Source: Candidatus Zixiibacteriota bacterium (GTDB lineage Bacteria; Zixibacteria; MSB-5A5; UBA10806). Taken from it: DNA of 64,000 bases. Below, piece after piece: positions 1 to 64,000 of this stretch; position 1 is the stretch's first letter, and every line of letters starts with the position of its first letter. Location of the stretch: assembly GCA_020348065.1 (NCBI GenBank), contig CP070742.1, positions 1,630,334-1,694,333 of the forward strand, in the 5' to 3' direction. The translations under genes were made by a program, and so were the position numbers. The notes beneath the pieces are model-generated. The model was not told where the DNA came from and made no database searches. It was given only the letters and a program-made list of their open reading frames with translations.

Positions 1-160
1 GATTATAGAACAAGTTCAAGCGAAAATTTAACACTTTAAATCAAAGGAGGTTTTCCTCAAAAAACCATCTTAACTATTAAACCTTTAAAAAGAAGGAATC
101 AGGGAATTTATTCGGTCAATTTCTTTCAGGAGGTAATTTAAAAATTCAGGGGAGAAGAAT

Positions 161-2785
161 ATGAAAAAACTTTTTTCTATTTGGCTGGTTTTGTTGCTCT
201 CGACCTTCGGGGTTACCGCAAATGCAGATATTACCGCCTCCAACGCTGACGCATATAATGACGTTTACGAGACGACGAATAACGCCGGTATCGCGGCAGG
301 CGAAGAGAATCTTAAGGGGTATGTTAAGCCCGAAGTGTCTTTTATGCCGCATGACCCCATTCGAGGTCCCGCTTTTTTAAGCAAATCGAACGAAAGCCCA
401 CAATGGCCGTCACCCCTCGTGGAGAACTGTCCCGAGCCATCTTTGTACGGCCAGGATCCATATACGCCCGACGACGATTGGTCGGCGGGTACCAGCGATC
501 AGGGGCAGGGTTCTCGTCGTTATGAATTTGTATACACTTCAGGTCAAATCTGCGATCTGCATTGGTGGGGGCTCAGCCTGTATTGGGACGGCGAAAATTG
601 GGTAAACTGCCCTACCGAAATGATGACTTTCGATATTGCCTTTTACGAAGATGCGGAGGGAATACCCGGAAACCAATTGTGTTTCTATGATGATATCATG
701 CCTACTATGACCGGGACACTCGACCTGTATAATGGTAATCCGCTATACAGGTTTGACATAGATAATCTCACGCCCTGTTGCAGCATCACCACTGCCTGGG
801 TTTCAATTGAGGGTTCCAGCCAGAGTACGCCCGATTGCTGGTTTCTCTGGATGGGTTCGGCTTCCGGCGACTCAATGTCTTTAGTCTGGGATGGCACAGC
901 ATTCAACTGGTTTGAACACGATCTAAGCATCTGCGTTACGGGAACATACATTCCGGTTTACGGCGCTTGCTGTAATGACGGCACCGGCTCATGTATAGAT
1001 GATATCGAAATTACTCGATGTCCATGGCCCACCGCGCGCTACGTGCCCAACACGCCTTGTGCAAATATTCAGCCCCCTTGCGGTGCGACGTTTGGCGCCT
1101 GCTGTGACGATCAGGGCAATTGCACTCAGACCGCAGAGCAGGATTGTCCGGGTTTATGGCTCGAGGAGACGCCCTGTTATCCCAATCCTTGCCCCGTACC
1201 TACGCCATGTACGCTGTATTGTCCGACCAATGGAATACCTGAGGGCGAGCCCGATTGCTACGAGGATTACGATGATACTTATAACGGCGGATGCAATTCG
1301 GATATTCCGGTATTCTCGACTATAAACATCGGTGATACGATCTGCGGTACAGCGGGAACGTTTATTTCCCATGACACTCTCGGGAATCCGGGCAACAGCC
1401 GTGATACCGACTGGTACGCGCTTACTATAACCGCGGATGCCATGCTGCACTACTACGGCGTCGGCGAGTTTGATCTCCAGCTGCTCGTTATTGACGCGGG
1501 ATCTCAGGATTGTATCGATTACGTTGTCGGGCCGGGTATTCAGATTGAAGCATGCTCGACGGGTGTCATTTCGATGCCGGTAACTCCCGGAGTTTACTGG
1601 CTGTGGGCCGGTACGGCCGACTTCATTGGAGTTGCCTGCGGTTCGGATTATCAAATCTGGGCCGAGCTGGGCGCGGCCCCCATGGGGGCGTGTTGCGCGG
1701 GCACCGACTGCATTGCCACCAATACGATGTCCGAATGCGCCGCCCTGCAGGGTAACTGGTATATCGGCGAGACATGCCCCGGTTTCGATTGCCCGTTCCT
1801 GATTGACTGTGATTACGCCATCTGGATGAACGGTCTTCCCACGGGTAATATTTACGGCTCGCAATGCGATATACTCTATCCATTTGCCGCCGGCGTGGCG
1901 GATGATTTCGTGCTGCCCGGCAGCACTCCGGTAACTCTCGGATACGTCATTGCCTGGATAGGCTTCTGGGGCGCTGTACCGTTAGGCACGCCTGCCGATT
2001 GCGATGGTGTTAATGTTACCATCTACGCCAACGATCCAGCCAATAACGCCCCCGGCGGTAAGCCGCTCGATCCGCCCGATCAAGCCTGCTCCCATGTAGA
2101 GCTGATGACTGACGGTATCGTTTACACCGTTCAGCTGGCCCAGGGCAGTTTCGGATACGTTGATGACGGCAACGGCAGATGGAGATTCATGATGCCGGTG
2201 GATGTCACTCTGGATGCCGGTGTGACCTACTGGCTCGAGGTAGAGCCGATATTGACTTACGATCCCTATGGTCAGAGCGGTTGGATTGGCACGGATATAC
2301 AGCAAGGCGCATTTGCGATGCAGATTTTCGAGCTTCTCGAAATGCTGGTGTGGACAAACATAGATCCTGTTACCGATGTGGCATTCTGTCTTCTCGAAGC
2401 CCCGATCGGCCGCTGTTGCTACGATACGCGTTGCGTCGATACCACACAGGCCGCATGTGATGATCTCAACGGTACATGGGACATCGGTCTGAATTGTATC
2501 GATGATCCATGTCCGGAAGGCTGCGACTACGCTGTCGGTGACGTTAACGGAAGCGGCAATTATAACGGTTTGGATATCACCTACGGTGTTGCCTACTTCA
2601 AGGGCGGCAATGAGCCCCTGTGTCCGTTAGGATCCTGTCCTATTCCTCCTTGCGACGCGTTCTTCTATTGCGGTGATGTCAACGGAAGCTGCAACTACAA
2701 TGGTCTGGATATTACTTATGGAGTCGCTTACTTCAAGGGCGGTTCGGATCCGATACCGTGCGGTGACTGTCCGCCGATTGAGTAA
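161..2785 (+). CDS. Secreted Cys-rich protein with C-terminal dockerin-like repeats
   Basis: This is a predicted exported protein of 874 residues. It opens with a signal peptide (MKK, a hydrophobic core, then small residues around ANA near residue 22). Four Cys-rich modules with a G-x-C-C...C...C...G-x-W...C...PC pattern begin near residues 267, 310, 507 and 748. The C-terminus holds two dockerin-type, EF-hand-like repeats near residues 791 and 843, each DVNGS followed by NGLDITYGVAYFKGG. The regions between are rich in Asp, Gly and Trp and look beta-rich; I cannot assign a catalytic domain. The start is set by GGGGAG at 149-154. A second, stronger AGGAGG at 128-133 is too far away to serve it. 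The gene stands alone before a strong terminator. A surface or extracellular role is likely; the substrate is unknown. Confidence 0.85.
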   Translation: MKKLFSIWLVLLLSTFGVTANADITASNADAYNDVYETTNNAGIAAGEENLKGYVKPEVSFMPHDPIRGPAFLSKSNESPQWPSPLVENCPEPSLYGQDPYTPDDDWSAGTSDQGQGSRRYEFVYTSGQICDLHWWGLSLYWDGENWVNCPTEMMTFDIAFYEDAEGIPGNQLCFYDDIMPTMTGTLDLYNGNPLYRFDIDNLTPCCSITTAWVSIEGSSQSTPDCWFLWMGSASGDSMSLVWDGTAFNWFEHDLSICVTGTYIPVYGACCNDGTGSCIDDIEITRCPWPTARYVPNTPCANIQPPCGATFGACCDDQGNCTQTAEQDCPGLWLEETPCYPNPCPVPTPCTLYCPTNGIPEGEPDCYEDYDDTYNGGCNSDIPVFSTINIGDTICGTAGTFISHDTLGNPGNSRDTDWYALTITADAMLHYYGVGEFDLQLLVIDAGSQDCIDYVVGPGIQIEACSTGVISMPVTPGVYWLWAGTADFIGVACGSDYQIWAELGAAPMGACCAGTDCIATNTMSECAALQGNWYIGETCPGFDCPFLIDCDYAIWMNGLPTGNIYGSQCDILYPFAAGVADDFVLPGSTPVTLGYVIAWIGFWGAVPLGTPADCDGVNVTIYANDPANNAPGGKPLDPPDQACSHVELMTDGIVYTVQLAQGSFGYVDDGNGRWRFMMPVDVTLDAGVTYWLEVEPILTYDPYGQSGWIGTDIQQGAFAMQIFELLEMLVWTNIDPVTDVAFCLLEAPIGRCCYDTRCVDTTQAACDDLNGTWDIGLNCIDDPCPEGCDYAVGDVNGSGNYNGLDITYGVAYFKGGNEPLCPLGSCPIPPCDAFFYCGDVNGSCNYNGLDITYGVAYFKGGSDPIPCGDCPPIE

Positions 2786-2830
2786 CGGAAGCAGTTTCTG
2801 ATTAAAAGGCTTTAGCCATAGGCCGAATTT

Positions 2831-2859
2831 CCGGGCCCCCTGGGGGCCCGGATTTTTTT
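2831..2859 (+). terminator. Rho-independent terminator after the dockerin protein
   Basis: A perfect ten-base inverted repeat (CCGGGCCCCC / GGGGGCCCGG, single T between the arms) is followed by A and seven T. It closes the upstream secreted-protein gene and insulates the partner-switch operon. Confidence 0.9.
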
Positions 2860-2987
2860 ATCCTTAGTTTATTTAAGGTATAGTCCTATTTTACCTGCAA
2901 GACTGTTAATTATGCTTTACACAAAACGACTGTGTTTCAGATTTATAAGGTGGAAAAATGGGCTCATTAATCCGCCCTTCAATATAA

Positions 2988-3015
2988 TCAATTATTAGAC
3001 AGTACAAGCCGATAA
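2988..3015 (+). promoter_or_regulatory. Sigma-28-like promoter of the partner-switch operon
   Basis: TCAA at 2988-2991 and GCCGATAA at 3008-3015 are separated by 16 bases. The -10 element is an exact match to the FliA consensus (TAAA-N15-GCCGATAA); the -35 has one mismatch and the spacer is one base long. The ATG at 3024 lies only eight bases past the -10, so the transcript would be nearly or fully leaderless. Confidence 0.6.
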
Positions 3016-3023
3016 TCTATAAA

Positions 3024-4349
3024 ATGAGTGAAATAAAGGGTATAAACGACCTTTCGACAGACGAGAATGATCTGGTCCGGAATATATCCGATCTGGAAGA
3101 TAAACTCGCAAAACAGGTTAACCTGTTTACTGACATTTCCAGAATCGGCACCGTGATAACCTCCATTTTCGACCTCGACAGTATCCTGCCGATGGTCATG
3201 GAATCCGCCATAACGATGGTGAAGGCCGAAGTGGGTCAGATGGTGGTATTCGAGGAAAACGGTGGAATCGAGGGTTCGGTATGCTGGGGGATAACCCGGG
3301 AAGTTACCGGCTCCATACGTAATAATAAGGATATCTGTTTGTGGGATTATATTTTTGAAAAAAAGGAATGGCTTAAAATATCGGATCTGGGCGACAATCC
3401 TGAATGGGAGCTTAAACCCGGCTCGGCGCATATCAAATCCCTCATGGCGGCGCCGTTATTTTCCCAGAAGCGGATTGTCGGAGCGATTGTTATAGCGAAT
3501 AAAATTGATGATAATGATTTCAGCGAAGAGGATTATTTCATTCTCGAAATAATAACCCGGTTTGCGGCGGTGGCGGTGGAGAACAGCTATCTTCACGGTG
3601 AGGCGCTGGCCAAGCAAAGGCTCGAGGCCGATATCGATATGGCGCGGCAGCTTCAAAATCTGTTGATGCCGGATAAGCTAATTGAAAACGAAAAGCTGAA
3701 AGTCACGGCCTATAACGCTATGGCCATGCAGGTGGGAGGGGATTTCTACGACATAGTCCAGCTTTCAAGAAATAAATTTATCCTGGTTGTGGCGGATGTT
3801 TCCAGCAAGGGATTCCCGGCGTCGCTTCTGATGACGTCGGCCAGGAGCCTGATAAGAGCTTACGTCATTGAAACCAGCTCTTTGAGCGAGATAGTGGTAA
3901 ATGTCAACGAGCAGCTCTGCGGAGATTCGGCGGCCCTCAAAGGGATGTTTGTGACCTTGATTATGGTGTATCTCGATTTCGATAACGGCGAGATCAAATC
4001 TATCAACGCCGGACATCCTCCCGGCTGGATCAATTATCCCGACGGTCGTATCGCCGAATTAAGAACCGGGGGTCCTTTTGTAGGGCAGTTTAAGGGATTG
4101 AATTACTCGGAGCAGACTTTGCCTTTGGTCCCCGGCTCGAGGATCTTTCTTTATACGGACGGCATATATGAATGCGTAAATTTTGAGGGGAAAATGCTCG
4201 GAATTTCCGGAATCAGAACATTCTTCAAGGAAAACAAAGCTCAACCTCCGGAAAATTTCGAGAAAAGGATGAAACAGCTTCTGGAAACATATTCTGTTGA
4301 TCCCGAAAGAATTGACGATACCACCTATATATTGGCGGATATAAGGTAA
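3024..4349 (+). CDS. GAF-domain PP2C phosphatase, RsbU/SpoIIE type
   Basis: A cytoplasmic serine phosphatase of the partner-switch kind, expected to dephosphorylate the STAS antagonist encoded two genes downstream. A short N-terminal coiled coil leads into a GAF sensor domain (about residues 35-185), then the SpoIIE/PP2C domain (about 215-440). The metal-binding motifs are intact: GGDFYD (Asp240, Asp243), DVSSKG (Asp258), TDGI (Asp379) and DDTT (Asp431, Asp432). There is no membrane segment. No ribosome-binding site precedes the ATG, which fits a leaderless message from the promoter ending at 3015. No other good start exists before the GAF domain. The kinase gene follows after one base. Phosphatase assignment is firm; the GAF ligand is unknown. 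Confidence 0.92.
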   Translation: MSEIKGINDLSTDENDLVRNISDLEDKLAKQVNLFTDISRIGTVITSIFDLDSILPMVMESAITMVKAEVGQMVVFEENGGIEGSVCWGITREVTGSIRNNKDICLWDYIFEKKEWLKISDLGDNPEWELKPGSAHIKSLMAAPLFSQKRIVGAIVIANKIDDNDFSEEDYFILEIITRFAAVAVENSYLHGEALAKQRLEADIDMARQLQNLLMPDKLIENEKLKVTAYNAMAMQVGGDFYDIVQLSRNKFILVVADVSSKGFPASLLMTSARSLIRAYVIETSSLSEIVVNVNEQLCGDSAALKGMFVTLIMVYLDFDNGEIKSINAGHPPGWINYPDGRIAELRTGGPFVGQFKGLNYSEQTLPLVPGSRIFLYTDGIYECVNFEGKMLGISGIRTFFKENKAQPPENFEKRMKQLLETYSVDPERIDDTTYILADIR

Positions 4350-4350
4350 A

Positions 4351-4788
4351 ATGGTAAAATATTCTTTTTCATTTCCGAGCACGGAAGAAGCGTTTATAAT
4401 ATCCGACGATATTTTCGGGCGGGTTATAGACACTTTCGATGTCGGGATCGGCGAAAGACAACGGCTGAAACTTATCGTATCGGAGCTGTATATGAACGCA
4501 TACCTGTATGGCCATAAGGATAATGCCTCGAAGATTATCGATGTTTCCCTGGAAGTCGGGACCGATCGGATTGTAACGATTGTGAAAAACGAGGGAAGGG
4601 GTATGTCTGAAAGACGATTTAAGGAGTTGGTCGAGACGGCCGACGATTTTGAATCCGATTCCGGCAGAGGAATAAGAATTGTACATAAGCTCAGCGATAA
4701 TGTGAAGCTTTTCCGGGACGAGACGGGGAAATTCTGTATTGAATCCACAAAGAAACTGAAAAAAAAACCGATGTTGATAAAAAAATAA
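4351..4788 (+). CDS. Anti-sigma-factor-type serine kinase, RsbW/SpoIIAB-like
   Basis: A 145-residue HATPase_c protein of the RsbW family. Such proteins bind either a sigma factor or a STAS antagonist and phosphorylate the latter. The N-box region reads SELYMNA and the G2-type glycine motif is SGRGIRI, but the G1 box is NEGRG instead of the usual D-x-G-x-G, so the adenine-contacting Asp is Asn. That may weaken ATP binding or be tolerated. The gene starts one base after the phosphatase stop and is followed 17 bases later by the STAS gene, giving a phosphatase-kinase-antagonist set. Its client (a sigma factor or another output protein) is not shown by the sequence. Confidence 0.88.
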   Translation: MVKYSFSFPSTEEAFIISDDIFGRVIDTFDVGIGERQRLKLIVSELYMNAYLYGHKDNASKIIDVSLEVGTDRIVTIVKNEGRGMSERRFKELVETADDFESDSGRGIRIVHKLSDNVKLFRDETGKFCIESTKKLKKKPMLIKK

Positions 4789-4805
4789 ACATAAAGGAGG
4801 AAGGA

Positions 4806-5138
4806 ATGGAAATTACCACCAAGATTAACGGAGATGTCGCCGTAATAAATCTGGAGGGCCGTCTGGATCTCACCAGCGCGAATCAATTGAAGGACGCTTC
4901 ACGGGAGTTTTTCTCAAAAGATAATTGCAAACTGGTTCTGAACATGGACAGGGTCGATTTCATAAACAGCTCCGGTCTTGGCGCCCTGGTTTCGATTCTG
5001 AAAGAAGTCCGCAATCATAAAGGCGAAATGAAGATTTCGAACCTGGCTGAATATGTCAAAGAGATTTTCGATATCACGCAGCTCTCCAGTATATTCGATA
5101 TCTGCGAGGACGAACTGCACGCCCTGAAGAGTTTTTAG
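4806..5138 (+). CDS. STAS-domain anti-sigma factor antagonist, RsbV/SpoIIAA-like
   Basis: A 110-residue single STAS domain, the usual family length. The phosphorylation loop is INSSGLGAL with Ser56 (or Ser55) as the likely phospho-acceptor; the usual preceding Asp is Asn54. A very strong ribosome-binding site (AAAGGAGGAAGGA) ends next to the ATG, so this protein should be made in excess over the kinase, as is normal in partner switching. It should bind the RsbW-like kinase when unphosphorylated and be reset by the GAF-PP2C phosphatase. Confidence 0.92.
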   Translation: MEITTKINGDVAVINLEGRLDLTSANQLKDASREFFSKDNCKLVLNMDRVDFINSSGLGALVSILKEVRNHKGEMKISNLAEYVKEIFDITQLSSIFDICEDELHALKSF

Positions 5139-5188
5139 AACGACGGGATTTCAGGACGGCAAATTAATGGGATTTGTGAGATCGAACA

Positions 5189-5794
5189 ATGGAGAATGGC
5201 GGTTCCCATATGACTATTATCAGCCCTTTCGCAATTGATACGGCTCGCACGTCATCAATGAGGGTTCTTATAGTAGATGACGATTCATCCCTGTCTGACT
5301 TCCTGAGACAGTTCCTCGAGGAGTTGAAATTTAATGTGGAGATCGCCTCCTCCGGCGAAGAAGCGATTTCCAGATTAAATGACATCGACGGAATAGATAT
5401 CGCCCTGATAGATTTCAGGTTGCCCGGGATGGACGGCCTGGAAACCATCAAGAAAATCTCCGAGTTCTCACCGGATACCGTCACCATGGTTATAACCGGA
5501 TTGCCGACCCTCGATTCCTCCATCCGGGCCATAAGACTGGGGGCGTCGGATTATATATTAAAGCCGTTCAGGCTGGATGATATCGCGGTGGCGATAAAAA
5601 AGGCAATGAAAGAAAGAGAGATAAAATCCGAAATCAAAAATTTGAAGGAGAAAGTGGCGGCGATGGATAAAAATGAGTTACCCTCCGATAACATAGACTT
5701 GAGCGAAAAGGTCGGGGGAACCGGAAAAATAAATGTCTCTCCCGAAATTAACAAAGATCCTGAATCCCCTCCCCCTATCGATTACCCCTGTTAA
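5189..5794 (+). CDS. Response regulator receiver protein with C-terminal tail
   Basis: The receiver domain has the acidic pair in LIVDDD, the phospho-acceptor Asp in IDFRLPGMDG, a conserved Thr in VITG and the Lys in LKPF. About 70 residues of charged, helical and then low-complexity sequence follow, with no DNA-binding or enzymatic domain. The start is uncertain: ATGs lie at 5189, 5210 and 5260, none with a good ribosome-binding site, and the receiver proper begins at the last. It sits directly after the partner-switch genes, so it may feed phosphorelay input to that module or to the kinase downstream. This is inference from position. Confidence 0.85.
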   Translation: MENGGSHMTIISPFAIDTARTSSMRVLIVDDDSSLSDFLRQFLEELKFNVEIASSGEEAISRLNDIDGIDIALIDFRLPGMDGLETIKKISEFSPDTVTMVITGLPTLDSSIRAIRLGASDYILKPFRLDDIAVAIKKAMKEREIKSEIKNLKEKVAAMDKNELPSDNIDLSEKVGGTGKINVSPEINKDPESPPPIDYPC

Positions 5795-5796
5795 CG

Positions 5797-5817
5797 GTTT
5801 CATTTTGAAACAGTTTT
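5797..5817 (+). terminator. Weak hairpin terminator
   Basis: GTTTCA-TTT-TGAAAC forms a perfect six-base stem, followed by AG and four T. It lies directly after the receiver stop codon and before a candidate promoter, so partial termination is plausible. Confidence 0.4.
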
Positions 5818-5824
5818 AATAAAA

Positions 5825-5853
5825 TTGTTGCAAAATTCCTATTGCTGTATTAG
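5825..5853 (+). promoter_or_regulatory. Candidate housekeeping promoter for the sensor kinase operon
   Basis: TTGTTG at 5825-5830 and TATTAG at 5848-5853 are separated by 17 bases, a sigma-70-like arrangement. A vegetative promoter would be expected here, because the kinase/activator pair should act at the top of the flagellar cascade. Confidence 0.35.
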
Positions 5854-5896
5854 AACATATCGGTTTTTGGTTGATTTTTGAGGAGGCGGATTTACT

Positions 5897-7141
5897 TTGT
5901 CGACAATGGGGGATAAGGAATACGAACTAAGAAAGCTCGAAGAGCTGGCCGAGTCTTTTACCAATATGGGAGTCCTGACCCGGATGGTGCGCGATTCCTA
6001 TTCGGTGCTCGAATCGAAGATCGATGATGAAAATTCCAGGCTTGCACGTGTAAATGATCTTCTGCGAAAATCGCTCGAGGAAAGAAACAAGCTCGCCGAT
6101 TATCTCAACACTATTCTGGAGAGTGTCGATTCGGGCGTTATTGTAACCGATCACGAAGGCCGTATCAGTATTTTTAATTCTGCCGCCGAGCGTTTTACGG
6201 GAATAAGCGCCGGATCGGCGCTGGGGAGATACTATAAAGACGCGCTTCGCACGGCGGCATCTCCGGAGGCGGATCGGGTGATTACCGGCAAGATGTCCTC
6301 CGCCTCGGGGGAGAAGACCCTGCGGCCCCGTAACGATATTGAGATCCCCGTGGCGTATTCTATTACAAGGCTGCGGTCCTTTGAAAACAATCGGATGGGA
6401 GGCGCGGTCGAGATTTTCTATAATTTAACTGAAATCCGGAAGCTCGAGGCGAATTTACGGAGGATATCCACGCTGGCGGCCCTGGGCGAGATGGCCGCTA
6501 CGGTTGCCCACGAGATACGCAATCCACTGTCGGGAATTGCCGGTTTCGCGGCGCTGCTATCCAGGGACCTTGAAGGTGACCATGAAAACCTGGAAATTGT
6601 CGATAAAATAAAAAAGGGCGTGAACGCTCTAAACGCCATCGTAACAAATCTTCTCGATTTTACCAAGACTGTGGATCCCAACAGGATGGAAATCGATCCA
6701 TCGGTGCTGATCGCAGAAACCATAGAAGATGTTAAGGCCGACCTGGAATCCCGGAATCATACTTTTGATTTCGAAAGAGGATCGCTAAAATTGCGAGCCA
6801 ATCTCGATCCGGATCTTTTCAGACAGATTGTATTTAATCTCGCCAAAAACGCGGTGCAGACAAATCCGGATGGCGGACATGTAAGGCTGAAACTTACCAG
6901 GTCTTCCGCCTCGAACCTCGTTTTAAAAGTCGAGGACGATGGCCCCGGAATTTCGGACGAGATAAGGGACCGGATATTTACGCCTTTTTTTACGACCAAA
7001 ACAAATGGAATAGGACTGGGGCTGGCAACCGTAAAGAAGCTGGTGGAGCTTCACGGCGGTCGGATAGAGGCTGGAAACAGGCCCGGCGGCGGCGCGGTCT
7101 TTACCGTAAATATTCCCAACATTAAAGGAGACCTCTCATGA
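5897..7141 (+). CDS. Cytoplasmic PAS-domain sensor histidine kinase (FlrB/FleS/NtrB-like)
   Basis: A 414-residue kinase with no membrane segments: an N-terminal coiled coil (about residues 10-75), a PAS domain (about 75-180), HisKA with phospho-acceptor His205 in AHEIRNP, and an intact HATPase domain (Asn318 in the N box, DDGPGI from about 347, GIGLGLA near 372). The TTG start is chosen because AGGAGGCGG ends a few bases upstream; the alternative ATG at 5906 is too far from it. The stop overlaps the NtrC-family regulator start (ATGA), so the two form a cognate pair. By family and position it probably controls sigma-54-dependent flagellar genes, like FlrB/FlrC of Vibrio or FleS/FleR of Pseudomonas. 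Confidence 0.93.
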   Translation: MSTMGDKEYELRKLEELAESFTNMGVLTRMVRDSYSVLESKIDDENSRLARVNDLLRKSLEERNKLADYLNTILESVDSGVIVTDHEGRISIFNSAAERFTGISAGSALGRYYKDALRTAASPEADRVITGKMSSASGEKTLRPRNDIEIPVAYSITRLRSFENNRMGGAVEIFYNLTEIRKLEANLRRISTLAALGEMAATVAHEIRNPLSGIAGFAALLSRDLEGDHENLEIVDKIKKGVNALNAIVTNLLDFTKTVDPNRMEIDPSVLIAETIEDVKADLESRNHTFDFERGSLKLRANLDPDLFRQIVFNLAKNAVQTNPDGGHVRLKLTRSSASNLVLKVEDDGPGISDEIRDRIFTPFFTTKTNGIGLGLATVKKLVELHGGRIEAGNRPGGGAVFTVNIPNIKGDLS

Positions 7142-8496
7142 AACCCAGGATATTAATAGTGGATGACGAAGAATTGGTGAGGGATTTCATATCGGAGGTA
7201 TTGTTAAGGATGGGGTACGCTCCCCTGGCCGCCCCGACGGGAGAGAAGGCGATAGAATATCTTGAAAAAAGTGAATACGACCTGGTCATAACCGATTATA
7301 AAATGCCCGGGCTCTCCGGTGATGACGTTTTGAAAAAAGCGATAGAGTTGTGGCCGGACTGCAGGGTTATAATGTTGACCGCTTTCGGGACTATCGATCA
7401 TGCGGTGGAGGCCATGAAAATCGGGGCCCAGGATTATATAACCAAACCGATCAGCCCCGATCATCTCGAGGTGGTGGTAAACAAGGCCCTGGAGTATAAA
7501 TCCCTGAAAATAGAAAACAGAAATCTGAAAAACGAAATCGGCGACAAATATTCCTTTGAGAATATCGTGGGCAAATCGGCGGCGATAAGGGAAGTATTCG
7601 AGCTTATAAGACGGGCCAGTCCTTCGGATTCAACCATTCTGATAAACGGAGAATCGGGGACGGGCAAGGAACTTGTGGCCAAGGCGATTCATTACAATTC
7701 CGCGAGAGCCGATGCCCCGTTTATAAAAATGAACTGCGCGGCATTGCCGGAGGGTTTGATAGAGTCGGAACTGTTCGGTCATGAGAAGGGTGCCTTCACC
7801 GGCGCTATCAGGTCGACCAGGGGACGGTTTGAAATGGCGGACGGCGGCACGCTTTTGCTCGATGAGATATCGGAGATTCCACCGCCCTTGCAGGCCAAGC
7901 TTTTAAGGGTTTTGCAGGAAAAGGAATTCGAGCGTATCGGGTCGGGGCAAACCATACGGGTGGACGTTCGCGTGATCGCCACCTCCAACCGCGATCTCAA
8001 AGACGAGGTGGCCGCAGGCGATTTCAGGGACGATCTTTTTTACAGGCTTAACGTAATTCCTATCGATCTGCCCCCACTCAGGCAGCGTTTGGAGGATATA
8101 CCGCTTCTGGCAGATTATTTCCTTAATATATATTGTCAGAAGATGGGGATTCCAACGAAAACCCTGAATGAGAAAGCCGGGCAAATGCTGTTGTCATACT
8201 TATGGCCCGGAAATGTGCGGGAACTGGAAAACATGATTGAAAGGGCTGTCGTAATTTCGAAGAACCAGGAGTTGAAGGTGAGCGATTTCCCGCCGGAGAT
8301 CGCCGCCGGCATACCAATGTTGGGCAAGACATCGATGGATGTGGGCATGAGCATAGGGGAGGCCGAAAAAATCCTGATCCTCAAAACTCTCAAGGCGCAC
8401 GGGGGAAATAAATCCAGGGCCGCGGATGTCCTTGGGATTTCAAGCCGGACACTTCGAAATAAACTCCACGAATACGGTTTGTCCGGTAACGATTAG
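7138..8496 (+). CDS. Sigma-54-dependent response regulator, NtrC family (FlrC/FleR-like)
   Basis: A 452-residue activator with the full three-domain layout: receiver (phospho-acceptor Asp53 in TDYKMPG), AAA+ domain (Walker A GESGTGKE near residue 171, sigma-54 contact loop GAFTGA near 217, Walker B LLLDE), and a C-terminal Fis-type helix-turn-helix (SRAADVLGIS..TLRNKL). The GAFTGA loop is required to remodel sigma-54 RNA polymerase. It overlaps the upstream kinase gene by four bases. Sigma-54-type promoters are present before flgB (10199) and flgF (44361), the likely targets. Family assignment is firm; target assignment is inferred. Confidence 0.95.
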   Translation: MKPRILIVDDEELVRDFISEVLLRMGYAPLAAPTGEKAIEYLEKSEYDLVITDYKMPGLSGDDVLKKAIELWPDCRVIMLTAFGTIDHAVEAMKIGAQDYITKPISPDHLEVVVNKALEYKSLKIENRNLKNEIGDKYSFENIVGKSAAIREVFELIRRASPSDSTILINGESGTGKELVAKAIHYNSARADAPFIKMNCAALPEGLIESELFGHEKGAFTGAIRSTRGRFEMADGGTLLLDEISEIPPPLQAKLLRVLQEKEFERIGSGQTIRVDVRVIATSNRDLKDEVAAGDFRDDLFYRLNVIPIDLPPLRQRLEDIPLLADYFLNIYCQKMGIPTKTLNEKAGQMLLSYLWPGNVRELENMIERAVVISKNQELKVSDFPPEIAAGIPMLGKTSMDVGMSIGEAEKILILKTLKAHGGNKSRAADVLGISSRTLRNKLHEYGLSGND

Positions 8497-8533
8497 AGCC
8501 AACGTTTCAGTATCGATATAGGTATTATATAGT

Positions 8534-8560
8534 TAAATAGATAATATACGTTGCCGATAT
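8534..8560 (+). promoter_or_regulatory. Sigma-28 (FliA) promoter of motAB
   Basis: TAAA at 8534-8537, a 15-base spacer and GCCGATAT at 8553-8560 match the FliA consensus at 11 of 12 positions with ideal spacing. The predicted start lies just upstream of the motA ribosome-binding site. Confidence 0.85.
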
Positions 8561-8582
8561 CCATAATGGAGAAAGGTTATTT

Positions 8583-9344
8583 ATGGATATTGCGTCTGTA
8601 GCCGGGTTAATAATCGGTATTAGTGCCGTTATGCTCGCTTTTTTTCTGGAAGGCGGCAACTTTACGTCGGTGCTGCAATTGCCGGCGATGATTCTGGTAA
8701 TTTTCGGCACTATCGGCGCCGCAACCGTTACCACCTCATTGAAAACCCTGGTAAATCTCCCCAACCTGTTGAAGGTAGTGTTCTTGGGAAAACCGCAGGA
8801 ACCTCACAAGGTGGTCAGCACCATCGGGACTCTGGCGGAGACCGCGCGCCGTGAGGGACTGCTGGGATTAGAAGACGATTATCAAAAAATGACAGAACCG
8901 TTCCTAAAAAAATCGTTACAGCTTGTAATCGACGGCACCAATATTATGACACTGCGCACAATCCTGGAAACCGAAATGGTTAATATCGGCGAAAGACATA
9001 AAACCGGGCAGACATTTTTCCAGAAGCTGGGCGGTTTTTCTCCGACCCTCGGCATAATCGGGACCGTACTGGGATTGATCAATGCCCTGAGCACTTCCGG
9101 GGATCCCCAAACCATGGCGACACATATTGCCAGTGCCTTTATAGCGACGCTGTGGGGCATCTCGCTGGCGAACCTGATCTACCTGCCCATAAGCGACAAG
9201 CTCAAATATCGCAATCGCGAGGAGATGCGGTGTCTGGAGCTGATTATAGAAGGAATGATTTCGATACAGACCGGTGAAAATCCACGGGTGATTAGAAACA
9301 AACTCCTGTCTTTTATAACGCCCGAAGAACGACTGGTTAAATGA
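8583..9344 (+). CDS. motA: Flagellar motor stator protein MotA (PomA type)
   Basis: Ion-channel subunit of the stator that drives flagellar rotation. The 253-residue length and four hydrophobic segments (two near the N-terminus, two around residues 150-200) fit the PomA branch. The conserved SPTLGIIGTVLGL segment supplies the channel Pro. The large cytoplasmic loop has the charged stretch TARREGLLGLE, which interacts with FliG in the family. It overlaps motB by four bases and follows a sigma-28 promoter, so it is a late gene, made when the motor is ready. Confidence 0.96.
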   Translation: MDIASVAGLIIGISAVMLAFFLEGGNFTSVLQLPAMILVIFGTIGAATVTTSLKTLVNLPNLLKVVFLGKPQEPHKVVSTIGTLAETARREGLLGLEDDYQKMTEPFLKKSLQLVIDGTNIMTLRTILETEMVNIGERHKTGQTFFQKLGGFSPTLGIIGTVLGLINALSTSGDPQTMATHIASAFIATLWGISLANLIYLPISDKLKYRNREEMRCLELIIEGMISIQTGENPRVIRNKLLSFITPEERLVK

Positions 9345-10150
9345 TTTTCAGAAAACCGAAAGACGATGATGACAGGGAGAACCTGGAAAGATGGCTTTTA
9401 ACATACGCCGATCTAATCACCCTCCTGTTAGCGTTTTTTATAGTATTATATTCCATGTCCAGGCTTGACGCTGAGAAATTCGAACACATTTCCAAAGCGC
9501 TGAGGACAGTCCTTCGAGGCGCCGCAGCATCGCCTTTGCCGCATCAGATATTGATGATGAACGATCCGGGAGATGGGCCGATAAAAACGGGAGATTTGAA
9601 TTATTTAAAGTCTAATATTGATAAATTACTTCTTCAGGAAGGCCTGGATAACAAAATATCGGCCACCATCGAGGATCGCGGCCTTGTAATTAGAATATCG
9701 GAATCGGCGTTTTTCGACCTGGGCTCTGCGGAATTGAAAGAACAGGCAAAAGGTATACTGGATCTTTTCGGCGGTATCCTGAGCGAAATACCGAATCATG
9801 TCAGGGTTGAAGGCCATACCGATAATTTACCGATAAAAAACGAGATATATCCGTCCAACTGGGAGTTGTCGACATACCGGGCGACTGTTTGTATCAGGTA
9901 TCTTATCGAAAATTACGGCATGAAACCGGACAGAATTTCCGCTATGGGTTACAGCGAATATCGTCCCATCGCGGCCAACGACACGCCGGAGGGGAGGAAT
10001 AAAAACAGGCGGGTGGATATTGTGGTCTTGAACTGGGATGAAAAGCATAAAGAACCGACCCCAAAGCACGAAGATATTTCACAAAGCGCGGAAAAAAATT
10101 CCAACTCTGATTTTGAGAGTATCGATGCGCTCGTAGACGAGCCATTATAA
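9341..10150 (+). CDS. motB: Flagellar motor stator protein MotB
   Basis: Partner of MotA that anchors the stator to peptidoglycan. A single membrane helix follows the N-terminus and carries the ion-binding Asp24 in TYADLITLLLAFF. The periplasmic C-terminal half is an OmpA-like peptidoglycan-binding domain with VEGHTDN, STYRA and NRRVDIV motifs. An extra low-complexity tail of about 40 residues, rich in Glu, Ser and Asp, follows the OmpA domain. Whether the coupling ion is H+ or Na+ cannot be read with certainty. Confidence 0.96.
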   Translation: MIFRKPKDDDDRENLERWLLTYADLITLLLAFFIVLYSMSRLDAEKFEHISKALRTVLRGAAASPLPHQILMMNDPGDGPIKTGDLNYLKSNIDKLLLQEGLDNKISATIEDRGLVIRISESAFFDLGSAELKEQAKGILDLFGGILSEIPNHVRVEGHTDNLPIKNEIYPSNWELSTYRATVCIRYLIENYGMKPDRISAMGYSEYRPIAANDTPEGRNKNRRVDIVVLNWDEKHKEPTPKHEDISQSAEKNSNSDFESIDALVDEPL

Positions 10151-10198
10151 TCTTTTGTAAGATAGTCGGTTAACTCATATTTTCTCAAATGTTCCATA

Positions 10199-10213
10199 TG
10201 GCATACCCTTTGC
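10199..10213 (+). promoter_or_regulatory. Sigma-54 promoter of the flgB operon
   Basis: TGGCATACCCTTTGC followed by T matches the -24/-12 consensus TGGCAC-N5-TTGCW, with the invariant GG (10200-10201) and GC (10212-10213) ten bases apart. It lies 28 bases before the flgB start and downstream of an NtrC-family activator gene. Confidence 0.85.
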
Positions 10214-10240
10214 TCAAAACGATTTGCGGAGTAAAATGCG

Positions 10241-10657
10241 TTGTTGATTGGAGGGAAAATATTCGATAAGGCGGGGATTCCGCTTTACGAGCGGCTTTTG
10301 AAAGTCGTATCCTCTTCGCAGAAAGTAACTTCCGCCAATATCGCCAATGTCTCGACGCCGGGATATCAAAAAAAGCAGGTAAATTTTAAAGATGAGATGA
10401 AAAGGCTTATGGCCCCCGGGAAAACTGTCATCCCGCAGGCTACAAACGCGCGCCATATTACAAAAGGAGCGCCCCGGGATATTGTAAAAATTAAGGAAAT
10501 AAAAGACAACGATAACTCCAGCGGGATCAACAATGTGGATATCGAAAAAGAGATGATGAGTCTCGCGGAGGGTCAATTAATGTATGAATATGGAGCCAAA
10601 AAACTGGCGCGAACATTCGGTCTGCTTCGCGCCGCCATCAGAGGCAGGAGTCAATGA
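10241..10657 (+). CDS. flgB: Flagellar basal-body rod protein FlgB
   Basis: Proximal rod subunit, 138 residues, near the family's usual length. The rod-family signature SANIANVSTPGYQKKQVNF lies at about residues 29-47. The start is taken as TTG at 10241 because GGAG at 10228-10231 is well spaced; the ATG at 10236 runs into a stop. The gene overlaps flgC by four bases and is the first gene behind the sigma-54 promoter. Confidence 0.95.
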   Translation: MLIGGKIFDKAGIPLYERLLKVVSSSQKVTSANIANVSTPGYQKKQVNFKDEMKRLMAPGKTVIPQATNARHITKGAPRDIVKIKEIKDNDNSSGINNVDIEKEMMSLAEGQLMYEYGAKKLARTFGLLRAAIRGRSQ

Positions 10658-11148
10658 GCGGGATTTTCGGCATTTTTCAGATCAGCGGTTCCGGGCTTTC
10701 GGGGCAGCGCAAGAAACTCAACGCCGTGGCGGAAAACATTGCCAATGTTGAGACTACGAGGACGCCAGAGGGCGGACCTTATCGACGCAAACAGGTGGTT
10801 TTTAAGGAAAGCTTAAAACTGGGAAGTTTCACCCAGAGTCTGAAAAGCGCCGTAACCAGATTAGTCAGAACCGACGAAAAGCATATGTCCTTATCCAAAA
10901 AGGGGATATCGTCGAAAAACGACATTCCGTCGGTCGGTTCCGAGGAGATGAAAATCGAACCGGATTCATTTAAAATGGTTTACGATCCCACTCATCCCGA
11001 CGCCGACGAGAGCGGATATGTCGCCATGCCCGATATTAACATTATATCGGAAATGGTTGATATGATGGCCGCCACCCGCGCCTACGAGGCTAACGTCAGC
11101 GCTGTGAAAGCGGCCAAGGCCATGTACAAGGAAGCGTTGAATATTTAA
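10654..11148 (+). CDS. flgC: Flagellar basal-body rod protein FlgC
   Basis: Second proximal rod subunit, 164 residues. It has the N-terminal rod motif (ISGSGLSGQRKKLNAVAENIANVETT) in two parts and the C-terminal family signature MVDMMAATRAYEANVSA. The ATG overlaps the flgB stop (ATGA). A central stretch of about 30 residues (roughly 60-95) is longer than in E. coli FlgC. Confidence 0.95.
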   Translation: MSGIFGIFQISGSGLSGQRKKLNAVAENIANVETTRTPEGGPYRRKQVVFKESLKLGSFTQSLKSAVTRLVRTDEKHMSLSKKGISSKNDIPSVGSEEMKIEPDSFKMVYDPTHPDADESGYVAMPDINIISEMVDMMAATRAYEANVSAVKAAKAMYKEALNI

Positions 11149-11160
11149 TAAGGGTTCTAA

Positions 11161-11445
11161 ATGAAAGTTAATATTGTTTCCGACGCTACTTATTACCCAT
11201 CGAAAATTAACCGACAGGGAATCTCGAATAAAGAGATCAAACCTGCCGACGGCAGAAGCCGGGGTGTTTCACGTTTTGAAAAGCTCTTTCTGGAAAAATT
11301 AAGCGCGGAAGAGGCCGCAGCGATTCAGAGGTTATTCGGAGATTTTAAAATTGAGGATGTTGGCAAGAATTTAGGCGGTAACGTTTCAATCGCGGGCAAA
11401 TTGAGTTCCATTCCCCGCGGCAGTTTTGTTGATATTAAGATATAA
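11161..11445 (+). CDS. Small protein of unknown function between flgC and fliE
   Basis: A 94-residue protein I do not recognise. It has no signal peptide or membrane helix. The middle (about residues 38-62) is a predicted helix, FEKLFLEKLSAEEAAAIQRLF, followed by a Gly-rich segment. The first 35 residues are basic and polar, like the flexible N-termini of exported rod components. Its stop overlaps the fliE start (TAATG), so the two are probably translationally coupled, which supports a real gene. A role in rod or MS-ring junction assembly is a guess from position only. Confidence 0.75.
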   Translation: MKVNIVSDATYYPSKINRQGISNKEIKPADGRSRGVSRFEKLFLEKLSAEEAAAIQRLFGDFKIEDVGKNLGGNVSIAGKLSSIPRGSFVDIKI

Positions 11446-11750
11446 TGACGAAGATATTACCCGGATATCGGCCTTTTACCCTGCCTGATTCGAGAACTCA
11501 GAAACTCGATACGGGCGAATTGAAAACGTCAAAGTCGTTTGGGCAGATATTCAAGGATCTGATTTCCGACACCAACACGCTTCAATCCGACGCGGCCCGC
11601 ATCGCCGAGAAATTCGCTCTGGGGGAGATCGCCGACGTACACGAGGTGATGATCGCGGCGGAGAAAGCCGGCGTGGCGTTCGAACTGGTGATGGAAATCA
11701 GGAATAAGCTGGTTGAAGCCTATCAGGAATTTATGAGAATGCAGGTGTAG
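11445..11750 (+). CDS. fliE: Flagellar hook-basal body protein FliE
   Basis: Adaptor between the MS ring and the proximal rod, 101 residues. The C-terminal helix carries the family signature VHEVMIAAEKAGVAFELVMEIRNKLVEAYQE (in overlapping parts), which ends at the usual RM.V terminus. It is coupled to the 94-residue gene upstream (TAATG) and lies four bases before fliF. Confidence 0.95.
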   Translation: MTKILPGYRPFTLPDSRTQKLDTGELKTSKSFGQIFKDLISDTNTLQSDAARIAEKFALGEIADVHEVMIAAEKAGVAFELVMEIRNKLVEAYQEFMRMQV

Positions 11751-11753
11751 GAT

Positions 11754-13295
11754 ATGGATTTCATTAAAGAATTTATAGAGAGTAATTTCAAACCCTGGTG
11801 GGATTCCAAAGACAAGAACTCAAAAATCCTGTCCGCCTCGATCGGAATAGCCGGTTTGGTGGCGTTGATTGTATCGCTTGTTTTTCTGGTCAGGCCGTCG
11901 TACGAAACGCTTTATCTCGGGCTCGAAACCGAAGAGGCCGCCCAAGTGGTGGAGAAACTCGCCGAATATAAAGTATCCTATCGTCTCGAAAACGGCGGAA
12001 CCACGGTCCAGGTACCCCGGAAAGATATATATGATATCCGTTTGAAACTCGCCTCCGAGGGTCTGCCCCGGTCGGGTTCTCTGGGGTACGAAATCCTCGA
12101 TGATTCCAAGCTCGGCATGACGGAATTCCTTCAAAAAATAAACTACCGGCGAGCCCTGGAAGGAGAGATATCCAAATCAATAAGCAGCATAAACGGCGTA
12201 AAATCGGCGCGTGTCCATATAGTTATACCGGAACCGAGATTATTCAAGGAGGACAAACAGGAAGCCACGGCTTCCGTCATTCTGACCCTCACCAGAGCGG
12301 GGGGGATATCGCAAAACCAGGTTGAGGGTATTATATACCTGGTTGCCTCGTCGGTTGAAGGAATGCATCCGGAAAATGTAACGGTTCTCGATTCCGTGGG
12401 ACGGCTCCTATCTAATAAGAGACAAGGTTCCGAACTGGGCCAGCTGACCTCGTCTCAACACGAGTTGAAGAAGCATGTAGAGGAATATCTCGAGAACAAG
12501 GCTCTCAGCATTCTCGAGCCAGTGATGGGACCGGGGAAATCGGTTGTGAAGATTTCGACGCAGTTGAATTTCGAGCAGGTGGAACAGACCATAGAGAATT
12601 TCGATCCGGATAATCCGGCCGTTCGTTCTCAGGAAAAAATAACGGAATCATCATCCGAGGAAAACCCCGCCGGAGGCGGGGCCGGCGGCAACGGGACCAT
12701 GGTATCCAACAGCACCGAAAACGTCGTCACCAATTATGAAATAAACAGAACCGTGCAACATATCGTAAATGAAATCGGCAATATCGACAGGCTCTGGGTC
12801 TCCATTGTCGTGGACGGGCAGATGAAAGAGGTGGAGAGCGGGGGAGTAGTCGGCAAAGAGTATGTCCCTCGTACCCAGGAGGAACTCGATCGGCTGGCCA
12901 GCCTGATCAAAGGCGCCGTCGGTTTTGATTCGGAGCGTAACGACGTATTTGAAATTGAAAACGTCGAATTTCTCCATCAGGAATATGAATATTCTGATGG
13001 ATTTTTCAGCAACTACAATTTCAATAAGGTGCTCGAGATATTATTCAAGGTATTCCTTATTATTGTCGGTTTGATAATATTGATGAAATTTAAAAAGGTA
13101 TTAAAATCGCAGATGGAGAAGAGAAAAGAGGAGGCGAAAAGAAGAGCGGCCGCTAATGAAGCGGAACGAAAAAGGCAGGAACTTCTTCCGAAATTCAAGA
13201 ATGAACCTAAGCTAGTTGATCATATGAGAAATATAGCGGAAGAGGACCCCGCCGAAATCGCCAAGGTCATAAAAACCATGCTCTCGCAGGATTAG
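11754..13295 (+). CDS. fliF: Flagellar MS-ring protein FliF
   Basis: Forms the inner-membrane ring on which the rod, switch and export gate assemble. It has 513 residues and two membrane helices (about 26-47 and 430-450). The YscJ-like periplasmic domain follows the first helix (LYLGLE, RLKLASEGLPRSGS, RALEGEIS, ARVHIVIPEP). A low-complexity Gly/Glu loop near residues 300-315 marks the usual variable region. The cytoplasmic C-terminal tail, which docks on FliG, ends in EEDPAEIAKVIKTML. Confidence 0.97.
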   Translation: MDFIKEFIESNFKPWWDSKDKNSKILSASIGIAGLVALIVSLVFLVRPSYETLYLGLETEEAAQVVEKLAEYKVSYRLENGGTTVQVPRKDIYDIRLKLASEGLPRSGSLGYEILDDSKLGMTEFLQKINYRRALEGEISKSISSINGVKSARVHIVIPEPRLFKEDKQEATASVILTLTRAGGISQNQVEGIIYLVASSVEGMHPENVTVLDSVGRLLSNKRQGSELGQLTSSQHELKKHVEEYLENKALSILEPVMGPGKSVVKISTQLNFEQVEQTIENFDPDNPAVRSQEKITESSSEENPAGGGAGGNGTMVSNSTENVVTNYEINRTVQHIVNEIGNIDRLWVSIVVDGQMKEVESGGVVGKEYVPRTQEELDRLASLIKGAVGFDSERNDVFEIENVEFLHQEYEYSDGFFSNYNFNKVLEILFKVFLIIVGLIILMKFKKVLKSQMEKRKEEAKRRAAANEAERKRQELLPKFKNEPKLVDHMRNIAEEDPAEIAKVIKTMLSQD

Positions 13296-13304
13296 GGTAA
13301 CGGC

Positions 13305-14315
13305 ATGCAATATGATGATATTACCAATATCCAGCGCGCAGCCGTCCTGCTGGTTTCTCTGGGAGATGAGATCTCTCCTCTCGTATTACAGCATTTGACG
13401 GAGACCGAGATCGAACTTATAACGCTGGAAATTGCAAACCTCAGAGATATTTCTCCCGCAGTAGAAGAAGCGGTTTTAAAGGACGCCTCCGATATTATGA
13501 TAGCGCGTCAGTATATTTCCCAGGGTGGGGTCGATTACGCCAGGGGGCTTCTCGAAAAAGCGCTGGGCCGCGAAAAAACCAACGAAATACTCCGCAGGCT
13601 CGAAGGATCATTGCAAACCACCGGTTTTGGTATGCTGCGTAATATCGATCCCAAACAGCTGATCAACTTTATCCAGAATGAGCATCCTCAGACCATATCT
13701 CTGATCATGACGCAGCTTCCCTCTCACTCGGCGGCCGCCATCCTTTCGGATCTGGCGCCGGAGGTTCAGGCAGATGTCTCGTACCGTATCGCCACGATGG
13801 AGAAAATCTCTCCCGACGTTATCAACGAGCTGGAGGTTCTGCTGGAAAGGCAGTTTGAAGACGTGGGCGCGGGAGATCTTTCTTTTTCAGGAGGCACAAA
13901 AACCATAGCTGAAATCCTGAACCTGGTAGAAACCTCCGCCGAAAAAGGAATAATGGAGACGCTGGAATCTGAGAATCCAGATCTGGCGTCGGAGATAAAA
14001 AACCTTATGTTCGTGTTTGAGGATATTATCCTCCTGGATAACCGTTCCATACAAAGGATTCTCAAAGAGGTCGAGACCAAGGATCTGGCCATCGCCTTGA
14101 AAGCCGCATCGGAAGAGGTAAAAGAGAAAATCTTCACCAATATATCCGAGCGCGTGGCCGCCATGATTAAAGAGGAAATGGAATTCATGGGACCCATGAG
14201 GCTTTCGGACGTTGAAGCCGTTCAGCAAAAGATTGTCGAGGTTATAAGAAGACTCCAGGAAGAAGGACAGATTATTATCACCGGGCGCGGCGGGAAGGAA
14301 GAGCTCGTTGTTTAA
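13305..14315 (+). CDS. fliG: Flagellar motor switch protein FliG
   Basis: Rotor component contacted by the stator and by FliF and FliM; 336 residues, the normal length. Recognisable are the N-terminal domain (QRAAVLLVSLGDE), the middle EHPQTISLIMTQLP motif, and the C-terminal domain with its charged torque helix (KDLAIALKAASEEVKEKIF) followed by the ERVAAMIKEEME region. It lies nine bases after fliF and overlaps fliH by eight bases. Confidence 0.97.
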   Translation: MQYDDITNIQRAAVLLVSLGDEISPLVLQHLTETEIELITLEIANLRDISPAVEEAVLKDASDIMIARQYISQGGVDYARGLLEKALGREKTNEILRRLEGSLQTTGFGMLRNIDPKQLINFIQNEHPQTISLIMTQLPSHSAAAILSDLAPEVQADVSYRIATMEKISPDVINELEVLLERQFEDVGAGDLSFSGGTKTIAEILNLVETSAEKGIMETLESENPDLASEIKNLMFVFEDIILLDNRSIQRILKEVETKDLAIALKAASEEVKEKIFTNISERVAAMIKEEMEFMGPMRLSDVEAVQQKIVEVIRRLQEEGQIIITGRGGKEELVV

Positions 14316-15117
14316 TAAGATTATAAAAAAAAAGCCCGGTTCCCCCGTTAAAATTACGGTTGTGGAACCGGAAAGACCGCTGCGCATAATCCCGAACCAT
14401 GCGGTGGTTATAAGGACCGTACCCGGCTTTAAAGAAAAAACAGAATCTGTTATATCTGAAAAAATACCGGAAAGCGGAGTAGAGCGGACCGTTCAGGCCG
14501 ATCTGCAGGATACCGCAATTATCGGCGCTCCAGCGAATTCCCCTGAGTTTTTTGACCGGGAATCTGTGGATAATCTTATCGCGGAAAAATCCCGGGAGCT
14601 CGAGGAGTATTATGATATGGAAAAAGAAACCGCTTACCAACAAGGTTACGAGCAGGGAAAAGCCGACGGATTCAGCGAAGGCGTAAAATCCCTGGAACCG
14701 CTGGAGACCCTCCTTAAGGATATAAATAAAGAGGTGATAGCCTCACGCGAGCATCTTCTTGGCAATGCGGAGGAGATTATGGGCAGGTTATCGCTGGAGA
14801 TCGCCGAGGCGGTGATAGGGGAAGCCGCAATGAAATTATCCGGAGACTTGCTGGAATATAATCTCAAGCGGTGCCTGGAGATTCTCTCGGGTTCCGGAGA
14901 AGTCGCCATCAAAGTAAATCCCTGCGATTACGATACGGCCAGGGAAAAAATCGATATCGTTTTCAGGAAAAACAGAGACAGGTTCAATTTCAGGTTTGAA
15001 CCCGATCCCTCAATAACCCCCGGCGGATGTTTTATAGAATCCCCCGGCGGCGCCATTGACGGCAGGATAGAAAACCAGTTTAACCTGATAAAAGAGAACT
15101 TCCTTCAGATGATTTGA
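14308..15117 (+). CDS. fliH: Flagellar export stator-like protein FliH
   Basis: Binds and regulates the FliI ATPase and carries it to the export gate. Its 269 residues have a divergent N-terminus, a central Glu/Gly/Gln-rich coiled segment (YQQGYEQGKADGF, the FliH glycine-repeat type) and a C-terminal FliH/V-ATPase-E-like domain. The TTG start overlaps fliG and is supported by GGAAGGAAG just upstream, inside fliG. It ends one base before fliI. Confidence 0.92.
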   Translation: MFNKIIKKKPGSPVKITVVEPERPLRIIPNHAVVIRTVPGFKEKTESVISEKIPESGVERTVQADLQDTAIIGAPANSPEFFDRESVDNLIAEKSRELEEYYDMEKETAYQQGYEQGKADGFSEGVKSLEPLETLLKDINKEVIASREHLLGNAEEIMGRLSLEIAEAVIGEAAMKLSGDLLEYNLKRCLEILSGSGEVAIKVNPCDYDTAREKIDIVFRKNRDRFNFRFEPDPSITPGGCFIESPGGAIDGRIENQFNLIKENFLQMI

Positions 15118-15118
15118 G

Positions 15119-16441
15119 ATGCCGGGACTCATAACTAACATTGATAAAATAGCGGACAATATCAAAAACGTTCGTCTGATCAGGCAAAGCGGTTTGGTGG
15201 AATCCGTGGTGGGGCTTGTTATCGAGGCGACCGGGCCGTCCACGCAGGTCGGCGAACATCTTCTTATCGAATGCCCGACAGCGCATGACGGAACCATAAT
15301 GGCCGAGGTTGTCGGTTTCAAAAACAACAAGGTGCTTATAATGCCTCTGGGTGAGATGGAGGGGATCTCTCCCGGTGCGAAAGTATGGGCATCGGGATAC
15401 CAGCTTTCAGTACCGGTCGGGGATGAGCTTCTGGGACGGGTCGTCAACGGATTTGTCGAGCCTATTGACGGCAATGGCCCTGTTCTAACTCAAACCAGGA
15501 AGCCGCTGAACGCCGAACCCCCTGATCCTCTTCGAAGAAGAAGAATCACCGAGCCTTTATATACCGGAATACGAGCGATTGACTGTTTCGCTACCTGTGG
15601 AAAAGGTCAGAGAATGGGGATCTTCTCAGGTTCCGGTGTCGGCAAATCGACCCTGCTGGGCATGATAGCCAAATCCTCGCAGGCGGATATAAACGTTATC
15701 GGTTTGATCGGGGAGCGTGGCCGCGAGGTGAAGGATTTTCTGGAGAAGGACCTGGGTCCGGAGGGATTGGAAAGATCGGTTGTAATTGCCGTGTCGTCGG
15801 ACAAACCCCCGCTTGTGAGGGTTAAGGCGGCCCTGGCAGCTACCACGATTTCGGAATATTTCCGGGACAAAGGCAAAGATGTTGTCCTGATGATTGATTC
15901 CCTGACTCGAATAGGGATGGCTCAAAGAGAGGTGGGCCTGGCGGCGGGCGAGCCCCCGACAACCAAGGGGTATACGCCGTCGGTGTTTTCTTTCTTCCCC
16001 AAACTGCTGGAAAGGGCCGGGTACTCCGAATCAGGGAGTATAACCGGTTTTTATACCGTTCTTGTGGAAGGGGATGACGTTAACGATCCTATTGCCGACA
16101 CCACCCGGGCGATACTGGACGGTCATTTATGGTTATCGAGATCGCTGGCTTCTAAAAATCATTTTCCCGCAATAGATATCCTGGAATCGATTTCGAGATT
16201 GATGATCGATGTCGGGTCGGAGAAATTGATGGAGGTTTCGGGTAAAGCGAGGAAGTTAGTCTCCGATTACAGGGATGCTGAAGATCTTATCAATATAGGC
16301 GCCTATGTAAAAGGTTCATCCCCCGCCATCGACTACGCGCTGGAGAAAATCGATCCCTTGAACGAATTTTTAAAACAGGGAATCGATGAATCCACGCCTT
16401 TTGAGGAATCTCTTTCGGGGCTGTCGAAGATTATCTTATAG
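15119..16441 (+). CDS. fliI: Flagellum-specific ATPase FliI
   Basis: Energises the flagellar type III export apparatus; 440 residues, typical for the family. Walker A is GSGVGKS (residues 171-177) and the Walker B region is VVLMIDSLTR, with the ATPase signature DTTRAILDGH downstream. The N-terminal beta-barrel (VVGLVIEATGP) is also seen. It follows fliH by one base and precedes fliJ. Confidence 0.97.
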   Translation: MPGLITNIDKIADNIKNVRLIRQSGLVESVVGLVIEATGPSTQVGEHLLIECPTAHDGTIMAEVVGFKNNKVLIMPLGEMEGISPGAKVWASGYQLSVPVGDELLGRVVNGFVEPIDGNGPVLTQTRKPLNAEPPDPLRRRRITEPLYTGIRAIDCFATCGKGQRMGIFSGSGVGKSTLLGMIAKSSQADINVIGLIGERGREVKDFLEKDLGPEGLERSVVIAVSSDKPPLVRVKAALAATTISEYFRDKGKDVVLMIDSLTRIGMAQREVGLAAGEPPTTKGYTPSVFSFFPKLLERAGYSESGSITGFYTVLVEGDDVNDPIADTTRAILDGHLWLSRSLASKNHFPAIDILESISRLMIDVGSEKLMEVSGKARKLVSDYRDAEDLINIGAYVKGSSPAIDYALEKIDPLNEFLKQGIDESTPFEESLSGLSKIIL

Positions 16442-16449
16442 AGGAAATT

Positions 16450-16908
16450 TTGAAACGCTTCAGATTCCGTCTCGAAAAAATCCTGAGGTACAAGAACCAG
16501 GTTGAGGAACGTAAAAGGCAAATCCTGTCGGAGCGAAACAACGAGCTGAAAACTGAAAAAACTCATCTAAACGGATTGATTGATAGGGACGCCTCGTATC
16601 GAGACAGATATTCGTCTTTATTCAAGGGTAAGCTGAATATATTGGTGCTTATGTTCTCACGCCGATACCTGGATAAGTTGTATCGGGATATTGCAAAACA
16701 GAAGGATAGAGTAAAAAAATCCAAAAATAAAGTCGATGACGCAAAGCATCAACTTCATGCCGCCATGCGCGATAGAAAAAAATACGAAAAACTCAAAGAA
16801 AGACGTAGACTCGAATACGAATATGAAACCGGGCGCGAGGATCAAAAGGAGCTCGATGAAATCGCCTCCAGGCCCAGAACTCAGATTTCTATGGACATTG
16901 CCCCATAA
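16450..16908 (+). CDS. fliJ: Flagellar export protein FliJ
   Basis: Coiled-coil central stalk of the export ATPase, 152 residues, highly charged and helical throughout (FRFRLEKILRYKNQVEERKR at the start is the FliJ hallmark). The TTG start is supported by GAGGAAA directly upstream. The last 20 bases overlap the 3' end of the metalloprotease gene on the other strand, an unusual tail-to-tail overlap inside a core flagellar operon. Confidence 0.9.
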   Translation: MKRFRFRLEKILRYKNQVEERKRQILSERNNELKTEKTHLNGLIDRDASYRDRYSSLFKGKLNILVLMFSRRYLDKLYRDIAKQKDRVKKSKNKVDDAKHQLHAAMRDRKKYEKLKERRRLEYEYETGREDQKELDEIASRPRTQISMDIAP

Positions 16909-19357
16909 AGGGCGCGTTTCCGCCTTTAAAATAGTTTACCAGATATATTACGTCGAGACCGTTGACATCGCAGCTTCCGTTGGCGTCGGCGGCAAGATAG
17001 GGATCGGGCGGCGGGCCGATGCCTTTCAAATAGCTGACCAGATATGTTACGTCGAGACCGTTGACATCGCCTGAATTGTTGGCGTCACCGGGCAGAAATG
17101 ATGCCGAGGTATCGACAACGGTAATTGCCTCGGCGAACTCGTTCTGCACTTCCCGGTTTCCGGCGTTATCGTGGCACAGGGCTTCAAAATAATAGGTGAA
17201 TCCATGAAAGCCGGTATATTGGGCGGATATGTCGGGAGTATCGTCCTGCCATAAGATCCAGTTTGTCGCATCGGAGCTGACGTAAACATCGTATATGCCC
17301 GCCAGCCCGGAGCCTCCGGCATCATTCCCTTCCGACCAGTTTACGGCGAATGTGGTTTCGTTGGACGTGTGCGGCGACGATGCCAAGGATTCCGTGGGCT
17401 CGGTCATATCAAGGTTTAATATGACGGATACCGCACTGATATGATTGGCGTTGCCGGCGTCGTTCATAAGCCAGAGATATAAAAGAATGCCGCCCTGCGA
17501 TGCGATAACAACGGTTTGCGGGGGAGAGGGGGGGAATGATCCGCTGGTATCGAAAGGCGATGTCGGCGCCGCCCCGAGTTTGAATAAGGCTCTTTGCAGA
17601 TCGGAAGAATCGGAAGGATTTGTCCAGGAAATTGAGAAAGCGGGGTTGTTTGTCCAGGGACTTGGATTCGAGCCATTGGCGATGATATCGGACGGCGATC
17701 CGGGTGTTGTAGCGTTAACTGTCACCGTCCAGGCCGTTGACCAGCCCGACCAGGCCGAACTGTTACCCGCTCTCACATGCCAGTAGTATAAATTGTCACT
17801 TAGATCCGACGGCGGCGTGAAATTCGAGGAACTCAGGTAATTTATATTAAAATCGGGAGACGAAAAATCGGGATCGTTGTCGATCTGAATGTGATAAATA
17901 ATGGCGCCGCTGGAATTGGTGAAATCGAAAAATGGCCTTCTGTTGTCTGTGTAACTGCCATCGGGAGGAGAAAGAAGTGACGGAGGCAGCGGGGCGTTTG
18001 AGACCGCCAAATCGGCGGTCATGTTCATACCGTTATCGGATATGCTGGATATCGCGACGTAAGTATTGTCGAAACTATATGATTTTGAATCGGGAGTTGA
18101 ATTATTATTGAAGGTCCGGTTGTTGCTTGATCCAGGATAAGGATCGCCGTTGTCTCCCGAATTCATGTTTTGCTCCAGATCCCAGTCGCCGTCAGCCTGC
18201 TCCAGGGCGACCATATAATGGCCGAAGGATGTATATCCGGGATACCACTCGTTGCGGTTTCCGGATTCATTTTCATCGATATGGTATATCAGAATTCCCT
18301 CATGCGGAAGGGCAGCGTCAAAACCGGTTTGCTGGCGATTTTCGGCCATGAAAAACTGTGGTCCTGCCTGTCCGTTTGTACAGAGCCGGTAAATAGCGGG
18401 AGTATTCTCAACGGCGGGAAAAGGTGCGCCGGAAATGTTTGTCGTTACATTGATCGGCGTTGCGAATCCCAGGAATGCCTTGCACCAGGCATCGAAGTGA
18501 GCGGGAGAATTGCCGAGGTTGCCATTCCAGCTGCCAGACGCCATCGAACTCCAATTTCCCAGCCCTCTCGAGCTATAATCAGTATCATATAAATCCGGGA
18601 GGCCGAATATATGACCGAGTTCGTGTACGTAAACACCGCAGGTCATATCGTTCGGATTATACCAGTATTCCGGTTCCATGGAATAGCTATCGACCCAGAC
18701 GCCGTCCACATAGGGATCGTTAACGCAAGACCAGGCATGCGACCAGATATCGTTTACATTGCCCGTCCATTCCGCGCCGGGTCCCGCGTGAATAATGTAT
18801 ATGGCGTCAACCTTACCGTCATTGTCATTGTCGTACAGGGAGAAGTCGACGTAGGGATTCGCGGCCCAGACAGCGTCCTCGGCCAGCTTGCGGGCGTTAT
18901 TAGGATAGCCCCCTAATCCATAATTGGCGTTAACATAATAGGCGTAGGTCTGGGGCATGGTTTGCCAACCGATCGATGAGGGGAGATTGACGGTCACGAT
19001 ATCGAGGTTACCGTACGAAACCTCATCGTAGTAACTCCAGACGGTATTGCCTGTTGTGCCATAAATCAGGTTATCGAAGTATGTTCCGGAAACCTGGCCG
19101 GCGTTATCGGAAAATTCGACCAGTATCGCGAGCACGTTTATCTGACCGGTGAGATTGTCGAGGGCGGCCAGTTTTTGCGGTTTGCCCTGATTGATGCCGT
19201 TATTCTTAAAGAAATCGGGATCCCGCATAAACTCGGGCACATCAATCTGCCCCGATTTTATCATATCGAGGACTCTCTGATGCGGCGGCATCGAGAATGC
19301 AGCAGCCGAAAATATAAATAGAACCGCGATTGTCAAAATTGTCCTTTTCATGAGCAC
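16889..19357 (-). CDS. Secreted M6-family metalloprotease with dockerin-like repeats
   Basis: An 822-residue exported zinc peptidase of the immune-inhibitor-A-like M6 family. A signal peptide (about residues 1-22) is followed by a propeptide, then the catalytic domain with zinc motif HELGH (residues 245-249) in VHELGHIFGLPDLYD and the SSMASGSWN turn. Two or more Ig/Fn3-like modules follow (from about residue 458, starting PPSLLSPPDGS). The end carries two dockerin-like repeats (GDANNSGDVNGLDVTY, DANGSCDVNGLDVIY). GAGGGTG precedes the ATG. It is the only minus-strand gene, wedged between fliJ and the motE-like gene, and shares its repeat type with the first gene of the window. It probably digests extracellular protein; a flagellar role is not implied by the sequence. 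Confidence 0.93.
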   Translation of the reverse strand: MLMKRTILTIAVLFIFSAAAFSMPPHQRVLDMIKSGQIDVPEFMRDPDFFKNNGINQGKPQKLAALDNLTGQINVLAILVEFSDNAGQVSGTYFDNLIYGTTGNTVWSYYDEVSYGNLDIVTVNLPSSIGWQTMPQTYAYYVNANYGLGGYPNNARKLAEDAVWAANPYVDFSLYDNDNDGKVDAIYIIHAGPGAEWTGNVNDIWSHAWSCVNDPYVDGVWVDSYSMEPEYWYNPNDMTCGVYVHELGHIFGLPDLYDTDYSSRGLGNWSSMASGSWNGNLGNSPAHFDAWCKAFLGFATPINVTTNISGAPFPAVENTPAIYRLCTNGQAGPQFFMAENRQQTGFDAALPHEGILIYHIDENESGNRNEWYPGYTSFGHYMVALEQADGDWDLEQNMNSGDNGDPYPGSSNNRTFNNNSTPDSKSYSFDNTYVAISSISDNGMNMTADLAVSNAPLPPSLLSPPDGSYTDNRRPFFDFTNSSGAIIYHIQIDNDPDFSSPDFNINYLSSSNFTPPSDLSDNLYYWHVRAGNSSAWSGWSTAWTVTVNATTPGSPSDIIANGSNPSPWTNNPAFSISWTNPSDSSDLQRALFKLGAAPTSPFDTSGSFPPSPPQTVVIASQGGILLYLWLMNDAGNANHISAVSVILNLDMTEPTESLASSPHTSNETTFAVNWSEGNDAGGSGLAGIYDVYVSSDATNWILWQDDTPDISAQYTGFHGFTYYFEALCHDNAGNREVQNEFAEAITVVDTSASFLPGDANNSGDVNGLDVTYLVSYLKGIGPPPDPYLAADANGSCDVNGLDVIYLVNYFKGGNAPFMGQCP

Positions 19358-19594
19358 CCTCTATTTAAATTCCTTTCTCAGGTAAACCCTCCGCTTCCTT
19401 CGAGGAATGTTCAAAACGACAAAACCCGGGCCAATTCGAAGTCAACTATTGGTATTATATCTCGATTCTGTCAAAAATCAAGAATCAATGGAAAAAAATA
19501 CCCGGTTAATTGAAAATATTGCCCAGGTTAAGAAAACAGAGGTATTTCAATAAAGCTCTCCATGTATATGTAACTACGGGAATGACAAAGTGTT

Positions 19595-20188
19595 ATGAGC
19601 TCATATCGGCCGGATGAGATTCAGGCATGCATGTTGCTTAAAGGGAGTCGGGAGATTGCAGAAAGTATGTTTAAATTTGTGGGAATCGGTTTGATGACAA
19701 TAGCAGGATTTATAGTATACTCCATCTTGTTCGGCTTCGCCTACGGTTTGAGCCCGGCGGATGCGGCCAAAATCGTCATAACGGGCGGTCTGAACAAAGA
19801 CCCGATCTCGATATATGAAAAAACCCTGGCGGAAACTGATTCCATAAAAACCGAGACTTTCAAACGATTCAAGGTAATCGAAGATTCCCTGGCGGAAGAG
19901 AAGAGAAAAGTTAAGGCCGAAAAGGCCGAGGTAATGACCTTGCGAGATGAGATCGCCAGGCTTATGGATTTGAAAAAGAAAATGGAAGACAGCAGTTTAT
20001 ATAGCCTGGCGAAGATCTATAACGATATGGACCCCGTTCAGCTGGCTAATGTAATGATAGATCTCGATGATACATTGATAGTTATGGTGCTGCCGAAAAT
20101 GAAAAATGATAAGGCCAGCAGGATTTTGGAAATGCTTCCGCCGGCGAGATCGGCCAAAATATCATCCATGCTGTTGGGAAAAGAATAA
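19595..20188 (+). CDS. YlxF/MotE-like membrane protein with MgtE_N-like C-terminus
   Basis: An inner-membrane anchored protein occupying the ylxF position (between fliJ and fliK) of Bacillus-type operons. A membrane helix (about residues 26-50) is followed by a periplasmic coiled coil (about 85-135), then a helical MgtE-N-like module (IYNDMDPVQLANVMIDLDD, KASRILEMLPPARSAKI). MotE proteins act as chaperones for the stator protein MotC in alphaproteobacteria; that role is uncertain here. The start may instead be the ATG at 19668, which removes 24 cytoplasmic residues and places the helix at the N-terminus. It overlaps fliK by one base (TAATG). Confidence 0.85.
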   Translation: MSSYRPDEIQACMLLKGSREIAESMFKFVGIGLMTIAGFIVYSILFGFAYGLSPADAAKIVITGGLNKDPISIYEKTLAETDSIKTETFKRFKVIEDSLAEEKRKVKAEKAEVMTLRDEIARLMDLKKKMEDSSLYSLAKIYNDMDPVQLANVMIDLDDTLIVMVLPKMKNDKASRILEMLPPARSAKISSMLLGKE

Positions 20189-21825
20189 TGGGATACCTCT
20201 TTCAAAATATCGGGCAACTGGCCGGATTTTTCGTAAATCAGGGCGAAAATCGTTATCCTGAAAAGCCCGCCGCGCCGGTATCAGAAATATCTTTTGAATC
20301 AATCCTCGATTCATTCGCCGGGCGTTTTAAAAGTAAACTGAGCGATATGCCTGAAAACGGCTATTTAAATGGGAATGTAGAGTATGTAGAAAAGACATTT
20401 TTAAATGAAGAGGAATTAAAAGCGTTAATCGAAAAGCAGGGAAATATCGTAACATTAGAGATATCGTCCGAAGAAATCTCCCGTTATCTGGACGATTCAT
20501 CTCTACCGGCGATTAATAAAAAATATGGCTCCGCCGTAATCCCTGCAGATTCCGCCGGGGATACTATAAAATTAGCAATAAACGGATCTTCGAGATCGAC
20601 CTATCGGATATCATTTAATGCCGCGGATATATTTGATAAAGCATATCTGGCGGTCGATCTTACTGACGCCGGTGGTCAAAAAACAACGCAACTCATTAAT
20701 ATAACAAAGCTTATCTGCCTGATCAATGAATATCCCGAACCCGTACAGACTGAAATCGAGATAATGCCTGAAATAGACAAGGCCAAGAGTCTCAATGAAT
20801 TTAGATCAACATTTAAATTCGACCTGAGGAATTTATTCGGGACATCCGACATAAAACCTTCGAGATCTATAGAAGGGCTAATTTCAGTGACCTCCAGTCA
20901 ATTATCCAAAAATACGGCCGTTAGCTCATATAATAATAAAGAAAGCCTGCCGAAAACGAGCATATTCGATACAAATGATCCTCAGCAAGGGGATATGTCT
21001 TATAAAGCCAGTAACTTGGAGGGGCTTTTTCTTTTAAATCATAGGACATCAATTTCTCTTTTGGATTTAAAAAACCAGACTTCTCTTAGGGGCAATATTA
21101 ATCGTCATAGTGAAGGTATTGTTGTCCCCGAATCGCTTAACGAAATCGAAGGCGCCGGGGCCGGCGAGGTTAGATCCGAAAAGAACGATAATCCTTCTGC
21201 GTTATCCAAAATATCCGTTGGCTCCAACGGCGTTTCCGAAACGTTATCGGCTAAATATAAATATAATAACGGTTCATTGGATGGAATTACAGATCAATAC
21301 GAGCTATTGAGGAACGCAACGATAAAAAATAGCCCGCAGGATATTAAAGAAATGCCCGTGAAGAATTTCGAGAATATAGAGAATATTAAAGCAAGCATTA
21401 TCAGCGCCATAGAACATGGCCGTTCGACGGTCAGGATGAGGCTTCATCCTCCTGATCTTGGAACACTTCATATAAAGCTTCAGTGGAGAGCGGGAACGTT
21501 AGTGACCGAATTCAGGGTTGAAAATGCTAAGGCGGGCGAAGTCGTCTCGGCAATTCTACCCGAGCTGAAGGCGAGCCTCGAAGAGGCAAATCTGAAGTTT
21601 ACAGATTTCGATGTTATCGTTAATGATCGTGGAAAAGATTTTTCATCGGCTCATAATCCGCAATATCAACCCGGTTCCGCCTGGAACGGACAGGATAGAA
21701 AAGGCAAATCACCATTCGAGGATTATGTCAGCGGTGATACCGAAACCGTTAATGAGAAAACCGCCAGGATCGGTAATCTGGGATCCGGGTCGAGCCATAA
21801 AGGCTGGATAGACTTTAAAGCTTAG
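20188..21825 (+). CDS. fliK: Flagellar hook-length control protein FliK
   Basis: A secreted molecular ruler of 545 residues. The long N-terminal two thirds is low-complexity and poorly conserved, as is usual. The C-terminal Flg_hook domain (about residues 400-485) has the signature RLHPPDLGTLHIKL and the following SAILPELKASLEEANLKF. It lies between the motE-like gene and flgD, the standard position. Confidence 0.92.
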   Translation: MGYLFQNIGQLAGFFVNQGENRYPEKPAAPVSEISFESILDSFAGRFKSKLSDMPENGYLNGNVEYVEKTFLNEEELKALIEKQGNIVTLEISSEEISRYLDDSSLPAINKKYGSAVIPADSAGDTIKLAINGSSRSTYRISFNAADIFDKAYLAVDLTDAGGQKTTQLINITKLICLINEYPEPVQTEIEIMPEIDKAKSLNEFRSTFKFDLRNLFGTSDIKPSRSIEGLISVTSSQLSKNTAVSSYNNKESLPKTSIFDTNDPQQGDMSYKASNLEGLFLLNHRTSISLLDLKNQTSLRGNINRHSEGIVVPESLNEIEGAGAGEVRSEKNDNPSALSKISVGSNGVSETLSAKYKYNNGSLDGITDQYELLRNATIKNSPQDIKEMPVKNFENIENIKASIISAIEHGRSTVRMRLHPPDLGTLHIKLQWRAGTLVTEFRVENAKAGEVVSAILPELKASLEEANLKFTDFDVIVNDRGKDFSSAHNPQYQPGSAWNGQDRKGKSPFEDYVSGDTETVNEKTARIGNLGSGSSHKGWIDFKA

Positions 21826-21836
21826 GGGGCAATAAA

Positions 21837-22568
21837 ATGACAGATATTTCGCCGATCAGCAATATCCCCGTAGTGGCCAATAACACAGTCAGCGTCGGAA
21901 GTTCAAACCTGGGAAAGAATGATTTTTTGAACCTGCTCGTAACTCAACTGCGGTATCAGGATCCGCTTGAGCCGATGCAGGATTCGGATTTTGTTGCTCA
22001 GCTGGCGCAGTTCTCGTCGCTCGAGCAGCTATCGAATATCAGCACCACGTTGGGCTATTCCACGGAGCTCGATTATATCCTGAGCCAGACCATCGCCAAT
22101 ACCATGGCTACCACCATTATCGGCAAGGAAGTGGTGGCGGATGGTAATGCCATATACCACGAGTACGGTGCGGACTCCCGAATCTGTTTTGAGCTGGAAG
22201 CGGACGCAAAGAATGTCGAGGTAAAAATATATAATGAGACCGGTTCTCTGGTGAGAGTTCTCTCTGATCAGGATCTTGAAAAAGGAATGAACCATCTCGA
22301 TTGGGATGGAAAGGATAACTCCGGATCCAGTGTCGCCGGCGGGGAATATACCTTTGAGATTACGGCCAAAGACTCCTCGGATGAAAGCGTCGGGGTTCAA
22401 ACCAGAATTGTGGGGATAGTAGAATCGGTCCGTTATGAAAACGGCAAAGGATATCTGATTATTAACGGTCAGAAAATAGAGATGTCCGATATTATCGAGG
22501 TCAATCTGCCGGACGGTTCTGATAACGGTTCCGGCAATTCCGAAGAGGAAGATCCATTTTGGAATTAG
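21837..22568 (+). CDS. flgD: Flagellar hook assembly protein FlgD
   Basis: Scaffold cap for hook polymerisation, 243 residues. The N-terminal signature LGKNDFLNLLVTQLRYQDPL and AQLAQFSSLEQL are present, followed by the FlgD Ig-like and tudor-like region (DWDGKDNSGSSVAGGEYTF). It starts 11 bases after fliK behind a GGGGGC ribosome-binding site. Confidence 0.96.
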   Translation: MTDISPISNIPVVANNTVSVGSSNLGKNDFLNLLVTQLRYQDPLEPMQDSDFVAQLAQFSSLEQLSNISTTLGYSTELDYILSQTIANTMATTIIGKEVVADGNAIYHEYGADSRICFELEADAKNVEVKIYNETGSLVRVLSDQDLEKGMNHLDWDGKDNSGSSVAGGEYTFEITAKDSSDESVGVQTRIVGIVESVRYENGKGYLIINGQKIEMSDIIEVNLPDGSDNGSGNSEEEDPFWN

Positions 22569-22604
22569 ATATGAATTTTAAGGGAATCGATGAAGGAGGT
22601 GGTA

Positions 22605-22994
22605 ATGGAGAATTATAGGATCGGCGCTGAAAACGTCGGTCGTGTCAGGCCCCAGGCGGGAAAAGAGAGAGTCCCGTTCACTTCGAAAATCCCGAATGCC
22701 GAGTTTGCGAAGGAGTTTGATAATTCTCTAAAACAACTGACAAAACTGAAGTTTTCCGGGCATGCCATAGGAAGGCTGACCGATCGCGGTGTCCGGCTTA
22801 CCGGCGACAAAGCCATGAGACTCGAAAACGCCGTCGATGTCGCCGAGAAGAAGGGCGCCCGGGATTCGTTGGTACTGCTGGACGAACTGGCCTTTGTGGT
22901 GTCGGTGAAAAACAGGACCGTGGTTACCGCCTGCGATATGCAGGGGATGAAAGAAGGAGTCTTTACGAAAATTGACAGCACAATACTTGGATAA
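22605..22994 (+). CDS. Flagellar operon protein, TIGR02530-like
   Basis: A 129-residue protein of the family found between flgD and flgE in Bacillus-type operons; its function is not established. The conserved core is LKFSGHAIGRLTDRGV, then a helix of the DAVDVAEKKGARDSL type and LVLLDELAFVVSVKNRTVVT. The start is set at 22605 because AAGGAGG at 22593-22599 lies five bases upstream; an in-frame ATG at 22590 overlaps that site. It is a candidate flgE-related assembly or regulatory factor, by position only. Confidence 0.88.
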   Translation: MENYRIGAENVGRVRPQAGKERVPFTSKIPNAEFAKEFDNSLKQLTKLKFSGHAIGRLTDRGVRLTGDKAMRLENAVDVAEKKGARDSLVLLDELAFVVSVKNRTVVTACDMQGMKEGVFTKIDSTILG

Positions 22995-23001
22995 AAAAAC
23001 A

Positions 23002-23074
23002 GGCTGGACCCCCAACGGGGAAGCCATTACCCGCGCCCGAATGGCGCGGCGGGTTGCCGGTTTTCTTTGCCGGC
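23002..23074 (+). other. Structured leader upstream of flgE
   Basis: Three consecutive hairpins fill the 99-base gap before flgE: GGCT...AGCC (23002-23025) with an inner CCCC/GGGG stem, CCGCGCC/GGCGCGG (23031-23049) with a five-base loop, and GCCGG/CCGGC (23056-23074) with a nine-base loop. None is followed by a T run. The flgE ribosome-binding site (GGGAGGG) lies just past the third. A translational control or mRNA-processing element is possible. Confidence 0.5.
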
Positions 23075-23093
23075 GATCGGGAGGGTATAAATT

Positions 23094-25397
23094 ATGATGG
23101 CATCACTTTTCGCCGGTGTTTCGGGCCTGAGAAACCACCAGGTCAGGATGAACGTCGTCGGCGATAATATCGCGAACGTTAATACCATAGGATATAAGGC
23201 GGGGAGGACCACATTTCAGGAAGCCCTGGTACAGACGATGAGAGGCGCCAGCAGGCCCTCCAGCACCAGCGGCGGCACCAACCCGCTTCAACTCGGTCTG
23301 GGAATGAGCGTCGCCACAATCGACAATCTGTTTCTGCAGGGCGGCCTGGAGACTACCGGGCAGGTGACGGATCTCGGTATCCAGGGAACCGGCTTCTTTG
23401 TAGTTTCCGACGGGCAGCAGGACTTCTACACCAGGGCCGGCGCCTTCGGATTCGATGCCGATTCCAACATGATAAGTCTATCGACCGGGTATATTCTCCA
23501 GGGCAAGATGGCAGATGTGGACGGCACCATCCCTGCCAATTCTCCCATCGGCAATATCGTTATGCCTTTTGGGCAGCAGGATCCTGCCAGAGAAACATCC
23601 GAAATTAACCTGGGCATGAATTTGAATTCCGCCGCGACCGATTCGGTGGCCACGCTGGTTTCAGCCGGCAACTCAAACGTTATCGCGGTCTCGGGATATG
23701 CGGTCAACGGTTCCGGGGGACAACACGTTATTACCATAACCGGTTCTAATGCCCAGTATTCCGAACTCTCCGGAATTCACGCCAACACTCTTGATGATGT
23801 CGTCGCCGGCGACGTGGCTACCGTGGTCGGGGGCGGCGGAACCGGAACGTTGCCCGCCGATGATTACGTATATACGGTCATCGCCCAAAATTCACTGGGA
23901 AATTCTACCGGCGTCGAAATAACGGTTAACGCCGTACCTGCGAACGGATCGGTCGATCTTACCGTTACCTACGCCGATCCCGATGTCACGTCGATTCAGA
24001 TTTACAGGAGACCCGCCGGAGGTACATACGGAGGTATCCTGGGAGGAAAAATCTATGACGGCGCTTACGCCGCGCCGGGACCGCTCAATTTTACCGATGA
24101 CGGTTCCCAGGCGGGCGATGGGGCCTCTCCGACCACGATAAACACGACCCTTACTCTGGATTCGGCTACGCAGCTATCCGCTATAGGCGTAACTGATGTT
24201 TCCGGTTTCAGGCTGGCTGTCGACGGCGGCACCTGGGTAACATTGCCGGCATTGTCGTTGGATTCATCGGTTGGCGATCTTATTTCCGCGATTAACGCCA
24301 GCGCTCCCGGAGTTACCGCATCTCTTGAAAACGGGGAAATCAATATAAAACGCGATTATGCCGGCGCCCCCTCGGCCTACAACATTGTGCTGGAGGATAC
24401 CGGGACATCGGATGTATGCGCTCAGGTGTTTGGCAGCGCGATATTTAACGTAAACAATGGCGCGGCGTCGACATTGCAGGCGACCGACGTATTTACGCCT
24501 ACAGATCGTACCGCGCTGGCTCCCGAAGATCTTGAATTGATTTTTGATCCCATTAACGGAATTGTAACCGGCATCTCCGGCCTCGGCGGTGGCGGCTTAA
24601 CCGTTCAAACGGCATCCGGTGGATTAGTTGGTGATCCCGATGGTGTCGGCCCTGAAACTTCCTCGACACTTATCGTGGATACCGACGAAACCCAGCATGC
24701 TACCTCGATAGGGGTGTTCGATTCGCAGGGCGGCAAACACAATCTGTCTATTACATTTACGAAATCCTGGTTGGACAATCAATGGTTCTGGGAAGCCTCT
24801 TTCACGGGAACCGAGACCATACGATCCGGCGGAAGCGGAGTTGTGAATTTCAACCCGGACGGTTCGCTGGCATCCTTCACCTATGACGGCGGAGCATCGA
24901 GTTTGAATGTCAGCCCGAACAACGGCGCCTATGATATGGACATAGATCTGCTGGCCGGAACCGCGGGAACTTTCGATGGTTTAACCGGATTCGCGGCGGC
25001 ATCGACCGCCGCCGCAAGATCCCAGAATGGTTACGGGGTTGGTATCCTTTCCAATATCAGCATCGATTCCTCCGGCCTAATTACCGGTATTTTTACAAAC
25101 GGCGTTTCGAGAGTCCTGGCCAGAATATATCTGGCGGAATTCAACAATCCGGGCGGTCTTTTAAAAACCGGCCGGAGCATCTATCAGGAGTCGGCCAACA
25201 CCGGATCTGCCATTATGAGCATTCCCGCCGAAACGACATCCTCGACGATAACCTCCGGCGCGCTGGAGATTTCAAATGTCGATCTGGCACAGGAATTCAC
25301 CAATATGATCGTATCTCAACGCGGATTCCAGGCCAATGCCCGGGTAATTACGACATCGGACCAGATGTTAAATGAGCTCGTTAATTTGAAGAGTTAG
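23094..25397 (+). CDS. flgE: Flagellar hook protein FlgE (extended)
   Basis: Hook subunit of 767 residues, nearly twice the E. coli length. The N-terminal rod/hook motif (LFAGVSGLRNHQVRMNVVGD, then NIANVNTIGYK) and the C-terminal signature (NVDLAQEFTNMIVSQRGFQ) are intact. The extra length lies in the middle (about residues 195-480). It includes an Fn3-like stretch (SIQIYRRPAGGTYGG), and a flagellin-IN-like stretch (LISAINASAPGVTASLENG). GGGAGGG precedes the ATG pair at 23094. The gene follows a structured leader and is followed by a hairpin without a T run. Confidence 0.95.
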   Translation: MMASLFAGVSGLRNHQVRMNVVGDNIANVNTIGYKAGRTTFQEALVQTMRGASRPSSTSGGTNPLQLGLGMSVATIDNLFLQGGLETTGQVTDLGIQGTGFFVVSDGQQDFYTRAGAFGFDADSNMISLSTGYILQGKMADVDGTIPANSPIGNIVMPFGQQDPARETSEINLGMNLNSAATDSVATLVSAGNSNVIAVSGYAVNGSGGQHVITITGSNAQYSELSGIHANTLDDVVAGDVATVVGGGGTGTLPADDYVYTVIAQNSLGNSTGVEITVNAVPANGSVDLTVTYADPDVTSIQIYRRPAGGTYGGILGGKIYDGAYAAPGPLNFTDDGSQAGDGASPTTINTTLTLDSATQLSAIGVTDVSGFRLAVDGGTWVTLPALSLDSSVGDLISAINASAPGVTASLENGEINIKRDYAGAPSAYNIVLEDTGTSDVCAQVFGSAIFNVNNGAASTLQATDVFTPTDRTALAPEDLELIFDPINGIVTGISGLGGGGLTVQTASGGLVGDPDGVGPETSSTLIVDTDETQHATSIGVFDSQGGKHNLSITFTKSWLDNQWFWEASFTGTETIRSGGSGVVNFNPDGSLASFTYDGGASSLNVSPNNGAYDMDIDLLAGTAGTFDGLTGFAAASTAAARSQNGYGVGILSNISIDSSGLITGIFTNGVSRVLARIYLAEFNNPGGLLKTGRSIYQESANTGSAIMSIPAETTSSTITSGALEISNVDLAQEFTNMIVSQRGFQANARVITTSDQMLNELVNLKS

Positions 25398-25403
25398 GAG
25401 ATA

Positions 25404-25437
25404 CGGGAGTTGGGGGAGTTCGACTCCCCCGATCCCG
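25404..25437 (+). other. Long hairpin after flgE
   Basis: A perfect eight-base stem (GGGGGAGT / ACTCCCCC, loop TCG) is extended by an outer CGGGA / TCCCG pair. There is no T run, so it is a poor intrinsic terminator. It may protect the 3' end of flgE mRNA or set a processing boundary before fliL. The rest of the gap to 25555 shows no firm feature. Confidence 0.55.
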
Positions 25438-25555
25438 GATTAGCAGTTAGGCAATGATAAACTTATTCCCGATCAGCAAAGACGGTCTTGGCGTAATAAT
25501 TGAATTATCAAATCATCAGTTATCGTTTAACGGATCGGAGGAGGGCAGGTGAAAT

Positions 25556-26146
25556 ATGCCTGAAACAGCTACGACCAAAGCGGTTGAGGAGATTGAAAAG
25601 ACTCCGGAAGAGGAATCTTCTGAGGAACCAAAACCTGAAAAACCAAAATCCGGCGGGTTGTTACAGACCGTAATTATTATCGCCATTACGCAGATAATCA
25701 CGCTGGCAGGGGCGTTCTTTTTCGTAAAAATGTATCTGGTACCGAAAGTAACCGTCGAGGGGAAAGCGGTCGAGGAAATTGTCCCGCAGGAAAGAGAGCC
25801 GGCGCAGATCCATATGATAGAGGACCTGGTAGTGAATCCCGCGGGTACCAACGGCACCAGGTATTTATCCGCCACAATCGGCCTGGAATACGCCAAGGCG
25901 ATTGAATCGGAGAAATCCGCGGGAACGTCGGGTGGTTACAGCGCAGGCGCGGTCAGGGGAATGGGCAATAAAGAACCGGTAATAAGAGATATCCTGATAG
26001 CCATCTTGACCTCAAAAAATATCCAGCAATTAAGTTCGGCCGAGGGCAAAGAGGCGTTGCGGGCGGAGATCATGGAAAAAATCAATTATGAGGTCGCGCC
26101 GGATACGGTTTATAAAGTGTACTTGGTGGACTACGTTTTACAATAA
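25556..26146 (+). CDS. fliL: Flagellar basal body-associated protein FliL
   Basis: Single-pass inner-membrane protein that surrounds or stabilises the stator. Its 196 residues comprise an acidic, Pro-rich cytoplasmic N-terminus, one membrane helix (about residues 38-60), and the periplasmic FliL domain (MIEDLVVNPAGTNGTRYLS; VIRDILIAILTSK). It ends two bases before fliM. Confidence 0.94.
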   Translation: MPETATTKAVEEIEKTPEEESSEEPKPEKPKSGGLLQTVIIIAITQIITLAGAFFFVKMYLVPKVTVEGKAVEEIVPQEREPAQIHMIEDLVVNPAGTNGTRYLSATIGLEYAKAIESEKSAGTSGGYSAGAVRGMGNKEPVIRDILIAILTSKNIQQLSSAEGKEALRAEIMEKINYEVAPDTVYKVYLVDYVLQ

Positions 26147-26148
26147 TT

Positions 26149-27138
26149 ATGGCGCAGGTATTATCACAGGAAGAGATTGACGCCCTGCTGACAAATGTCG
26201 ATTCCGAGGAGGCGTTATCCGCTCCGGGGGAGATGTCGGCGACGTCCGGCCGCAGCGAGGGCGAGCGAAAAGCGGTCCTGTATGATTTCAAACACCCCAA
26301 CAGGGTGTCAAAAGATCAGCTCAGATCGCTGGAGTCGCTCCATGATAACTTCGCCAACCAGTTCGGCTCGCAGCTTTCCGGTTTCACGCGTTCGGTAGTC
26401 GATGTCGACCTCATATCGGTGGACCAGATAACCTATTCCGAATTTATTATGTCCCTCGCGACTCCGTCGTGTACTTACATGTTCGCCCTGGAGCCTATTG
26501 ATGGCGCCGGTATAGTGGATTTCAATCCTTCCATTGCTTTTTCGTTCGTGGACAGAATGTTCGGCGGAAAGGGAAAAGCCCTGAATACCGAGCGCGAACT
26601 GACCGGCATCGAAAAATCGATAATGTCCAAGATTATAGCCAGGTCTTTTCAGGCTCTGGGTAAAGCCTGGGAACACGTAGAAAAACTGGAGTTCAGACAA
26701 TCGGCCTTCGAGAGCAATCCGCAGTTTATTCAGATCGTTCCTCCCGGTGAAACGGTGGTCGTCGTATCCATGCAAATAAAAATGCTGTCGTCATCGGGGC
26801 TGGTGACACTTTGCTATCCGTATCTAACGCTGGAGCCGATAATGGAAAAACTTTCCGCACAACATTGGATCGAAGCCAGAAAAAAGGGCGACGAAAGCGG
26901 AAGGTATGAGTCCAACGCAAAGAGTCTCTCGGCCGTAAATACCGATTTGAGAGCTTTCCTCGGGGGCACGCGGGTTTCGGTAAAAGATTTAATAAATCTC
27001 AAGCCCGGCGACGTTGTCAGACTTGATGAAAACGAGAATGATTACGCTGTTGTTTATGTCGGCAACAGGAGGAAATTTTACGCAACGCCTGGTCATGCGG
27101 GGAAAATGAAAGCCATAAAAATAAAGGATAAAATTTAA
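26149..27138 (+). CDS. fliM: Flagellar motor switch protein FliM
   Basis: C-ring component that binds phosphorylated CheY. The N-terminal peptide VLSQEEIDALL is the classic CheY-P site. The CheC-like middle domain (about residues 45-230) and the C-terminal SpoA domain (about 255-325) follow. The length of 329 residues is normal. Confidence 0.97.
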   Translation: MAQVLSQEEIDALLTNVDSEEALSAPGEMSATSGRSEGERKAVLYDFKHPNRVSKDQLRSLESLHDNFANQFGSQLSGFTRSVVDVDLISVDQITYSEFIMSLATPSCTYMFALEPIDGAGIVDFNPSIAFSFVDRMFGGKGKALNTERELTGIEKSIMSKIIARSFQALGKAWEHVEKLEFRQSAFESNPQFIQIVPPGETVVVVSMQIKMLSSSGLVTLCYPYLTLEPIMEKLSAQHWIEARKKGDESGRYESNAKSLSAVNTDLRAFLGGTRVSVKDLINLKPGDVVRLDENENDYAVVYVGNRRKFYATPGHAGKMKAIKIKDKI

Positions 27139-27149
27139 AGGGGATCAAT

Positions 27150-27905
27150 ATGCCGGATGAAGAACTGAACAATATCGACTCTGAAGAGAACGATCCTCCG
27201 AAAAACGCCTCGAGCGATGAAACTCCAGCCGATCAGCAGCAAACTGCCGGTGCCGATTCGGGATCAGCTCCGGATGAAATCTCTGATCCGACTATGGATG
27301 AATCCTCATCGCTTTCACAGGAGGCGGATAGCGACGGTGCGGAGAGCGCGGCCGAATGGGACGGAAAAGTCGCAGACTCCTCATCGGATGATACCGGAGA
27401 GCTTTCTCAGGAAGAGATCGAAGAGGCCTTTGATGCGGTGAATGGCTCAGGCGGCGAAAGCGGCGAAAACAATGAAAATTCCGCCGCGTCAAATGGTGAA
27501 TCAAAAGAGGTCGCCGACAGCGAAACCTCGGACCCTCAATCAGCATTAGAAACCGAAACGGAAGACCATCTTTCGGACGACGGATTCAATATCGTAAAAT
27601 CAAAGGAATTTGAGAATTTCGGTAAACCCGAACTCGGCGGATCGAATCAGAAAATTGATATGCTTCTGGACGTAACTCTTCCGATTTCCATTGAGCTGGG
27701 CAGAACCTCGATGCCTATTGAGGACATCCTCAACCTGGGACCCGGTTCGGTCGTGGAACTGAATCGTCTCGCGGGAGAGCCGGTGGATCTTCTGGTTAAT
27801 GATAAGTTAATAGCCAGGGGAGAGGTCGTGGTCGTGGACGAGAATTTCGGCGTAAGAGTAACCACTATGGTTTCGCATGAGGAACGCCTGAGAAGCCTGG
27901 CATGA
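27150..27905 (+). CDS. fliN: Flagellar motor switch protein FliN with long acidic N-terminus
   Basis: C-ring subunit. The C-terminal 85 residues form the SpoA domain (LLDVTLPISIELG, LGPGSVVELNRLAGEPVDLL). The preceding 165 residues are very acidic and low-complexity, so the protein is about twice the usual FliN length. Within that tail, residues 85-94 (LSQEEIEEAF) copy the FliM CheY-binding peptide. B. subtilis FliY also pairs an N-terminal CheY-binding peptide with a FliN domain, but the CheC-like domain of FliY is absent here. The stop overlaps the fliO start. Confidence 0.93.
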   Translation: MPDEELNNIDSEENDPPKNASSDETPADQQQTAGADSGSAPDEISDPTMDESSSLSQEADSDGAESAAEWDGKVADSSSDDTGELSQEEIEEAFDAVNGSGGESGENNENSAASNGESKEVADSETSDPQSALETETEDHLSDDGFNIVKSKEFENFGKPELGGSNQKIDMLLDVTLPISIELGRTSMPIEDILNLGPGSVVELNRLAGEPVDLLVNDKLIARGEVVVVDENFGVRVTTMVSHEERLRSLA

Positions 27906-28375
27906 CGCGAATTTTTCTGTTTCTTTCATGCGCTTTTGCGATTCTTTTGAGCTTAAACGCGTCGGCGCAGACAACCGCCTCCGATAGTACGCTCGCTCCT
28001 GCCGCAACCGACTATTCGCCGTCGTTGGCGGGGATCGTATTTAAGCTGCTTGTCTCGATGATTCTTATAGTAGGTTTGATATATCTATCCATGTATTTGA
28101 TAAAAAAAGTGAATAACAGGGCGGCGGGCGGAGGAATTGTAGGGGATACCATAAAGGTAATCGGCCGGACTTTTATATCACCCAAGCAATCATTGTATCT
28201 TGTAAAAATAGGGCAGCGTTACGCTATTCTGGGCGCCACCGAGAGCAATATAAATATGATCACGGAACTGAGCGAAAAGGAGGCCAGGGATTTCGATAGT
28301 CGCGAGAATAAACCGGTCTCGATATCCGCCGGTTCCAAGTTCGCGGAAATTTTCAAAGGTATTACAAAACAGTGA
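27902..28375 (+). CDS. fliO: Flagellar biosynthesis protein FliO
   Basis: Assembly factor for the FliPQR export gate. It has 157 residues: a cleavable or membrane-embedded N-terminal segment (about 1-22), a second membrane helix (about 42-63), and the FliO cytoplasmic domain (VIGRTFISPKQSLYLVKIG). It overlaps fliN by four bases and fliP by four bases. Confidence 0.9.
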   Translation: MTRIFLFLSCAFAILLSLNASAQTTASDSTLAPAATDYSPSLAGIVFKLLVSMILIVGLIYLSMYLIKKVNNRAAGGGIVGDTIKVIGRTFISPKQSLYLVKIGQRYAILGATESNINMITELSEKEARDFDSRENKPVSISAGSKFAEIFKGITKQ

Positions 28376-29121
28376 GAAGAACGCTTTTATTTTCTATAAT
28401 AATTATTGCCATAATATTTTCGATATACGGGCATTCAGCGGCTCAGGGCATACCCAAAATCTCCATAGAGCTTGATGAATCCGACCAGGCCGAGGATCTC
28501 TCGGTAGCCTTACAGATACTGATTCTATTAACAGTACTTTCCCTTGCCCCGGCAATTATCATACTTCTTACTTCATTTATCAGGATTATTATCGTATTTT
28601 CATTTCTAAGGCAGGCGGTGGGAACGCATCAGATGCCTCCGAATCAGCTCCTCATAGGATTGGCATTGATACTCACGGCGTTTATTATGGCGCCCGCGAT
28701 AGAGCAAATCAATAAAAACGCCGTTCAGCCCTATCTCGCCGGGGAGATAAATCAAACCCAGGCTTACGAGGCGGGCATAAATCCGCTGCGAGATTTTATG
28801 TTAAGACAGACCCGCGAAAAAGACCTGGCCTTGTTTGTTTCCATGGCCAACATCCCGCAACCGGAATCGCCGAAAGACCTGCCTACGCATCTCATAATAC
28901 CCGGTTTCGTCATTTCCGAGATGAGGATCGCTTTTCAGATAGGATTTTTATTATACATACCGTTCCTGGTAATCGATATGGTGGTGGCATCGGTTTTGAT
29001 GTCTATGGGTATGCTTATGTTGCCGCCTATCATGGTGTCGCTGCCGTTTAAAATACTGCTGTTCGTCCTGGTCGACGGCTGGTACTTGATCGTGAAGTCG
29101 GTCGTAATGGGTTTTCATTAG
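28372..29121 (+). CDS. fliP: Flagellar export gate protein FliP
   Basis: Core of the flagellar type III export gate, 249 residues with a signal sequence and several membrane helices. Family signatures include TSFIRIIIVFSFLRQA, PPNQLLIGLAL and the C-terminal GMLMLPPIMVSLPFKI. The GTG start overlaps the fliO stop (GTGA). Confidence 0.97.
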   Translation: MRRTLLFSIIIIAIIFSIYGHSAAQGIPKISIELDESDQAEDLSVALQILILLTVLSLAPAIIILLTSFIRIIIVFSFLRQAVGTHQMPPNQLLIGLALILTAFIMAPAIEQINKNAVQPYLAGEINQTQAYEAGINPLRDFMLRQTREKDLALFVSMANIPQPESPKDLPTHLIIPGFVISEMRIAFQIGFLLYIPFLVIDMVVASVLMSMGMLMLPPIMVSLPFKILLFVLVDGWYLIVKSVVMGFH

Positions 29122-29139
29122 CTGGATTAAGGATTAAAT

Positions 29140-29409
29140 ATGGAAACACAATTCGTCGTAGATATCGCCCGTACATCGATTTATACGGTCTTAATGGTTT
29201 CGGCTCCCATGCTGGCTCTGGCATTGGTCGTAGGATTGAGCATCTCCATACTCCAGGCAATAACACAGATTCAGGAGATGACCCTCACATTTATTCCCAA
29301 AATCGTGGCGGTGGCGGTTGCCCTGGTAATATTCCTGCCCTGGATGATAACAACCATAGTAACTTTCGCATCAAATCTGATACGGATAATACCGACCCTT
29401 GGAGGATAG
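29140..29409 (+). CDS. fliQ: Flagellar export gate protein FliQ
   Basis: A two-helix export gate subunit of 89 residues, the normal size. The signature LALVVGLSISILQAITQIQE lies in the middle, followed by the second helix ending in LPWM. A gap of 173 bases, large for this operon, separates it from fliR. Confidence 0.96.
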   Translation: METQFVVDIARTSIYTVLMVSAPMLALALVVGLSISILQAITQIQEMTLTFIPKIVAVAVALVIFLPWMITTIVTFASNLIRIIPTLGG

Positions 29410-29423
29410 GGCACTTTTTTCCG

Positions 29424-29452
29424 TTAACTGGAATTATTTTCCCGTATATTAT
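29424..29452 (+). promoter_or_regulatory. Candidate internal promoter before fliR
   Basis: TTAACT (29424-29429) and TATTAT (29447-29452) are 17 bases apart, a sigma-70-like pair in the only sizeable gap within the export-gate genes. The rest of the gap (29453-29568) holds no feature I can name. Confidence 0.3.
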
Positions 29453-29582
29453 ATCCGTTTAGAACTCCGGCCCGGGAAAAACTTCATAACTCGATATCAA
29501 AAAACAAGATGCGTCGGATGGTTGCCGACCCGTGCGACGGCATACGGCTTGCTCATTACGGATGTCGTAGGGAAGATACTTG

Positions 29583-30371
29583 ATGGCGCTCTTAGAGATT
29601 TCGACAATTCAATTTGAAAAGTTCCTTTTTATCCTGCTCAGAGTAGGGGGGATAATGACCGTCGCCCCGCTCTTCGGGCACGGCAATATCCCGAAGTCTG
29701 TGAAGCTCGGATTTATCGGGATCGTATCGTTGATCCTCGTTCCCGTCATACCGGCCCCGGAAATCGATTCTAATATCGGATTGGGCGAAATATTCGCGGT
29801 CGCGGCCAAAGAGGTCTCCCTCGGCTTGATAATCGGTTTCATTTCGAAAATCGTCTTTCTGGGAGTTCAGATGGCCGGGCATATGATCGGTTTTCAAATG
29901 GGCTTTATGGTCGCCCAGGTAATCGATCCGTCAAGCGGTCAGCAGGTTTCCATACTCGGACAATTCAAATTCATTCTCGCCATATTGATCTTTCTGGCCA
30001 TCGACGGTCACCATCTGCTGATTAACGCCGTTGTCGGGAGTTTTAACGTCGTCCCCATCGGCGATATGGTCATAAGCGAAAGATCCGCGGAGCTAATGGT
30101 GAGAGCCTGCGTCGATATCTTCCTCATAGCCGTAAAAATAGGCTCGCCGGTCATAGTGACCCTGTTTCTCACCGACGTCGCTCTCGGGATTATCGCCCGT
30201 ACGGTGCCGCAAATGAACATATTCATCGTCGGCTTTCCCATAAAGATTAGCGCTGGTTTTCTGGCTCTGGCGGTGTCATTTCCGTTCATAAGCTACCTTT
30301 TTTCGCGGCTGGTTCACAGCATGGACAGGAGCCTGAATATGTTGATAGTCGCGCTTTCGGGGAGGATGTAA
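29583..30371 (+). CDS. fliR: Flagellar export gate protein FliR
   Basis: Export gate subunit of 262 residues with about six membrane helices. Recognisable are LLRVGGIMTVAPLFG near the start, MAGHMIGFQMGFMVAQV, and the later VTLFLTDVALGIIARTVPQMN. The ATG at 29583 is chosen over the TTG at 29580 because AGGGAAG (29569-29575) lies seven bases upstream. flhB starts directly after its stop. Confidence 0.96.
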   Translation: MALLEISTIQFEKFLFILLRVGGIMTVAPLFGHGNIPKSVKLGFIGIVSLILVPVIPAPEIDSNIGLGEIFAVAAKEVSLGLIIGFISKIVFLGVQMAGHMIGFQMGFMVAQVIDPSSGQQVSILGQFKFILAILIFLAIDGHHLLINAVVGSFNVVPIGDMVISERSAELMVRACVDIFLIAVKIGSPVIVTLFLTDVALGIIARTVPQMNIFIVGFPIKISAGFLALAVSFPFISYLFSRLVHSMDRSLNMLIVALSGRM

Positions 30372-31436
30372 TTGCCCGAATCGTCAAATCAGGAAAGAAC
30401 AGAACAGCCAACTGAAAAACGGAGGCGGGACGCTCGAAAGAGAGGGCAGGTCGCCAAATCCATGGAACTCAATTCAGTGGCGGTGCTCTCGTTCGGCCTG
30501 TTTTCGCTCTTTATGTTTTCGAGCTGGATGCTTCAACATATCGTTGGTGGATTTACGTCCAATTACGAATTAATACCCTCCGTAAATATCACCCTGTCAT
30601 CGGCACAGGATATTTTCATCAGGAACGGTCTGAGAGTCGTATGGACGGTGCTTCCCTTGATGGCGGTTATCGCCTTTGCCGGGATAGCGGTCAATTTTAT
30701 CCAGGTGGGGGCGAATATTTCGGTTGAACCCATAACTCCCAAGGCGGAAAAGCTCGATTTTGTAAAGGGCTTTAAAAGAATTTTCTCGCAGAAAACCGCG
30801 GTCGAGCTCGCCAAGAACATTTTGAAGTTGATAATAGTCGGCATAATAGCGTTTCTGACGATTAAGGCTGAATTATCGACAATATTCACGTTGCCGGATC
30901 TCTCGGTCGGCATGATCATAAAATTCGCCGCCGGCGTCGCATTCAAACTCGGTCTCAGGATCGCGCTGGCGCTTCTGTTTCTATCCGTTCTCGATTTCGC
31001 GTTTCAGAAATATGACCACATAAAAAACCTCCGCATGACCCGGCAGGAGGTAAAAGAGGAGTTCAAGGAACACGAGGGTGACCCGCAGATCAAATCGCGC
31101 GTCAAGCGCATCCAGCGGGAAATGGCTCAGAAGCGGATGCTCAAGGAAGTAGAAAAGGCCGATGTGGTTCTTACAAACCCCACTCATGTAGCCGTGGCTC
31201 TGCAATACGATATGGAAAATGACCTTGCTCCGCGAGTGGTGGCCAAGGGCGAAAGATTGATCGCGGAAAAAATTAAAGAGATTGCCGAAAAATTCGGTGT
31301 TCCGGTTATAGAGAACAAACCTCTGGCGAGAGCGTTGTTCGAGATCGCCGATATCGGCATGATGATCCCGGAAAAACTCTATAGAGCCGTCGCGGAAGTC
31401 CTGGCCCATGCCTATAAACTGAAAGGTAAAATCTGA
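30372..31436 (+). CDS. flhB: Flagellar export switch protein FlhB
   Basis: Controls the switch of export specificity from rod/hook to filament. Its 354 residues have the N-terminal ERTEQPTEKRRRDARKRGQV motif, four membrane helices, and a cytoplasmic domain with the autocleavage site Asn269-Pro270-Thr271-His272. The TTG start is supported by GGGGAGG just upstream, within the end of fliR. The stop overlaps flhA (TGATG). Confidence 0.97.
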   Translation: MPESSNQERTEQPTEKRRRDARKRGQVAKSMELNSVAVLSFGLFSLFMFSSWMLQHIVGGFTSNYELIPSVNITLSSAQDIFIRNGLRVVWTVLPLMAVIAFAGIAVNFIQVGANISVEPITPKAEKLDFVKGFKRIFSQKTAVELAKNILKLIIVGIIAFLTIKAELSTIFTLPDLSVGMIIKFAAGVAFKLGLRIALALLFLSVLDFAFQKYDHIKNLRMTRQEVKEEFKEHEGDPQIKSRVKRIQREMAQKRMLKEVEKADVVLTNPTHVAVALQYDMENDLAPRVVAKGERLIAEKIKEIAEKFGVPVIENKPLARALFEIADIGMMIPEKLYRAVAEVLAHAYKLKGKI

Positions 31437-33523
31437 TGGCGGCTCCGGACAATATCATTTCTATTAAACAACCCTTTCTGGTAAAGATAACCAGGCATTC
31501 CGATATTGTGCTGGCGATAATGATGGTATGCATCATCGGGATCCTGGTGCTTCCGCTGCCGCCGACAATTCTCGATTTCCTGCTGGCTTTCAATATCACC
31601 CTGGCTCTGGTTGTCCTGCTTGTTACCATGTACATAAAGCAGCCGCTGGAGCTCTCGGTATTTCCGGGCTTGTTGTTGATATTAACCCTTTTCAGGCTGT
31701 CGCTCAACGTGGCGTCCACGAGACTCATTCTGGGCTCGGCCTACGCGGGCGAGGTTATCGAATCGTTCGGCAACTTCGTGGTGGCGGGCAATTACGTGGT
31801 CGGTTTTATAGTATTCGCGATTCTGGTAATCATACAGTTTGTGGTTATAACCAAGGGCGCCGGCAGAATAGCGGAGGTGGCGGCGAGGTTTACACTGGAT
31901 GCCATGCCGGGTAAACAGATGGCCATCGACGCCGATCTGAACGCCGGTTTGATAACCGAGGACGAGGCCCGCACGCGACGCGAAAAAATAGCGGTCGAGG
32001 CCGATTTCCACGGAGCCATGGACGGAGCCTCGAAGTTTGTCCGAGGGGACGCCATCGCCGGGATTTTGATAACGATTATAAACGTGATCGGCGGCATAAT
32101 CATAGGTTCGCTGCAGATGGGCATGCCCATAAGCGACGCTTTAAAAACCTATACGATATTGACGGTGGGAGACGGGCTCGTTACGCAGATACCGGCGCTA
32201 ATCATTGCCACCTCGGCGGGAATTATTGTTACCAGAACATCATCCGATACCAACCTGGGCAAAGACCTTACAAAACAGATTACGTCATACCCGCGGGCCA
32301 TCCTGATAGCGTCCGTTCTTCTGTTTTCATTCGGCATGGTTCCGGGGCTTCCGACATTTCCCTTCATGCTTCTGGGCGGAGTCGTCGGGGGAGTCGCTTT
32401 ATCCGCCATCAAGGCTAAAAAAATTGAGGAGCAAAAATCTGAGGTCGCGGTTGAGACGGCTGCGGAACCGGAAGAGAAGATCGAGGATTATCTGAAGGTC
32501 GATACCCTGGAGATAGAAATAGGTTATGGGCTGATACCCCTTGTGGATTCCAACGGCGGAAGTGATTTACTCGACAGAATTACCGTTATCAGACGTCAGA
32601 TAGCCGCCGAACTGGGACTCGTGGTGCCGCCCGTTAGAATCAGGGATAACGTGAGCCTGAAGCCACATGAATATCAGATAAAGATTCGCGGTATAGGGGT
32701 TGCCTCCTCCACGCTGTATCCGGGACAGGCGCTTGCCATCGATCCCGGCACAATTTCCAATCCCATAGCAGGCATCGAAACCAATGAGCCCGCGTTTGAT
32801 CTTCCCGCTATCTGGATCGAGGAAAGCCAGAGACAGATAGCGGAAAAGCGCGGATATACGGTGGTGGAACCGACCGCAGTGCTGGCGACTCATTTAACGG
32901 AGGTTATAAAATCGCATGCCGCGGAATTGATTACCAGACAGGAAGTGTCGAAACTGATCGATACCATTAAAACGGATCATCAGGCGCTTATAGAAGAATT
33001 GATACCTAATTTGCTTAACGTGGGGCAGATTCAGCATGTTCTGCAAAACCTGCTTTTCGAAAAAGTACCCATCAGGGACCTCCCGACCATCCTGGAAACT
33101 CTTGCCGATCTCGCCCCCAATATAAAAGAGTCCGATATCCTATCGGAATACGTGAGGCAGGCGCTGGCCAGGACAATTAGCAACATGTTTCTCGATAACG
33201 ACGGCGGAATAAAGGTGGTAACCCTGGATGCCGAACTAGAAAAAATCATATCGGATTCAATTCAAAACTCCAAGCAGGGTATCCTGGCCATTCTACCGCC
33301 GGAGGTGGCTCAGGGCATTATAAACGAGGTCGCCGAGGCGATGAATGAAATGGCCATAGGGGGTTATGCGCAGGTTATACTGACCAGCCCCAATATAAGG
33401 CTTGCCTTCAGAAGGCTGATAGCCGCGGCGCTGCCGAAAATCGCGGTTGTCTCCTTCAATGAATTGATGCCGGATATAGAAGTAGAAAGCATAAAAACAG
33501 TGAGGTTCGCAAATGGTGATTAA
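31436..33523 (+). CDS. flhA: Flagellar export protein FlhA
   Basis: The largest export gate subunit, 695 residues, with eight membrane helices in the first half and the large cytoplasmic ring domain in the second. The FHIPEP-family signatures are intact (LLILTLFRLSLNVASTRLIL; RFTLDAMPGKQMAIDADLN). Its 3' end overlaps flhF by 11 bases. Confidence 0.98.
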   Translation: MAAPDNIISIKQPFLVKITRHSDIVLAIMMVCIIGILVLPLPPTILDFLLAFNITLALVVLLVTMYIKQPLELSVFPGLLLILTLFRLSLNVASTRLILGSAYAGEVIESFGNFVVAGNYVVGFIVFAILVIIQFVVITKGAGRIAEVAARFTLDAMPGKQMAIDADLNAGLITEDEARTRREKIAVEADFHGAMDGASKFVRGDAIAGILITIINVIGGIIIGSLQMGMPISDALKTYTILTVGDGLVTQIPALIIATSAGIIVTRTSSDTNLGKDLTKQITSYPRAILIASVLLFSFGMVPGLPTFPFMLLGGVVGGVALSAIKAKKIEEQKSEVAVETAAEPEEKIEDYLKVDTLEIEIGYGLIPLVDSNGGSDLLDRITVIRRQIAAELGLVVPPVRIRDNVSLKPHEYQIKIRGIGVASSTLYPGQALAIDPGTISNPIAGIETNEPAFDLPAIWIEESQRQIAEKRGYTVVEPTAVLATHLTEVIKSHAAELITRQEVSKLIDTIKTDHQALIEELIPNLLNVGQIQHVLQNLLFEKVPIRDLPTILETLADLAPNIKESDILSEYVRQALARTISNMFLDNDGGIKVVTLDAELEKIISDSIQNSKQGILAILPPEVAQGIINEVAEAMNEMAIGGYAQVILTSPNIRLAFRRLIAAALPKIAVVSFNELMPDIEVESIKTVRFANGD

Positions 33524-34928
33524 AAAATTTATAGCTAAAAGCCTCCCTGAGGCTCTTACGAAAGTGAAAAAGGATTTCGGGGACGAGGCGGTCATACTGA
33601 AGACCCGCTTCAATAATAAGGGCGCGGGCGGTCAGAATTCAAAAATCGTGGAAGTTACCGCCGCCGTAGATAACAGTTCGGAAAAGGGAAGCAGCTTCAA
33701 GGCCCAACCTGTCGGCCGTGAAGAAATCCGCTCCGGTCAACCAGAGAAGGGGATAAATAGAATTAAGACCAACCCCGCTGTCGGCGTAGCAGAGATTCCT
33801 GAGATTAAAGCAAAATCAACAAAAACCGTTCAAGGGCCGGTAAACAGGATTGAAACGGCTGAAAAAAAGTCGGAAGAGAATCATATTTCTCCGGATAAGA
33901 AAAGACTTGAAAGCATAGAGAAAAAACCTCTGCCCAGTGAAATTCTGGGAGAGATTAAAGAAGAACTGTCCCGAATGAGGAGCGAGCTGAATAAGCTTGC
34001 CGTTAGCGGCGAAAGCTCGGAGTCGCACCAGTCTGGAGGGGATCAGCTTATTGAAGAGATCAAGCGGGAACTTTCGCTTTTACGAAGGCAAAATGAAGAT
34101 TCGGTTTTTGCGCAGCCAAGAACCTCGATACTGGAATATATCCGCACCCTGGTTGGAATGCACGTTCCCGAAGAGATCGCGGCGGCGATCGCGAGAAAAA
34201 TTCCCGAGAATATAATCAATGATAATAAGACCGAAAACGGTTGGAACAGCCTGATTGAAATTCTCTCCGAGCTGATCAGCCCGGGCGAGCCGGTAAAAAT
34301 GGCTGAAAACGGCCCGACGGTTGTGATGCTCGTGGGACCAACGGGAAGCGGGAAATCCTCGGCGGCGGCCAGGCTGGCTTTCAGGTACAGCCTTGAAGAA
34401 GACCGCGTTGTTTCTCTTATAACAACCGATACATTCAGGGCGGACTGCAAAGAACAGCTTTCGTCGCTGGCCGGCGTTATAGGTTGTTCATTCAGGGCAA
34501 CCTCATCGCCCCAGGAACTAGCCGATCTCCTGAAAACCTTCAAAGAGGGTCTGGTGATTATCGATACCAGCGGCGTCTCCTGCTCTCAGGATATGGAAGA
34601 GCTCGCGGCTTTGGTAAGCGCGGCCAATCCCCACGAGGCGCATCTGGTCGTACCCGCCGATATATCGACCGCAGATCTTACTGATTTTATAAGGAATTAT
34701 CCCGAAATCGGGATTGATAAGGTGATGGTAACCAAGCTCGATCAAACATTCTATCGCGGCGGCGTAATAGGGGCGGCGGTAAAACTCGGCCTGAAATTCT
34801 CTTTTGAAAGCGCGTCGAGGGAACTGCCCGGGATATTCGATCTTTTCAATCCCGCGACTTTTATCTCCCCGGTAATATCTGTGAAAGAGAAGATTTATTC
34901 GGTTCTGGCTAAAGACCATGAGAAATAA
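33513..34928 (+). CDS. flhF: Signal-recognition-type GTPase FlhF
   Basis: Determines flagellar placement and number. The N-terminal B domain (KSLPEALTKVKKDFGDEAVIL) is followed by a charged linker, an N domain, and the GTPase with P-loop GPTGSGKS (275-282), DTFRADCKEQL, DTSG and the guanine-specificity motif TKLD. Its 471 residues fit the family. It overlaps flhA and the FlhG-like gene by 11 bases each. Confidence 0.95.
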   Translation: MVIKKFIAKSLPEALTKVKKDFGDEAVILKTRFNNKGAGGQNSKIVEVTAAVDNSSEKGSSFKAQPVGREEIRSGQPEKGINRIKTNPAVGVAEIPEIKAKSTKTVQGPVNRIETAEKKSEENHISPDKKRLESIEKKPLPSEILGEIKEELSRMRSELNKLAVSGESSESHQSGGDQLIEEIKRELSLLRRQNEDSVFAQPRTSILEYIRTLVGMHVPEEIAAAIARKIPENIINDNKTENGWNSLIEILSELISPGEPVKMAENGPTVVMLVGPTGSGKSSAAARLAFRYSLEEDRVVSLITTDTFRADCKEQLSSLAGVIGCSFRATSSPQELADLLKTFKEGLVIIDTSGVSCSQDMEELAALVSAANPHEAHLVVPADISTADLTDFIRNYPEIGIDKVMVTKLDQTFYRGGVIGAAVKLGLKFSFESASRELPGIFDLFNPATFISPVISVKEKIYSVLAKDHEK

Positions 34929-35727
34929 AATGCGCGCAAAAGGTTTGGCGATCCTTTCCGGTTCCCCGTTGTACGGAAAATCAATTCTCGGCTACGGCCT
35001 GGCCGCCAGGCTCGGGGAGGAAAATTCCAAGACACTCTGCCTGGAGCTCCATTTCGATCAGGAAGAATCCTTCAATAACGAATTACGCCAGTATGCTTTG
35101 GGAGATGTCTCCTCCGGAGGAAAAGACCTGAAGGAATTGATTTCCGCCAGCGATCGGGGATTTGATATACTTCGCCTTTGCCCTCCCGAAAACTCGGCGA
35201 TCGATGAGAAATTGCTTGATCTAATCTCCAAGGGTATTTGCGAGTTTTCATCGAAATATGATTTCATGATTATATCCGCTCCATATGGATTAAATCCGAT
35301 CGCCTTTCTTGCGGCGGCCATGTGTGAAGAGGCCATTTTGATGATCGATCCCGATGCCTCGGCGGTCGCGTCAGCCTATTGTTTTCTGAAAACGCTCGCC
35401 AGCGAAGGAATGGCCGGGAAAGTGGCAACAATATTCTCGAACGTTAATTCTGCAGGGCACGCGTTTTCGCTTAAAAATAAATTCGATTCTCTAACAGCCG
35501 GCTTTTTAGATCTGAAATTAAAAGATGGAGGATTCGCTCTTTCGTGTCAGGAAAATGACTATACCGATTCTACTGAAAAGTCCGGGTTTTTAAGGGCATC
35601 GGATTATGCGAAAAACGCCCATCCCGAAACATTTCGGGTGTTTCAAAATGAAACAGAAGAAGTAAGCTTCTCCGGCACCATTTCATCTTACGGTGAACCG
35701 GACGATTTAAAAATGGATAACCTATAA
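34918..35727 (+). CDS. FlhG/FleN-like MinD-family protein with degenerate ATPase motifs
   Basis: By position (flhF-this gene-fliA) and size (269 residues) this is the FlhG/FleN/YlxH protein that limits flagellar number with FlhF. The P-loop GSPLYGKS (residues 15-22) keeps the general GxxxxGKS form, but the MinD signature lysine is Ser16, and the usual D-T-P-A-G switch reads S-A-P-Y-G (120-124). It also lacks the C-terminal amphipathic membrane-targeting helix I would expect; the tail is acidic. Loss of these residues suggests a non-hydrolysing or purely structural partner. Assignment rests on position and weak overall resemblance. Confidence 0.75.
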   Translation: MRNKMRAKGLAILSGSPLYGKSILGYGLAARLGEENSKTLCLELHFDQEESFNNELRQYALGDVSSGGKDLKELISASDRGFDILRLCPPENSAIDEKLLDLISKGICEFSSKYDFMIISAPYGLNPIAFLAAAMCEEAILMIDPDASAVASAYCFLKTLASEGMAGKVATIFSNVNSAGHAFSLKNKFDSLTAGFLDLKLKDGGFALSCQENDYTDSTEKSGFLRASDYAKNAHPETFRVFQNETEEVSFSGTISSYGEPDDLKMDNL

Positions 35728-35745
35728 ATAAAGCGGGATAGGAAT

Positions 35746-36504
35746 ATGGTAGCTTTAGAAGTATGGGAGCAATATAAAGAAACAAAGGATACCGAAACAA
35801 GAGACAGACTTTTAAGCAACTATTTGCCTCTGGTAAAAAACGTCGCCGGCCGCATGGCGGCGGGATTCCCCAAATCAGTTGAGCTGAACGACCTCATAAA
35901 TACCGGAGTTATCGGACTCATAGAAGCGTTCAACAATTTCGATCCGGGGCGCGGGGTAAAGTTTGAAACCTTCGCCGTTCCCCGCATAAGAGGCGCCATC
36001 CTCGATGAGCTTCGCGCCCTCGACTGGGTGCCCAGGTCCACAAGAGCAAAAGCACGCAGTATCGACAGGGCGATTACGAAGCTGGAAAATCGACTCGGCA
36101 GGGGTCCTTCGGATAAAGAGCTGGCCGAGACGCTTGATATCTCGGTGTCGGATCTGTTTTCCGCCAAGAAGGATCTTTGTTTCTCATCACTGCTCTCTCT
36201 TGACGAGATGATCTGTCGCGAGGATGATAATCGTCAGGTTCCCAGAATAGAAACCGTGGAAAACCGGAAAAACATGGATATTCTGGAAGATATGGAATTA
36301 TCGGAATTGAAGTCCTACATGATGATTTCCATCAGCACCCTCACCGAACAGGAACGGCTGGTTGTCTCTCTCTATTACTACGAGGAGCTCACTCTCAAGG
36401 AAATCGGCGAAATAATGCTGATATCGGAGTCGCGGGTGTCGCAGATTCACACTCGAGCGGTAAGCCGTCTCCGGGGTCTGATTCGAGATAAATTTGCCAT
36501 TTGA
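35746..36504 (+). CDS. fliA: Flagellar RNA polymerase sigma factor FliA (sigma-28)
   Basis: A 252-residue sigma-70-family factor of the FliA/WhiG group. Region 2 (LPLVKNVAGRMAAGFPKSVE; NNFDPGRGVKFETFAVPRIR), region 3 (GRGPSDKELAETLDIS) and region 4 (YYEELTLKEIGEIMLISESRVSQ in overlapping parts) are all present. It should read the TAAA-N15-GCCGATAA promoters found before motA and the other late genes. No flgM gene for its usual anti-sigma factor is visible in the window. Confidence 0.97.
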   Translation: MVALEVWEQYKETKDTETRDRLLSNYLPLVKNVAGRMAAGFPKSVELNDLINTGVIGLIEAFNNFDPGRGVKFETFAVPRIRGAILDELRALDWVPRSTRAKARSIDRAITKLENRLGRGPSDKELAETLDISVSDLFSAKKDLCFSSLLSLDEMICREDDNRQVPRIETVENRKNMDILEDMELSELKSYMMISISTLTEQERLVVSLYYYEELTLKEIGEIMLISESRVSQIHTRAVSRLRGLIRDKFAI

Positions 36505-36525
36505 AAATAACTGGAGCGGTTAAAG

Positions 36526-36840
36526 ATGGAAAGGGTGGAAATTAATAACGATCTCACCCGCAACGAACCGATCAGAGAAGTCCGGCAGACCAAGGAGGCC
36601 CGCACCGGGGAGACGACAAAGAAAAAGTTCGTCGCGGAGCTCGAAAGAAGACTTTCCCGCAAGAAAAAAAAGAACGGCCAAAAAGAGAAAGATGAAATAA
36701 TCCTTCACGAGGACGAGAAATCCGATGAAGAGAGAAAGACTGATGACGGCAAAAAAGGAAAAAACAAAAATAAAAAAATAAAAAATCCGGTTTCGTCGCC
36801 GGACGGTTTGAAAGGGAAAGAGGTCGATTTTCTGGCGTGA
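36526..36840 (+). CDS. Highly charged small protein of unknown function
   Basis: A 104-residue protein made mostly of Lys, Glu, Asp and Arg, with a very basic patch (RKKKKNGQKEKDE) and no hydrophobic core, so it is probably disordered. I do not recognise a family. GGAGCGG lies upstream of the ATG. It sits between fliA and a SwrB-like gene, 12 bases before the latter, and is co-directional with them. It does not resemble FlgM. Confidence 0.6.
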   Translation: MERVEINNDLTRNEPIREVRQTKEARTGETTKKKFVAELERRLSRKKKKNGQKEKDEIILHEDEKSDEERKTDDGKKGKNKNKKIKNPVSSPDGLKGKEVDFLA

Positions 36841-36852
36841 TATGGAGGTAAA

Positions 36853-37239
36853 ATGAATTACAATATCCTGATTTTGGCGGTGGCATTTTTTAATTTTATG
36901 GTGGGGGCGGCGCTCCTGTATTTCCTCGTGGGGAATTTCAGAGCCGTTAGAAAAACATCAAGTGAAAAGCATAGAAATCTGGATCGTTACTTTGACGATT
37001 TGCTGGAGAGGATTCAACGGCTCGAAAAAAATTATCCCGTTCAGGCCGTCGCAAATCTTGAATCATACATTCCGGGGATGAACGGTTCCGGGGTCAATCG
37101 AATAAAATCCGTAGTGGAAATTCTCCGCAACGGGGGTAATCCGGACGAAGTACGGAGAGAGTACGGTTATTCCGGATCGGAGATGGGCCTGATACTGGCC
37201 GCCGCGGGCTTGACCGGGAAAGGGTCGAACGCCATATAA
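36853..37239 (+). CDS. SwrB-like (DUF6115-type) membrane protein
   Basis: A 128-residue protein with an N-terminal membrane helix (about residues 5-27), a short coiled coil, and a C-terminal helix-turn-helix-like segment (VVEILRNGGNPDEV, GYSGSEMGLILA). This layout and its place just after fliA match SwrB/YlxL of Bacillus, which promotes basal-body maturation there. Similarity is architectural; orthology is inferred. GGAGG-type spacing (TATGGAGG) supports the ATG. Confidence 0.7.
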   Translation: MNYNILILAVAFFNFMVGAALLYFLVGNFRAVRKTSSEKHRNLDRYFDDLLERIQRLEKNYPVQAVANLESYIPGMNGSGVNRIKSVVEILRNGGNPDEVRREYGYSGSEMGLILAAAGLTGKGSNAI

Positions 37240-37303
37240 TCCCTTCAGGAAATCGAGACGATGCCGATAGTCTTAAAGGGAACAATTACCGGAGAGGTTT
37301 AAT

Positions 37304-38488
37304 ATGGCTAATGATCAAACACCCTACTTCGCGACTAAAATTGAATGTCCTGTTTGCGGCCACTTAAATTCGTTTGAAATTCTAAAGCAGGGCTCCTATA
37401 CGGAATCCGGTAAGGATACCGATTTCGCTCCCACGGGGAGAGTCTGGAAAAATCCCGCCTTTCAGAGATATAATCCGCTTCTGTATTTCACCGGCGCCTG
37501 CAGGAATTGCTTCTATACCCGTGAGATGAACTCTTCATTTAAGGAATGGCAGAAGGATAACGGTTTTCGCTCTTATCGGCTTCCAAACCAAAAAAAGAGA
37601 CATTTGAAGGAAATTGCCAGGGACGACAGCGTAATAAAAGCTCTCGGAACGAATATCGATCATGAGAATTTTCCGAACGAATCAGCCATCATCAAACTGC
37701 TTATAGCCATTTACGACGAATCGCTTCTGGAGCGGCCGTCATCTCTCGATGTGGCCAGATACTACCTCCGTATCGCCTGGATATACCGCGAGATGTCAAG
37801 CGGAGACGGCAATAGTGTCTCCCCGGCCCAAATAGCAGTGAGCAACGTTCAAAATGAAATTACACGGCTGAAAAATTATTTTGAAGGATCGGGTGATCTT
37901 ATCGGATCGCTCGCGAATATTGTCGACACCGAGCTGAAGCCGTTAGTTTCTCAGGATCAATTATCGGGCGAGCTGACGTCCGGGATGGGGGAGCGCATTG
38001 AAAGATTTCATAGATTACGGGGGGAAATCCAGGAGAATATCGACGGGCTCCAATCAGAATTTAATATGGCGAAGGAAAAAATCTCCGGTCATAAGCTCGA
38101 GGAAGAAGCCTCGGAGAAATTCGGCGAATATTCAGGATTCGATGATTTTTTGTCCGGAATTCAAGAAAGGTGGCAGGGCGTTCCATTGTCCGAATTCGCA
38201 TCGTTAAACCTCGCCCTGCAGTTCTATCTCAAAGCGTACCAGAGCAGCAAGGAAATCAAACCGGGACTCCCGCAGCTTCAGGCTTCATATATGATCGCCG
38301 AGCTGTCGAGGCGCGTGGGCAACCATAACCAGGCCACGGAATATTTTAGGAACACCTCGAAACAGGCTCACGATATGATGACTCGCAACAGGAATAACAA
38401 GGGCATTTTCGTAAACGCGCAAAAAATCCTGGAGATGACGCTGGAGCAGGCCCGGCTTCTAAAGAAACTCGAAAGCGTGAAAAAATGA
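37304..38488 (+). CDS. DUF2225-like zinc-ribbon protein
   Basis: A cytoplasmic protein of 394 residues. The N-terminus has two Cys pairs (CPVC, CRNC) flanking YNPLLYFTGACRNC, the arrangement seen in DUF2225 proteins. The remainder is helical, with TPR-like repeats at the C-terminus (ASLNLALQFYLKAYQSS, AELSRRVGNHNQATEYF). GGAGAGG lies upstream of the ATG and the stop overlaps the PilZ gene. Its role in the flagellar locus is unknown. Confidence 0.7.
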   Translation: MANDQTPYFATKIECPVCGHLNSFEILKQGSYTESGKDTDFAPTGRVWKNPAFQRYNPLLYFTGACRNCFYTREMNSSFKEWQKDNGFRSYRLPNQKKRHLKEIARDDSVIKALGTNIDHENFPNESAIIKLLIAIYDESLLERPSSLDVARYYLRIAWIYREMSSGDGNSVSPAQIAVSNVQNEITRLKNYFEGSGDLIGSLANIVDTELKPLVSQDQLSGELTSGMGERIERFHRLRGEIQENIDGLQSEFNMAKEKISGHKLEEEASEKFGEYSGFDDFLSGIQERWQGVPLSEFASLNLALQFYLKAYQSSKEIKPGLPQLQASYMIAELSRRVGNHNQATEYFRNTSKQAHDMMTRNRNNKGIFVNAQKILEMTLEQARLLKKLESVKK

Positions 38489-39228
38489 AAAACCGCGTCG
38501 GCGCAAAAAACGATAACCTCGCCCTCTGGGACAGGTTGATCCTGACCTTGAAAAAAGACGACGGAAAATCAGAATTTATAAGCAGGGTGGAGAATATAAA
38601 ACGGAGTTCATACGTTTTTGAAATGCCTGTCAGGCAAAGCGGCAAATGCAACTTACAAAAAGGAGATGTTTTGGAAGTCCGTTATAACAGGCGCGATGCC
38701 GCCTATACGTTCAAAGCGAGCATAAAGGACCTTTTTATCAACGACACCGGATCGATTGAAGTTAAACGGGAATGCGAAACCAGAAGGGAACAGCGCCGAA
38801 AATATGTAAGGCTGAATATATCGGAGAGCATAAATTTCAGGATATTGGAATCTCCCGAAAATAAAGACATCGGCCTTAGTCCCGAATTCCAGGGATCGCT
38901 TTTAAACATTTCCGCAGGAGGTTTTCTTTTCGAGACCGATAAGAAAGTACCGTCGGATTCCCTGCTTATAATTAAATTCGAGCTAAAGAATCATTATTCA
39001 TTGGAAAACATACTCGCTATAGTAAAACGATCGGAACAAACCGACGACGGTTTGTCGCTGGTGGGGTCGGAGTTTATTACCAGAAACAATAAAGCCGACT
39101 TCGGCCTGGAGAAACTGGATGAATATCTTCCGCCCGGAACAGGAACATTTGATGAAAACCTCCAGAGGCTTATAGTCCGGTTCATATACAGTCAGCAGGT
39201 TAAAATGCGTAAAGAGGGCAAGCTTTAG
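38485..39228 (+). CDS. PilZ-domain protein, YcgR-like flagellar brake candidate
   Basis: A 247-residue protein with a YcgR-type N-terminal beta domain (about residues 10-85) and a PilZ domain. The cyclic-di-GMP motifs are visible: RREQRRKYVR (RxxxR) near residue 97, and NISAGG (D/NxSxxG) near 140. In enterobacteria YcgR slows the motor when bound to cyclic-di-GMP; location in this locus suggests the same here. It overlaps the DUF2225-like gene by four bases. Confidence 0.88.
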   Translation: MKNRVGAKNDNLALWDRLILTLKKDDGKSEFISRVENIKRSSYVFEMPVRQSGKCNLQKGDVLEVRYNRRDAAYTFKASIKDLFINDTGSIEVKRECETRREQRRKYVRLNISESINFRILESPENKDIGLSPEFQGSLLNISAGGFLFETDKKVPSDSLLIIKFELKNHYSLENILAIVKRSEQTDDGLSLVGSEFITRNNKADFGLEKLDEYLPPGTGTFDENLQRLIVRFIYSQQVKMRKEGKL

Positions 39229-39229
39229 T

Positions 39230-39787
39230 ATGAAATCGGTTTTCAGGGCGCTTGCCTCCGGAATAATCCCGGTTTTGATTTTTCATTCAACTGTTTTCGG
39301 AACATTTATTCCGTCCACGAATATAGCGGTGATTCTGGAAACGGAGGAATTCGCGTATCCCGATAACGGCCGGATAATATTTTCTTCCCTGGAAAAAGAA
39401 ATGCGTCTTAAAGGATTCATGGGAAGACTCAGGATCATAGATAGCGAGGATCAGCTGGCCGTGTCCGGCGAGACCGTGGTTAAAATAACCATCACGAAAA
39501 AGCGCTGGCTTACAAAAAAGCTGCTTTCCATACCGTATTTGCTGAATCGTTACAGGAGGGAATACATAATAGAATCGTTTGTCGAGATCCCGGAAGGTAA
39601 AAACGGGATGTCCATATTAAGAATCACGGCGGTTAGTTCTGCTCCGGCGGTCGCTCAATATGCTAATAATGATAAATATGATCCCGCTCTTTTTCCGAAT
39701 CATATGGAAAAAATGGAAATAAAAGAGAACGCCAGAAAGACGCTGGCTAAAAAACTTGCGAATCATCTTTTCAATCAGCTGGGGTAG
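39230..39787 (+). CDS. Exported protein of unknown function
   Basis: A 185-residue protein with an N-terminal signal peptide (about residues 1-24, ending near VFG-TF). The rest is a mixed alpha/beta region with a basic patch (KKRWLTKKLL) and a helical C-terminus (ENARKTLAKKLANHLF). It resembles small periplasmic or outer-membrane-associated proteins in layout, but I recognise no family. It starts one base after the PilZ gene, so it belongs to the same transcript. Confidence 0.65.
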   Translation: MKSVFRALASGIIPVLIFHSTVFGTFIPSTNIAVILETEEFAYPDNGRIIFSSLEKEMRLKGFMGRLRIIDSEDQLAVSGETVVKITITKKRWLTKKLLSIPYLLNRYRREYIIESFVEIPEGKNGMSILRITAVSSAPAVAQYANNDKYDPALFPNHMEKMEIKENARKTLAKKLANHLFNQLG

Positions 39788-39867
39788 AGCCGCTTAACGA
39801 TGGAAAAGAAACTGAGTTCTTAGACCGCGATGAAAAAAAGCTCAAGATAACTTATCATCGGCGGAGA

Positions 39868-39891
39868 TCCGCTTTTTCGAGCGGACGTTTT
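39868..39891 (+). terminator. Possible terminator before the sensory block
   Basis: TCCGCT and AGCGGA form a six-base stem with a six-base loop, followed by CG and four T. It separates the fliA-side genes from the GAF/receiver block. Confidence 0.4.
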
Positions 39892-39911
39892 AAACCTGAA
39901 TAGGAGTAAAT

Positions 39912-40760
39912 ATGGAGGAAGCAATACCTCGCGGTTCCGACAAAATAGATTATTTTGCTATGGCCAACGAATTAAAGGCTCTGAGCGAAATATCCAAAGC
40001 CGTTCAGGAAGCGGATATTTCGGAGGATTCTTTTGAGGAGATCTTAAAAGCTGCCGGTAGAATTGTCGACTTCAGATCGGCCTCGCTTTTTCTGTTTTCC
40101 AGGGAGACCGGAAAACTCGATGAAATATGCACCATCGGACGCCGTGTAGATTTAATTGATTTTGTTGAGTTTGATATGGGTATGGGAATATCCGCCTGGG
40201 TAGCCCAAAAAAGAAGACCGATATTATTGAATAATCTGAGAAAATCAAAGGGCGGAGTTCACATCAGGTCTTTTCTTTCGGTACCGGTCGTATATGGCAA
40301 TGAAATTATGGGAGTCATTAATCTCGCGCATGATGAGCCCGAAGCGTTCACTCGTCGGGATTCCGATATTCTCGGAATAGTATCAACCCTCTTCGCGTTG
40401 TTATCGGAACGAATCTATCATAAAAAATTCGAGACCTGCGCCCGCGCGGAGATCGATTCCCTTAACGAACAGTTGAATAAAACCAGGATTGAAATGTCGA
40501 AGATGGAGGGTATTCGCGGAACCGGCGGTCTTTCGGAATCTCTGAGCAAACAGGTGGCCAATCCCCTGGCGATAATCGCGGGTAACGCCCAGTTTCTTTT
40601 GATGACTATGAAAAATTCGTCCAGTTCGGTTATCAGAAGGCTCAAAGCTATCGATAAAGAGGCATCGAACATTGCCGCGTTGACCAGCCGGTGCCTGTCC
40701 GGGTCTTGTAATGAAAAAGAAGTCTCCGTCAAGTCAAAAGAAGAATATCGGAGAATCTGA
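39912..40760 (+). CDS. GAF-domain protein with histidine-less HisKA remnant
   Basis: A cytoplasmic protein of 282 residues: a GAF sensor domain (about 20-170), a coiled coil, and a HisKA-like dimerisation segment. The H-box aligns as SKQVANPLAIIAGNAQFLL, with Lys213 where the phospho-acceptor His should be and Gln after it. No ATPase domain follows; the frame simply ends about 60 residues later. It therefore cannot act as a kinase and may be a dimerisation or sensing partner for the kinase-like protein encoded 28 bases downstream. AGGAG lies upstream of the ATG. Confidence 0.85.
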   Translation: MEEAIPRGSDKIDYFAMANELKALSEISKAVQEADISEDSFEEILKAAGRIVDFRSASLFLFSRETGKLDEICTIGRRVDLIDFVEFDMGMGISAWVAQKRRPILLNNLRKSKGGVHIRSFLSVPVVYGNEIMGVINLAHDEPEAFTRRDSDILGIVSTLFALLSERIYHKKFETCARAEIDSLNEQLNKTRIEMSKMEGIRGTGGLSESLSKQVANPLAIIAGNAQFLLMTMKNSSSSVIRRLKAIDKEASNIAALTSRCLSGSCNEKEVSVKSKEEYRRI

Positions 40761-40788
40761 TACTTAAAATACAGCTTCGGGATATGAG

Positions 40789-42516
40789 ATGAGCCTGGCG
40801 GGTGAGTTAAAACGAAATTCTGCGGAAACGGTCAGGCCGGCGGCTTTCTTTACGCTGGATAGGAACTATTTTGTCGGCAATATAGCCCAATACGGTTCCT
40901 TGTTTTGCGAAGTTAATTGTATTGACGATCTCCTGAAAAACGATAATTTCTTTCCTCTTGATAATCCCCATGTGAGAGACGCAATTGAAAAGGCGTTCAA
41001 CGAAATACCCTCGCAAGTCCGTTTCAAACATGCGATTGGCGATAAAACATTTCATTTTGATTTATACTGCTTCCCGGAACTGGGGCAGTATAATTCGTCT
41101 ATCGGGTGTTTTCTCGCCGATAGATGCCGCGACGAGGAAACAGCGATATCGTTACAGTCGAAAATCGACAGGCTCGATATTATCAACCAGGCCGTGAGAG
41201 CATTTGCCGAGACAACTAATCTTAATGAAATTTTACGAATAATCCTGCTGGCGGTAACCTCCGGCCCCGGGCTCGGTTTTAACCGGGGATTTATTTTTTT
41301 ATCCGATGAATCTCTTACGTATCTTCACGGATGTCTCGCCACCGGGCCTTCCTCGCCTGCCGAGGCGGGCGAAATCTGGAAAAGTCTGTCTGAAGAACCT
41401 CTTTCCCTTGCCGAAATATTGCGTTTTTACAGAAGCGGGGAAAGCCCTTTTGATACCTATGTTAACCAGCTTGTAACATCACTGAAAATACCCCTTGCCG
41501 AAAGCTCCAGTTTTTTGAAACGGTCTTATGAGGAAAGACGGGCTCTGGTTATCGATTCTGATTCGAATCTAAATGAAGATGAAATATCGCTTAAGAAAAA
41601 ATTGGGCGCCGAAAGTCTGGCCGTTGCGCCTTTGGTTTCCCGCGATTCGTGGCTGGGAGTTATCATAGCGGACAACCTGATTACCAATAAGCCGATCTCA
41701 TCCTCGGATTTGCAGCTTTTGGAAATATTCGCGCGTTACGCATCTGACGCCATTGATAATACCCATTTGTACGGCCGGCTCCAGAGAAAGGTCGCGAAAC
41801 TTAAAAAGGCCAATGAAGAGATTATCAGGACCAGGGAGAATCTAATCCGTTCGGAGAAGTTAACGGGCATATCGAAAATGGCTCTGGAGGTGGCTCACGA
41901 GATTCGCAATCCCTTAACGGTGATCGGCGGTCATTCCAACGCCAGGCTCAGAAAAATAAAGGACGATCCTGAAAACGAGAGAATTTATGGCATAATTTCC
42001 AAACAAGCCGCCCGTATAGAAAATACTCTGAACCGTTTTTCCAGCATTATTTCCATGAGCGAGAAAAAAGACAGCAAATTTAATATCGGCGACCTGATCG
42101 TGGAAACTCTCAGGACAATGACATCGGTCAAATCGGAAAAGATGCCTGTCGTGGACATCGATGATAAGGCAAAGGACGGAATGATACTTATCGATCGGGG
42201 TCTCTTTCACAAGGCCATGATGGTAATTATCAGGGAAGCGTCGTTAATCGCGGGAGGATTGTCGAATCTCAGGTTGGAAATTAAAGAACAGCATAATTTC
42301 GCCATCATATTGATCCGCGGCGAGGAACTAAATGAAAAATTCGCCCATAGTTTTTTTGATGCCATGCGAATCGGGCAGGGCGAGTTGAAATCGCAGGAGA
42401 TTTCGGTTGCCCTCGAGATAATTAAACATTACGGCGGGGATCTGGGCATAGGCTCTCCGGAAATATCTAAAGGATGGCTGATCGTGGAATTCCCTTTAAT
42501 CAAGGAGGAAGAGTGA
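40789..42516 (+). CDS. GAF sensor histidine kinase-like protein with eroded ATPase domain
   Basis: A soluble 575-residue protein with an N-terminal PAS-like region, a GAF domain (about 140-335), and HisKA with an intact acceptor His370 in VAHEIRNPLTVIGGH. The region that should be HATPase_c keeps its length and overall pattern (FNIGDLIVETL; EIIKHYGGDLGI) but has lost the N-box Asn (IIREAS), the G1 box (RGEEL) and the G2 glycines. ATP binding looks unlikely, while His370 could still receive or pass phosphate. It overlaps a receiver gene by four bases. Confidence 0.85.
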   Translation: MSLAGELKRNSAETVRPAAFFTLDRNYFVGNIAQYGSLFCEVNCIDDLLKNDNFFPLDNPHVRDAIEKAFNEIPSQVRFKHAIGDKTFHFDLYCFPELGQYNSSIGCFLADRCRDEETAISLQSKIDRLDIINQAVRAFAETTNLNEILRIILLAVTSGPGLGFNRGFIFLSDESLTYLHGCLATGPSSPAEAGEIWKSLSEEPLSLAEILRFYRSGESPFDTYVNQLVTSLKIPLAESSSFLKRSYEERRALVIDSDSNLNEDEISLKKKLGAESLAVAPLVSRDSWLGVIIADNLITNKPISSSDLQLLEIFARYASDAIDNTHLYGRLQRKVAKLKKANEEIIRTRENLIRSEKLTGISKMALEVAHEIRNPLTVIGGHSNARLRKIKDDPENERIYGIISKQAARIENTLNRFSSIISMSEKKDSKFNIGDLIVETLRTMTSVKSEKMPVVDIDDKAKDGMILIDRGLFHKAMMVIIREASLIAGGLSNLRLEIKEQHNFAIILIRGEELNEKFAHSFFDAMRIGQGELKSQEISVALEIIKHYGGDLGIGSPEISKGWLIVEFPLIKEEE

Positions 42517-42869
42517 AAAATATTTTAATTGTAGACGACGAAGAGGATATTCGCAGCCTGTACGAAAGTGAATTCGAGATTGAAGGGTATAAGATATATT
42601 CGGTTTCATCCGGATCGGAAGCCCTTGATTTTATCGAGAATAATTACGATCTCGATCTGGTGATTCTCGATATTAAAATGGATGATATGGACGGACTCGA
42701 GGTGCTGGAAAACATCAGGACCAGAACTAACAAGGTACCGGTAATATTGAATTCGGCTTACTCCACTTATAAAAACAACTTCACGTCCTGGCTTGCAGAT
42801 GCTTATCTTGTTAAGTCATCAAATCTATCAGAATTGAAAGATAAGGTTCGGGAGCTTCTGACAGTTTGA
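42513..42869 (+). CDS. Single-domain response regulator
   Basis: A CheY-sized receiver of 118 residues: acidic pair in LIVDDEED, phospho-acceptor Asp in ILDIKMDDMDG, Ser in NSAYS and Lys in LVKSSN. The GTG start at 42513 is preferred because AAGGAGG ends four bases upstream; a longer reading from 42474 would sit inside the previous gene. It overlaps the kinase-like gene (GTGA) and the next small gene (TTGA), so the three are tightly coupled. Confidence 0.92.
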   Translation: MKNILIVDDEEDIRSLYESEFEIEGYKIYSVSSGSEALDFIENNYDLDLVILDIKMDDMDGLEVLENIRTRTNKVPVILNSAYSTYKNNFTSWLADAYLVKSSNLSELKDKVRELLTV

Positions 42870-43234
42870 ATACGGATAAAAAGACAGATCAAAAAGGGAT
42901 CCTGGATTATTTGGAGGCTGTTTCAGGCGAGATTCAGCTTCTCGCTCTAAATATAGCGGTTGCCGCGGCCAAGTTGACGCATAATAATAAAATCGGGATC
43001 GAAGTGAATCAAAATCTCTCCAATCTGGTAAATCAGGCTACCCGGGCGGTCAAACAGATGAACCAGGTAATAGACGCCGCCAAGATGGAAAAAAGCCCCC
43101 GGAACCCATTTAACGGCGCTGAAGATGCACCGTTCGATGACGGACTCACGGAAAATATTGAATCTGCCATGAGCGATATAATCAGAAATTCGGAAAGAAT
43201 AGTCCGGCTTCTCGCCAATGTCAAAAAGAGGTAA
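42866..43234 (+). CDS. Small soluble protein resembling the chemoreceptor signalling tip
   Basis: A 122-residue helical protein without membrane segments. Residues 23-70 align without gaps to the hairpin tip of methyl-accepting chemotaxis proteins (LLALNIAVAAAKL here; ILALNAAVEAARA in E. coli Tsr), including the conserved LALN and the later NL pair. Residues needed in Tsr for trimer contacts differ: Ala33 for Glu385, Lys36 for Arg388 and His39 for Glu391. The second half is another helix ending in RIVRLLANV. The TTG start overlaps the receiver stop. It may be a mini-scaffold derived from a receptor; function is unproven. Confidence 0.75.
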   Translation: MNTDKKTDQKGILDYLEAVSGEIQLLALNIAVAAAKLTHNNKIGIEVNQNLSNLVNQATRAVKQMNQVIDAAKMEKSPRNPFNGAEDAPFDDGLTENIESAMSDIIRNSERIVRLLANVKKR

Positions 43235-43238
43235 TACC

Positions 43239-43604
43239 ATGCGGGCCGGAAACGTATTGCTGGTTGAAGACTACGTTGAGGTGGGAGACGTTGTCGCCGA
43301 AATATTAGCCCGGAACGGATATGCGGTTTCGAAAACGTGTGACGGTCTCAGCGCGTGGGAAATGATAAGTTCACAACACTTCGATCTCGTAATTTCCGAT
43401 TTGGGACTTCCGGGCCTGGATGGGAGAGAACTTTTAAAAAATATGAGGAAAAACTCCATCAAGACCCCGGTTTTGCTCACATCCGGAGTAAGAATAAGTG
43501 AGAAATTCGGTTGCGGCGATATGTCGAGTTGTCGTCTGATTTATAAGCCATTTGAAATAAACGAGATAAAAAATGCCATATTCGATCTTTTAAATAAAAA
43601 ATAG
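43239..43604 (+). CDS. Single-domain response regulator
   Basis: A 121-residue receiver: acidic residues in LLVEDY, acceptor Asp in ISDLGLPGLDG, Thr/Ser in LLTSG and Lys in YKPFE. The ATG at 43239 is preferred over the upstream in-frame ATG at 43218 because AGAGG (43227-43231) is seven bases away and the preceding gene ends at 43234. Two Cys residues near position 87-92 are unusual for a receiver. It is the last gene of the coupled sensory block. Confidence 0.9.
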   Translation: MRAGNVLLVEDYVEVGDVVAEILARNGYAVSKTCDGLSAWEMISSQHFDLVISDLGLPGLDGRELLKNMRKNSIKTPVLLTSGVRISEKFGCGDMSSCRLIYKPFEINEIKNAIFDLLNKK

Positions 43605-43647
43605 TCTGGCGAAAAAGTAATATCTATTTAATATAGAACGATAATAA

Positions 43648-43675
43648 TAAAGACGATATGAGTTCCTGCTAATAT
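43648..43675 (+). promoter_or_regulatory. Sigma-28-like promoter of a receiver gene
   Basis: TAAA at 43648-43651, a 16-base spacer and GCTAATAT at 43668-43675. The -10 agrees with GCCGATAA at five of eight positions. The spacer length and the TTCCT preceding the -10 are the same as in the flagellin promoter at 61432. Confidence 0.5.
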
Positions 43676-43703
43676 AGTTTTTTAAAATAAGGAGCGCTAC
43701 GCA

Positions 43704-44126
43704 ATGAAAGAATACGTGAAAATTCTTGTCGTGGAAGACGAAGCTATGATGCGGAATCTTTTATTGAAGATATTGGAATCGGAAGGCTATCAAGTTACGC
43801 TTGCGTCTTCGGGGGCTGAAGCTCTCGATAAACTGGAATGTGAAAAATACGACCTGATGCTCTCGGACGTGAAAATGCCGGGAATGAACGGATTTGAGTT
43901 ACTTGAGAAAGTAAAAAGCCAGTGGAATGATATGGCGGTTATAGTCATGACAGGCTATGGCGACGCTTACACTATAAAAGAGGCTCTTATGAAGGGAGCC
44001 GATGAATACCTGTCAAAACCCTTTAAAAGCCATGAGGTTTCCCTTATCGTCGAGAGAGCCTACTGGCGATTACTTTCAGCGAGAAATTCGGCGGAAAAAT
44101 CACGGCAATCGGCAGCGACACCTTAA
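43704..44126 (+). CDS. Single-domain response regulator with short tail
   Basis: A 140-residue receiver: LVVEDEA, acceptor Asp in LSDVKMPGMNG, Thr in VMTGYGD and Lys in SKPFK. A 20-residue polar tail follows. It is of the NtrC/CheY receiver type without an output domain. AAGGAG lies upstream of the ATG and a sigma-28-like promoter 28 bases before it, so it is probably a late flagellar gene and a candidate CheY-like motor regulator. A hairpin terminator follows. Confidence 0.92.
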   Translation: MKEYVKILVVEDEAMMRNLLLKILESEGYQVTLASSGAEALDKLECEKYDLMLSDVKMPGMNGFELLEKVKSQWNDMAVIVMTGYGDAYTIKEALMKGADEYLSKPFKSHEVSLIVERAYWRLLSARNSAEKSRQSAATP

Positions 44127-44159
44127 AATACCCTTTTTATTTCTTTCAAAGTTCTTGCG

Positions 44160-44179
44160 CGGTCTTCGGAGGCCGTTTT
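44160..44179 (+). terminator. Hairpin terminator after the receiver gene
   Basis: CGGTCT-TCGG-AGGCCG forms a six-base stem (one G-T pair) with a tetraloop, followed by four T. It lies 34 bases past the receiver stop. Confidence 0.5.
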
Positions 44180-44360
44180 ACCTAAGAGAAATTTATTCAC
44201 CTGCAACCAGAAAGATTTTCCCATTTTGATTTTTTTCGGCCCGGCCATAAAATATCCCCGTTGATTTTTATGAATCTCCGCATTATGCAATCCCTTATCG
44301 CACAAATAGTTAGATAGACCCGAAGGGCGGCCCCGGGAATACTCATAGATATTCTGTTTA

Positions 44361-44375
44361 AGGCATATCAATTGC
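44361..44375 (+). promoter_or_regulatory. Sigma-54 promoter of the flgF operon
   Basis: AGGCATATCAATTGC followed by T carries GG (44362-44363) and GC (44374-44375) ten bases apart and the TTGCT -12 element. It mirrors the flgB promoter (TGGCATACCCTTTGCT). It lies 40 bases before the flgF start. Confidence 0.8.
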
Positions 44376-44414
44376 TTAATAAAATGAGGGTTTAGGTATT
44401 GATGTGAGGATTTT

Positions 44415-45146
44415 ATGATTAAAGGAATTTACAGTTCTGCTTCGGGCATGCTCCCGAGGATTCTCAAGCAGGAAACCTTCGCCAACAACATGGCCAATGT
44501 AAATACTCCGGGATTTAAAAAGGACGGAGTGTTTTTGCAGGTTCTGGATAAAGCCACGCAAAAAGAGATCATAACCGATTATCCCTGGGAAGTGCCCATG
44601 ATTGACGATATCTATATCGATTTTTCACAGGGCGATCTTGAAAAGACGGATATCGATACCAATTTCGCCATTGACGGGGACGGTTTTTTCGCGGTTCAGA
44701 CGGCATCGGGGATAATGTATACCAGGTCTGGCGATTTTTCCCTTTCGCCGCAGGGGATTTTAGTCGACAAAAATGGAAATCCGGTTTTGACCGACTCCGG
44801 GCCGCTGACCATACAGGCGGATTCTTTCATGGTCAGCGATGACGGCACAGTCACAATTAATGAGTTTGCTGCGGGGAGGATAAGGGTTGTCGATTTCGAG
44901 AAACCTTATCAATTGAAAAAGGCCGGAGATTCTTATCTGGTGCCCGGGGATCCTTCCGTCTTGGAAAGGCCATCTTCAGATTACAGGATCAGGCAGGGAT
45001 ACCTGGAAAAATCAAATGTAAACGTGGTCGAGGTAATGGTTGATATGCTCTCGTCTTTCAGGGCTTACGAGGCGGGGCAAAAAGCCATACAGTCACAGGA
45101 TGAAACCCTGGACAAGGCCGTAAACGATCTGGGAAGATCAGCATAA
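44415..45146 (+). CDS. flgF: Flagellar basal-body rod protein FlgF
   Basis: Proximal rod subunit, 243 residues. The N-terminal motif (GIYSSASGMLPRILKQETFAN; NMANVNTPGFKKDGVF) and the C-terminal signature (SNVNVVEVMVDMLSSFRAYE) are present. It is the first gene of the second rod/ring operon, behind a sigma-54 promoter, and precedes flgG by 13 bases. Confidence 0.93.
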   Translation: MIKGIYSSASGMLPRILKQETFANNMANVNTPGFKKDGVFLQVLDKATQKEIITDYPWEVPMIDDIYIDFSQGDLEKTDIDTNFAIDGDGFFAVQTASGIMYTRSGDFSLSPQGILVDKNGNPVLTDSGPLTIQADSFMVSDDGTVTINEFAAGRIRVVDFEKPYQLKKAGDSYLVPGDPSVLERPSSDYRIRQGYLEKSNVNVVEVMVDMLSSFRAYEAGQKAIQSQDETLDKAVNDLGRSA

Positions 45147-45159
45147 ACTGGAGGATTAG

Positions 45160-45948
45160 ATGATAAAGGCAATGAGAACCGCGGCTTCCGGTATGGCAGC
45201 CCAGCAGCTCAACGTCGATACCATTTCGAATAACCTGGCTAACGTGAACAGCACCGGCTACAAAAAATCGAAAGTTGAGTTTCAGGATGTTTTATACCAG
45301 ACGCTCAGAGGATCGGGTGCCGAATCGGCCGCCGGAACCAGCACTCCCGTGGGGCTGGATGTGGGTTACGGCGTAAAACCCGCCGCGACACAAAGATCAT
45401 TCACCCAGGGGACCCTGCAGGCATCGGGCAATCCCCTGGATCTCTCGATAGACGGCGAGGGATTTTTCCAGGTATTGCTGCCCGACGGCGAGGTAGCCTA
45501 TACCCGTGACGGCGCATTCAAATTATCGGCCGACGGCCAGATTGTGACATCGGACGGGATGTTTGTCCAGCCCGGTATAACCATCCCGGCGGACGCCGAG
45601 CTTATTATGGTCAGCAATGACGGGCTTATAGCAGTCAGAGTTCCGGGCGACGCGGAAGCGCAGGAGATAGGGCAGATCGAGCTGGCGAAATTCGTTAACG
45701 CCGCCGGCCTCGAAGCCATCGGACATAATCTTTTTATCGAAACGCCCGCCTCCGGCGTGCCCATTCTGGGCAATCCCACCCTCGAGGGTTTCGGGAGAAT
45801 CAACCAGGGATACCTGGAGATGTCCAACGTTGAAATCGTGGAAGAGATGGTCAACATGATAATCGCCCAGCGGGCTTATGAGATTAACTCCAAAGCGATT
45901 CAGACCTCCGAACAGATGACCGAAATCGCCAACAATCTGAAGAGGTAA
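45160..45948 (+). CDS. flgG: Flagellar distal rod protein FlgG
   Basis: Distal rod subunit, 262 residues, the standard length. Signatures include MIKAMRTAASGMAAQQLNVD, NLANVNSTGYKKSKVEFQD and the C-terminal MSNVEIVEEMVNMIIAQRAYE. It starts behind a GGAGG site and ends one base before flgA. Confidence 0.97.
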   Translation: MIKAMRTAASGMAAQQLNVDTISNNLANVNSTGYKKSKVEFQDVLYQTLRGSGAESAAGTSTPVGLDVGYGVKPAATQRSFTQGTLQASGNPLDLSIDGEGFFQVLLPDGEVAYTRDGAFKLSADGQIVTSDGMFVQPGITIPADAELIMVSNDGLIAVRVPGDAEAQEIGQIELAKFVNAAGLEAIGHNLFIETPASGVPILGNPTLEGFGRINQGYLEMSNVEIVEEMVNMIIAQRAYEINSKAIQTSEQMTEIANNLKR

Positions 45949-45949
45949 A

Positions 45950-46624
45950 ATGAGGATATTTCTCCTTCCCATTATTCTTTTTTCCATAACCTCAGTGGAC
46001 GTTGAAAAGGCGGTTCTTAACCATCTAAACGGGCATTTTCCGCTTTCTGACGCCGAGTATGTTTGTGATTTCTCAAGGCTGGATCTTTCCAGGGCGCCGG
46101 AGGCCGATAATGTCGACATAACCGGCTATGGTAAGGATAGGCCCAGGGGACAGGTCGTGGTATTTTTCTCATTTTATAATAAAGGCGAACTGGTTTATAA
46201 GACCAACGGTACCGTAAGAGTCGGAATATTGAAAAAGGTCTTAACCTCCGCGATTCCGATAAAACCGGGCGAGCCTTTTTCAGAAGAGAACGTCAGATAC
46301 GAAATTCGCGATATAGCCTCTGTTATTGACGAACCCGTTGTGACAAGAGAAGAAACCTCGGATAAGATCGCTTCAAAATATATACCTTCAGGAAAGATTA
46401 TAACAAGATCATCCCTTAAAACGCCTCCCGTCGTTTCTCCCGGCGATATGGTGGAAATTTTATATCATAGGGGAGCGCTTTCCCTTACCGTCGGCGGGGT
46501 TGTCAAGCAGGAGGGCGCCGGTGGAGACAGGGTCAGGGTGATGAATATCGATACCAGAAAAGTAATTTACGCCACGGTCGTCGATTCGGCAACCGTGGCT
46601 ATAGCGCATAAGGAGGGGATATGA
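45950..46624 (+). CDS. flgA: Flagellar P-ring assembly chaperone FlgA
   Basis: Periplasmic chaperone for FlgI. Its 224 residues have a very short N-terminal signal sequence (about 15 residues), then an N-terminal domain, and the SAF domain with IKPGEPFSEENV and the C-terminal MVEILYHRGALSLTVGG region. It overlaps flgH by four bases. Confidence 0.92.
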   Translation: MRIFLLPIILFSITSVDVEKAVLNHLNGHFPLSDAEYVCDFSRLDLSRAPEADNVDITGYGKDRPRGQVVVFFSFYNKGELVYKTNGTVRVGILKKVLTSAIPIKPGEPFSEENVRYEIRDIASVIDEPVVTREETSDKIASKYIPSGKIITRSSLKTPPVVSPGDMVEILYHRGALSLTVGGVVKQEGAGGDRVRVMNIDTRKVIYATVVDSATVAIAHKEGI

Positions 46625-47205
46625 AAAGATGTATCCCGTTGTTAATTTCGATTTTGCTTTTAACCGCAGGTTACGCAACAGCCGGGCCTTTCGATGAGGC
46701 CAACAGCAAGTCGCTCTACACCGATATCAAAGCCCACAAGATCGGGGATATATTGACCGTAATCATATCCGAAAACGCCCGGGCATCAAACAAAGCCAAT
46801 TCGACCACGAAGAAATCCACCACCGCCTCCGTTGACGGCGGCCCCGGCATAGGGGGATTCGATTTCTTCGCGCCTTTCGGTATGTCGGCCGAGAACGAAA
46901 GCGAGTTCGACGGTGAAGGCAGGACCGAGAAAAATGGAAGCCTGATCGCTCAAATGACCGTCAAGGTGGTGGGGATAAATCCCAACGGCGATCTCCTGGT
47001 CGAGGGACACCGGATACTGGATATCAATAACGATCAGGAAACCCTGTTCCTGTCGGGGATCGTCAGGGAAAAAGACGTAACGCCCGCCAACACTATCTAT
47101 TCCTATCAGATCGGCGACGCTGAAATATCATACAAGGGCAAAGGGCAGTCGCATGACGGTTCGCGCCCGGGATTTTTCACGAGACTTGTAAACTGGTTGT
47201 TTTAG
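46621..47205 (+). CDS. flgH: Flagellar L-ring protein FlgH, apparently not a lipoprotein
   Basis: Outer-membrane ring subunit, 194 residues. The conserved regions are clear (IGDILTVIISENARASN; NPNGDLLVEGHR; LFLSGIVREKDVTPANTIYS). The signal peptide ends in an A-T-A site typical of signal peptidase I. It has no lipobox Cys at the end of the hydrophobic core; the only early Cys is residue 4. Most FlgH proteins are lipoproteins, so outer-membrane attachment may differ here. Confidence 0.95.
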   Translation: MKRCIPLLISILLLTAGYATAGPFDEANSKSLYTDIKAHKIGDILTVIISENARASNKANSTTKKSTTASVDGGPGIGGFDFFAPFGMSAENESEFDGEGRTEKNGSLIAQMTVKVVGINPNGDLLVEGHRILDINNDQETLFLSGIVREKDVTPANTIYSYQIGDAEISYKGKGQSHDGSRPGFFTRLVNWLF

Positions 47206-47207
47206 TC

Positions 47208-48323
47208 ATGAAAAAACGGATTAAAAAGAGATCGCTCATTGTCTTTACGTTGCTATTTATCGGCTGGCAGACAGCCATATCCGGCGTAAGGCTCAAGGAT
47301 ATCGCCGCCTTTCAACTCGATAACGATTTGCAGTTGATCGGCTACGGCCTGGTGGTCGGACTTGACGGAACCGGCGATTCCAAAAGCACGATTTTCACTC
47401 TCCAGACACTGACGAATATGATGGAGAGAATGGGAATAACCCTCTCTCCCGATAAGGTGAAAGTTAAAAACGTTGCGGCGGTTATGGTAACGGCGCAGTT
47501 GCCGTCCTCAGCGCGGCTCGGTTCGAAAATCGATTGTACCGTATCGTCCCTCGGCGACGCCGGTTCGCTGCAGGGCGGAATGCTTTTAATCACGCAGCTT
47601 TCCGGTACCGATGGCGCTGTATACGCGACAGCGCAGGGCCCTATCTCCATCGGCGGCTTTAACGCGCAAACAACCGGTGGAGACAAAATTACCGAAAATT
47701 ACGCTCTCGTGGGAAGAATACCGGGCGGGGCTATAATAGAGAAAGAACGCCCGGTCGACGCAAATCCTGAATTTTTATCGCTTAACCTGTTTAATCCCGA
47801 TTTTACGACCTGCAGACGGGCGGCGGACAAGATAAACGCCGTTATCGAGCCGGGCGCGGCCGTGGCCAGAAATGAGGGCAGCCTGACAGTGAGAATCCCC
47901 TCCGCATTCAGAATCCCGGGGGGACTGGTAAATCTTATTTCAAGGATGGAATCGCTCGAGGTGATACCCGATGCGGTGGCGAGGGTGGTGATTAACGAAA
48001 AAACGGGGACCATTGTGGCCGGTGAGTATGTCACATTGTCCGCGGTAGCCCTGGCTCACGGGAATCTGAAAATTGAAATAAAAGCCGAACCGCAAGTGTC
48101 GCAACCGGAGCCGTTCTCAAGGGGAAGGACAGTGCTGACCCGCGACTCGGAGATCGTCGCTGAAGCCGAGGAAGCCCGCATAATAAAATTCGAGGAAAAA
48201 GCCAATATAGGCGATCTGGCCGAAGCGTTAAATGAAATCGGCGCGACGCCCAGAGATATAATCGCCATTTTCCAGGCCTTGAAACTCGCCGGGGCTTTAC
48301 GGGCTGAACTGGTTATCATGTAA
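47208..48323 (+). CDS. flgI: Flagellar P-ring protein FlgI
   Basis: Periplasmic ring subunit, 371 residues, with a signal peptide (about 1-25). The mature start VRLKDIAAFQ and LIGYGLVVGLDGTGD are hallmark motifs; the C-terminus (DLAEALNEIGATPRDIIAIF, QALKLAGALRAEL) is typical. It overlaps flgJ by one base (TAATG). Confidence 0.97.
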   Translation: MKKRIKKRSLIVFTLLFIGWQTAISGVRLKDIAAFQLDNDLQLIGYGLVVGLDGTGDSKSTIFTLQTLTNMMERMGITLSPDKVKVKNVAAVMVTAQLPSSARLGSKIDCTVSSLGDAGSLQGGMLLITQLSGTDGAVYATAQGPISIGGFNAQTTGGDKITENYALVGRIPGGAIIEKERPVDANPEFLSLNLFNPDFTTCRRAADKINAVIEPGAAVARNEGSLTVRIPSAFRIPGGLVNLISRMESLEVIPDAVARVVINEKTGTIVAGEYVTLSAVALAHGNLKIEIKAEPQVSQPEPFSRGRTVLTRDSEIVAEAEEARIIKFEEKANIGDLAEALNEIGATPRDIIAIFQALKLAGALRAELVIM

Positions 48324-49219
48324 TGAAAATTTATAACCCGAATATAGCCAGGTTCATGGCGCAATCAAAGCTCGACGAGCTCACAAAACCGCCGTCGGAC
48401 CTTAAGCGGGATATCAAACTCCAGAAACTGAAAAAGGCCTGCCGTGATTTTGAGGCGATTTTCATTTCCTATATGCTCAAGGCCATGAACAAAACCACGG
48501 AAAACTCCGAGCTGTTCGGTAACGGTCTCGGCGGGGATATTTACAAGGAAATCTTTAACGAAAAACTTGCCGAACATCTCTCTCAAACCGGGGAGTTTAA
48601 AATAGGCGATATTATCTATCGGAAATATGCCGAAATGCTTAACCGCGGAGAGGAAAACGCCGATTCCAAAATCGCGGATGAATTAAGCGATATACCTCCT
48701 CCGTTAAATACAACAGCCATTCGCGCTTTTGCGCCTTTGGCTCCCGAACCGGATCGAACCGGGGCTGAGATTGTTCCGCCGAAGGAAGAAGATGAATCAG
48801 CAAGAACGGTCAGCAAACCATCAAGAGGGCGAGAATTTTTATCGGAATACCAGGACACCATAGATAAGGCGGCCAGGGAGTTTGGCCTGGACACATCGTT
48901 GATAAAAGCGGTCATCAGGCAAGAATCGGCGGGAGATCCCGGAGCCGTTTCCCCCAAAGGCGCCAAAGGTCTGATGCAGCTTATAGATTCGACAGCGGCC
49001 ATGATGGGTGTAAGAGATCCCTTTAACCCGGTTCAGAATATCATGGGAGGGGCGAAGTACCTTTCCATGTTGATTAAGAAATTTGGCGGGGATTTGAAAA
49101 GGGCGCTGGCGTCGTATAACGCCGGTCCCGCCGCGGTGGAAAAGTATATGGGCGTTCCGCCGTTTCCCGAGACTATTAAGTATGTTGAAAATGTGCTGTC
49201 GAGCATGAGCTCGGAATAA
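48323..49219 (+). CDS. flgJ: FlgJ-type rod cap fused to a lytic transglycosylase
   Basis: A 298-residue protein with two parts. The N-terminal FlgJ/rod-binding domain (about 30-110: CRDFEAIFISYMLKAMN) caps the growing rod. The C-terminal domain (about 175-295) is an SLT-type lytic transglycosylase with catalytic Glu in IRQESAGDPGAVSPKGA, GLMQLI and ALASYNAGP. The classical gammaproteobacterial FlgJ carries a glucosaminidase domain instead. The enzyme should open peptidoglycan for the rod. Confidence 0.93.
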   Translation: MKIYNPNIARFMAQSKLDELTKPPSDLKRDIKLQKLKKACRDFEAIFISYMLKAMNKTTENSELFGNGLGGDIYKEIFNEKLAEHLSQTGEFKIGDIIYRKYAEMLNRGEENADSKIADELSDIPPPLNTTAIRAFAPLAPEPDRTGAEIVPPKEEDESARTVSKPSRGREFLSEYQDTIDKAAREFGLDTSLIKAVIRQESAGDPGAVSPKGAKGLMQLIDSTAAMMGVRDPFNPVQNIMGGAKYLSMLIKKFGGDLKRALASYNAGPAAVEKYMGVPPFPETIKYVENVLSSMSSE

Positions 49220-49241
49220 ATATGTAATAAATCGCGATATT

Positions 49242-49763
49242 ATGCCGATGGAAATTATGATGGAAAGAGAATTGCGCGAGCTTGAAAGTATTCTCAAGGC
49301 GGAGCAAAAGCTGTTCACCGCGTATCTCGAAAAACTGACCGAACAACAGCAGTATCTTATCGAGAACGATTTGAAGGGTTTGAGAGAAAGCATTGAGAAA
49401 ATAAGCCTTCTGGCGCAAGAGGCATTGACGCTGGAAAACGGCCGGAAAAAAGTAATAGAGAAAATATCGGGAAAATTAAAAGTGGATAAAAACGATATCA
49501 CACTGGGCAAACTTCTAGATCGATTCAAGGGGCGGAATTTCGAGGATCTGGAGCATTTAAGAAACGCCATCCTGGATACGCACGTTAAGGTCGCCGCCCA
49601 GAGGGAACGTAACCAGCTCTTGATAAACCAATCGATGAACGTAATCAGGCAGACCGTTGATTATCTCAACGAGAGGAATAATCCCAGAGTCACCTACGAT
49701 AATCCGGCCAGAAAGAACAGTGTTATTTCCGATAATAGATGTCTGCTGACAAGGACGGCGTAA
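49242..49763 (+). CDS. flgN: Flagellar export chaperone FlgN
   Basis: Chaperone of FlgK and FlgL, 173 residues, helical and charged throughout with the FlgN-type heptad pattern (ELRELESILKAEQKLFTAYL; NQLLINQSMNVIRQTVDYLN). Several Met codons cluster at the start (49242, 49248, 49257, 49260) and no clear ribosome-binding site chooses among them. It lies one base before flgK, its expected client. Confidence 0.88.
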   Translation: MPMEIMMERELRELESILKAEQKLFTAYLEKLTEQQQYLIENDLKGLRESIEKISLLAQEALTLENGRKKVIEKISGKLKVDKNDITLGKLLDRFKGRNFEDLEHLRNAILDTHVKVAAQRERNQLLINQSMNVIRQTVDYLNERNNPRVTYDNPARKNSVISDNRCLLTRTA

Positions 49764-49764
49764 T

Positions 49765-51159
49765 ATGTATGGACCCAATGTAGGATTGGAAATTGGTCGA
49801 AGGGCATTGCTGGCTCAGCAGTTATCCCTTAACCTGACCGGACATAATATCGCCAATGTGAACACGCCCGGTTTCAGCCGTCAGGACGCGATATATTCGA
49901 TAACCGAGCCCATGGAGTCGCTTTTCGGCCACGCCGGCACCGGCGTTCAAATAGATGAGATCCGCCGGATAAGATCTGTTTTTCTCGATCAGCAATACAG
50001 AAGCGAATCGCATCGTCTGGGAAAATGGCAGTTCCTGGCTCGTACCTGGCAACAGATCGAGGGGATATATCAGGAACCGGAAGATACGGGCATGTCGGCG
50101 CAACTGGATAAATTCTGGAACTCCTGGCAGGATCTGGCCAATAATCCTGAAAGCGAATCAGCGCGAGTTGCTTTAAGGGAACAATCATCATTGCTCATAA
50201 ACTCCTTTCATCAGCTTTCAACTCAGCTGAGCGATTTAAGAGATTCGCTCGATGCCGATATTACGACTCTGGCGTCGCAGATCAACACGACCGCGGAACA
50301 GATCGCCGAACTCAACAAAAATATAAAGGCCGCCGAACTTACCGGCCATTCGGCCAACGACTTGCGCGACAGACGAGATCACCTTGTGGATCAGCTTTCC
50401 ATGTGGATCAACGTCAGCGTCCTCGAACAGCCGTCCGGGTCATATACTGTTTTTATGGGCGGGATGGCCCTGGTCGACGGTAACTCAAACCTCGAACTTG
50501 GCATGGAGGTTGAATCCACCGGATCAAATGTAACGCACAGGCTGTTTTTCAAGGGCACCGGCGTTGATATTCTAAATCCCGGAGGCGAGCTCGAAGGAAT
50601 TCTTGAAGCCAGAGACCATCTCGTCATCGACCAACAGGCCGAACTAGATCTGCTGGCGATCTCGCTGGTGGAGGCCGTCAACGACGTGCACCGTCAGGGT
50701 TACGGTCTGAACGGCGAAACCGGTCTCGATTTTTTCGATCCCGATACCACCGGAGCCGATGATATAAGCCTGAATTATTCAGTATTAACCGACGTGAATA
50801 ACATCGCCGCCGGTCTTAACGGGGAAACCGGCGACAATGCGAATGCGCTGGGTATCGCCGCGTTGAGAGATCAGCTCTTGATGAGAAACGGCGAGGCGAC
50901 ATTTAACGAATACTATAGTTCTCTGATTGGAAAGGTCGGCGTTAAGTCTAAAGAGGCCCAGAACCACGAAGCCAACCAGCTGGCCCTGCTATCGCAAATA
51001 GATAATTCCAGGGAATCTCTAAGCGGCGTGTCGCTTGACGAGGAAATGACCAATATGATTCAGTTTCAACACGCCTATGAGGCCGCCGCCCGGGTAATCA
51101 GCGTAATGGATTCGGCGTTAAACACGGTAATCAACGAGATGGGCTTGAGGAATTATTAA
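49765..51159 (+). CDS. flgK: Flagellar hook-associated protein FlgK (HAP1)
   Basis: Hook-filament junction protein, 464 residues. N-terminal LNLTGHNIANVNTPGFSRQD and the C-terminal SGVSLDEEMTNMIQFQHAYE are diagnostic. The middle is shorter than in E. coli FlgK. csrA follows 30 bases later. Confidence 0.96.
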   Translation: MYGPNVGLEIGRRALLAQQLSLNLTGHNIANVNTPGFSRQDAIYSITEPMESLFGHAGTGVQIDEIRRIRSVFLDQQYRSESHRLGKWQFLARTWQQIEGIYQEPEDTGMSAQLDKFWNSWQDLANNPESESARVALREQSSLLINSFHQLSTQLSDLRDSLDADITTLASQINTTAEQIAELNKNIKAAELTGHSANDLRDRRDHLVDQLSMWINVSVLEQPSGSYTVFMGGMALVDGNSNLELGMEVESTGSNVTHRLFFKGTGVDILNPGGELEGILEARDHLVIDQQAELDLLAISLVEAVNDVHRQGYGLNGETGLDFFDPDTTGADDISLNYSVLTDVNNIAAGLNGETGDNANALGIAALRDQLLMRNGEATFNEYYSSLIGKVGVKSKEAQNHEANQLALLSQIDNSRESLSGVSLDEEMTNMIQFQHAYEAAARVISVMDSALNTVINEMGLRNY

Positions 51160-51189
51160 TGTAAGTAATGCGGGGTCAGGGAGGTCCCT

Positions 51190-51444
51190 ATGCTGGTGTT
51201 GACAAGGAAGTCCGGAGAATCGATAGCGATCGGTAACGACATAAGAGTAACGATTCTGGGCATAAGCGGGAAACAGGCGAAAATCGGAATAACGGCCCCG
51301 GAGAGAGTCCTGGTTTACAGAGAGGAAATTTTCAAAAAAATCCAGAGCGAGAATATTAAGGCCTCCATGTCACTTAAAGGCGATTTGCAGAGATTAACGA
51401 GAATTATAAAAGAGGGCAAACGAAAAAACGAAAGTGAAAAATAA
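51190..51444 (+). CDS. csrA: Carbon storage / translational regulator CsrA
   Basis: RNA-binding protein, 84 residues. The conserved [20 protein letters not shown] start and the [13 protein letters not shown] segment with the RNA-contacting Arg are intact; a longer basic tail than usual follows. GGGAGG precedes the ATG. In Bacillus CsrA represses flagellin translation and is antagonised by FliW; fliW lies two genes downstream here. Its stop overlaps the next small gene (TAATG). Confidence 0.97.
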
Positions 51445-51641
51445 TGAATTCGGAGATTGATAAATTTTATATATCTGAAGACCCTTATCCGAGTGAAAAA
51501 GGGAATTACTGGCAGCATAAGTGCGGGTTATTTCAATGGCATATTTCCGGGAGTAATGTAAGCCTGAGTTGCCCGGATCCGGATTTAGAGAAAATAACCT
51601 GGCCGAATATTGACAGGATGCAGACGCCCGGAGGTCCGTAA
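51444..51641 (+). CDS. Small protein of unknown function between csrA and flgL
   Basis: A 65-residue protein with no signal peptide or membrane helix and an unusual share of aromatic and Cys residues (NYWQHKCGLFQWHISG; SCPDPDLEKITW). Its ATG overlaps the csrA stop and its stop overlaps the flgL start, both as TAATG, which strongly suggests coupled translation of all three. I recognise no family. Possible roles are a CsrA/FliW co-regulator or simply a coupling cistron. Confidence 0.6.
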   Translation: MNSEIDKFYISEDPYPSEKGNYWQHKCGLFQWHISGSNVSLSCPDPDLEKITWPNIDRMQTPGGP

Positions 51642-53557
51642 TGAGAATAACCTCAAATATGATAATGAACACGGTGACCCGAAATCTGGCGCTGTCGCAA
51701 TCGCGGTTCTTAAGGCTTCAGACCATGGCCAGTTCGGGCAGGAGAATAAACAGGCCATCAGACGATCCTATTGGAATAACCAAGGATCTCGGTTTCAGAT
51801 CCGATTTATCGGAGATATCCCAGTTCAGGAAAAATATCAGTCAGGCTATTTCCTGGTTTAATTTTTCCGACCAGGCCATGGGCAATATGAATGAGCTGAT
51901 TTCAGAGGCCAAAGAACTCGCGGTTCAGTTCGCCAATGACACCTATGACCATAACGCCCGGGCGGCGGGCGCAACCAATATCAGGGATATTTTCGAACAG
52001 ATGATCGAAGCCGCGAATACTCAATTCGAAGGTAATTATATATTCTCCGGCACGAGAACTGACGTTTCTCCGTTCATGGTGCTTGCAATGGGAGTCGTAT
52101 ACCGGGGAGATTTTGAGCGGATTTCCCTTGAAACGGAATCATCCTCATATCTTCGAATAAATTCCATAGGGGCAGAATTCCTCACTGTGGCAAGCCGTAC
52201 CCTGGGCGACGGGCATGATTTGAATCCCGGTATTCAACCGAATCTCTGGCTCGATTATCTTCATGACGGAAACGGTGTCGATCTGGGCGCGGGCCTTTTC
52301 AATGTCCGTACGTTAAACGGCGACTACATTATAGACGTATCCGCGGCAAGGAATATTCAAGACGTTCTCGACGCGTTGAACGGCGCCGGTATCCCGAATT
52401 TTAACGCCAGTATAAGCCTGACCGGAAACAGTATCGCTCTTGAGGATACGTCAGACCATTTAATTAACGCTAACACCCCTCTTTCCATGCTCAACGGTGG
52501 ATTGGGAGTCGATCAAACACCGGGCCTTATAAGGTTCAGCACCGGCGGCGGAGTGAGCGTGAATGTGGATATTTCCGGCTGCGCAACCGTCGGCGATGTT
52601 ATAAACGCTATAAATACGCAGCTGCCGGCGGGGGGGATAAACAATGTCACGGCTTCGCTCCATCCGGATAAAAACTTACTGGTTTTAAACGACAACAACG
52701 CGGTGCCACTCAATGTCATCATCTCGGAGGGGTCACCCGCAGGTCAGACAGCGTCCGACCTCGGAATATTGGGCGAAATCGGAAGCGTGTTGGAGGGGGA
52801 AGACCTCGAACCGACTCATATACAGGTGGCTGAAAATGCGCCGGATGAGAATACCGCCAAATATCTGGGGCTTCTTGGCGAATCACCATACGATCAATAT
52901 GTCGGAGAAGACCTCAATCCCGAACTGGCATATTTCACCCTGCTCTCCTCTCTCAGATCCGGACTGGGATATCCTCTGGGAAAGATCAGGATAATCAACG
53001 GCGATCTGGTAAAGGATATCGACTTAACGGCCCTGGGGAACGATCCCAACGCCACCATAATAGACGTTGTAAATCTGATTAATTCATCGGGTATCGAGGT
53101 TGAGGCCAGAATAAACGATCAGCATACGGGAATTCAGATTTTTTCCAATGTCAAAGATCGTTCGCTGGTGGTAATCGAGGCGGATGACGGCCAGACCGCG
53201 AAGGATCTCGGGATATTCGGATCGCCGGATATTCTGGGCAATCTGATGGTGCTGGAAAATGCGTTGGAAAACAATGACGTGGACGAAATAGGGTTGTGTC
53301 TGGAAACCTTCGATACCGCGCTGAATAAGGTATCGATTGCGCGAGCCGAGGTCGGCGCCCGGACAAACCGGGCCGATATGGCTTCTTATCGTCAATTAAC
53401 TTTCGAATTACAGGTTACCGAGCAACTGTCCAATATAGAAGATGCCGATATAACTAAGGTCATAACGGATCTGGCCTCTGCAGAAGCGGCGTATCAGGCC
53501 GCTCTTGCATCCGCAGCCAGATTGATTCAACCGTCCTTGATTCGCTTTCTCAGCTAG
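51641..53557 (+). CDS. flgL: Flagellar hook-associated protein FlgL (HAP3), extended
   Basis: Second junction protein, 638 residues, about twice the E. coli length. Flagellin-like termini are conserved (MRITSNMIMNTVTRNLALSQ; SSGRRINRPSDDPIG; C-terminal ADITKVITDLASAEAAYQAA). The insertion (about residues 200-540) holds three flagellin-IN-like motifs (near 235, 315 and 475) interleaved with three copies of a TA..LGI.G segment (TASDLGILGE, TAKYLGLLGE, TAKDLGIFGS), apparently an internal duplication. Confidence 0.93.
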   Translation: MRITSNMIMNTVTRNLALSQSRFLRLQTMASSGRRINRPSDDPIGITKDLGFRSDLSEISQFRKNISQAISWFNFSDQAMGNMNELISEAKELAVQFANDTYDHNARAAGATNIRDIFEQMIEAANTQFEGNYIFSGTRTDVSPFMVLAMGVVYRGDFERISLETESSSYLRINSIGAEFLTVASRTLGDGHDLNPGIQPNLWLDYLHDGNGVDLGAGLFNVRTLNGDYIIDVSAARNIQDVLDALNGAGIPNFNASISLTGNSIALEDTSDHLINANTPLSMLNGGLGVDQTPGLIRFSTGGGVSVNVDISGCATVGDVINAINTQLPAGGINNVTASLHPDKNLLVLNDNNAVPLNVIISEGSPAGQTASDLGILGEIGSVLEGEDLEPTHIQVAENAPDENTAKYLGLLGESPYDQYVGEDLNPELAYFTLLSSLRSGLGYPLGKIRIINGDLVKDIDLTALGNDPNATIIDVVNLINSSGIEVEARINDQHTGIQIFSNVKDRSLVVIEADDGQTAKDLGIFGSPDILGNLMVLENALENNDVDEIGLCLETFDTALNKVSIARAEVGARTNRADMASYRQLTFELQVTEQLSNIEDADITKVITDLASAEAAYQAALASAARLIQPSLIRFLS

Positions 53558-53565
53558 GAGGGGTT

Positions 53566-54036
53566 TTGATAGCGGAGACATCGAGATTCGGCAAAATCGA
53601 ACACGGGAAATCCGAAATTATCACCATGGTCAGAGGGATACTGGGCTTTGACTCGTATATCAGGTTTATTACGGTAAGTTTGAGAGGGCAGGAGCCTTTT
53701 AAATGGCTGCAATCCCTTGAAGACCCGGATCTGGCGTTTCTGATGATTGATCCGCTTTTCTTTAAGCCCGATTATATTGTCGAGATAAATCCCAATGATC
53801 TGGTTATGCTGAAAACCAAAAGTATCGACGACATCGCTATTTTCGTTCTCGTATCGATACCAAAAGGACAACCGGCATTGATGTCGGCCAACCTGCAGGC
53901 GCCTCTGGTTATTAACAAATCCAATATGAATGCGGCGCAACTGGTTCTGGGTGAAAGCTATTACAACACAAATCACTCGATTTTCAAGGATCTGGAGCGG
54001 AGATTGGTCGAAACTCCAATGCCGGATCACGATTAA
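53566..54036 (+). CDS. fliW: Flagellar assembly factor FliW
   Basis: A 156-residue FliW protein: RGILGFDSYIRF near the N-terminus, DPDLAFLMIDPLFF in the middle and SANLQAPLVINKSNMNAAQ near the C-terminus. In Bacillus and Campylobacter FliW binds flagellin and CsrA, releasing flagellin mRNA when the subunit is exported. The TTG start is supported by AGGAGG a few bases upstream, at the end of flgL. Confidence 0.95.
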   Translation: MIAETSRFGKIEHGKSEIITMVRGILGFDSYIRFITVSLRGQEPFKWLQSLEDPDLAFLMIDPLFFKPDYIVEINPNDLVMLKTKSIDDIAIFVLVSIPKGQPALMSANLQAPLVINKSNMNAAQLVLGESYYNTNHSIFKDLERRLVETPMPDHD

Positions 54037-54102
54037 CGTCCGGCGGGATCGGTTTTCACAGACCGCTTTATACGGTTCAGCTTAAGAGGTGCCCGCCAGA
54101 CG
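54037..54102 (+). other. Structured intergenic element between fliW and the glycosylation island
   Basis: CGTC-C-GGCGGG (54037-54047) pairs with CCCGCC-A-GACG (54092-54102), an 11-base stem with one mismatch. It encloses a smaller CGGT/ACCG stem (54050-54065). No T run follows. It begins at the fliW stop and ends ten bases before a sigma-28-like promoter. Confidence 0.4.
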
Positions 54103-54111
54103 GAAACTTTA

Positions 54112-54138
54112 TAAAACTAAAGCAAATACTAACGATAA
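54112..54138 (+). promoter_or_regulatory. Sigma-28-like promoter of the glycosylation island
   Basis: TAAA at 54112-54115, a 15-base spacer and AACGATAA at 54131-54138. The -10 agrees with GCCGATAA at six of eight positions and the spacing is ideal. AGAGGCGG follows as the ribosome-binding site of the first glycosyltransferase gene. Confidence 0.65.
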
Positions 54139-54156
54139 AATAAAAGAGGCGGAATT

Positions 54157-55869
54157 ATGCCGGAAGCGGTCGAAACAAAAGAAAAAAAACTCATTTCAAG
54201 AGACGAGCTGGCGAGGCTCTTAGAAAATGAAGATTATTCGGAGGCCGAGGACGCGATCCATGCGCTTCTGGAACAATCTCCGGAAGATATTGAGCTGTTA
54301 AACTCGCTGGGTTCTATTTACGCTCGGCGGACGGATTATTTTAACGCCGAGAATACATTTCGCAAAGTTATCGAAATCGATCCCGATTGCGGGGACGCCC
54401 ATTACAACCTGGGCCTTGTTCACAGTAAACAGTCCCGCAGGACCGAGGCTGTGGAGGATTTTCTTAAGGCGGTGGAGATTAATCCTCGAGACGCCGCGGC
54501 TCACAACGATCTCGGCGTGCTCTATCATTCCCAGGGCAAAACGCATCTCGCCAAAGGTCATTTTATCAAGGCCCTGGAAACCGACATCCTTTATAAAAGG
54601 GCCCTGATGAATCTCTTCGAGGTTTGCTTCGACGCCGATTCCTATTCCGAGGGATTGGCCTGGGTTGAGAAGTTTCTAAATGCCTTCTCCAGAAGCGCCA
54701 ATCCGAACGATGTAGATCATAATATGAATCCGGTGCCGGAAGAAAACTCTGTCATAGAAATGGCGAATTCGGTTCAAACCGGGGCAAAAACGGAACCTGA
54801 ACGAAATCCGGTATCAGGCGCCCTTAAACTCACCAAAAGATCAAACTCGAGAGCGGATGATATTTTCTTAAAACATGTCCCGGAGGATTTGCGCGAGAAA
54901 AAAACCGGCAAGAATATCGCCATAATCGCCGATTTCAATATCGCCGGTCAGCTGTCGTTGTTGTTCAGGATGATCAACAGGTATACCATTCACAAAGCCC
55001 GTCTGGTCATAATTCAGGACGATTATCTTTCTTATGACAGGGATCTGATCCTCTCCCGGGAAAGCGAAGAAGGTTTTAAAGAAACGCTTGATGTCGTCGA
55101 GCACGCGGATTTCTATCACATGGGGAGATTTCCCAAGCATATTGAAGGAGTAAACTGGGAAGAATACCTGAAGCCGGATAATTCACTCATACAATATTAC
55201 GGCTCCGAGATAAGAACCAACGCCGTTCAATTATATAAATGGCACACGCAGAACAGAATTCTGGGGCTTTCCTGCTGGGATTATACTATGCTGGAAAACG
55301 CGCCGTTTTTTTATCATACCAACATCATGTGTGATTTTTCGAGAATAAAACAATGCTCTGAGCCTACCGACATAATCAGGATCTGCCACCCGCCCACGAA
55401 CCGCCAATTCAAAAAAACAGATCTGTTTCTTTCGGTGGTGGAAAAGCTCAAAAAGAAAAATTACCCCTTTGAGCTGGAGTTGATAGAACGCAAAACGAAC
55501 GAGGAATGCCTGGATATAAAAAGCCGCTGTCATATGACCTACGATCAGATCTCCGTCGGCATTTACGGTTTATCCGCCATCGAGTCCATGGCTGCCGGCC
55601 ACGCCGTCCTGTGCGGGATATCGAATTTCGCCACCAGCTATCATCCGGATAATCCCATTGTTTACGTAACAGAAGAAAATCTATATGACAGGCTGGAATA
55701 TCTCCTTAAAAACAAAGAGGAGATATCCCGTATCGGCAGCGCAGGCAAGATCTGGGTCAGAAATCATCATGATCCCATGAAACTCATAAGACAATATGTC
55801 TGGATATACGACCTGGTAATGAACGGGCACAGAATCGTGGATGACCGCGATAAATTCCTTTTAAAATAG
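54157..55869 (+). CDS. TPR-glycosyltransferase (GT-B fold) fusion
   Basis: A cytoplasmic 570-residue protein. Residues 20-185 hold about four TPR repeats (YFNAENTFRKVIEIDPDCGD; AHYNLGLVHSKQSRRTEAVE; AHNDLGVLYHSQGKTHLAKG). After a low-complexity linker, residues 245-565 form a glycosyltransferase-like domain with the C-terminal donor-site motif GIYGLSAIESMAAGHAVLCG. It heads the operon next to flagellin, so a flagellar protein is a likely acceptor, recognised through the TPRs. Donor sugar is unknown. Confidence 0.8.
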   Translation: MPEAVETKEKKLISRDELARLLENEDYSEAEDAIHALLEQSPEDIELLNSLGSIYARRTDYFNAENTFRKVIEIDPDCGDAHYNLGLVHSKQSRRTEAVEDFLKAVEINPRDAAAHNDLGVLYHSQGKTHLAKGHFIKALETDILYKRALMNLFEVCFDADSYSEGLAWVEKFLNAFSRSANPNDVDHNMNPVPEENSVIEMANSVQTGAKTEPERNPVSGALKLTKRSNSRADDIFLKHVPEDLREKKTGKNIAIIADFNIAGQLSLLFRMINRYTIHKARLVIIQDDYLSYDRDLILSRESEEGFKETLDVVEHADFYHMGRFPKHIEGVNWEEYLKPDNSLIQYYGSEIRTNAVQLYKWHTQNRILGLSCWDYTMLENAPFFYHTNIMCDFSRIKQCSEPTDIIRICHPPTNRQFKKTDLFLSVVEKLKKKNYPFELELIERKTNEECLDIKSRCHMTYDQISVGIYGLSAIESMAAGHAVLCGISNFATSYHPDNPIVYVTEENLYDRLEYLLKNKEEISRIGSAGKIWVRNHHDPMKLIRQYVWIYDLVMNGHRIVDDRDKFLLK

Positions 55870-55879
55870 GGAGAATAAC

Positions 55880-56872
55880 GTGATAAAAGGCAAAAAGATA
55901 TTTCTATCGGGGGGCGCCGGCTTTATAGGCTCCGCCCTTATCGCCCGGCTGATCGATCATAACGAGATTGTAATATACGACACCTACGTGCGTCACAGCC
56001 TTAACTGCAGGAGATTCCAAAACCATCCCAATCTCACCTCCTGCCGCGGGGACGTTCTGGATTTCGAGAACATTAAAAAGCATATTAACGGCGCCAATAT
56101 TGTCATACATCTCGCCGCCATCGCCGGTATAGACACGGTGATTAAATCCCCCGTAAATACCATGCGGGTAAACATGATCGGCACCTCCAATATGCTGGAG
56201 GCGGCTTCGGGACTTACATCGCTTGAACGATTCGTTGATTTCTCCACTTCAGAGGTTTTCGGCTCGTATGCTTATAGGTCCGAAGAGGGCGATTCGACTT
56301 CGCTGGGCGCGGTGGGGAACGCCCGCTGGACCTACGCCGTCTCAAAACTCGCCGGGGAACACCTTTCTTACAGCTATTACAAGGAAAAAAATATTCCGAC
56401 GACAACCATACGCCCCTTTAACATCTACGGCCCCGGGCAGGTCGGCGAGGGCGCCGTTCATCATTTCATAACCAGGGCGCTTAAAGGAGAAGATCTTGTA
56501 ATCAGGGGCAACGGCGATCAGATCAGATCGTGGTGTTATATAGACGATATCGGGGATGCCGTCCTGGCGGTTCTTGAAAATGACCGAGCTGTCGGAGAGT
56601 GTTTCAATATAGGCAACCCGCGCGGAACGGTTACCATTTACGGCTTGGCTCTTGCGGCAATCAGGGTGACCTATTCCAAATCTAAAATCGTCTTTATTGA
56701 TAAGGATATTGCCGATGTCGAGTTGAGGATTCCCAATATAGATAAGGCCAGGTCTATCCTCGGCTTTCAGCCCGGGGTGGATCTGGAAGAAGGTTTAAAA
56801 TTAACTGCCGACTGGTATTATGACAAAATCAATTCCAATACCGCTTTCGAAACCATCCTTGCTGGATGTTGA
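55880..56872 (+). CDS. NAD-dependent nucleotide-sugar epimerase/dehydratase (extended SDR)
   Basis: A 330-residue extended short-chain dehydrogenase. The nucleotide motif GGAGFIG (Gly11, Gly14, Gly17), the catalytic Tyr152-x-x-x-Lys156 pair in YAVSK, and RPFNIYGPGQ are intact. The family makes 4-epimers or 4-keto-6-deoxy sugars from nucleotide sugars; which reaction applies cannot be read. It is paired with the aminotransferase downstream, which starts 53 bases before this gene ends. Confidence 0.88.
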   Translation: MIKGKKIFLSGGAGFIGSALIARLIDHNEIVIYDTYVRHSLNCRRFQNHPNLTSCRGDVLDFENIKKHINGANIVIHLAAIAGIDTVIKSPVNTMRVNMIGTSNMLEAASGLTSLERFVDFSTSEVFGSYAYRSEEGDSTSLGAVGNARWTYAVSKLAGEHLSYSYYKEKNIPTTTIRPFNIYGPGQVGEGAVHHFITRALKGEDLVIRGNGDQIRSWCYIDDIGDAVLAVLENDRAVGECFNIGNPRGTVTIYGLALAAIRVTYSKSKIVFIDKDIADVELRIPNIDKARSILGFQPGVDLEEGLKLTADWYYDKINSNTAFETILAGC

Positions 56873-57971
56873 TATCGAGTCAGCGGAAAAGAGTATGAAA
56901 TCGGGCCGCCTGGTCTGCGGCCGAATGATTGAAACATTCGAGCGGCAGCTTGCGACATATGTTAAAGTCAGGTATGCTGTTTGCGTATCATCCGGTACCG
57001 CCGCCCTGCATCTGGGTTTGCTCGCGCTGGGTATCGGTCCGGGCGATGATGTTATCGTGCCGGCTTTCAGTTACCCTGCCAGCGCCAACGCCGTGGAGAT
57101 CCTGGGCGCCAGGCCGGTTTTTATCGATTCCGAGCCGAATGGCTTTAATATCGATGTAAGCAGAATTGAAAATAGTATCACCTCCCGTACAAGGGCCATT
57201 ATGATAGTCCATAATTTCGGATGGCCGGTCGAGATAAACAAAATTCACGCCCTTTCCCGCAAATATGATATTCCTATAATCGAGGACGCGGCCTGCGCGC
57301 TGGGTTCCTCAATCGCGGGTGTCAGGTGCGGGAACCTGGGAAAGTTGGCGGTTTTCAGCTTTCATCCCAGGAAAATCCTGACCACGGGCGAGGGGGGGGC
57401 GGTGGTTACCGGCGATCTGGAACTTGCCGAAAAAATAAAAAAGCTTCGTAATCACGGGCAGGATTTCTCCCATGGCGTCGATTTTGTAATGCCGGGATTC
57501 AACTATAGAATGACCGAATTTCAGGCCGCCATGGGAATTTCGCAGCTCAATCGTTATGACTTGACCTTGCAGGAACGATTGAAATCCGCCGATTATTATA
57601 ACAGAAATTTAAATGATCTGAAATTTCTTCGTCCGTGCCTGCCGGAAGCGAACCGAAGACTGAACTACCAAACCTATGTCGCATTTATGACCGGCGATTT
57701 TAGAGATGATATAATCGATCATTTGAAGAATTATGAAATCGAGGCCGGCATCGGGACCTATTCCATACCCCATACGACCTATTATTCGAATAAATATAAT
57801 ATCGATAAATTCCGTTTTTCCGGATCTTTGGGCGCGTTCAAAAATATCATAAGCCTGCCATTGTATAACGGTATCACTACGTATGAACAAAAACACGTTG
57901 TCGAAGCTTTGAAAAAGTATAAAGCCGATAAAAAGGGGTCTCGGATAAAGCAAACTGTGAAATCATTATGA
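56820..57971 (+). CDS. DegT/DnrJ/EryC1-family sugar aminotransferase
   Basis: A PLP-dependent aminotransferase of 383 residues acting on keto-sugar nucleotides. SSGTAALHLGLLALG, VPAFSYPASANAV, IEDAACALGS and the PLP-binding Lys185 in SFHPRKILTTGEGG are diagnostic. The ATG overlaps the epimerase gene by 53 bases in another frame; the start MTKSIPIPLSKPSL is typical of the family, so the overlap looks real. With the epimerase/dehydratase it would make an amino sugar, as in flagellin glycosylation pathways. Confidence 0.93.
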   Translation: MTKSIPIPLSKPSLLDVDIESAEKSMKSGRLVCGRMIETFERQLATYVKVRYAVCVSSGTAALHLGLLALGIGPGDDVIVPAFSYPASANAVEILGARPVFIDSEPNGFNIDVSRIENSITSRTRAIMIVHNFGWPVEINKIHALSRKYDIPIIEDAACALGSSIAGVRCGNLGKLAVFSFHPRKILTTGEGGAVVTGDLELAEKIKKLRNHGQDFSHGVDFVMPGFNYRMTEFQAAMGISQLNRYDLTLQERLKSADYYNRNLNDLKFLRPCLPEANRRLNYQTYVAFMTGDFRDDIIDHLKNYEIEAGIGTYSIPHTTYYSNKYNIDKFRFSGSLGAFKNIISLPLYNGITTYEQKHVVEALKKYKADKKGSRIKQTVKSL

Positions 57972-57981
57972 AAGGGACATT

Positions 57982-58572
57982 ATGAACAACGCTACCCGGT
58001 CTACTGAAATCGGTAAGAACACGCAATCGGAATCATCGGGAAAATTGTCGAATCTGCAAAAAATATTGAGGTTGGCCTTAAACAGTTTCAGCAAGGAAAA
58101 ATACTCCATGGCGATCGATTATTGCAGGAATGCGGTTAGCGCGATTCACGATACCGATCACTCCGAGTTTGCGGCCGAAGCATTTTATATCTGGTGTCTG
58201 TCATGCTTTAAAATGAATAAATATGAGGAAGCAAGAAAGGTATGTTATGAAGCGCGCCTTAAGCTGGGCAATTACCTTGACCTGGTTTATTTTGAGATTT
58301 TGATAGCGGCCTTTATCGGAGAAACAGACAGGATTCCGAAATTTGCAAAACGCTACATAGAGATTTACGAAGCCGCCGGAGGCAAATTCAATCCTTCTAA
58401 AGAGAAGACGCATGATAGAATCGGCGAAGTCATGTTGATGAGCGGGCAGGCTCTTGAACAGTTGCGAAAGAAATTAGAAGCACTGGATATCTATAACAAA
58501 TATCTGTCCTTATTCCCCGAGGATGTTCCCATAAGAGAACGGGTCGAAGTCCTTTCAAATCAGGTAAATTGA
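57982..58572 (+). CDS. TPR-like helical protein
   Basis: A 196-residue soluble, all-helical protein with TPR-like repeats (FSKEKYSMAIDYCRNAVSAI; CFKMNKYEEARKVCYEARLK; LEALDIYNKYLSLFPEDVPI). No catalytic motif is present. It lies between the aminotransferase and the large TPR-glycosyltransferase and may serve as an adaptor for them. It ends 20 bases before the next gene. Confidence 0.7.
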   Translation: MNNATRSTEIGKNTQSESSGKLSNLQKILRLALNSFSKEKYSMAIDYCRNAVSAIHDTDHSEFAAEAFYIWCLSCFKMNKYEEARKVCYEARLKLGNYLDLVYFEILIAAFIGETDRIPKFAKRYIEIYEAAGGKFNPSKEKTHDRIGEVMLMSGQALEQLRKKLEALDIYNKYLSLFPEDVPIRERVEVLSNQVN

Positions 58573-58592
58573 TCATAAGGATAATATAGCAG

Positions 58593-61400
58593 ATGGGCAA
58601 AAAGAAAAAAACCGATAGAAGGAAAGCCTCCTTTAAGATAAAGGAGCTATCGCAGTTTGAGAGAAACACGGCGCCGACAGGCAAAACAGTTAACCCTTAT
58701 AAAAATTATAATGATATTATAAAAAGAGCGGAGAAATCCGATAACAGGCGTGATCTGGCGGCTGGATATTTCGGCCTGGTGTTATCTTTGGCCGAAAGGG
58801 AAGAGTTTGAAGAGGCTCTTAATAATCTGAACAAAGCCCGCGATGTTTTCGGCGATTATCTTGATGCCTATTTTCTCGAGTTAAATATATATTATAAACA
58901 ATCCGAATATGAAAAATCGCTGAAAGCGGGGGAAGAGTATTTGAAAATAAGGGAGGGTTGTAACTCCTTGAAAGACGACTACTTGAGTCAGTCCTATAAC
59001 AGCCGCGCCGACGTGCTGTGGGTACTTTCGGATTCCGCGCGCCGAACGCTCGATTTCAAAAAATCGTCGCGGTATCAGCGAAAGGCCGTATCGCTTAATC
59101 CCGAGAATCATTTCCGGCGGATAATATTTGCCAGCAACCTCCAGAAAGATGGTTGCCTCGATGATGCCATATCCGTAATTGATGAGGGGATTAAGCTGTT
59201 TCCCTATGAGGCCGGTTTGAAAAACGCTAAAGCGCTGATTTATGGAGATGCGGAGAAATTTGATGGGGCGCTCACGATCCTGGATGAAATCATCGCGGAA
59301 AATCCGAAAGATGTAGATGCATTTGTGAATCGCGGCGTGGTTCTGGAGAAAATGGGTGATTATATAGCCGCGGAAGCCTGTTTCAAAAAAGCCCTGAAAA
59401 TCGATCCCCGGCATCAAATTGCCAATAGTAATTTAATAAAGCTGAGAGAAACTGTTGACGATAAACCTCAAAAGATTTCCCTTTGTATGATAGTTAAAAA
59501 TGAGGAAAAATTCCTGCCCGGTTGCCTCGAATCTGCCAGAGAGGCGGTCGATGAAATAATCGTTGTCGACACCGGGTCGACCGATCGCACCATGGATATC
59601 GCCGGGGAATATGGCGCGATTATATATGAACATCCCTGGCAGAACGATTTTTCCTATCACAGAAATCAATCCATAGACTACGCCACCGGAGACTGGATTT
59701 TGATTCTGGACGCCGACGAAGAACTCGATCCCACCGAACATCATATGATTCGAAGCGCGGTAAGACGCAAGGATATCGACGCGGTATCTTTTATCGTCTA
59801 CAACAAAATTCAGGGCGGCCGCACCGGGTTTCTGAATTCCCACAGGCTTTTCAGAAATAAAAAGGAATACCGCTACTCGGGAATTGTGCATAATCAGCTG
59901 GTAATGGACGGAATAACTCTATCGACGCAATTAAAAGTATATCATCACGGTTACGGTCTTTCCGAGGAGCAGATGCGGGAAAAGGGCAAAAGAACCGAAA
60001 AACTGTTGAAAGAACAACTGAAGGAGAATCCGGATAACGCTTTCGCGCATTTTAACCTGGCGCAAATATATCGCGGGCTTGCCGAACCCGAGAAAAGCCT
60101 CCGGCATGCAAGAAGAGTCATAGAAATTTTAAGCCCGGATAATATTGATCGCAGGCATGTTTATGTCATGGCGCTGGATCAGATCGGCTGCGCTTACGTC
60201 GGGCTCGACAATCACGAAAAAGCCAAGGAATATTTTTATAAGGCTCTTGAGATCAAAGAAGATTATCTCGATCCGCTGTTCAACCTCGGCTATGTTTATT
60301 CCAAAGACGGAGAATACGACAAGGCCGACGAGCTGTTTCTGCGTTACCTAAAAGTGCGCGATAATTTCTCCGAGCACCGCGAATGGATGGGCTTGATCCT
60401 GAACAATCTCAACAGCCATTTTGCGGTTTATTACGGGCTGGGACTCTCCCAATATTTCAGAAATAATATCGATAAAGCCCTGGATTATTTCCATCAAGTA
60501 ATCGAGGAAGTGGAAGATTTCGAATACACCCAGCATCTTATCGCGCGTTGCTACAGGCAGAAAAGACAGTACGATAAGGTGGTCTATCATTGTCGCAAGG
60601 CCGTAGAAAACAAACACGAGGATTCCGAAATATATATTTTACTGGGCGAAGCCTATCTGAACCTCGGCGACCATAAAAAAGCGTCCGAAAGTTTTGAAAA
60701 AGCCCTGGAGTATGACGATTCCGGAAACGCCTCGCTTCTGGGATTAGCCGGGGCGGCGTCGCTTGAAGGCGACTTTGATAAGGCCTCCGTTGCGGTTGAT
60801 AAAGCCTTGAAAAAATCCCCGAATTCTCCCCAGGCGCTGGCGGCCAAAGGGGACCTGAATTATCACTCCCGAAATTTCTCTTCGGCCGCCGAGAATTATC
60901 GCAAACAATCCGCGGCTTCGCCAACAGATCCGGCGGCGCTGAACAATCTGGGAAACTGCTTTTTCAAACAACAGAATTACTCCTCCGCCGAACAGTATTA
61001 CCGCAGGACACTGAAACTTTCTTCCGGCTTCGCGTTGGCCTATCGAAATCTCGCCGTCTGCCTCATGAAACAGAATAAATTCGACGAGTCCGCTACCTTT
61101 CTGGAAAAATACCTGGAAAATTCCCCCAATGATTCGGAAGCAAACGCCACATTGGGCGATATTTATTATAACTCCAAAAATTACTGGAAGGCGATAGGAC
61201 GATACGAAAAATATATTGCATCGTATCCCGGACAACATGATGCTATATTGCGGCTTGCGGACTGCTACTTCAATCTGGGCAAAATCGATTCGGCGAAAAT
61301 GGGGTATAAGGCGGTGTTGCGATCAAATCCCGATAATAAAATCGCCAAAAACCGTTTGGAAGAAATAACTCGATTTACGGAATCCATTGAATTGCAATAG
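58593..61400 (+). CDS. Large TPR protein with embedded family-2 glycosyltransferase
   Basis: A 935-residue cytoplasmic protein in three parts: TPR repeats (about residues 50-285), a GT2 domain (about 295-500) and a long second TPR array (about 480-925). The GT2 motifs are intact: SLCMIVKNEEKFLPGCLES, VVDTGSTDRT (Asp326) and LDADEEL (Asp373, Asp375). Such a layout, resembling O-GlcNAc-transferase-like TPR recognition but with a GT2 catalytic fold, suits modification of an abundant protein. It ends 223 bases before flagellin, the obvious candidate substrate. Confidence 0.88.
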   Translation: MGKKKKTDRRKASFKIKELSQFERNTAPTGKTVNPYKNYNDIIKRAEKSDNRRDLAAGYFGLVLSLAEREEFEEALNNLNKARDVFGDYLDAYFLELNIYYKQSEYEKSLKAGEEYLKIREGCNSLKDDYLSQSYNSRADVLWVLSDSARRTLDFKKSSRYQRKAVSLNPENHFRRIIFASNLQKDGCLDDAISVIDEGIKLFPYEAGLKNAKALIYGDAEKFDGALTILDEIIAENPKDVDAFVNRGVVLEKMGDYIAAEACFKKALKIDPRHQIANSNLIKLRETVDDKPQKISLCMIVKNEEKFLPGCLESAREAVDEIIVVDTGSTDRTMDIAGEYGAIIYEHPWQNDFSYHRNQSIDYATGDWILILDADEELDPTEHHMIRSAVRRKDIDAVSFIVYNKIQGGRTGFLNSHRLFRNKKEYRYSGIVHNQLVMDGITLSTQLKVYHHGYGLSEEQMREKGKRTEKLLKEQLKENPDNAFAHFNLAQIYRGLAEPEKSLRHARRVIEILSPDNIDRRHVYVMALDQIGCAYVGLDNHEKAKEYFYKALEIKEDYLDPLFNLGYVYSKDGEYDKADELFLRYLKVRDNFSEHREWMGLILNNLNSHFAVYYGLGLSQYFRNNIDKALDYFHQVIEEVEDFEYTQHLIARCYRQKRQYDKVVYHCRKAVENKHEDSEIYILLGEAYLNLGDHKKASESFEKALEYDDSGNASLLGLAGAASLEGDFDKASVAVDKALKKSPNSPQALAAKGDLNYHSRNFSSAAENYRKQSAASPTDPAALNNLGNCFFKQQNYSSAEQYYRRTLKLSSGFALAYRNLAVCLMKQNKFDESATFLEKYLENSPNDSEANATLGDIYYNSKNYWKAIGRYEKYIASYPGQHDAILRLADCYFNLGKIDSAKMGYKAVLRSNPDNKIAKNRLEEITRFTESIELQ

Positions 61401-61431
61401 GTTAGTTGTTTCAAAAAAAACTTGCTTGGAT

Positions 61432-61459
61432 TAAAGCGTCCATATCTTCCTGTCGATTA
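61432..61459 (+). promoter_or_regulatory. Sigma-28-like promoter of flagellin
   Basis: TAAA at 61432-61435, a 16-base spacer and GTCGATTA at 61452-61459 (six of eight matches to GCCGATAA). The predicted start near 61466 gives a leader of about 157 bases, long enough for translational control. Confidence 0.65.
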
Positions 61460-61566
61460 TAGATTTTAGAAGATCTAAATATCCATCAGACATATGCCAT
61501 CTTCTTCAAGGGGGTGTGCGGATTACAGTTTAGCGAAACGATCAGAAAATGTTAGAAGCAAGATAA

Positions 61567-61585
61567 TTAACAATAAAATTGTTAA
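61567..61585 (+). promoter_or_regulatory. Hairpin in the flagellin leader
   Basis: TTAACAAT-AAA-ATTGTTAA is a perfect eight-base inverted repeat with a three-base loop. It lies 38 bases before the flagellin start and 25 bases before the ribosome-binding site AAGGAGGA. GGA triplets, the core of CsrA sites, occur at the ribosome-binding site and twice upstream. Confidence 0.5.
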
Positions 61586-61623
61586 CAGAAGGGACGTTAT
61601 CATAATTTCAAGGAGGAAGTTAA

Positions 61624-63879
61624 ATGGCACTAAGAATTAACCACAACATCACGGCGTTGGATGCCTGGCGTAATTTAACGATTACGACCAATAAGTTATC
61701 CTCGACGATGGAGAAGTTATCGTCAGGATTTCGGGTTAACAAGGCAGCCGATGATCCGGCCGGGTTGGTTATATCCGAGCAGTTCCGCGCTCAGATCGCC
61801 GGGTTGAATCGCGCCGTACAGAACTCGGAGGTCTCGATCAATATGATCCAGACCGCTGAGGGAGCCCTCAACGAGATTAACAACCTGCTTATCGGTATGA
61901 GGGAATTAGCCATTCACGCCGCTAATGAAGGTGTCAATGACGACAACCAGTTAGCTGCTGACCAGGCTGAAATTACAAACGCGATTCGTACTATCGACAG
62001 AATCGCCGCCAACACACAGTATGGCACGAAGAAATTGCTTGATGGCTCCGCGGCCAACGTAGCGGCCATCACCACCGCCAATACCTCGGGGCTTACCATT
62101 TCCGAATCTAACATGAGCGATGGCGTTCATAGCGTGACGTCCGTCATGCTGACCGATTCGTCCGCAACCCTCGACGTTACCAGTCTTGGTTTAAACACAC
62201 CGACAGGTCCCTATAATCTGGCCGGCGGGGTACACAACATCGATGTTATTCAGGCTTCATCGGGTGCGGTTAAGACTGGTGAGGCTATAACCGCTCTTGA
62301 TGCCTGGGGAAACGGTATTTCTTTAACCGGTACCGCCGCTTCCGTGCGTGAGGCTTATACCAGGGCCGTCACCAACTTCAGCACTCTCGCGGACAACAAC
62401 CAGTATACCATTACCTTCCAGCTCAATTTCCAGGAGGCCGGGAATAACGCTGTTGGTATGCAAACGCTAACCATCAGAACCGACGTGGTCGCGTCCGGCG
62501 ATCTCGCTACCAATATCGCCTCGAGGCTGAACAATGCCATCAATGCCAACACCTTTCTCGCCGGTAAACTTCAGGCGACCGTTACGGCCGGCGCACCTGA
62601 CTATATCCGTATCAGGACGACCCAGCAAGGAACCAATTACTCACTCGCGGTCGGCACCATTACATCGTCTAACGCTACCGTCACTACCGGTCTCTCCGGG
62701 CTGCAGAATCAGAATGACCGCGGTCGTTCGAGCAACCTGCTTTCGCTTACCGCTCAGTACGCGTCAAGCTCGACTCTGGTCGACGCTTACGCCAAGACGG
62801 CGACCTTCGCTATCGGTAGCGGAACGTTTTCGACGCTCTCAGCGCTGGCCGCCACAATTAATGGCAAGATGGCTTTGGCCGCCAACTTCGGCACCTTCAG
62901 CGACCTGGCTGTCGGCGAATCAAATAAAGTCTACGCGACGGTTGTTATTGAAGGCGGGCAGAGCAAATTGAGATTTTACACCATGGACGAAGGCTCGAAG
63001 TTCTCATTGAGACTGAATATGACGGGTACCGGCACTTCAACGGCTCTTTTCAACTCCATAGGAATGACAGTCGACCAGATTGCGAACAAGGGCCTTGACG
63101 CCATCATAAGATTTGACGGCTTCAACAACTCGATAAACGATGTTCGTTACTTCTACACCGCCGCCTTATATTCGACTGAAGATCAAACACTCTATACCAG
63201 CGACGATGCCAATACCCGCGGTTCAGTCACCATGACAGTGGCTCCGGCTCAGACTAACGGCGGAATAAACATCGGCAATATGCTGCTTACAGTCAAAGCG
63301 CGTACATATGCCGTCAGGCTTGATGGAGGTACCGAAGAGATCGTTACGGCGGGTAAAGAAACAACCGTCTTCAACTCACAGAGGGATGGATGGGTCAAGA
63401 TGCGCCTCTCGCTGAAATCCGACGGCGGCACCGAGCAGCTTTACGTTACCGACAGAAGCCTCGTCTTCCAGATCGGCGCCAATGTTGGACAGACCGCCAA
63501 GATCGCTATCGACAACCTTTCAGCAACTTATATAGGCCAGAATCTTGACAATAATATGTTCGCGAGCCTTGCCGAAATCGATGTTACTACGGCCCAGGGC
63601 GCTCAGGATTCCCAGAAGGTTATTGACGAGGCCATTAACCAGGTTACCAATATCAGAGGAACCCTGGGATCCTTCCAGAAAAATACCCTGGAATCCAACC
63701 TGACCAACCTCAGAATCGCTGCCCAGAACCTGACAGCCTCCGAATCCAATATCCGTGATACCGATATGGCAAGAGAAATGTCAGAATTCGTCAAACACCA
63801 GATCCTGATGCAGGCCGGTATTGCCATGCTGGCGCAAGGCAACCAGGTCCCGCAGGTTGTGCTTTCACTATTCGGTTAA
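61624..63879 (+). CDS. fliC: Flagellin
   Basis: Filament subunit of 751 residues, larger than the common 270-500. The D0/D1 N-terminus (MALRINHNITALDAWRNLT; KLSSGFRVNKAADDPAGLVI; EGALNEINNLLIGMRELAI) and C-terminus (NLRIAAQNLTASESNIRDTD; QILMQAGIAMLAQGNQVPQ) are canonical. The extra length is a Ser/Thr/Ala/Gly-rich D2/D3 insertion (about residues 145-640), which would be exposed on the filament and offers many Ser/Thr for O-glycosylation. AAGGAGGAAG precedes the ATG. A strong terminator follows, so it is monocistronic. The exact symbol (fliC or hag) is conventional. Confidence 0.97.
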   Translation: MALRINHNITALDAWRNLTITTNKLSSTMEKLSSGFRVNKAADDPAGLVISEQFRAQIAGLNRAVQNSEVSINMIQTAEGALNEINNLLIGMRELAIHAANEGVNDDNQLAADQAEITNAIRTIDRIAANTQYGTKKLLDGSAANVAAITTANTSGLTISESNMSDGVHSVTSVMLTDSSATLDVTSLGLNTPTGPYNLAGGVHNIDVIQASSGAVKTGEAITALDAWGNGISLTGTAASVREAYTRAVTNFSTLADNNQYTITFQLNFQEAGNNAVGMQTLTIRTDVVASGDLATNIASRLNNAINANTFLAGKLQATVTAGAPDYIRIRTTQQGTNYSLAVGTITSSNATVTTGLSGLQNQNDRGRSSNLLSLTAQYASSSTLVDAYAKTATFAIGSGTFSTLSALAATINGKMALAANFGTFSDLAVGESNKVYATVVIEGGQSKLRFYTMDEGSKFSLRLNMTGTGTSTALFNSIGMTVDQIANKGLDAIIRFDGFNNSINDVRYFYTAALYSTEDQTLYTSDDANTRGSVTMTVAPAQTNGGINIGNMLLTVKARTYAVRLDGGTEEIVTAGKETTVFNSQRDGWVKMRLSLKSDGGTEQLYVTDRSLVFQIGANVGQTAKIAIDNLSATYIGQNLDNNMFASLAEIDVTTAQGAQDSQKVIDEAINQVTNIRGTLGSFQKNTLESNLTNLRIAAQNLTASESNIRDTDMAREMSEFVKHQILMQAGIAMLAQGNQVPQVVLSLFG

Positions 63880-63899
63880 TAGATATTCCGAAGGATAGA

Positions 63900-63931
63900 G
63901 GGGATGGGATTCACCCGTCCCCCTTTTTTTT
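63900..63931 (+). terminator. Rho-independent terminator after flagellin
   Basis: GGGGATGGG pairs with CCCGTCCCC (nine pairs, one T-G) around a five-base loop and is followed by C and eight T. The remaining bases to the window end are AT-rich and show no gene. Confidence 0.9.
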
Positions 63932-64000
63932 GCCTTCTTTGCAGATATTATTTGTGGTCTCATTAAGGGTAAATATATTCTAATATACTAATAACAACCC

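Follow-up and report, generated by a model that had tools for sequence, protein, structure and literature searches.

A partner switch behind a conserved FliA-type promoter heads the flagellar locus of a Zixibacteria genome that also encodes FlgM

The flagellar locus of a Zixibacteria genome begins with a partner switch, a kind of regulator familiar chiefly from the control of stress responses and sporulation. The locus is nearly complete within the window, the 64,000-nucleotide stretch of DNA that was analyzed (G000:C1:1630334–1694333) from a single-contig genome of 3.74 Mb. Its relatives in the named collections belong to Candidatus Zixiibacteriota, the closest being bin119 (CP070813), whose STAS protein is 95% identical. 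The initial annotation placed a phosphatase–kinase–STAS trio at the head of the locus, saw no flgM beside flgN/flgK or fliA, and proposed that the RsbW-like kinase could gate FliA or another flagellar output, in feedback. The trio proves to be real and conserved; the idea of a FliA gate replacing FlgM is not supported.

Pfam confirms the domains of the trio, which occupies positions 3024–5138 of the forward strand behind the octamer GCCGATAA at 3008–3015. The first gene, rsbU (3024–4349), encodes a 441-residue protein with an N-terminal coiled region, a GAF domain, and a SpoIIE/PP2C phosphatase domain, assigned from Pfam and catalytic motifs. The second, rsbW (4351–4788), encodes a 145-residue GHKL protein kinase resembling RsbW and SpoIIAB, assigned from Pfam, key residues, and structure matches, and the third (4806–5138) encodes a 110-residue STAS protein of the anti-anti-sigma type, assigned from Pfam and key residues. 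Upstream, a terminator-like hairpin, ccgggccccctgggggcccgga, followed by a T-run (2831–2859, forward strand) divides the trio from an 874-residue gene. Downstream, the putative operon continues on the same strand with a receiver protein (response regulator) bearing a C-terminal extension (5189–5794; Pfam and synteny), followed by a PAS-histidine kinase in an FlrB/FleS-like position (5897–7141) and an NtrC-type sigma-54 activator in an FlrC/FleR-like position (7138–8496), both recognized by Pfam and as conserved neighbors of the trio. These are followed by motA (8583–9344) and motB (9341–10150), and then by flgB, flgC, and more flagellar genes.

The residues expected of an Rsb/SpoIIA-type kinase, phosphatase, and phosphorylation site are mostly retained. 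RsbU matches the Pfam models GAF_2 (3.2e-12) and SpoIIE (2.9e-34) and retains the metal-binding Asp motifs of a PP2C phosphatase (GGDFYD, ADVSSKG, and DDTT), which read GGDFYD, DVS(S/N)KG, and DD(T/F)T in the aligned RsbU set. RsbW matches HATPase_c_2 (3.7e-13), and its profile matches include 1til (1.2e-17), 1l0o, and 6m36. A predicted model of RsbW (pLDDT 85, pTM 0.81) likewise matches structures of RsbW and SpoIIAB (6m37, 1til, 1l0o), with a TM score of 0.80 to both 1l0o and 1til. The N-box residues Glu45 and Asn49 that characterize kinases of this type, together with the GRG box, are present in all 57 aligned sequences. The G1-box Asp, which is found in 53 of the 57 and so characterizes the family as a whole, is replaced in the present RsbW by Asn80, as a result of which its ATP binding may be weakened. 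The STAS protein (Pfam, 4.1e-21; profile matches to SpoIIAA and TM1442) carries its predicted phosphorylation site, Ser55, within FINSSGLG, and the NSSG form of the (D/N)S(S/T)G motif with its phosphorylatable Ser is found in 57 of 57 sequences. Since none of the 57 sequences departs from the kinase Glu45, Asn49, and GRG box or from the STAS NSSG motif, the family is expected to have a working phospho-switch. The assignment as a partner switch is therefore upheld by both domains and residues, and the trio represents a genuine module of the Rsb/SpoIIA type, which is probably active.

The second element of the initial annotation was the promoter. The exact −10 octamer that it reported ahead of rsbU is indeed present at 3008–3015, preceded by TCAA (2988–2991) at a distance of 16 nucleotides, whereas TAAA-N15 would be expected. 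As proof of a FliA (sigma-28)-type promoter the octamer was rejected, because it occurs in 11 exact copies in the 64-kb window and, with at most one mismatch, 152 times against 79.5 expected from shuffles, an approximately twofold excess. Genome-wide, the fuller pattern TAAA-N14–16-GCCGATA is found 24 times, close to the 21 occurrences of the reversed pattern used as a control. The only occurrence of this pattern in the window is a second FliA-type promoter, TAAA-N15-GCCGATAT (8534–8560, forward strand), which lies 22 nucleotides before motA and is conserved in related loci.

Phylogenetic footprinting was used in place of the single octamer. Most of the 21 related trio loci examined have, as their best motif 5′ of rsbU, a similarly placed site of the FliA type, which in G026 and G076, for example, reads TAAA-N15-GCCGATAC. 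In 62 related loci from the named collection, scored by the number of matches out of 11 to TAAA-N15/16-GCCGATA, a FliA-like motif just 5′ of rsbU reaches at least 9/11 in 71% and at least 10/11 in 34%. At 411 other gene starts of the same loci the corresponding values are 10.5% and 1.0%, and in shuffles they are 5.5% and 0.3%; the motA starts reach them in 100% and 25%. As the related loci are not independent, these percentages describe conservation and do not constitute a formal test. An order-level relative (G007) has two receiver genes inserted ahead of rsbU and carries a matching FliA-type site before the first of them. A promoter of the TAAA-N15/16-GCCGATA type is conserved 5′ of the rsbU orthologues, with TCAA-N16 in the present copy, and this comparison across related loci makes the rsbU promoter convincing as FliA-type. 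Within the genome itself, FliA-like sites also precede motA, fliC, fliD, and flgM.

The rsbU start codon lies 8 nucleotides past the −10 element and lacks a Shine–Dalgarno sequence. In 31 of 45 rsbU loci, at most 12 nucleotides separate the end of the octamer from the earliest start codon in frame; the median distance is 9, compared with 40 for motA. This spacing indicates that the rsbU transcript is probably leaderless. In many Zixibacteria (related loci L135–L214), the distance from the sigma-28 −10 element to the rsbU start is nearly fixed at 7–11 nucleotides, which suggests that leaderless transcription is itself conserved.

The proposal that RsbW replaces FlgM depended on flgM being missing. 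No flgM is visible inside the window, as the annotation stated, but this does not hold for the genome: a search by synteny and with a profile built from relatives locates the gene at C1:1697736–1698200, 3.4 kb past the right edge of the window. The Pfam FlgM model finds nothing credible in this genome (best E value 0.85, at an unrelated place). In relatives such as G007 and G060, whose FlgM does exceed the Pfam cut-off, flgM follows fliD and fliS and precedes an HDOD-domain gene, and the same order is seen here beyond the window, where fliC, fliD, fliS, and a weakly FlgN-like gene are followed by a 154-residue ORF and then by the HDOD gene. This ORF aligns over the C-terminal motif of FlgM, with Arg114, Gly128, and Tyr130 invariant, and is the only match among 690 ORFs (E value 2e-9) to a profile of nine relatives from which its own sequence was left out. 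It is preceded by a FliA-like site, TAAA-N15-GGCGATAC, 21 nucleotides ahead.

With the full profile, 83 of the 98 genomes of the class show a relative of this FlgM, among them the trio-bearing genomes G001, G002, G003, G011, G026, G033, and G088; in trio-bearing G020, the full profile finds none. The presence of a syntenic flgM here and in most trio-bearing relatives removes the premise on which RsbW was taken as its substitute, and the genome is not an example of a FliA system lacking FlgM. A flgM gene elsewhere in the genome was one of the two findings that the annotation itself had named as refuting its idea. A false "missing anti-sigma factor" can thus arise when a divergent flgM lies outside the window and below profile cut-offs. 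Immediately behind fliA (35746–36504, forward strand; a FliA/WhiG-family sigma factor by the sigma survey and TIGR02479, 266.8 bits), there is a short, very Lys/Glu-rich ORF of 104 residues (36526–36840), which was considered as FlgM and rejected, as it is Lys-rich and is missed by the flgM profile.

FliA could still be the direct target of the kinase, with RsbW acting as a second anti-sigma factor that sequesters FliA until dephosphorylated STAS protein binds RsbW, in negative feedback parallel to FlgM. A survey of the genome returned 19 sigma-type matches, comprising FliA, two RpoD-like factors, and a remainder that is ECF-like by length. Group 3, related to SigB and SigF, is represented by FliA alone, and no factor of the SigB/SigF type was found in the genome, so that FliA would be the obvious sigma target if RsbW were an anti-sigma factor. 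FliA also appears to drive the trio, and the structures closest to RsbW include the complex of SpoIIAB with sigma-F. The contact residues argue otherwise. In SpoIIAB, Arg20 and Lys41 are described as mediating the interaction with sigma (PMC10345196), and Glu21 of SpoIIAA and RsbV is the clash point that makes the binding of sigma and anti-anti-sigma factor mutually exclusive (PMC7340262). By a gapless profile alignment, on which these column comparisons depend, Arg is not one of the main residues in the RsbW column for Arg20, Met and Leu predominate in the column for Lys41, and the position of Glu21 is Arg19 in the present STAS protein and Arg in 56 of 57. These differences count against the usual anti-sigma geometry without precluding binding as such, and with FlgM also present, direct gating of FliA by RsbW is not favored and, in our judgment, quite unlikely.

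FliA itself is widespread: a FliA-type match was obtained in 98 of 98 class genomes, two of which are incomplete and matched only through an RpoD-like paralogue, and in 21 of 21 other genomes searched. Within this set, no trio-bearing genome without FliA, a case that would have eliminated FliA as the target, was found. Some loci labeled Calditrichota or Ignavibacterium have FliA matches at coordinates identical to those of class members, and these loci probably belong to Zixibacteria despite their labels.

With FlgM, FliA, and the trio co-occurring, an output through FlgM can be envisaged in which unphosphorylated STAS protein binds FlgM and frees FliA, in positive feedback on the late genes. 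There is an experimental precedent in the HsbR–HsbA–FlgM system of Pseudomonas aeruginosa, in which unphosphorylated HsbA binds FlgM (PMC6482189). FlgM, however, is very divergent here (16–29% identity) and for that reason an ill-suited partner of a STAS protein with 43–65% conservation, although divergence is less marked in the C-terminal region of FlgM. Moreover, HsbR unites kinase and phosphatase, which here are separate proteins. This specific output is unlikely on present evidence.

The neighborhood of the trio offers a further indication of its role. In nearly all of 80 loci, genes for a CheY-like protein, a PAS-histidine kinase, and an NtrC-type activator come after the trio. Genes for HEAT-repeat protein, CheR, CheZ, CheA, and CheB are frequently interposed, and motAB and flgB onward then follow; the trio is the head of the motility locus across Zixibacteria. 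In many relatives, for example in loci L093, L088, and L086 (G083, G076, and G007), the gene for the HEAT-repeat protein, of ~610–635 residues, separates the STAS gene from the che genes. The HEAT-repeat and che neighbors in relatives suggested a role for the trio in chemotaxis, but chemotaxis is not required as an output: by the PF02895 model, CheA is absent from both the present genome and a congener, each a single contig (G000 and G001), and yet the trio persists together with its promoter. Both genomes have a flagellar locus and would appear to be flagellated without a chemotaxis kinase.

Proximity to motAB and to flagellar structural genes, and the late-gene expression implied by the FliA-type promoter, would also suit a post-translational action on the motor or another nontranscriptional target, the link to the locus then being one of co-regulation only. 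In the Bordetella Btr and Vibrio Syp systems, STAS-only proteins act on targets other than sigma factors. Where che genes are absent from the locus, however, the trio usually still stands beside the receiver protein, PAS-histidine kinase, and NtrC-type activator, which points to gene regulation, and we assign the motor reading a low probability. A sigma-54-type site, TGGCATACCCTTTGC, lies 5′ of flgB (10199–10213) and is an exact TGGC-N7-TTGC, which would fit control by the NtrC-type protein at 7138–8496, as would a −24/−12 site 5′ of flgF (44361–44375) with one mismatch, in a search whose sigma-54-type matches overall are not above chance.

The module might instead control an RpoD-like sigma factor or the general stress response and merely be carried in a motility operon. 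The genome does have two RpoD-like sigma factors, and HsbR binds RpoS in P. aeruginosa (PMC6482189), but the motility linkage and FliA promoter are conserved across the phylum, and such a role could fall to another partner switch, found class-wide and located here at G000:C1:2866 kb; we regard this explanation as very improbable. That second switch (G000:C1:2866146–2869268; L127:9147–12269) consists of a STAS gene, rsbW, and a 739-residue RsbU, in an order kept in many class members. A further RsbW-type HATPase domain lies inside a 969-residue RsbU-like protein (G000:C1:27633–28010; L128:5138–8047) adjoining a ParA-like gene and a second STAS-containing gene. An argument that the STAS protein must be the output of the trio, since it is conserved far above RsbW, was rejected because the second, unrelated switch has the same asymmetry, with identities outside the genus of ~65–83% for STAS and 42–52% for RsbW.

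Taken together, we consider it somewhat more probable than not that the trio is a partner switch transcribed late by FliA, with feedback on the flagellar program beside FlgM. The scheme builds on features that are directly observed, namely the genes, their catalytic residues, the conserved promoter and synteny, and the presence of FlgM and FliA, from which we infer the enzymatic activity and the direction of the switch. Once the hook–basal body is complete and FlgM is exported, free FliA would transcribe rsbU, rsbW, and the STAS gene and, downstream, the genes for the receiver protein, PAS kinase, and NtrC-type activator, as well as motAB. The GAF domain of RsbU would sense an intracellular signal and determine how fast the PP2C domain dephosphorylates the STAS protein at Ser55, a site that RsbW would rephosphorylate. 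The resulting balance of phosphorylated and free STAS protein, and hence the amount of free RsbW, would feed back on the flagellar regulators as a late checkpoint alongside FlgM and not in its place.

We infer that the target is a flagellar regulator, either FlgM–FliA or the PAS kinase/NtrC sigma-54 pair, and not FliA bound by RsbW. Feedback through STAS or RsbW on one of these pairs is favored over sequestration of FliA because the trio usually lies beside the receiver, PAS kinase, and NtrC genes and because a sigma-54-type site precedes flgB, although the trio may instead regulate the motor or something outside motility. A bolder form, in which a leaderless, FliA-made partner switch feeds back on FliA across the phylum (through RsbW directly, or through STAS on FlgM), is doubtful but conceivable; if true, the FlgM checkpoint, which is coupled to secretion, would gain a second layer gated by a signal. 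Our literature search found no paper on a Zixibacteria motility regulator. The locus presents a partner switch inside the motility locus of an uncultivated phylum, apparently made by FliA and beside a normal FlgM, and offers a concrete case of two stacked controls in a flagellar cascade.

The trio is reminiscent of the RsbU–RsbW–RsbV and SpoIIE–SpoIIAB–SpoIIAA modules of Bacillus subtilis, with which it shares a PP2C phosphatase, a GHKL kinase, a STAS protein with a phosphorylatable Ser, and the RsbW fold. It differs from them in having no adjacent cognate sigma gene, in its FliA-type promoter and placement in a motility locus, in the GAF input of RsbU, and in lacking the equivalents of Arg20 and Lys41 and the STAS Glu21. 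In Chlamydia trachomatis, the RsbU–RsbW–RsbV1/V2 switch likewise occurs in a bacterium that has sigma-28 and sigma-54, and RsbW there complexes with sigma-66 (PMC11619594); that switch lies outside any motility locus, whereas the Zixibacteria trio lies inside one. In the classical FlgM–FliA checkpoint, as here, both proteins are encoded (FlgM in divergent form) and FliA-like sites stand upstream of motA, fliC, fliD, and flgM; the Zixibacteria FliA regulon gains a kinase/phosphatase switch, and in this genome the FlgM, of ~154 residues, scores under the Pfam cut-off. Among flagellar systems, the nearest precedent is HsbR–HsbA–FlgM of P. aeruginosa, which is also a flagella-tied partner switch in a cell with FlgM and FliA. 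HsbR, however, combines receiver, PP2C, and kinase in a single protein, whereas in Zixibacteria RsbU and RsbW are separate and the phosphatase carries a GAF domain, not a REC domain, as its input.
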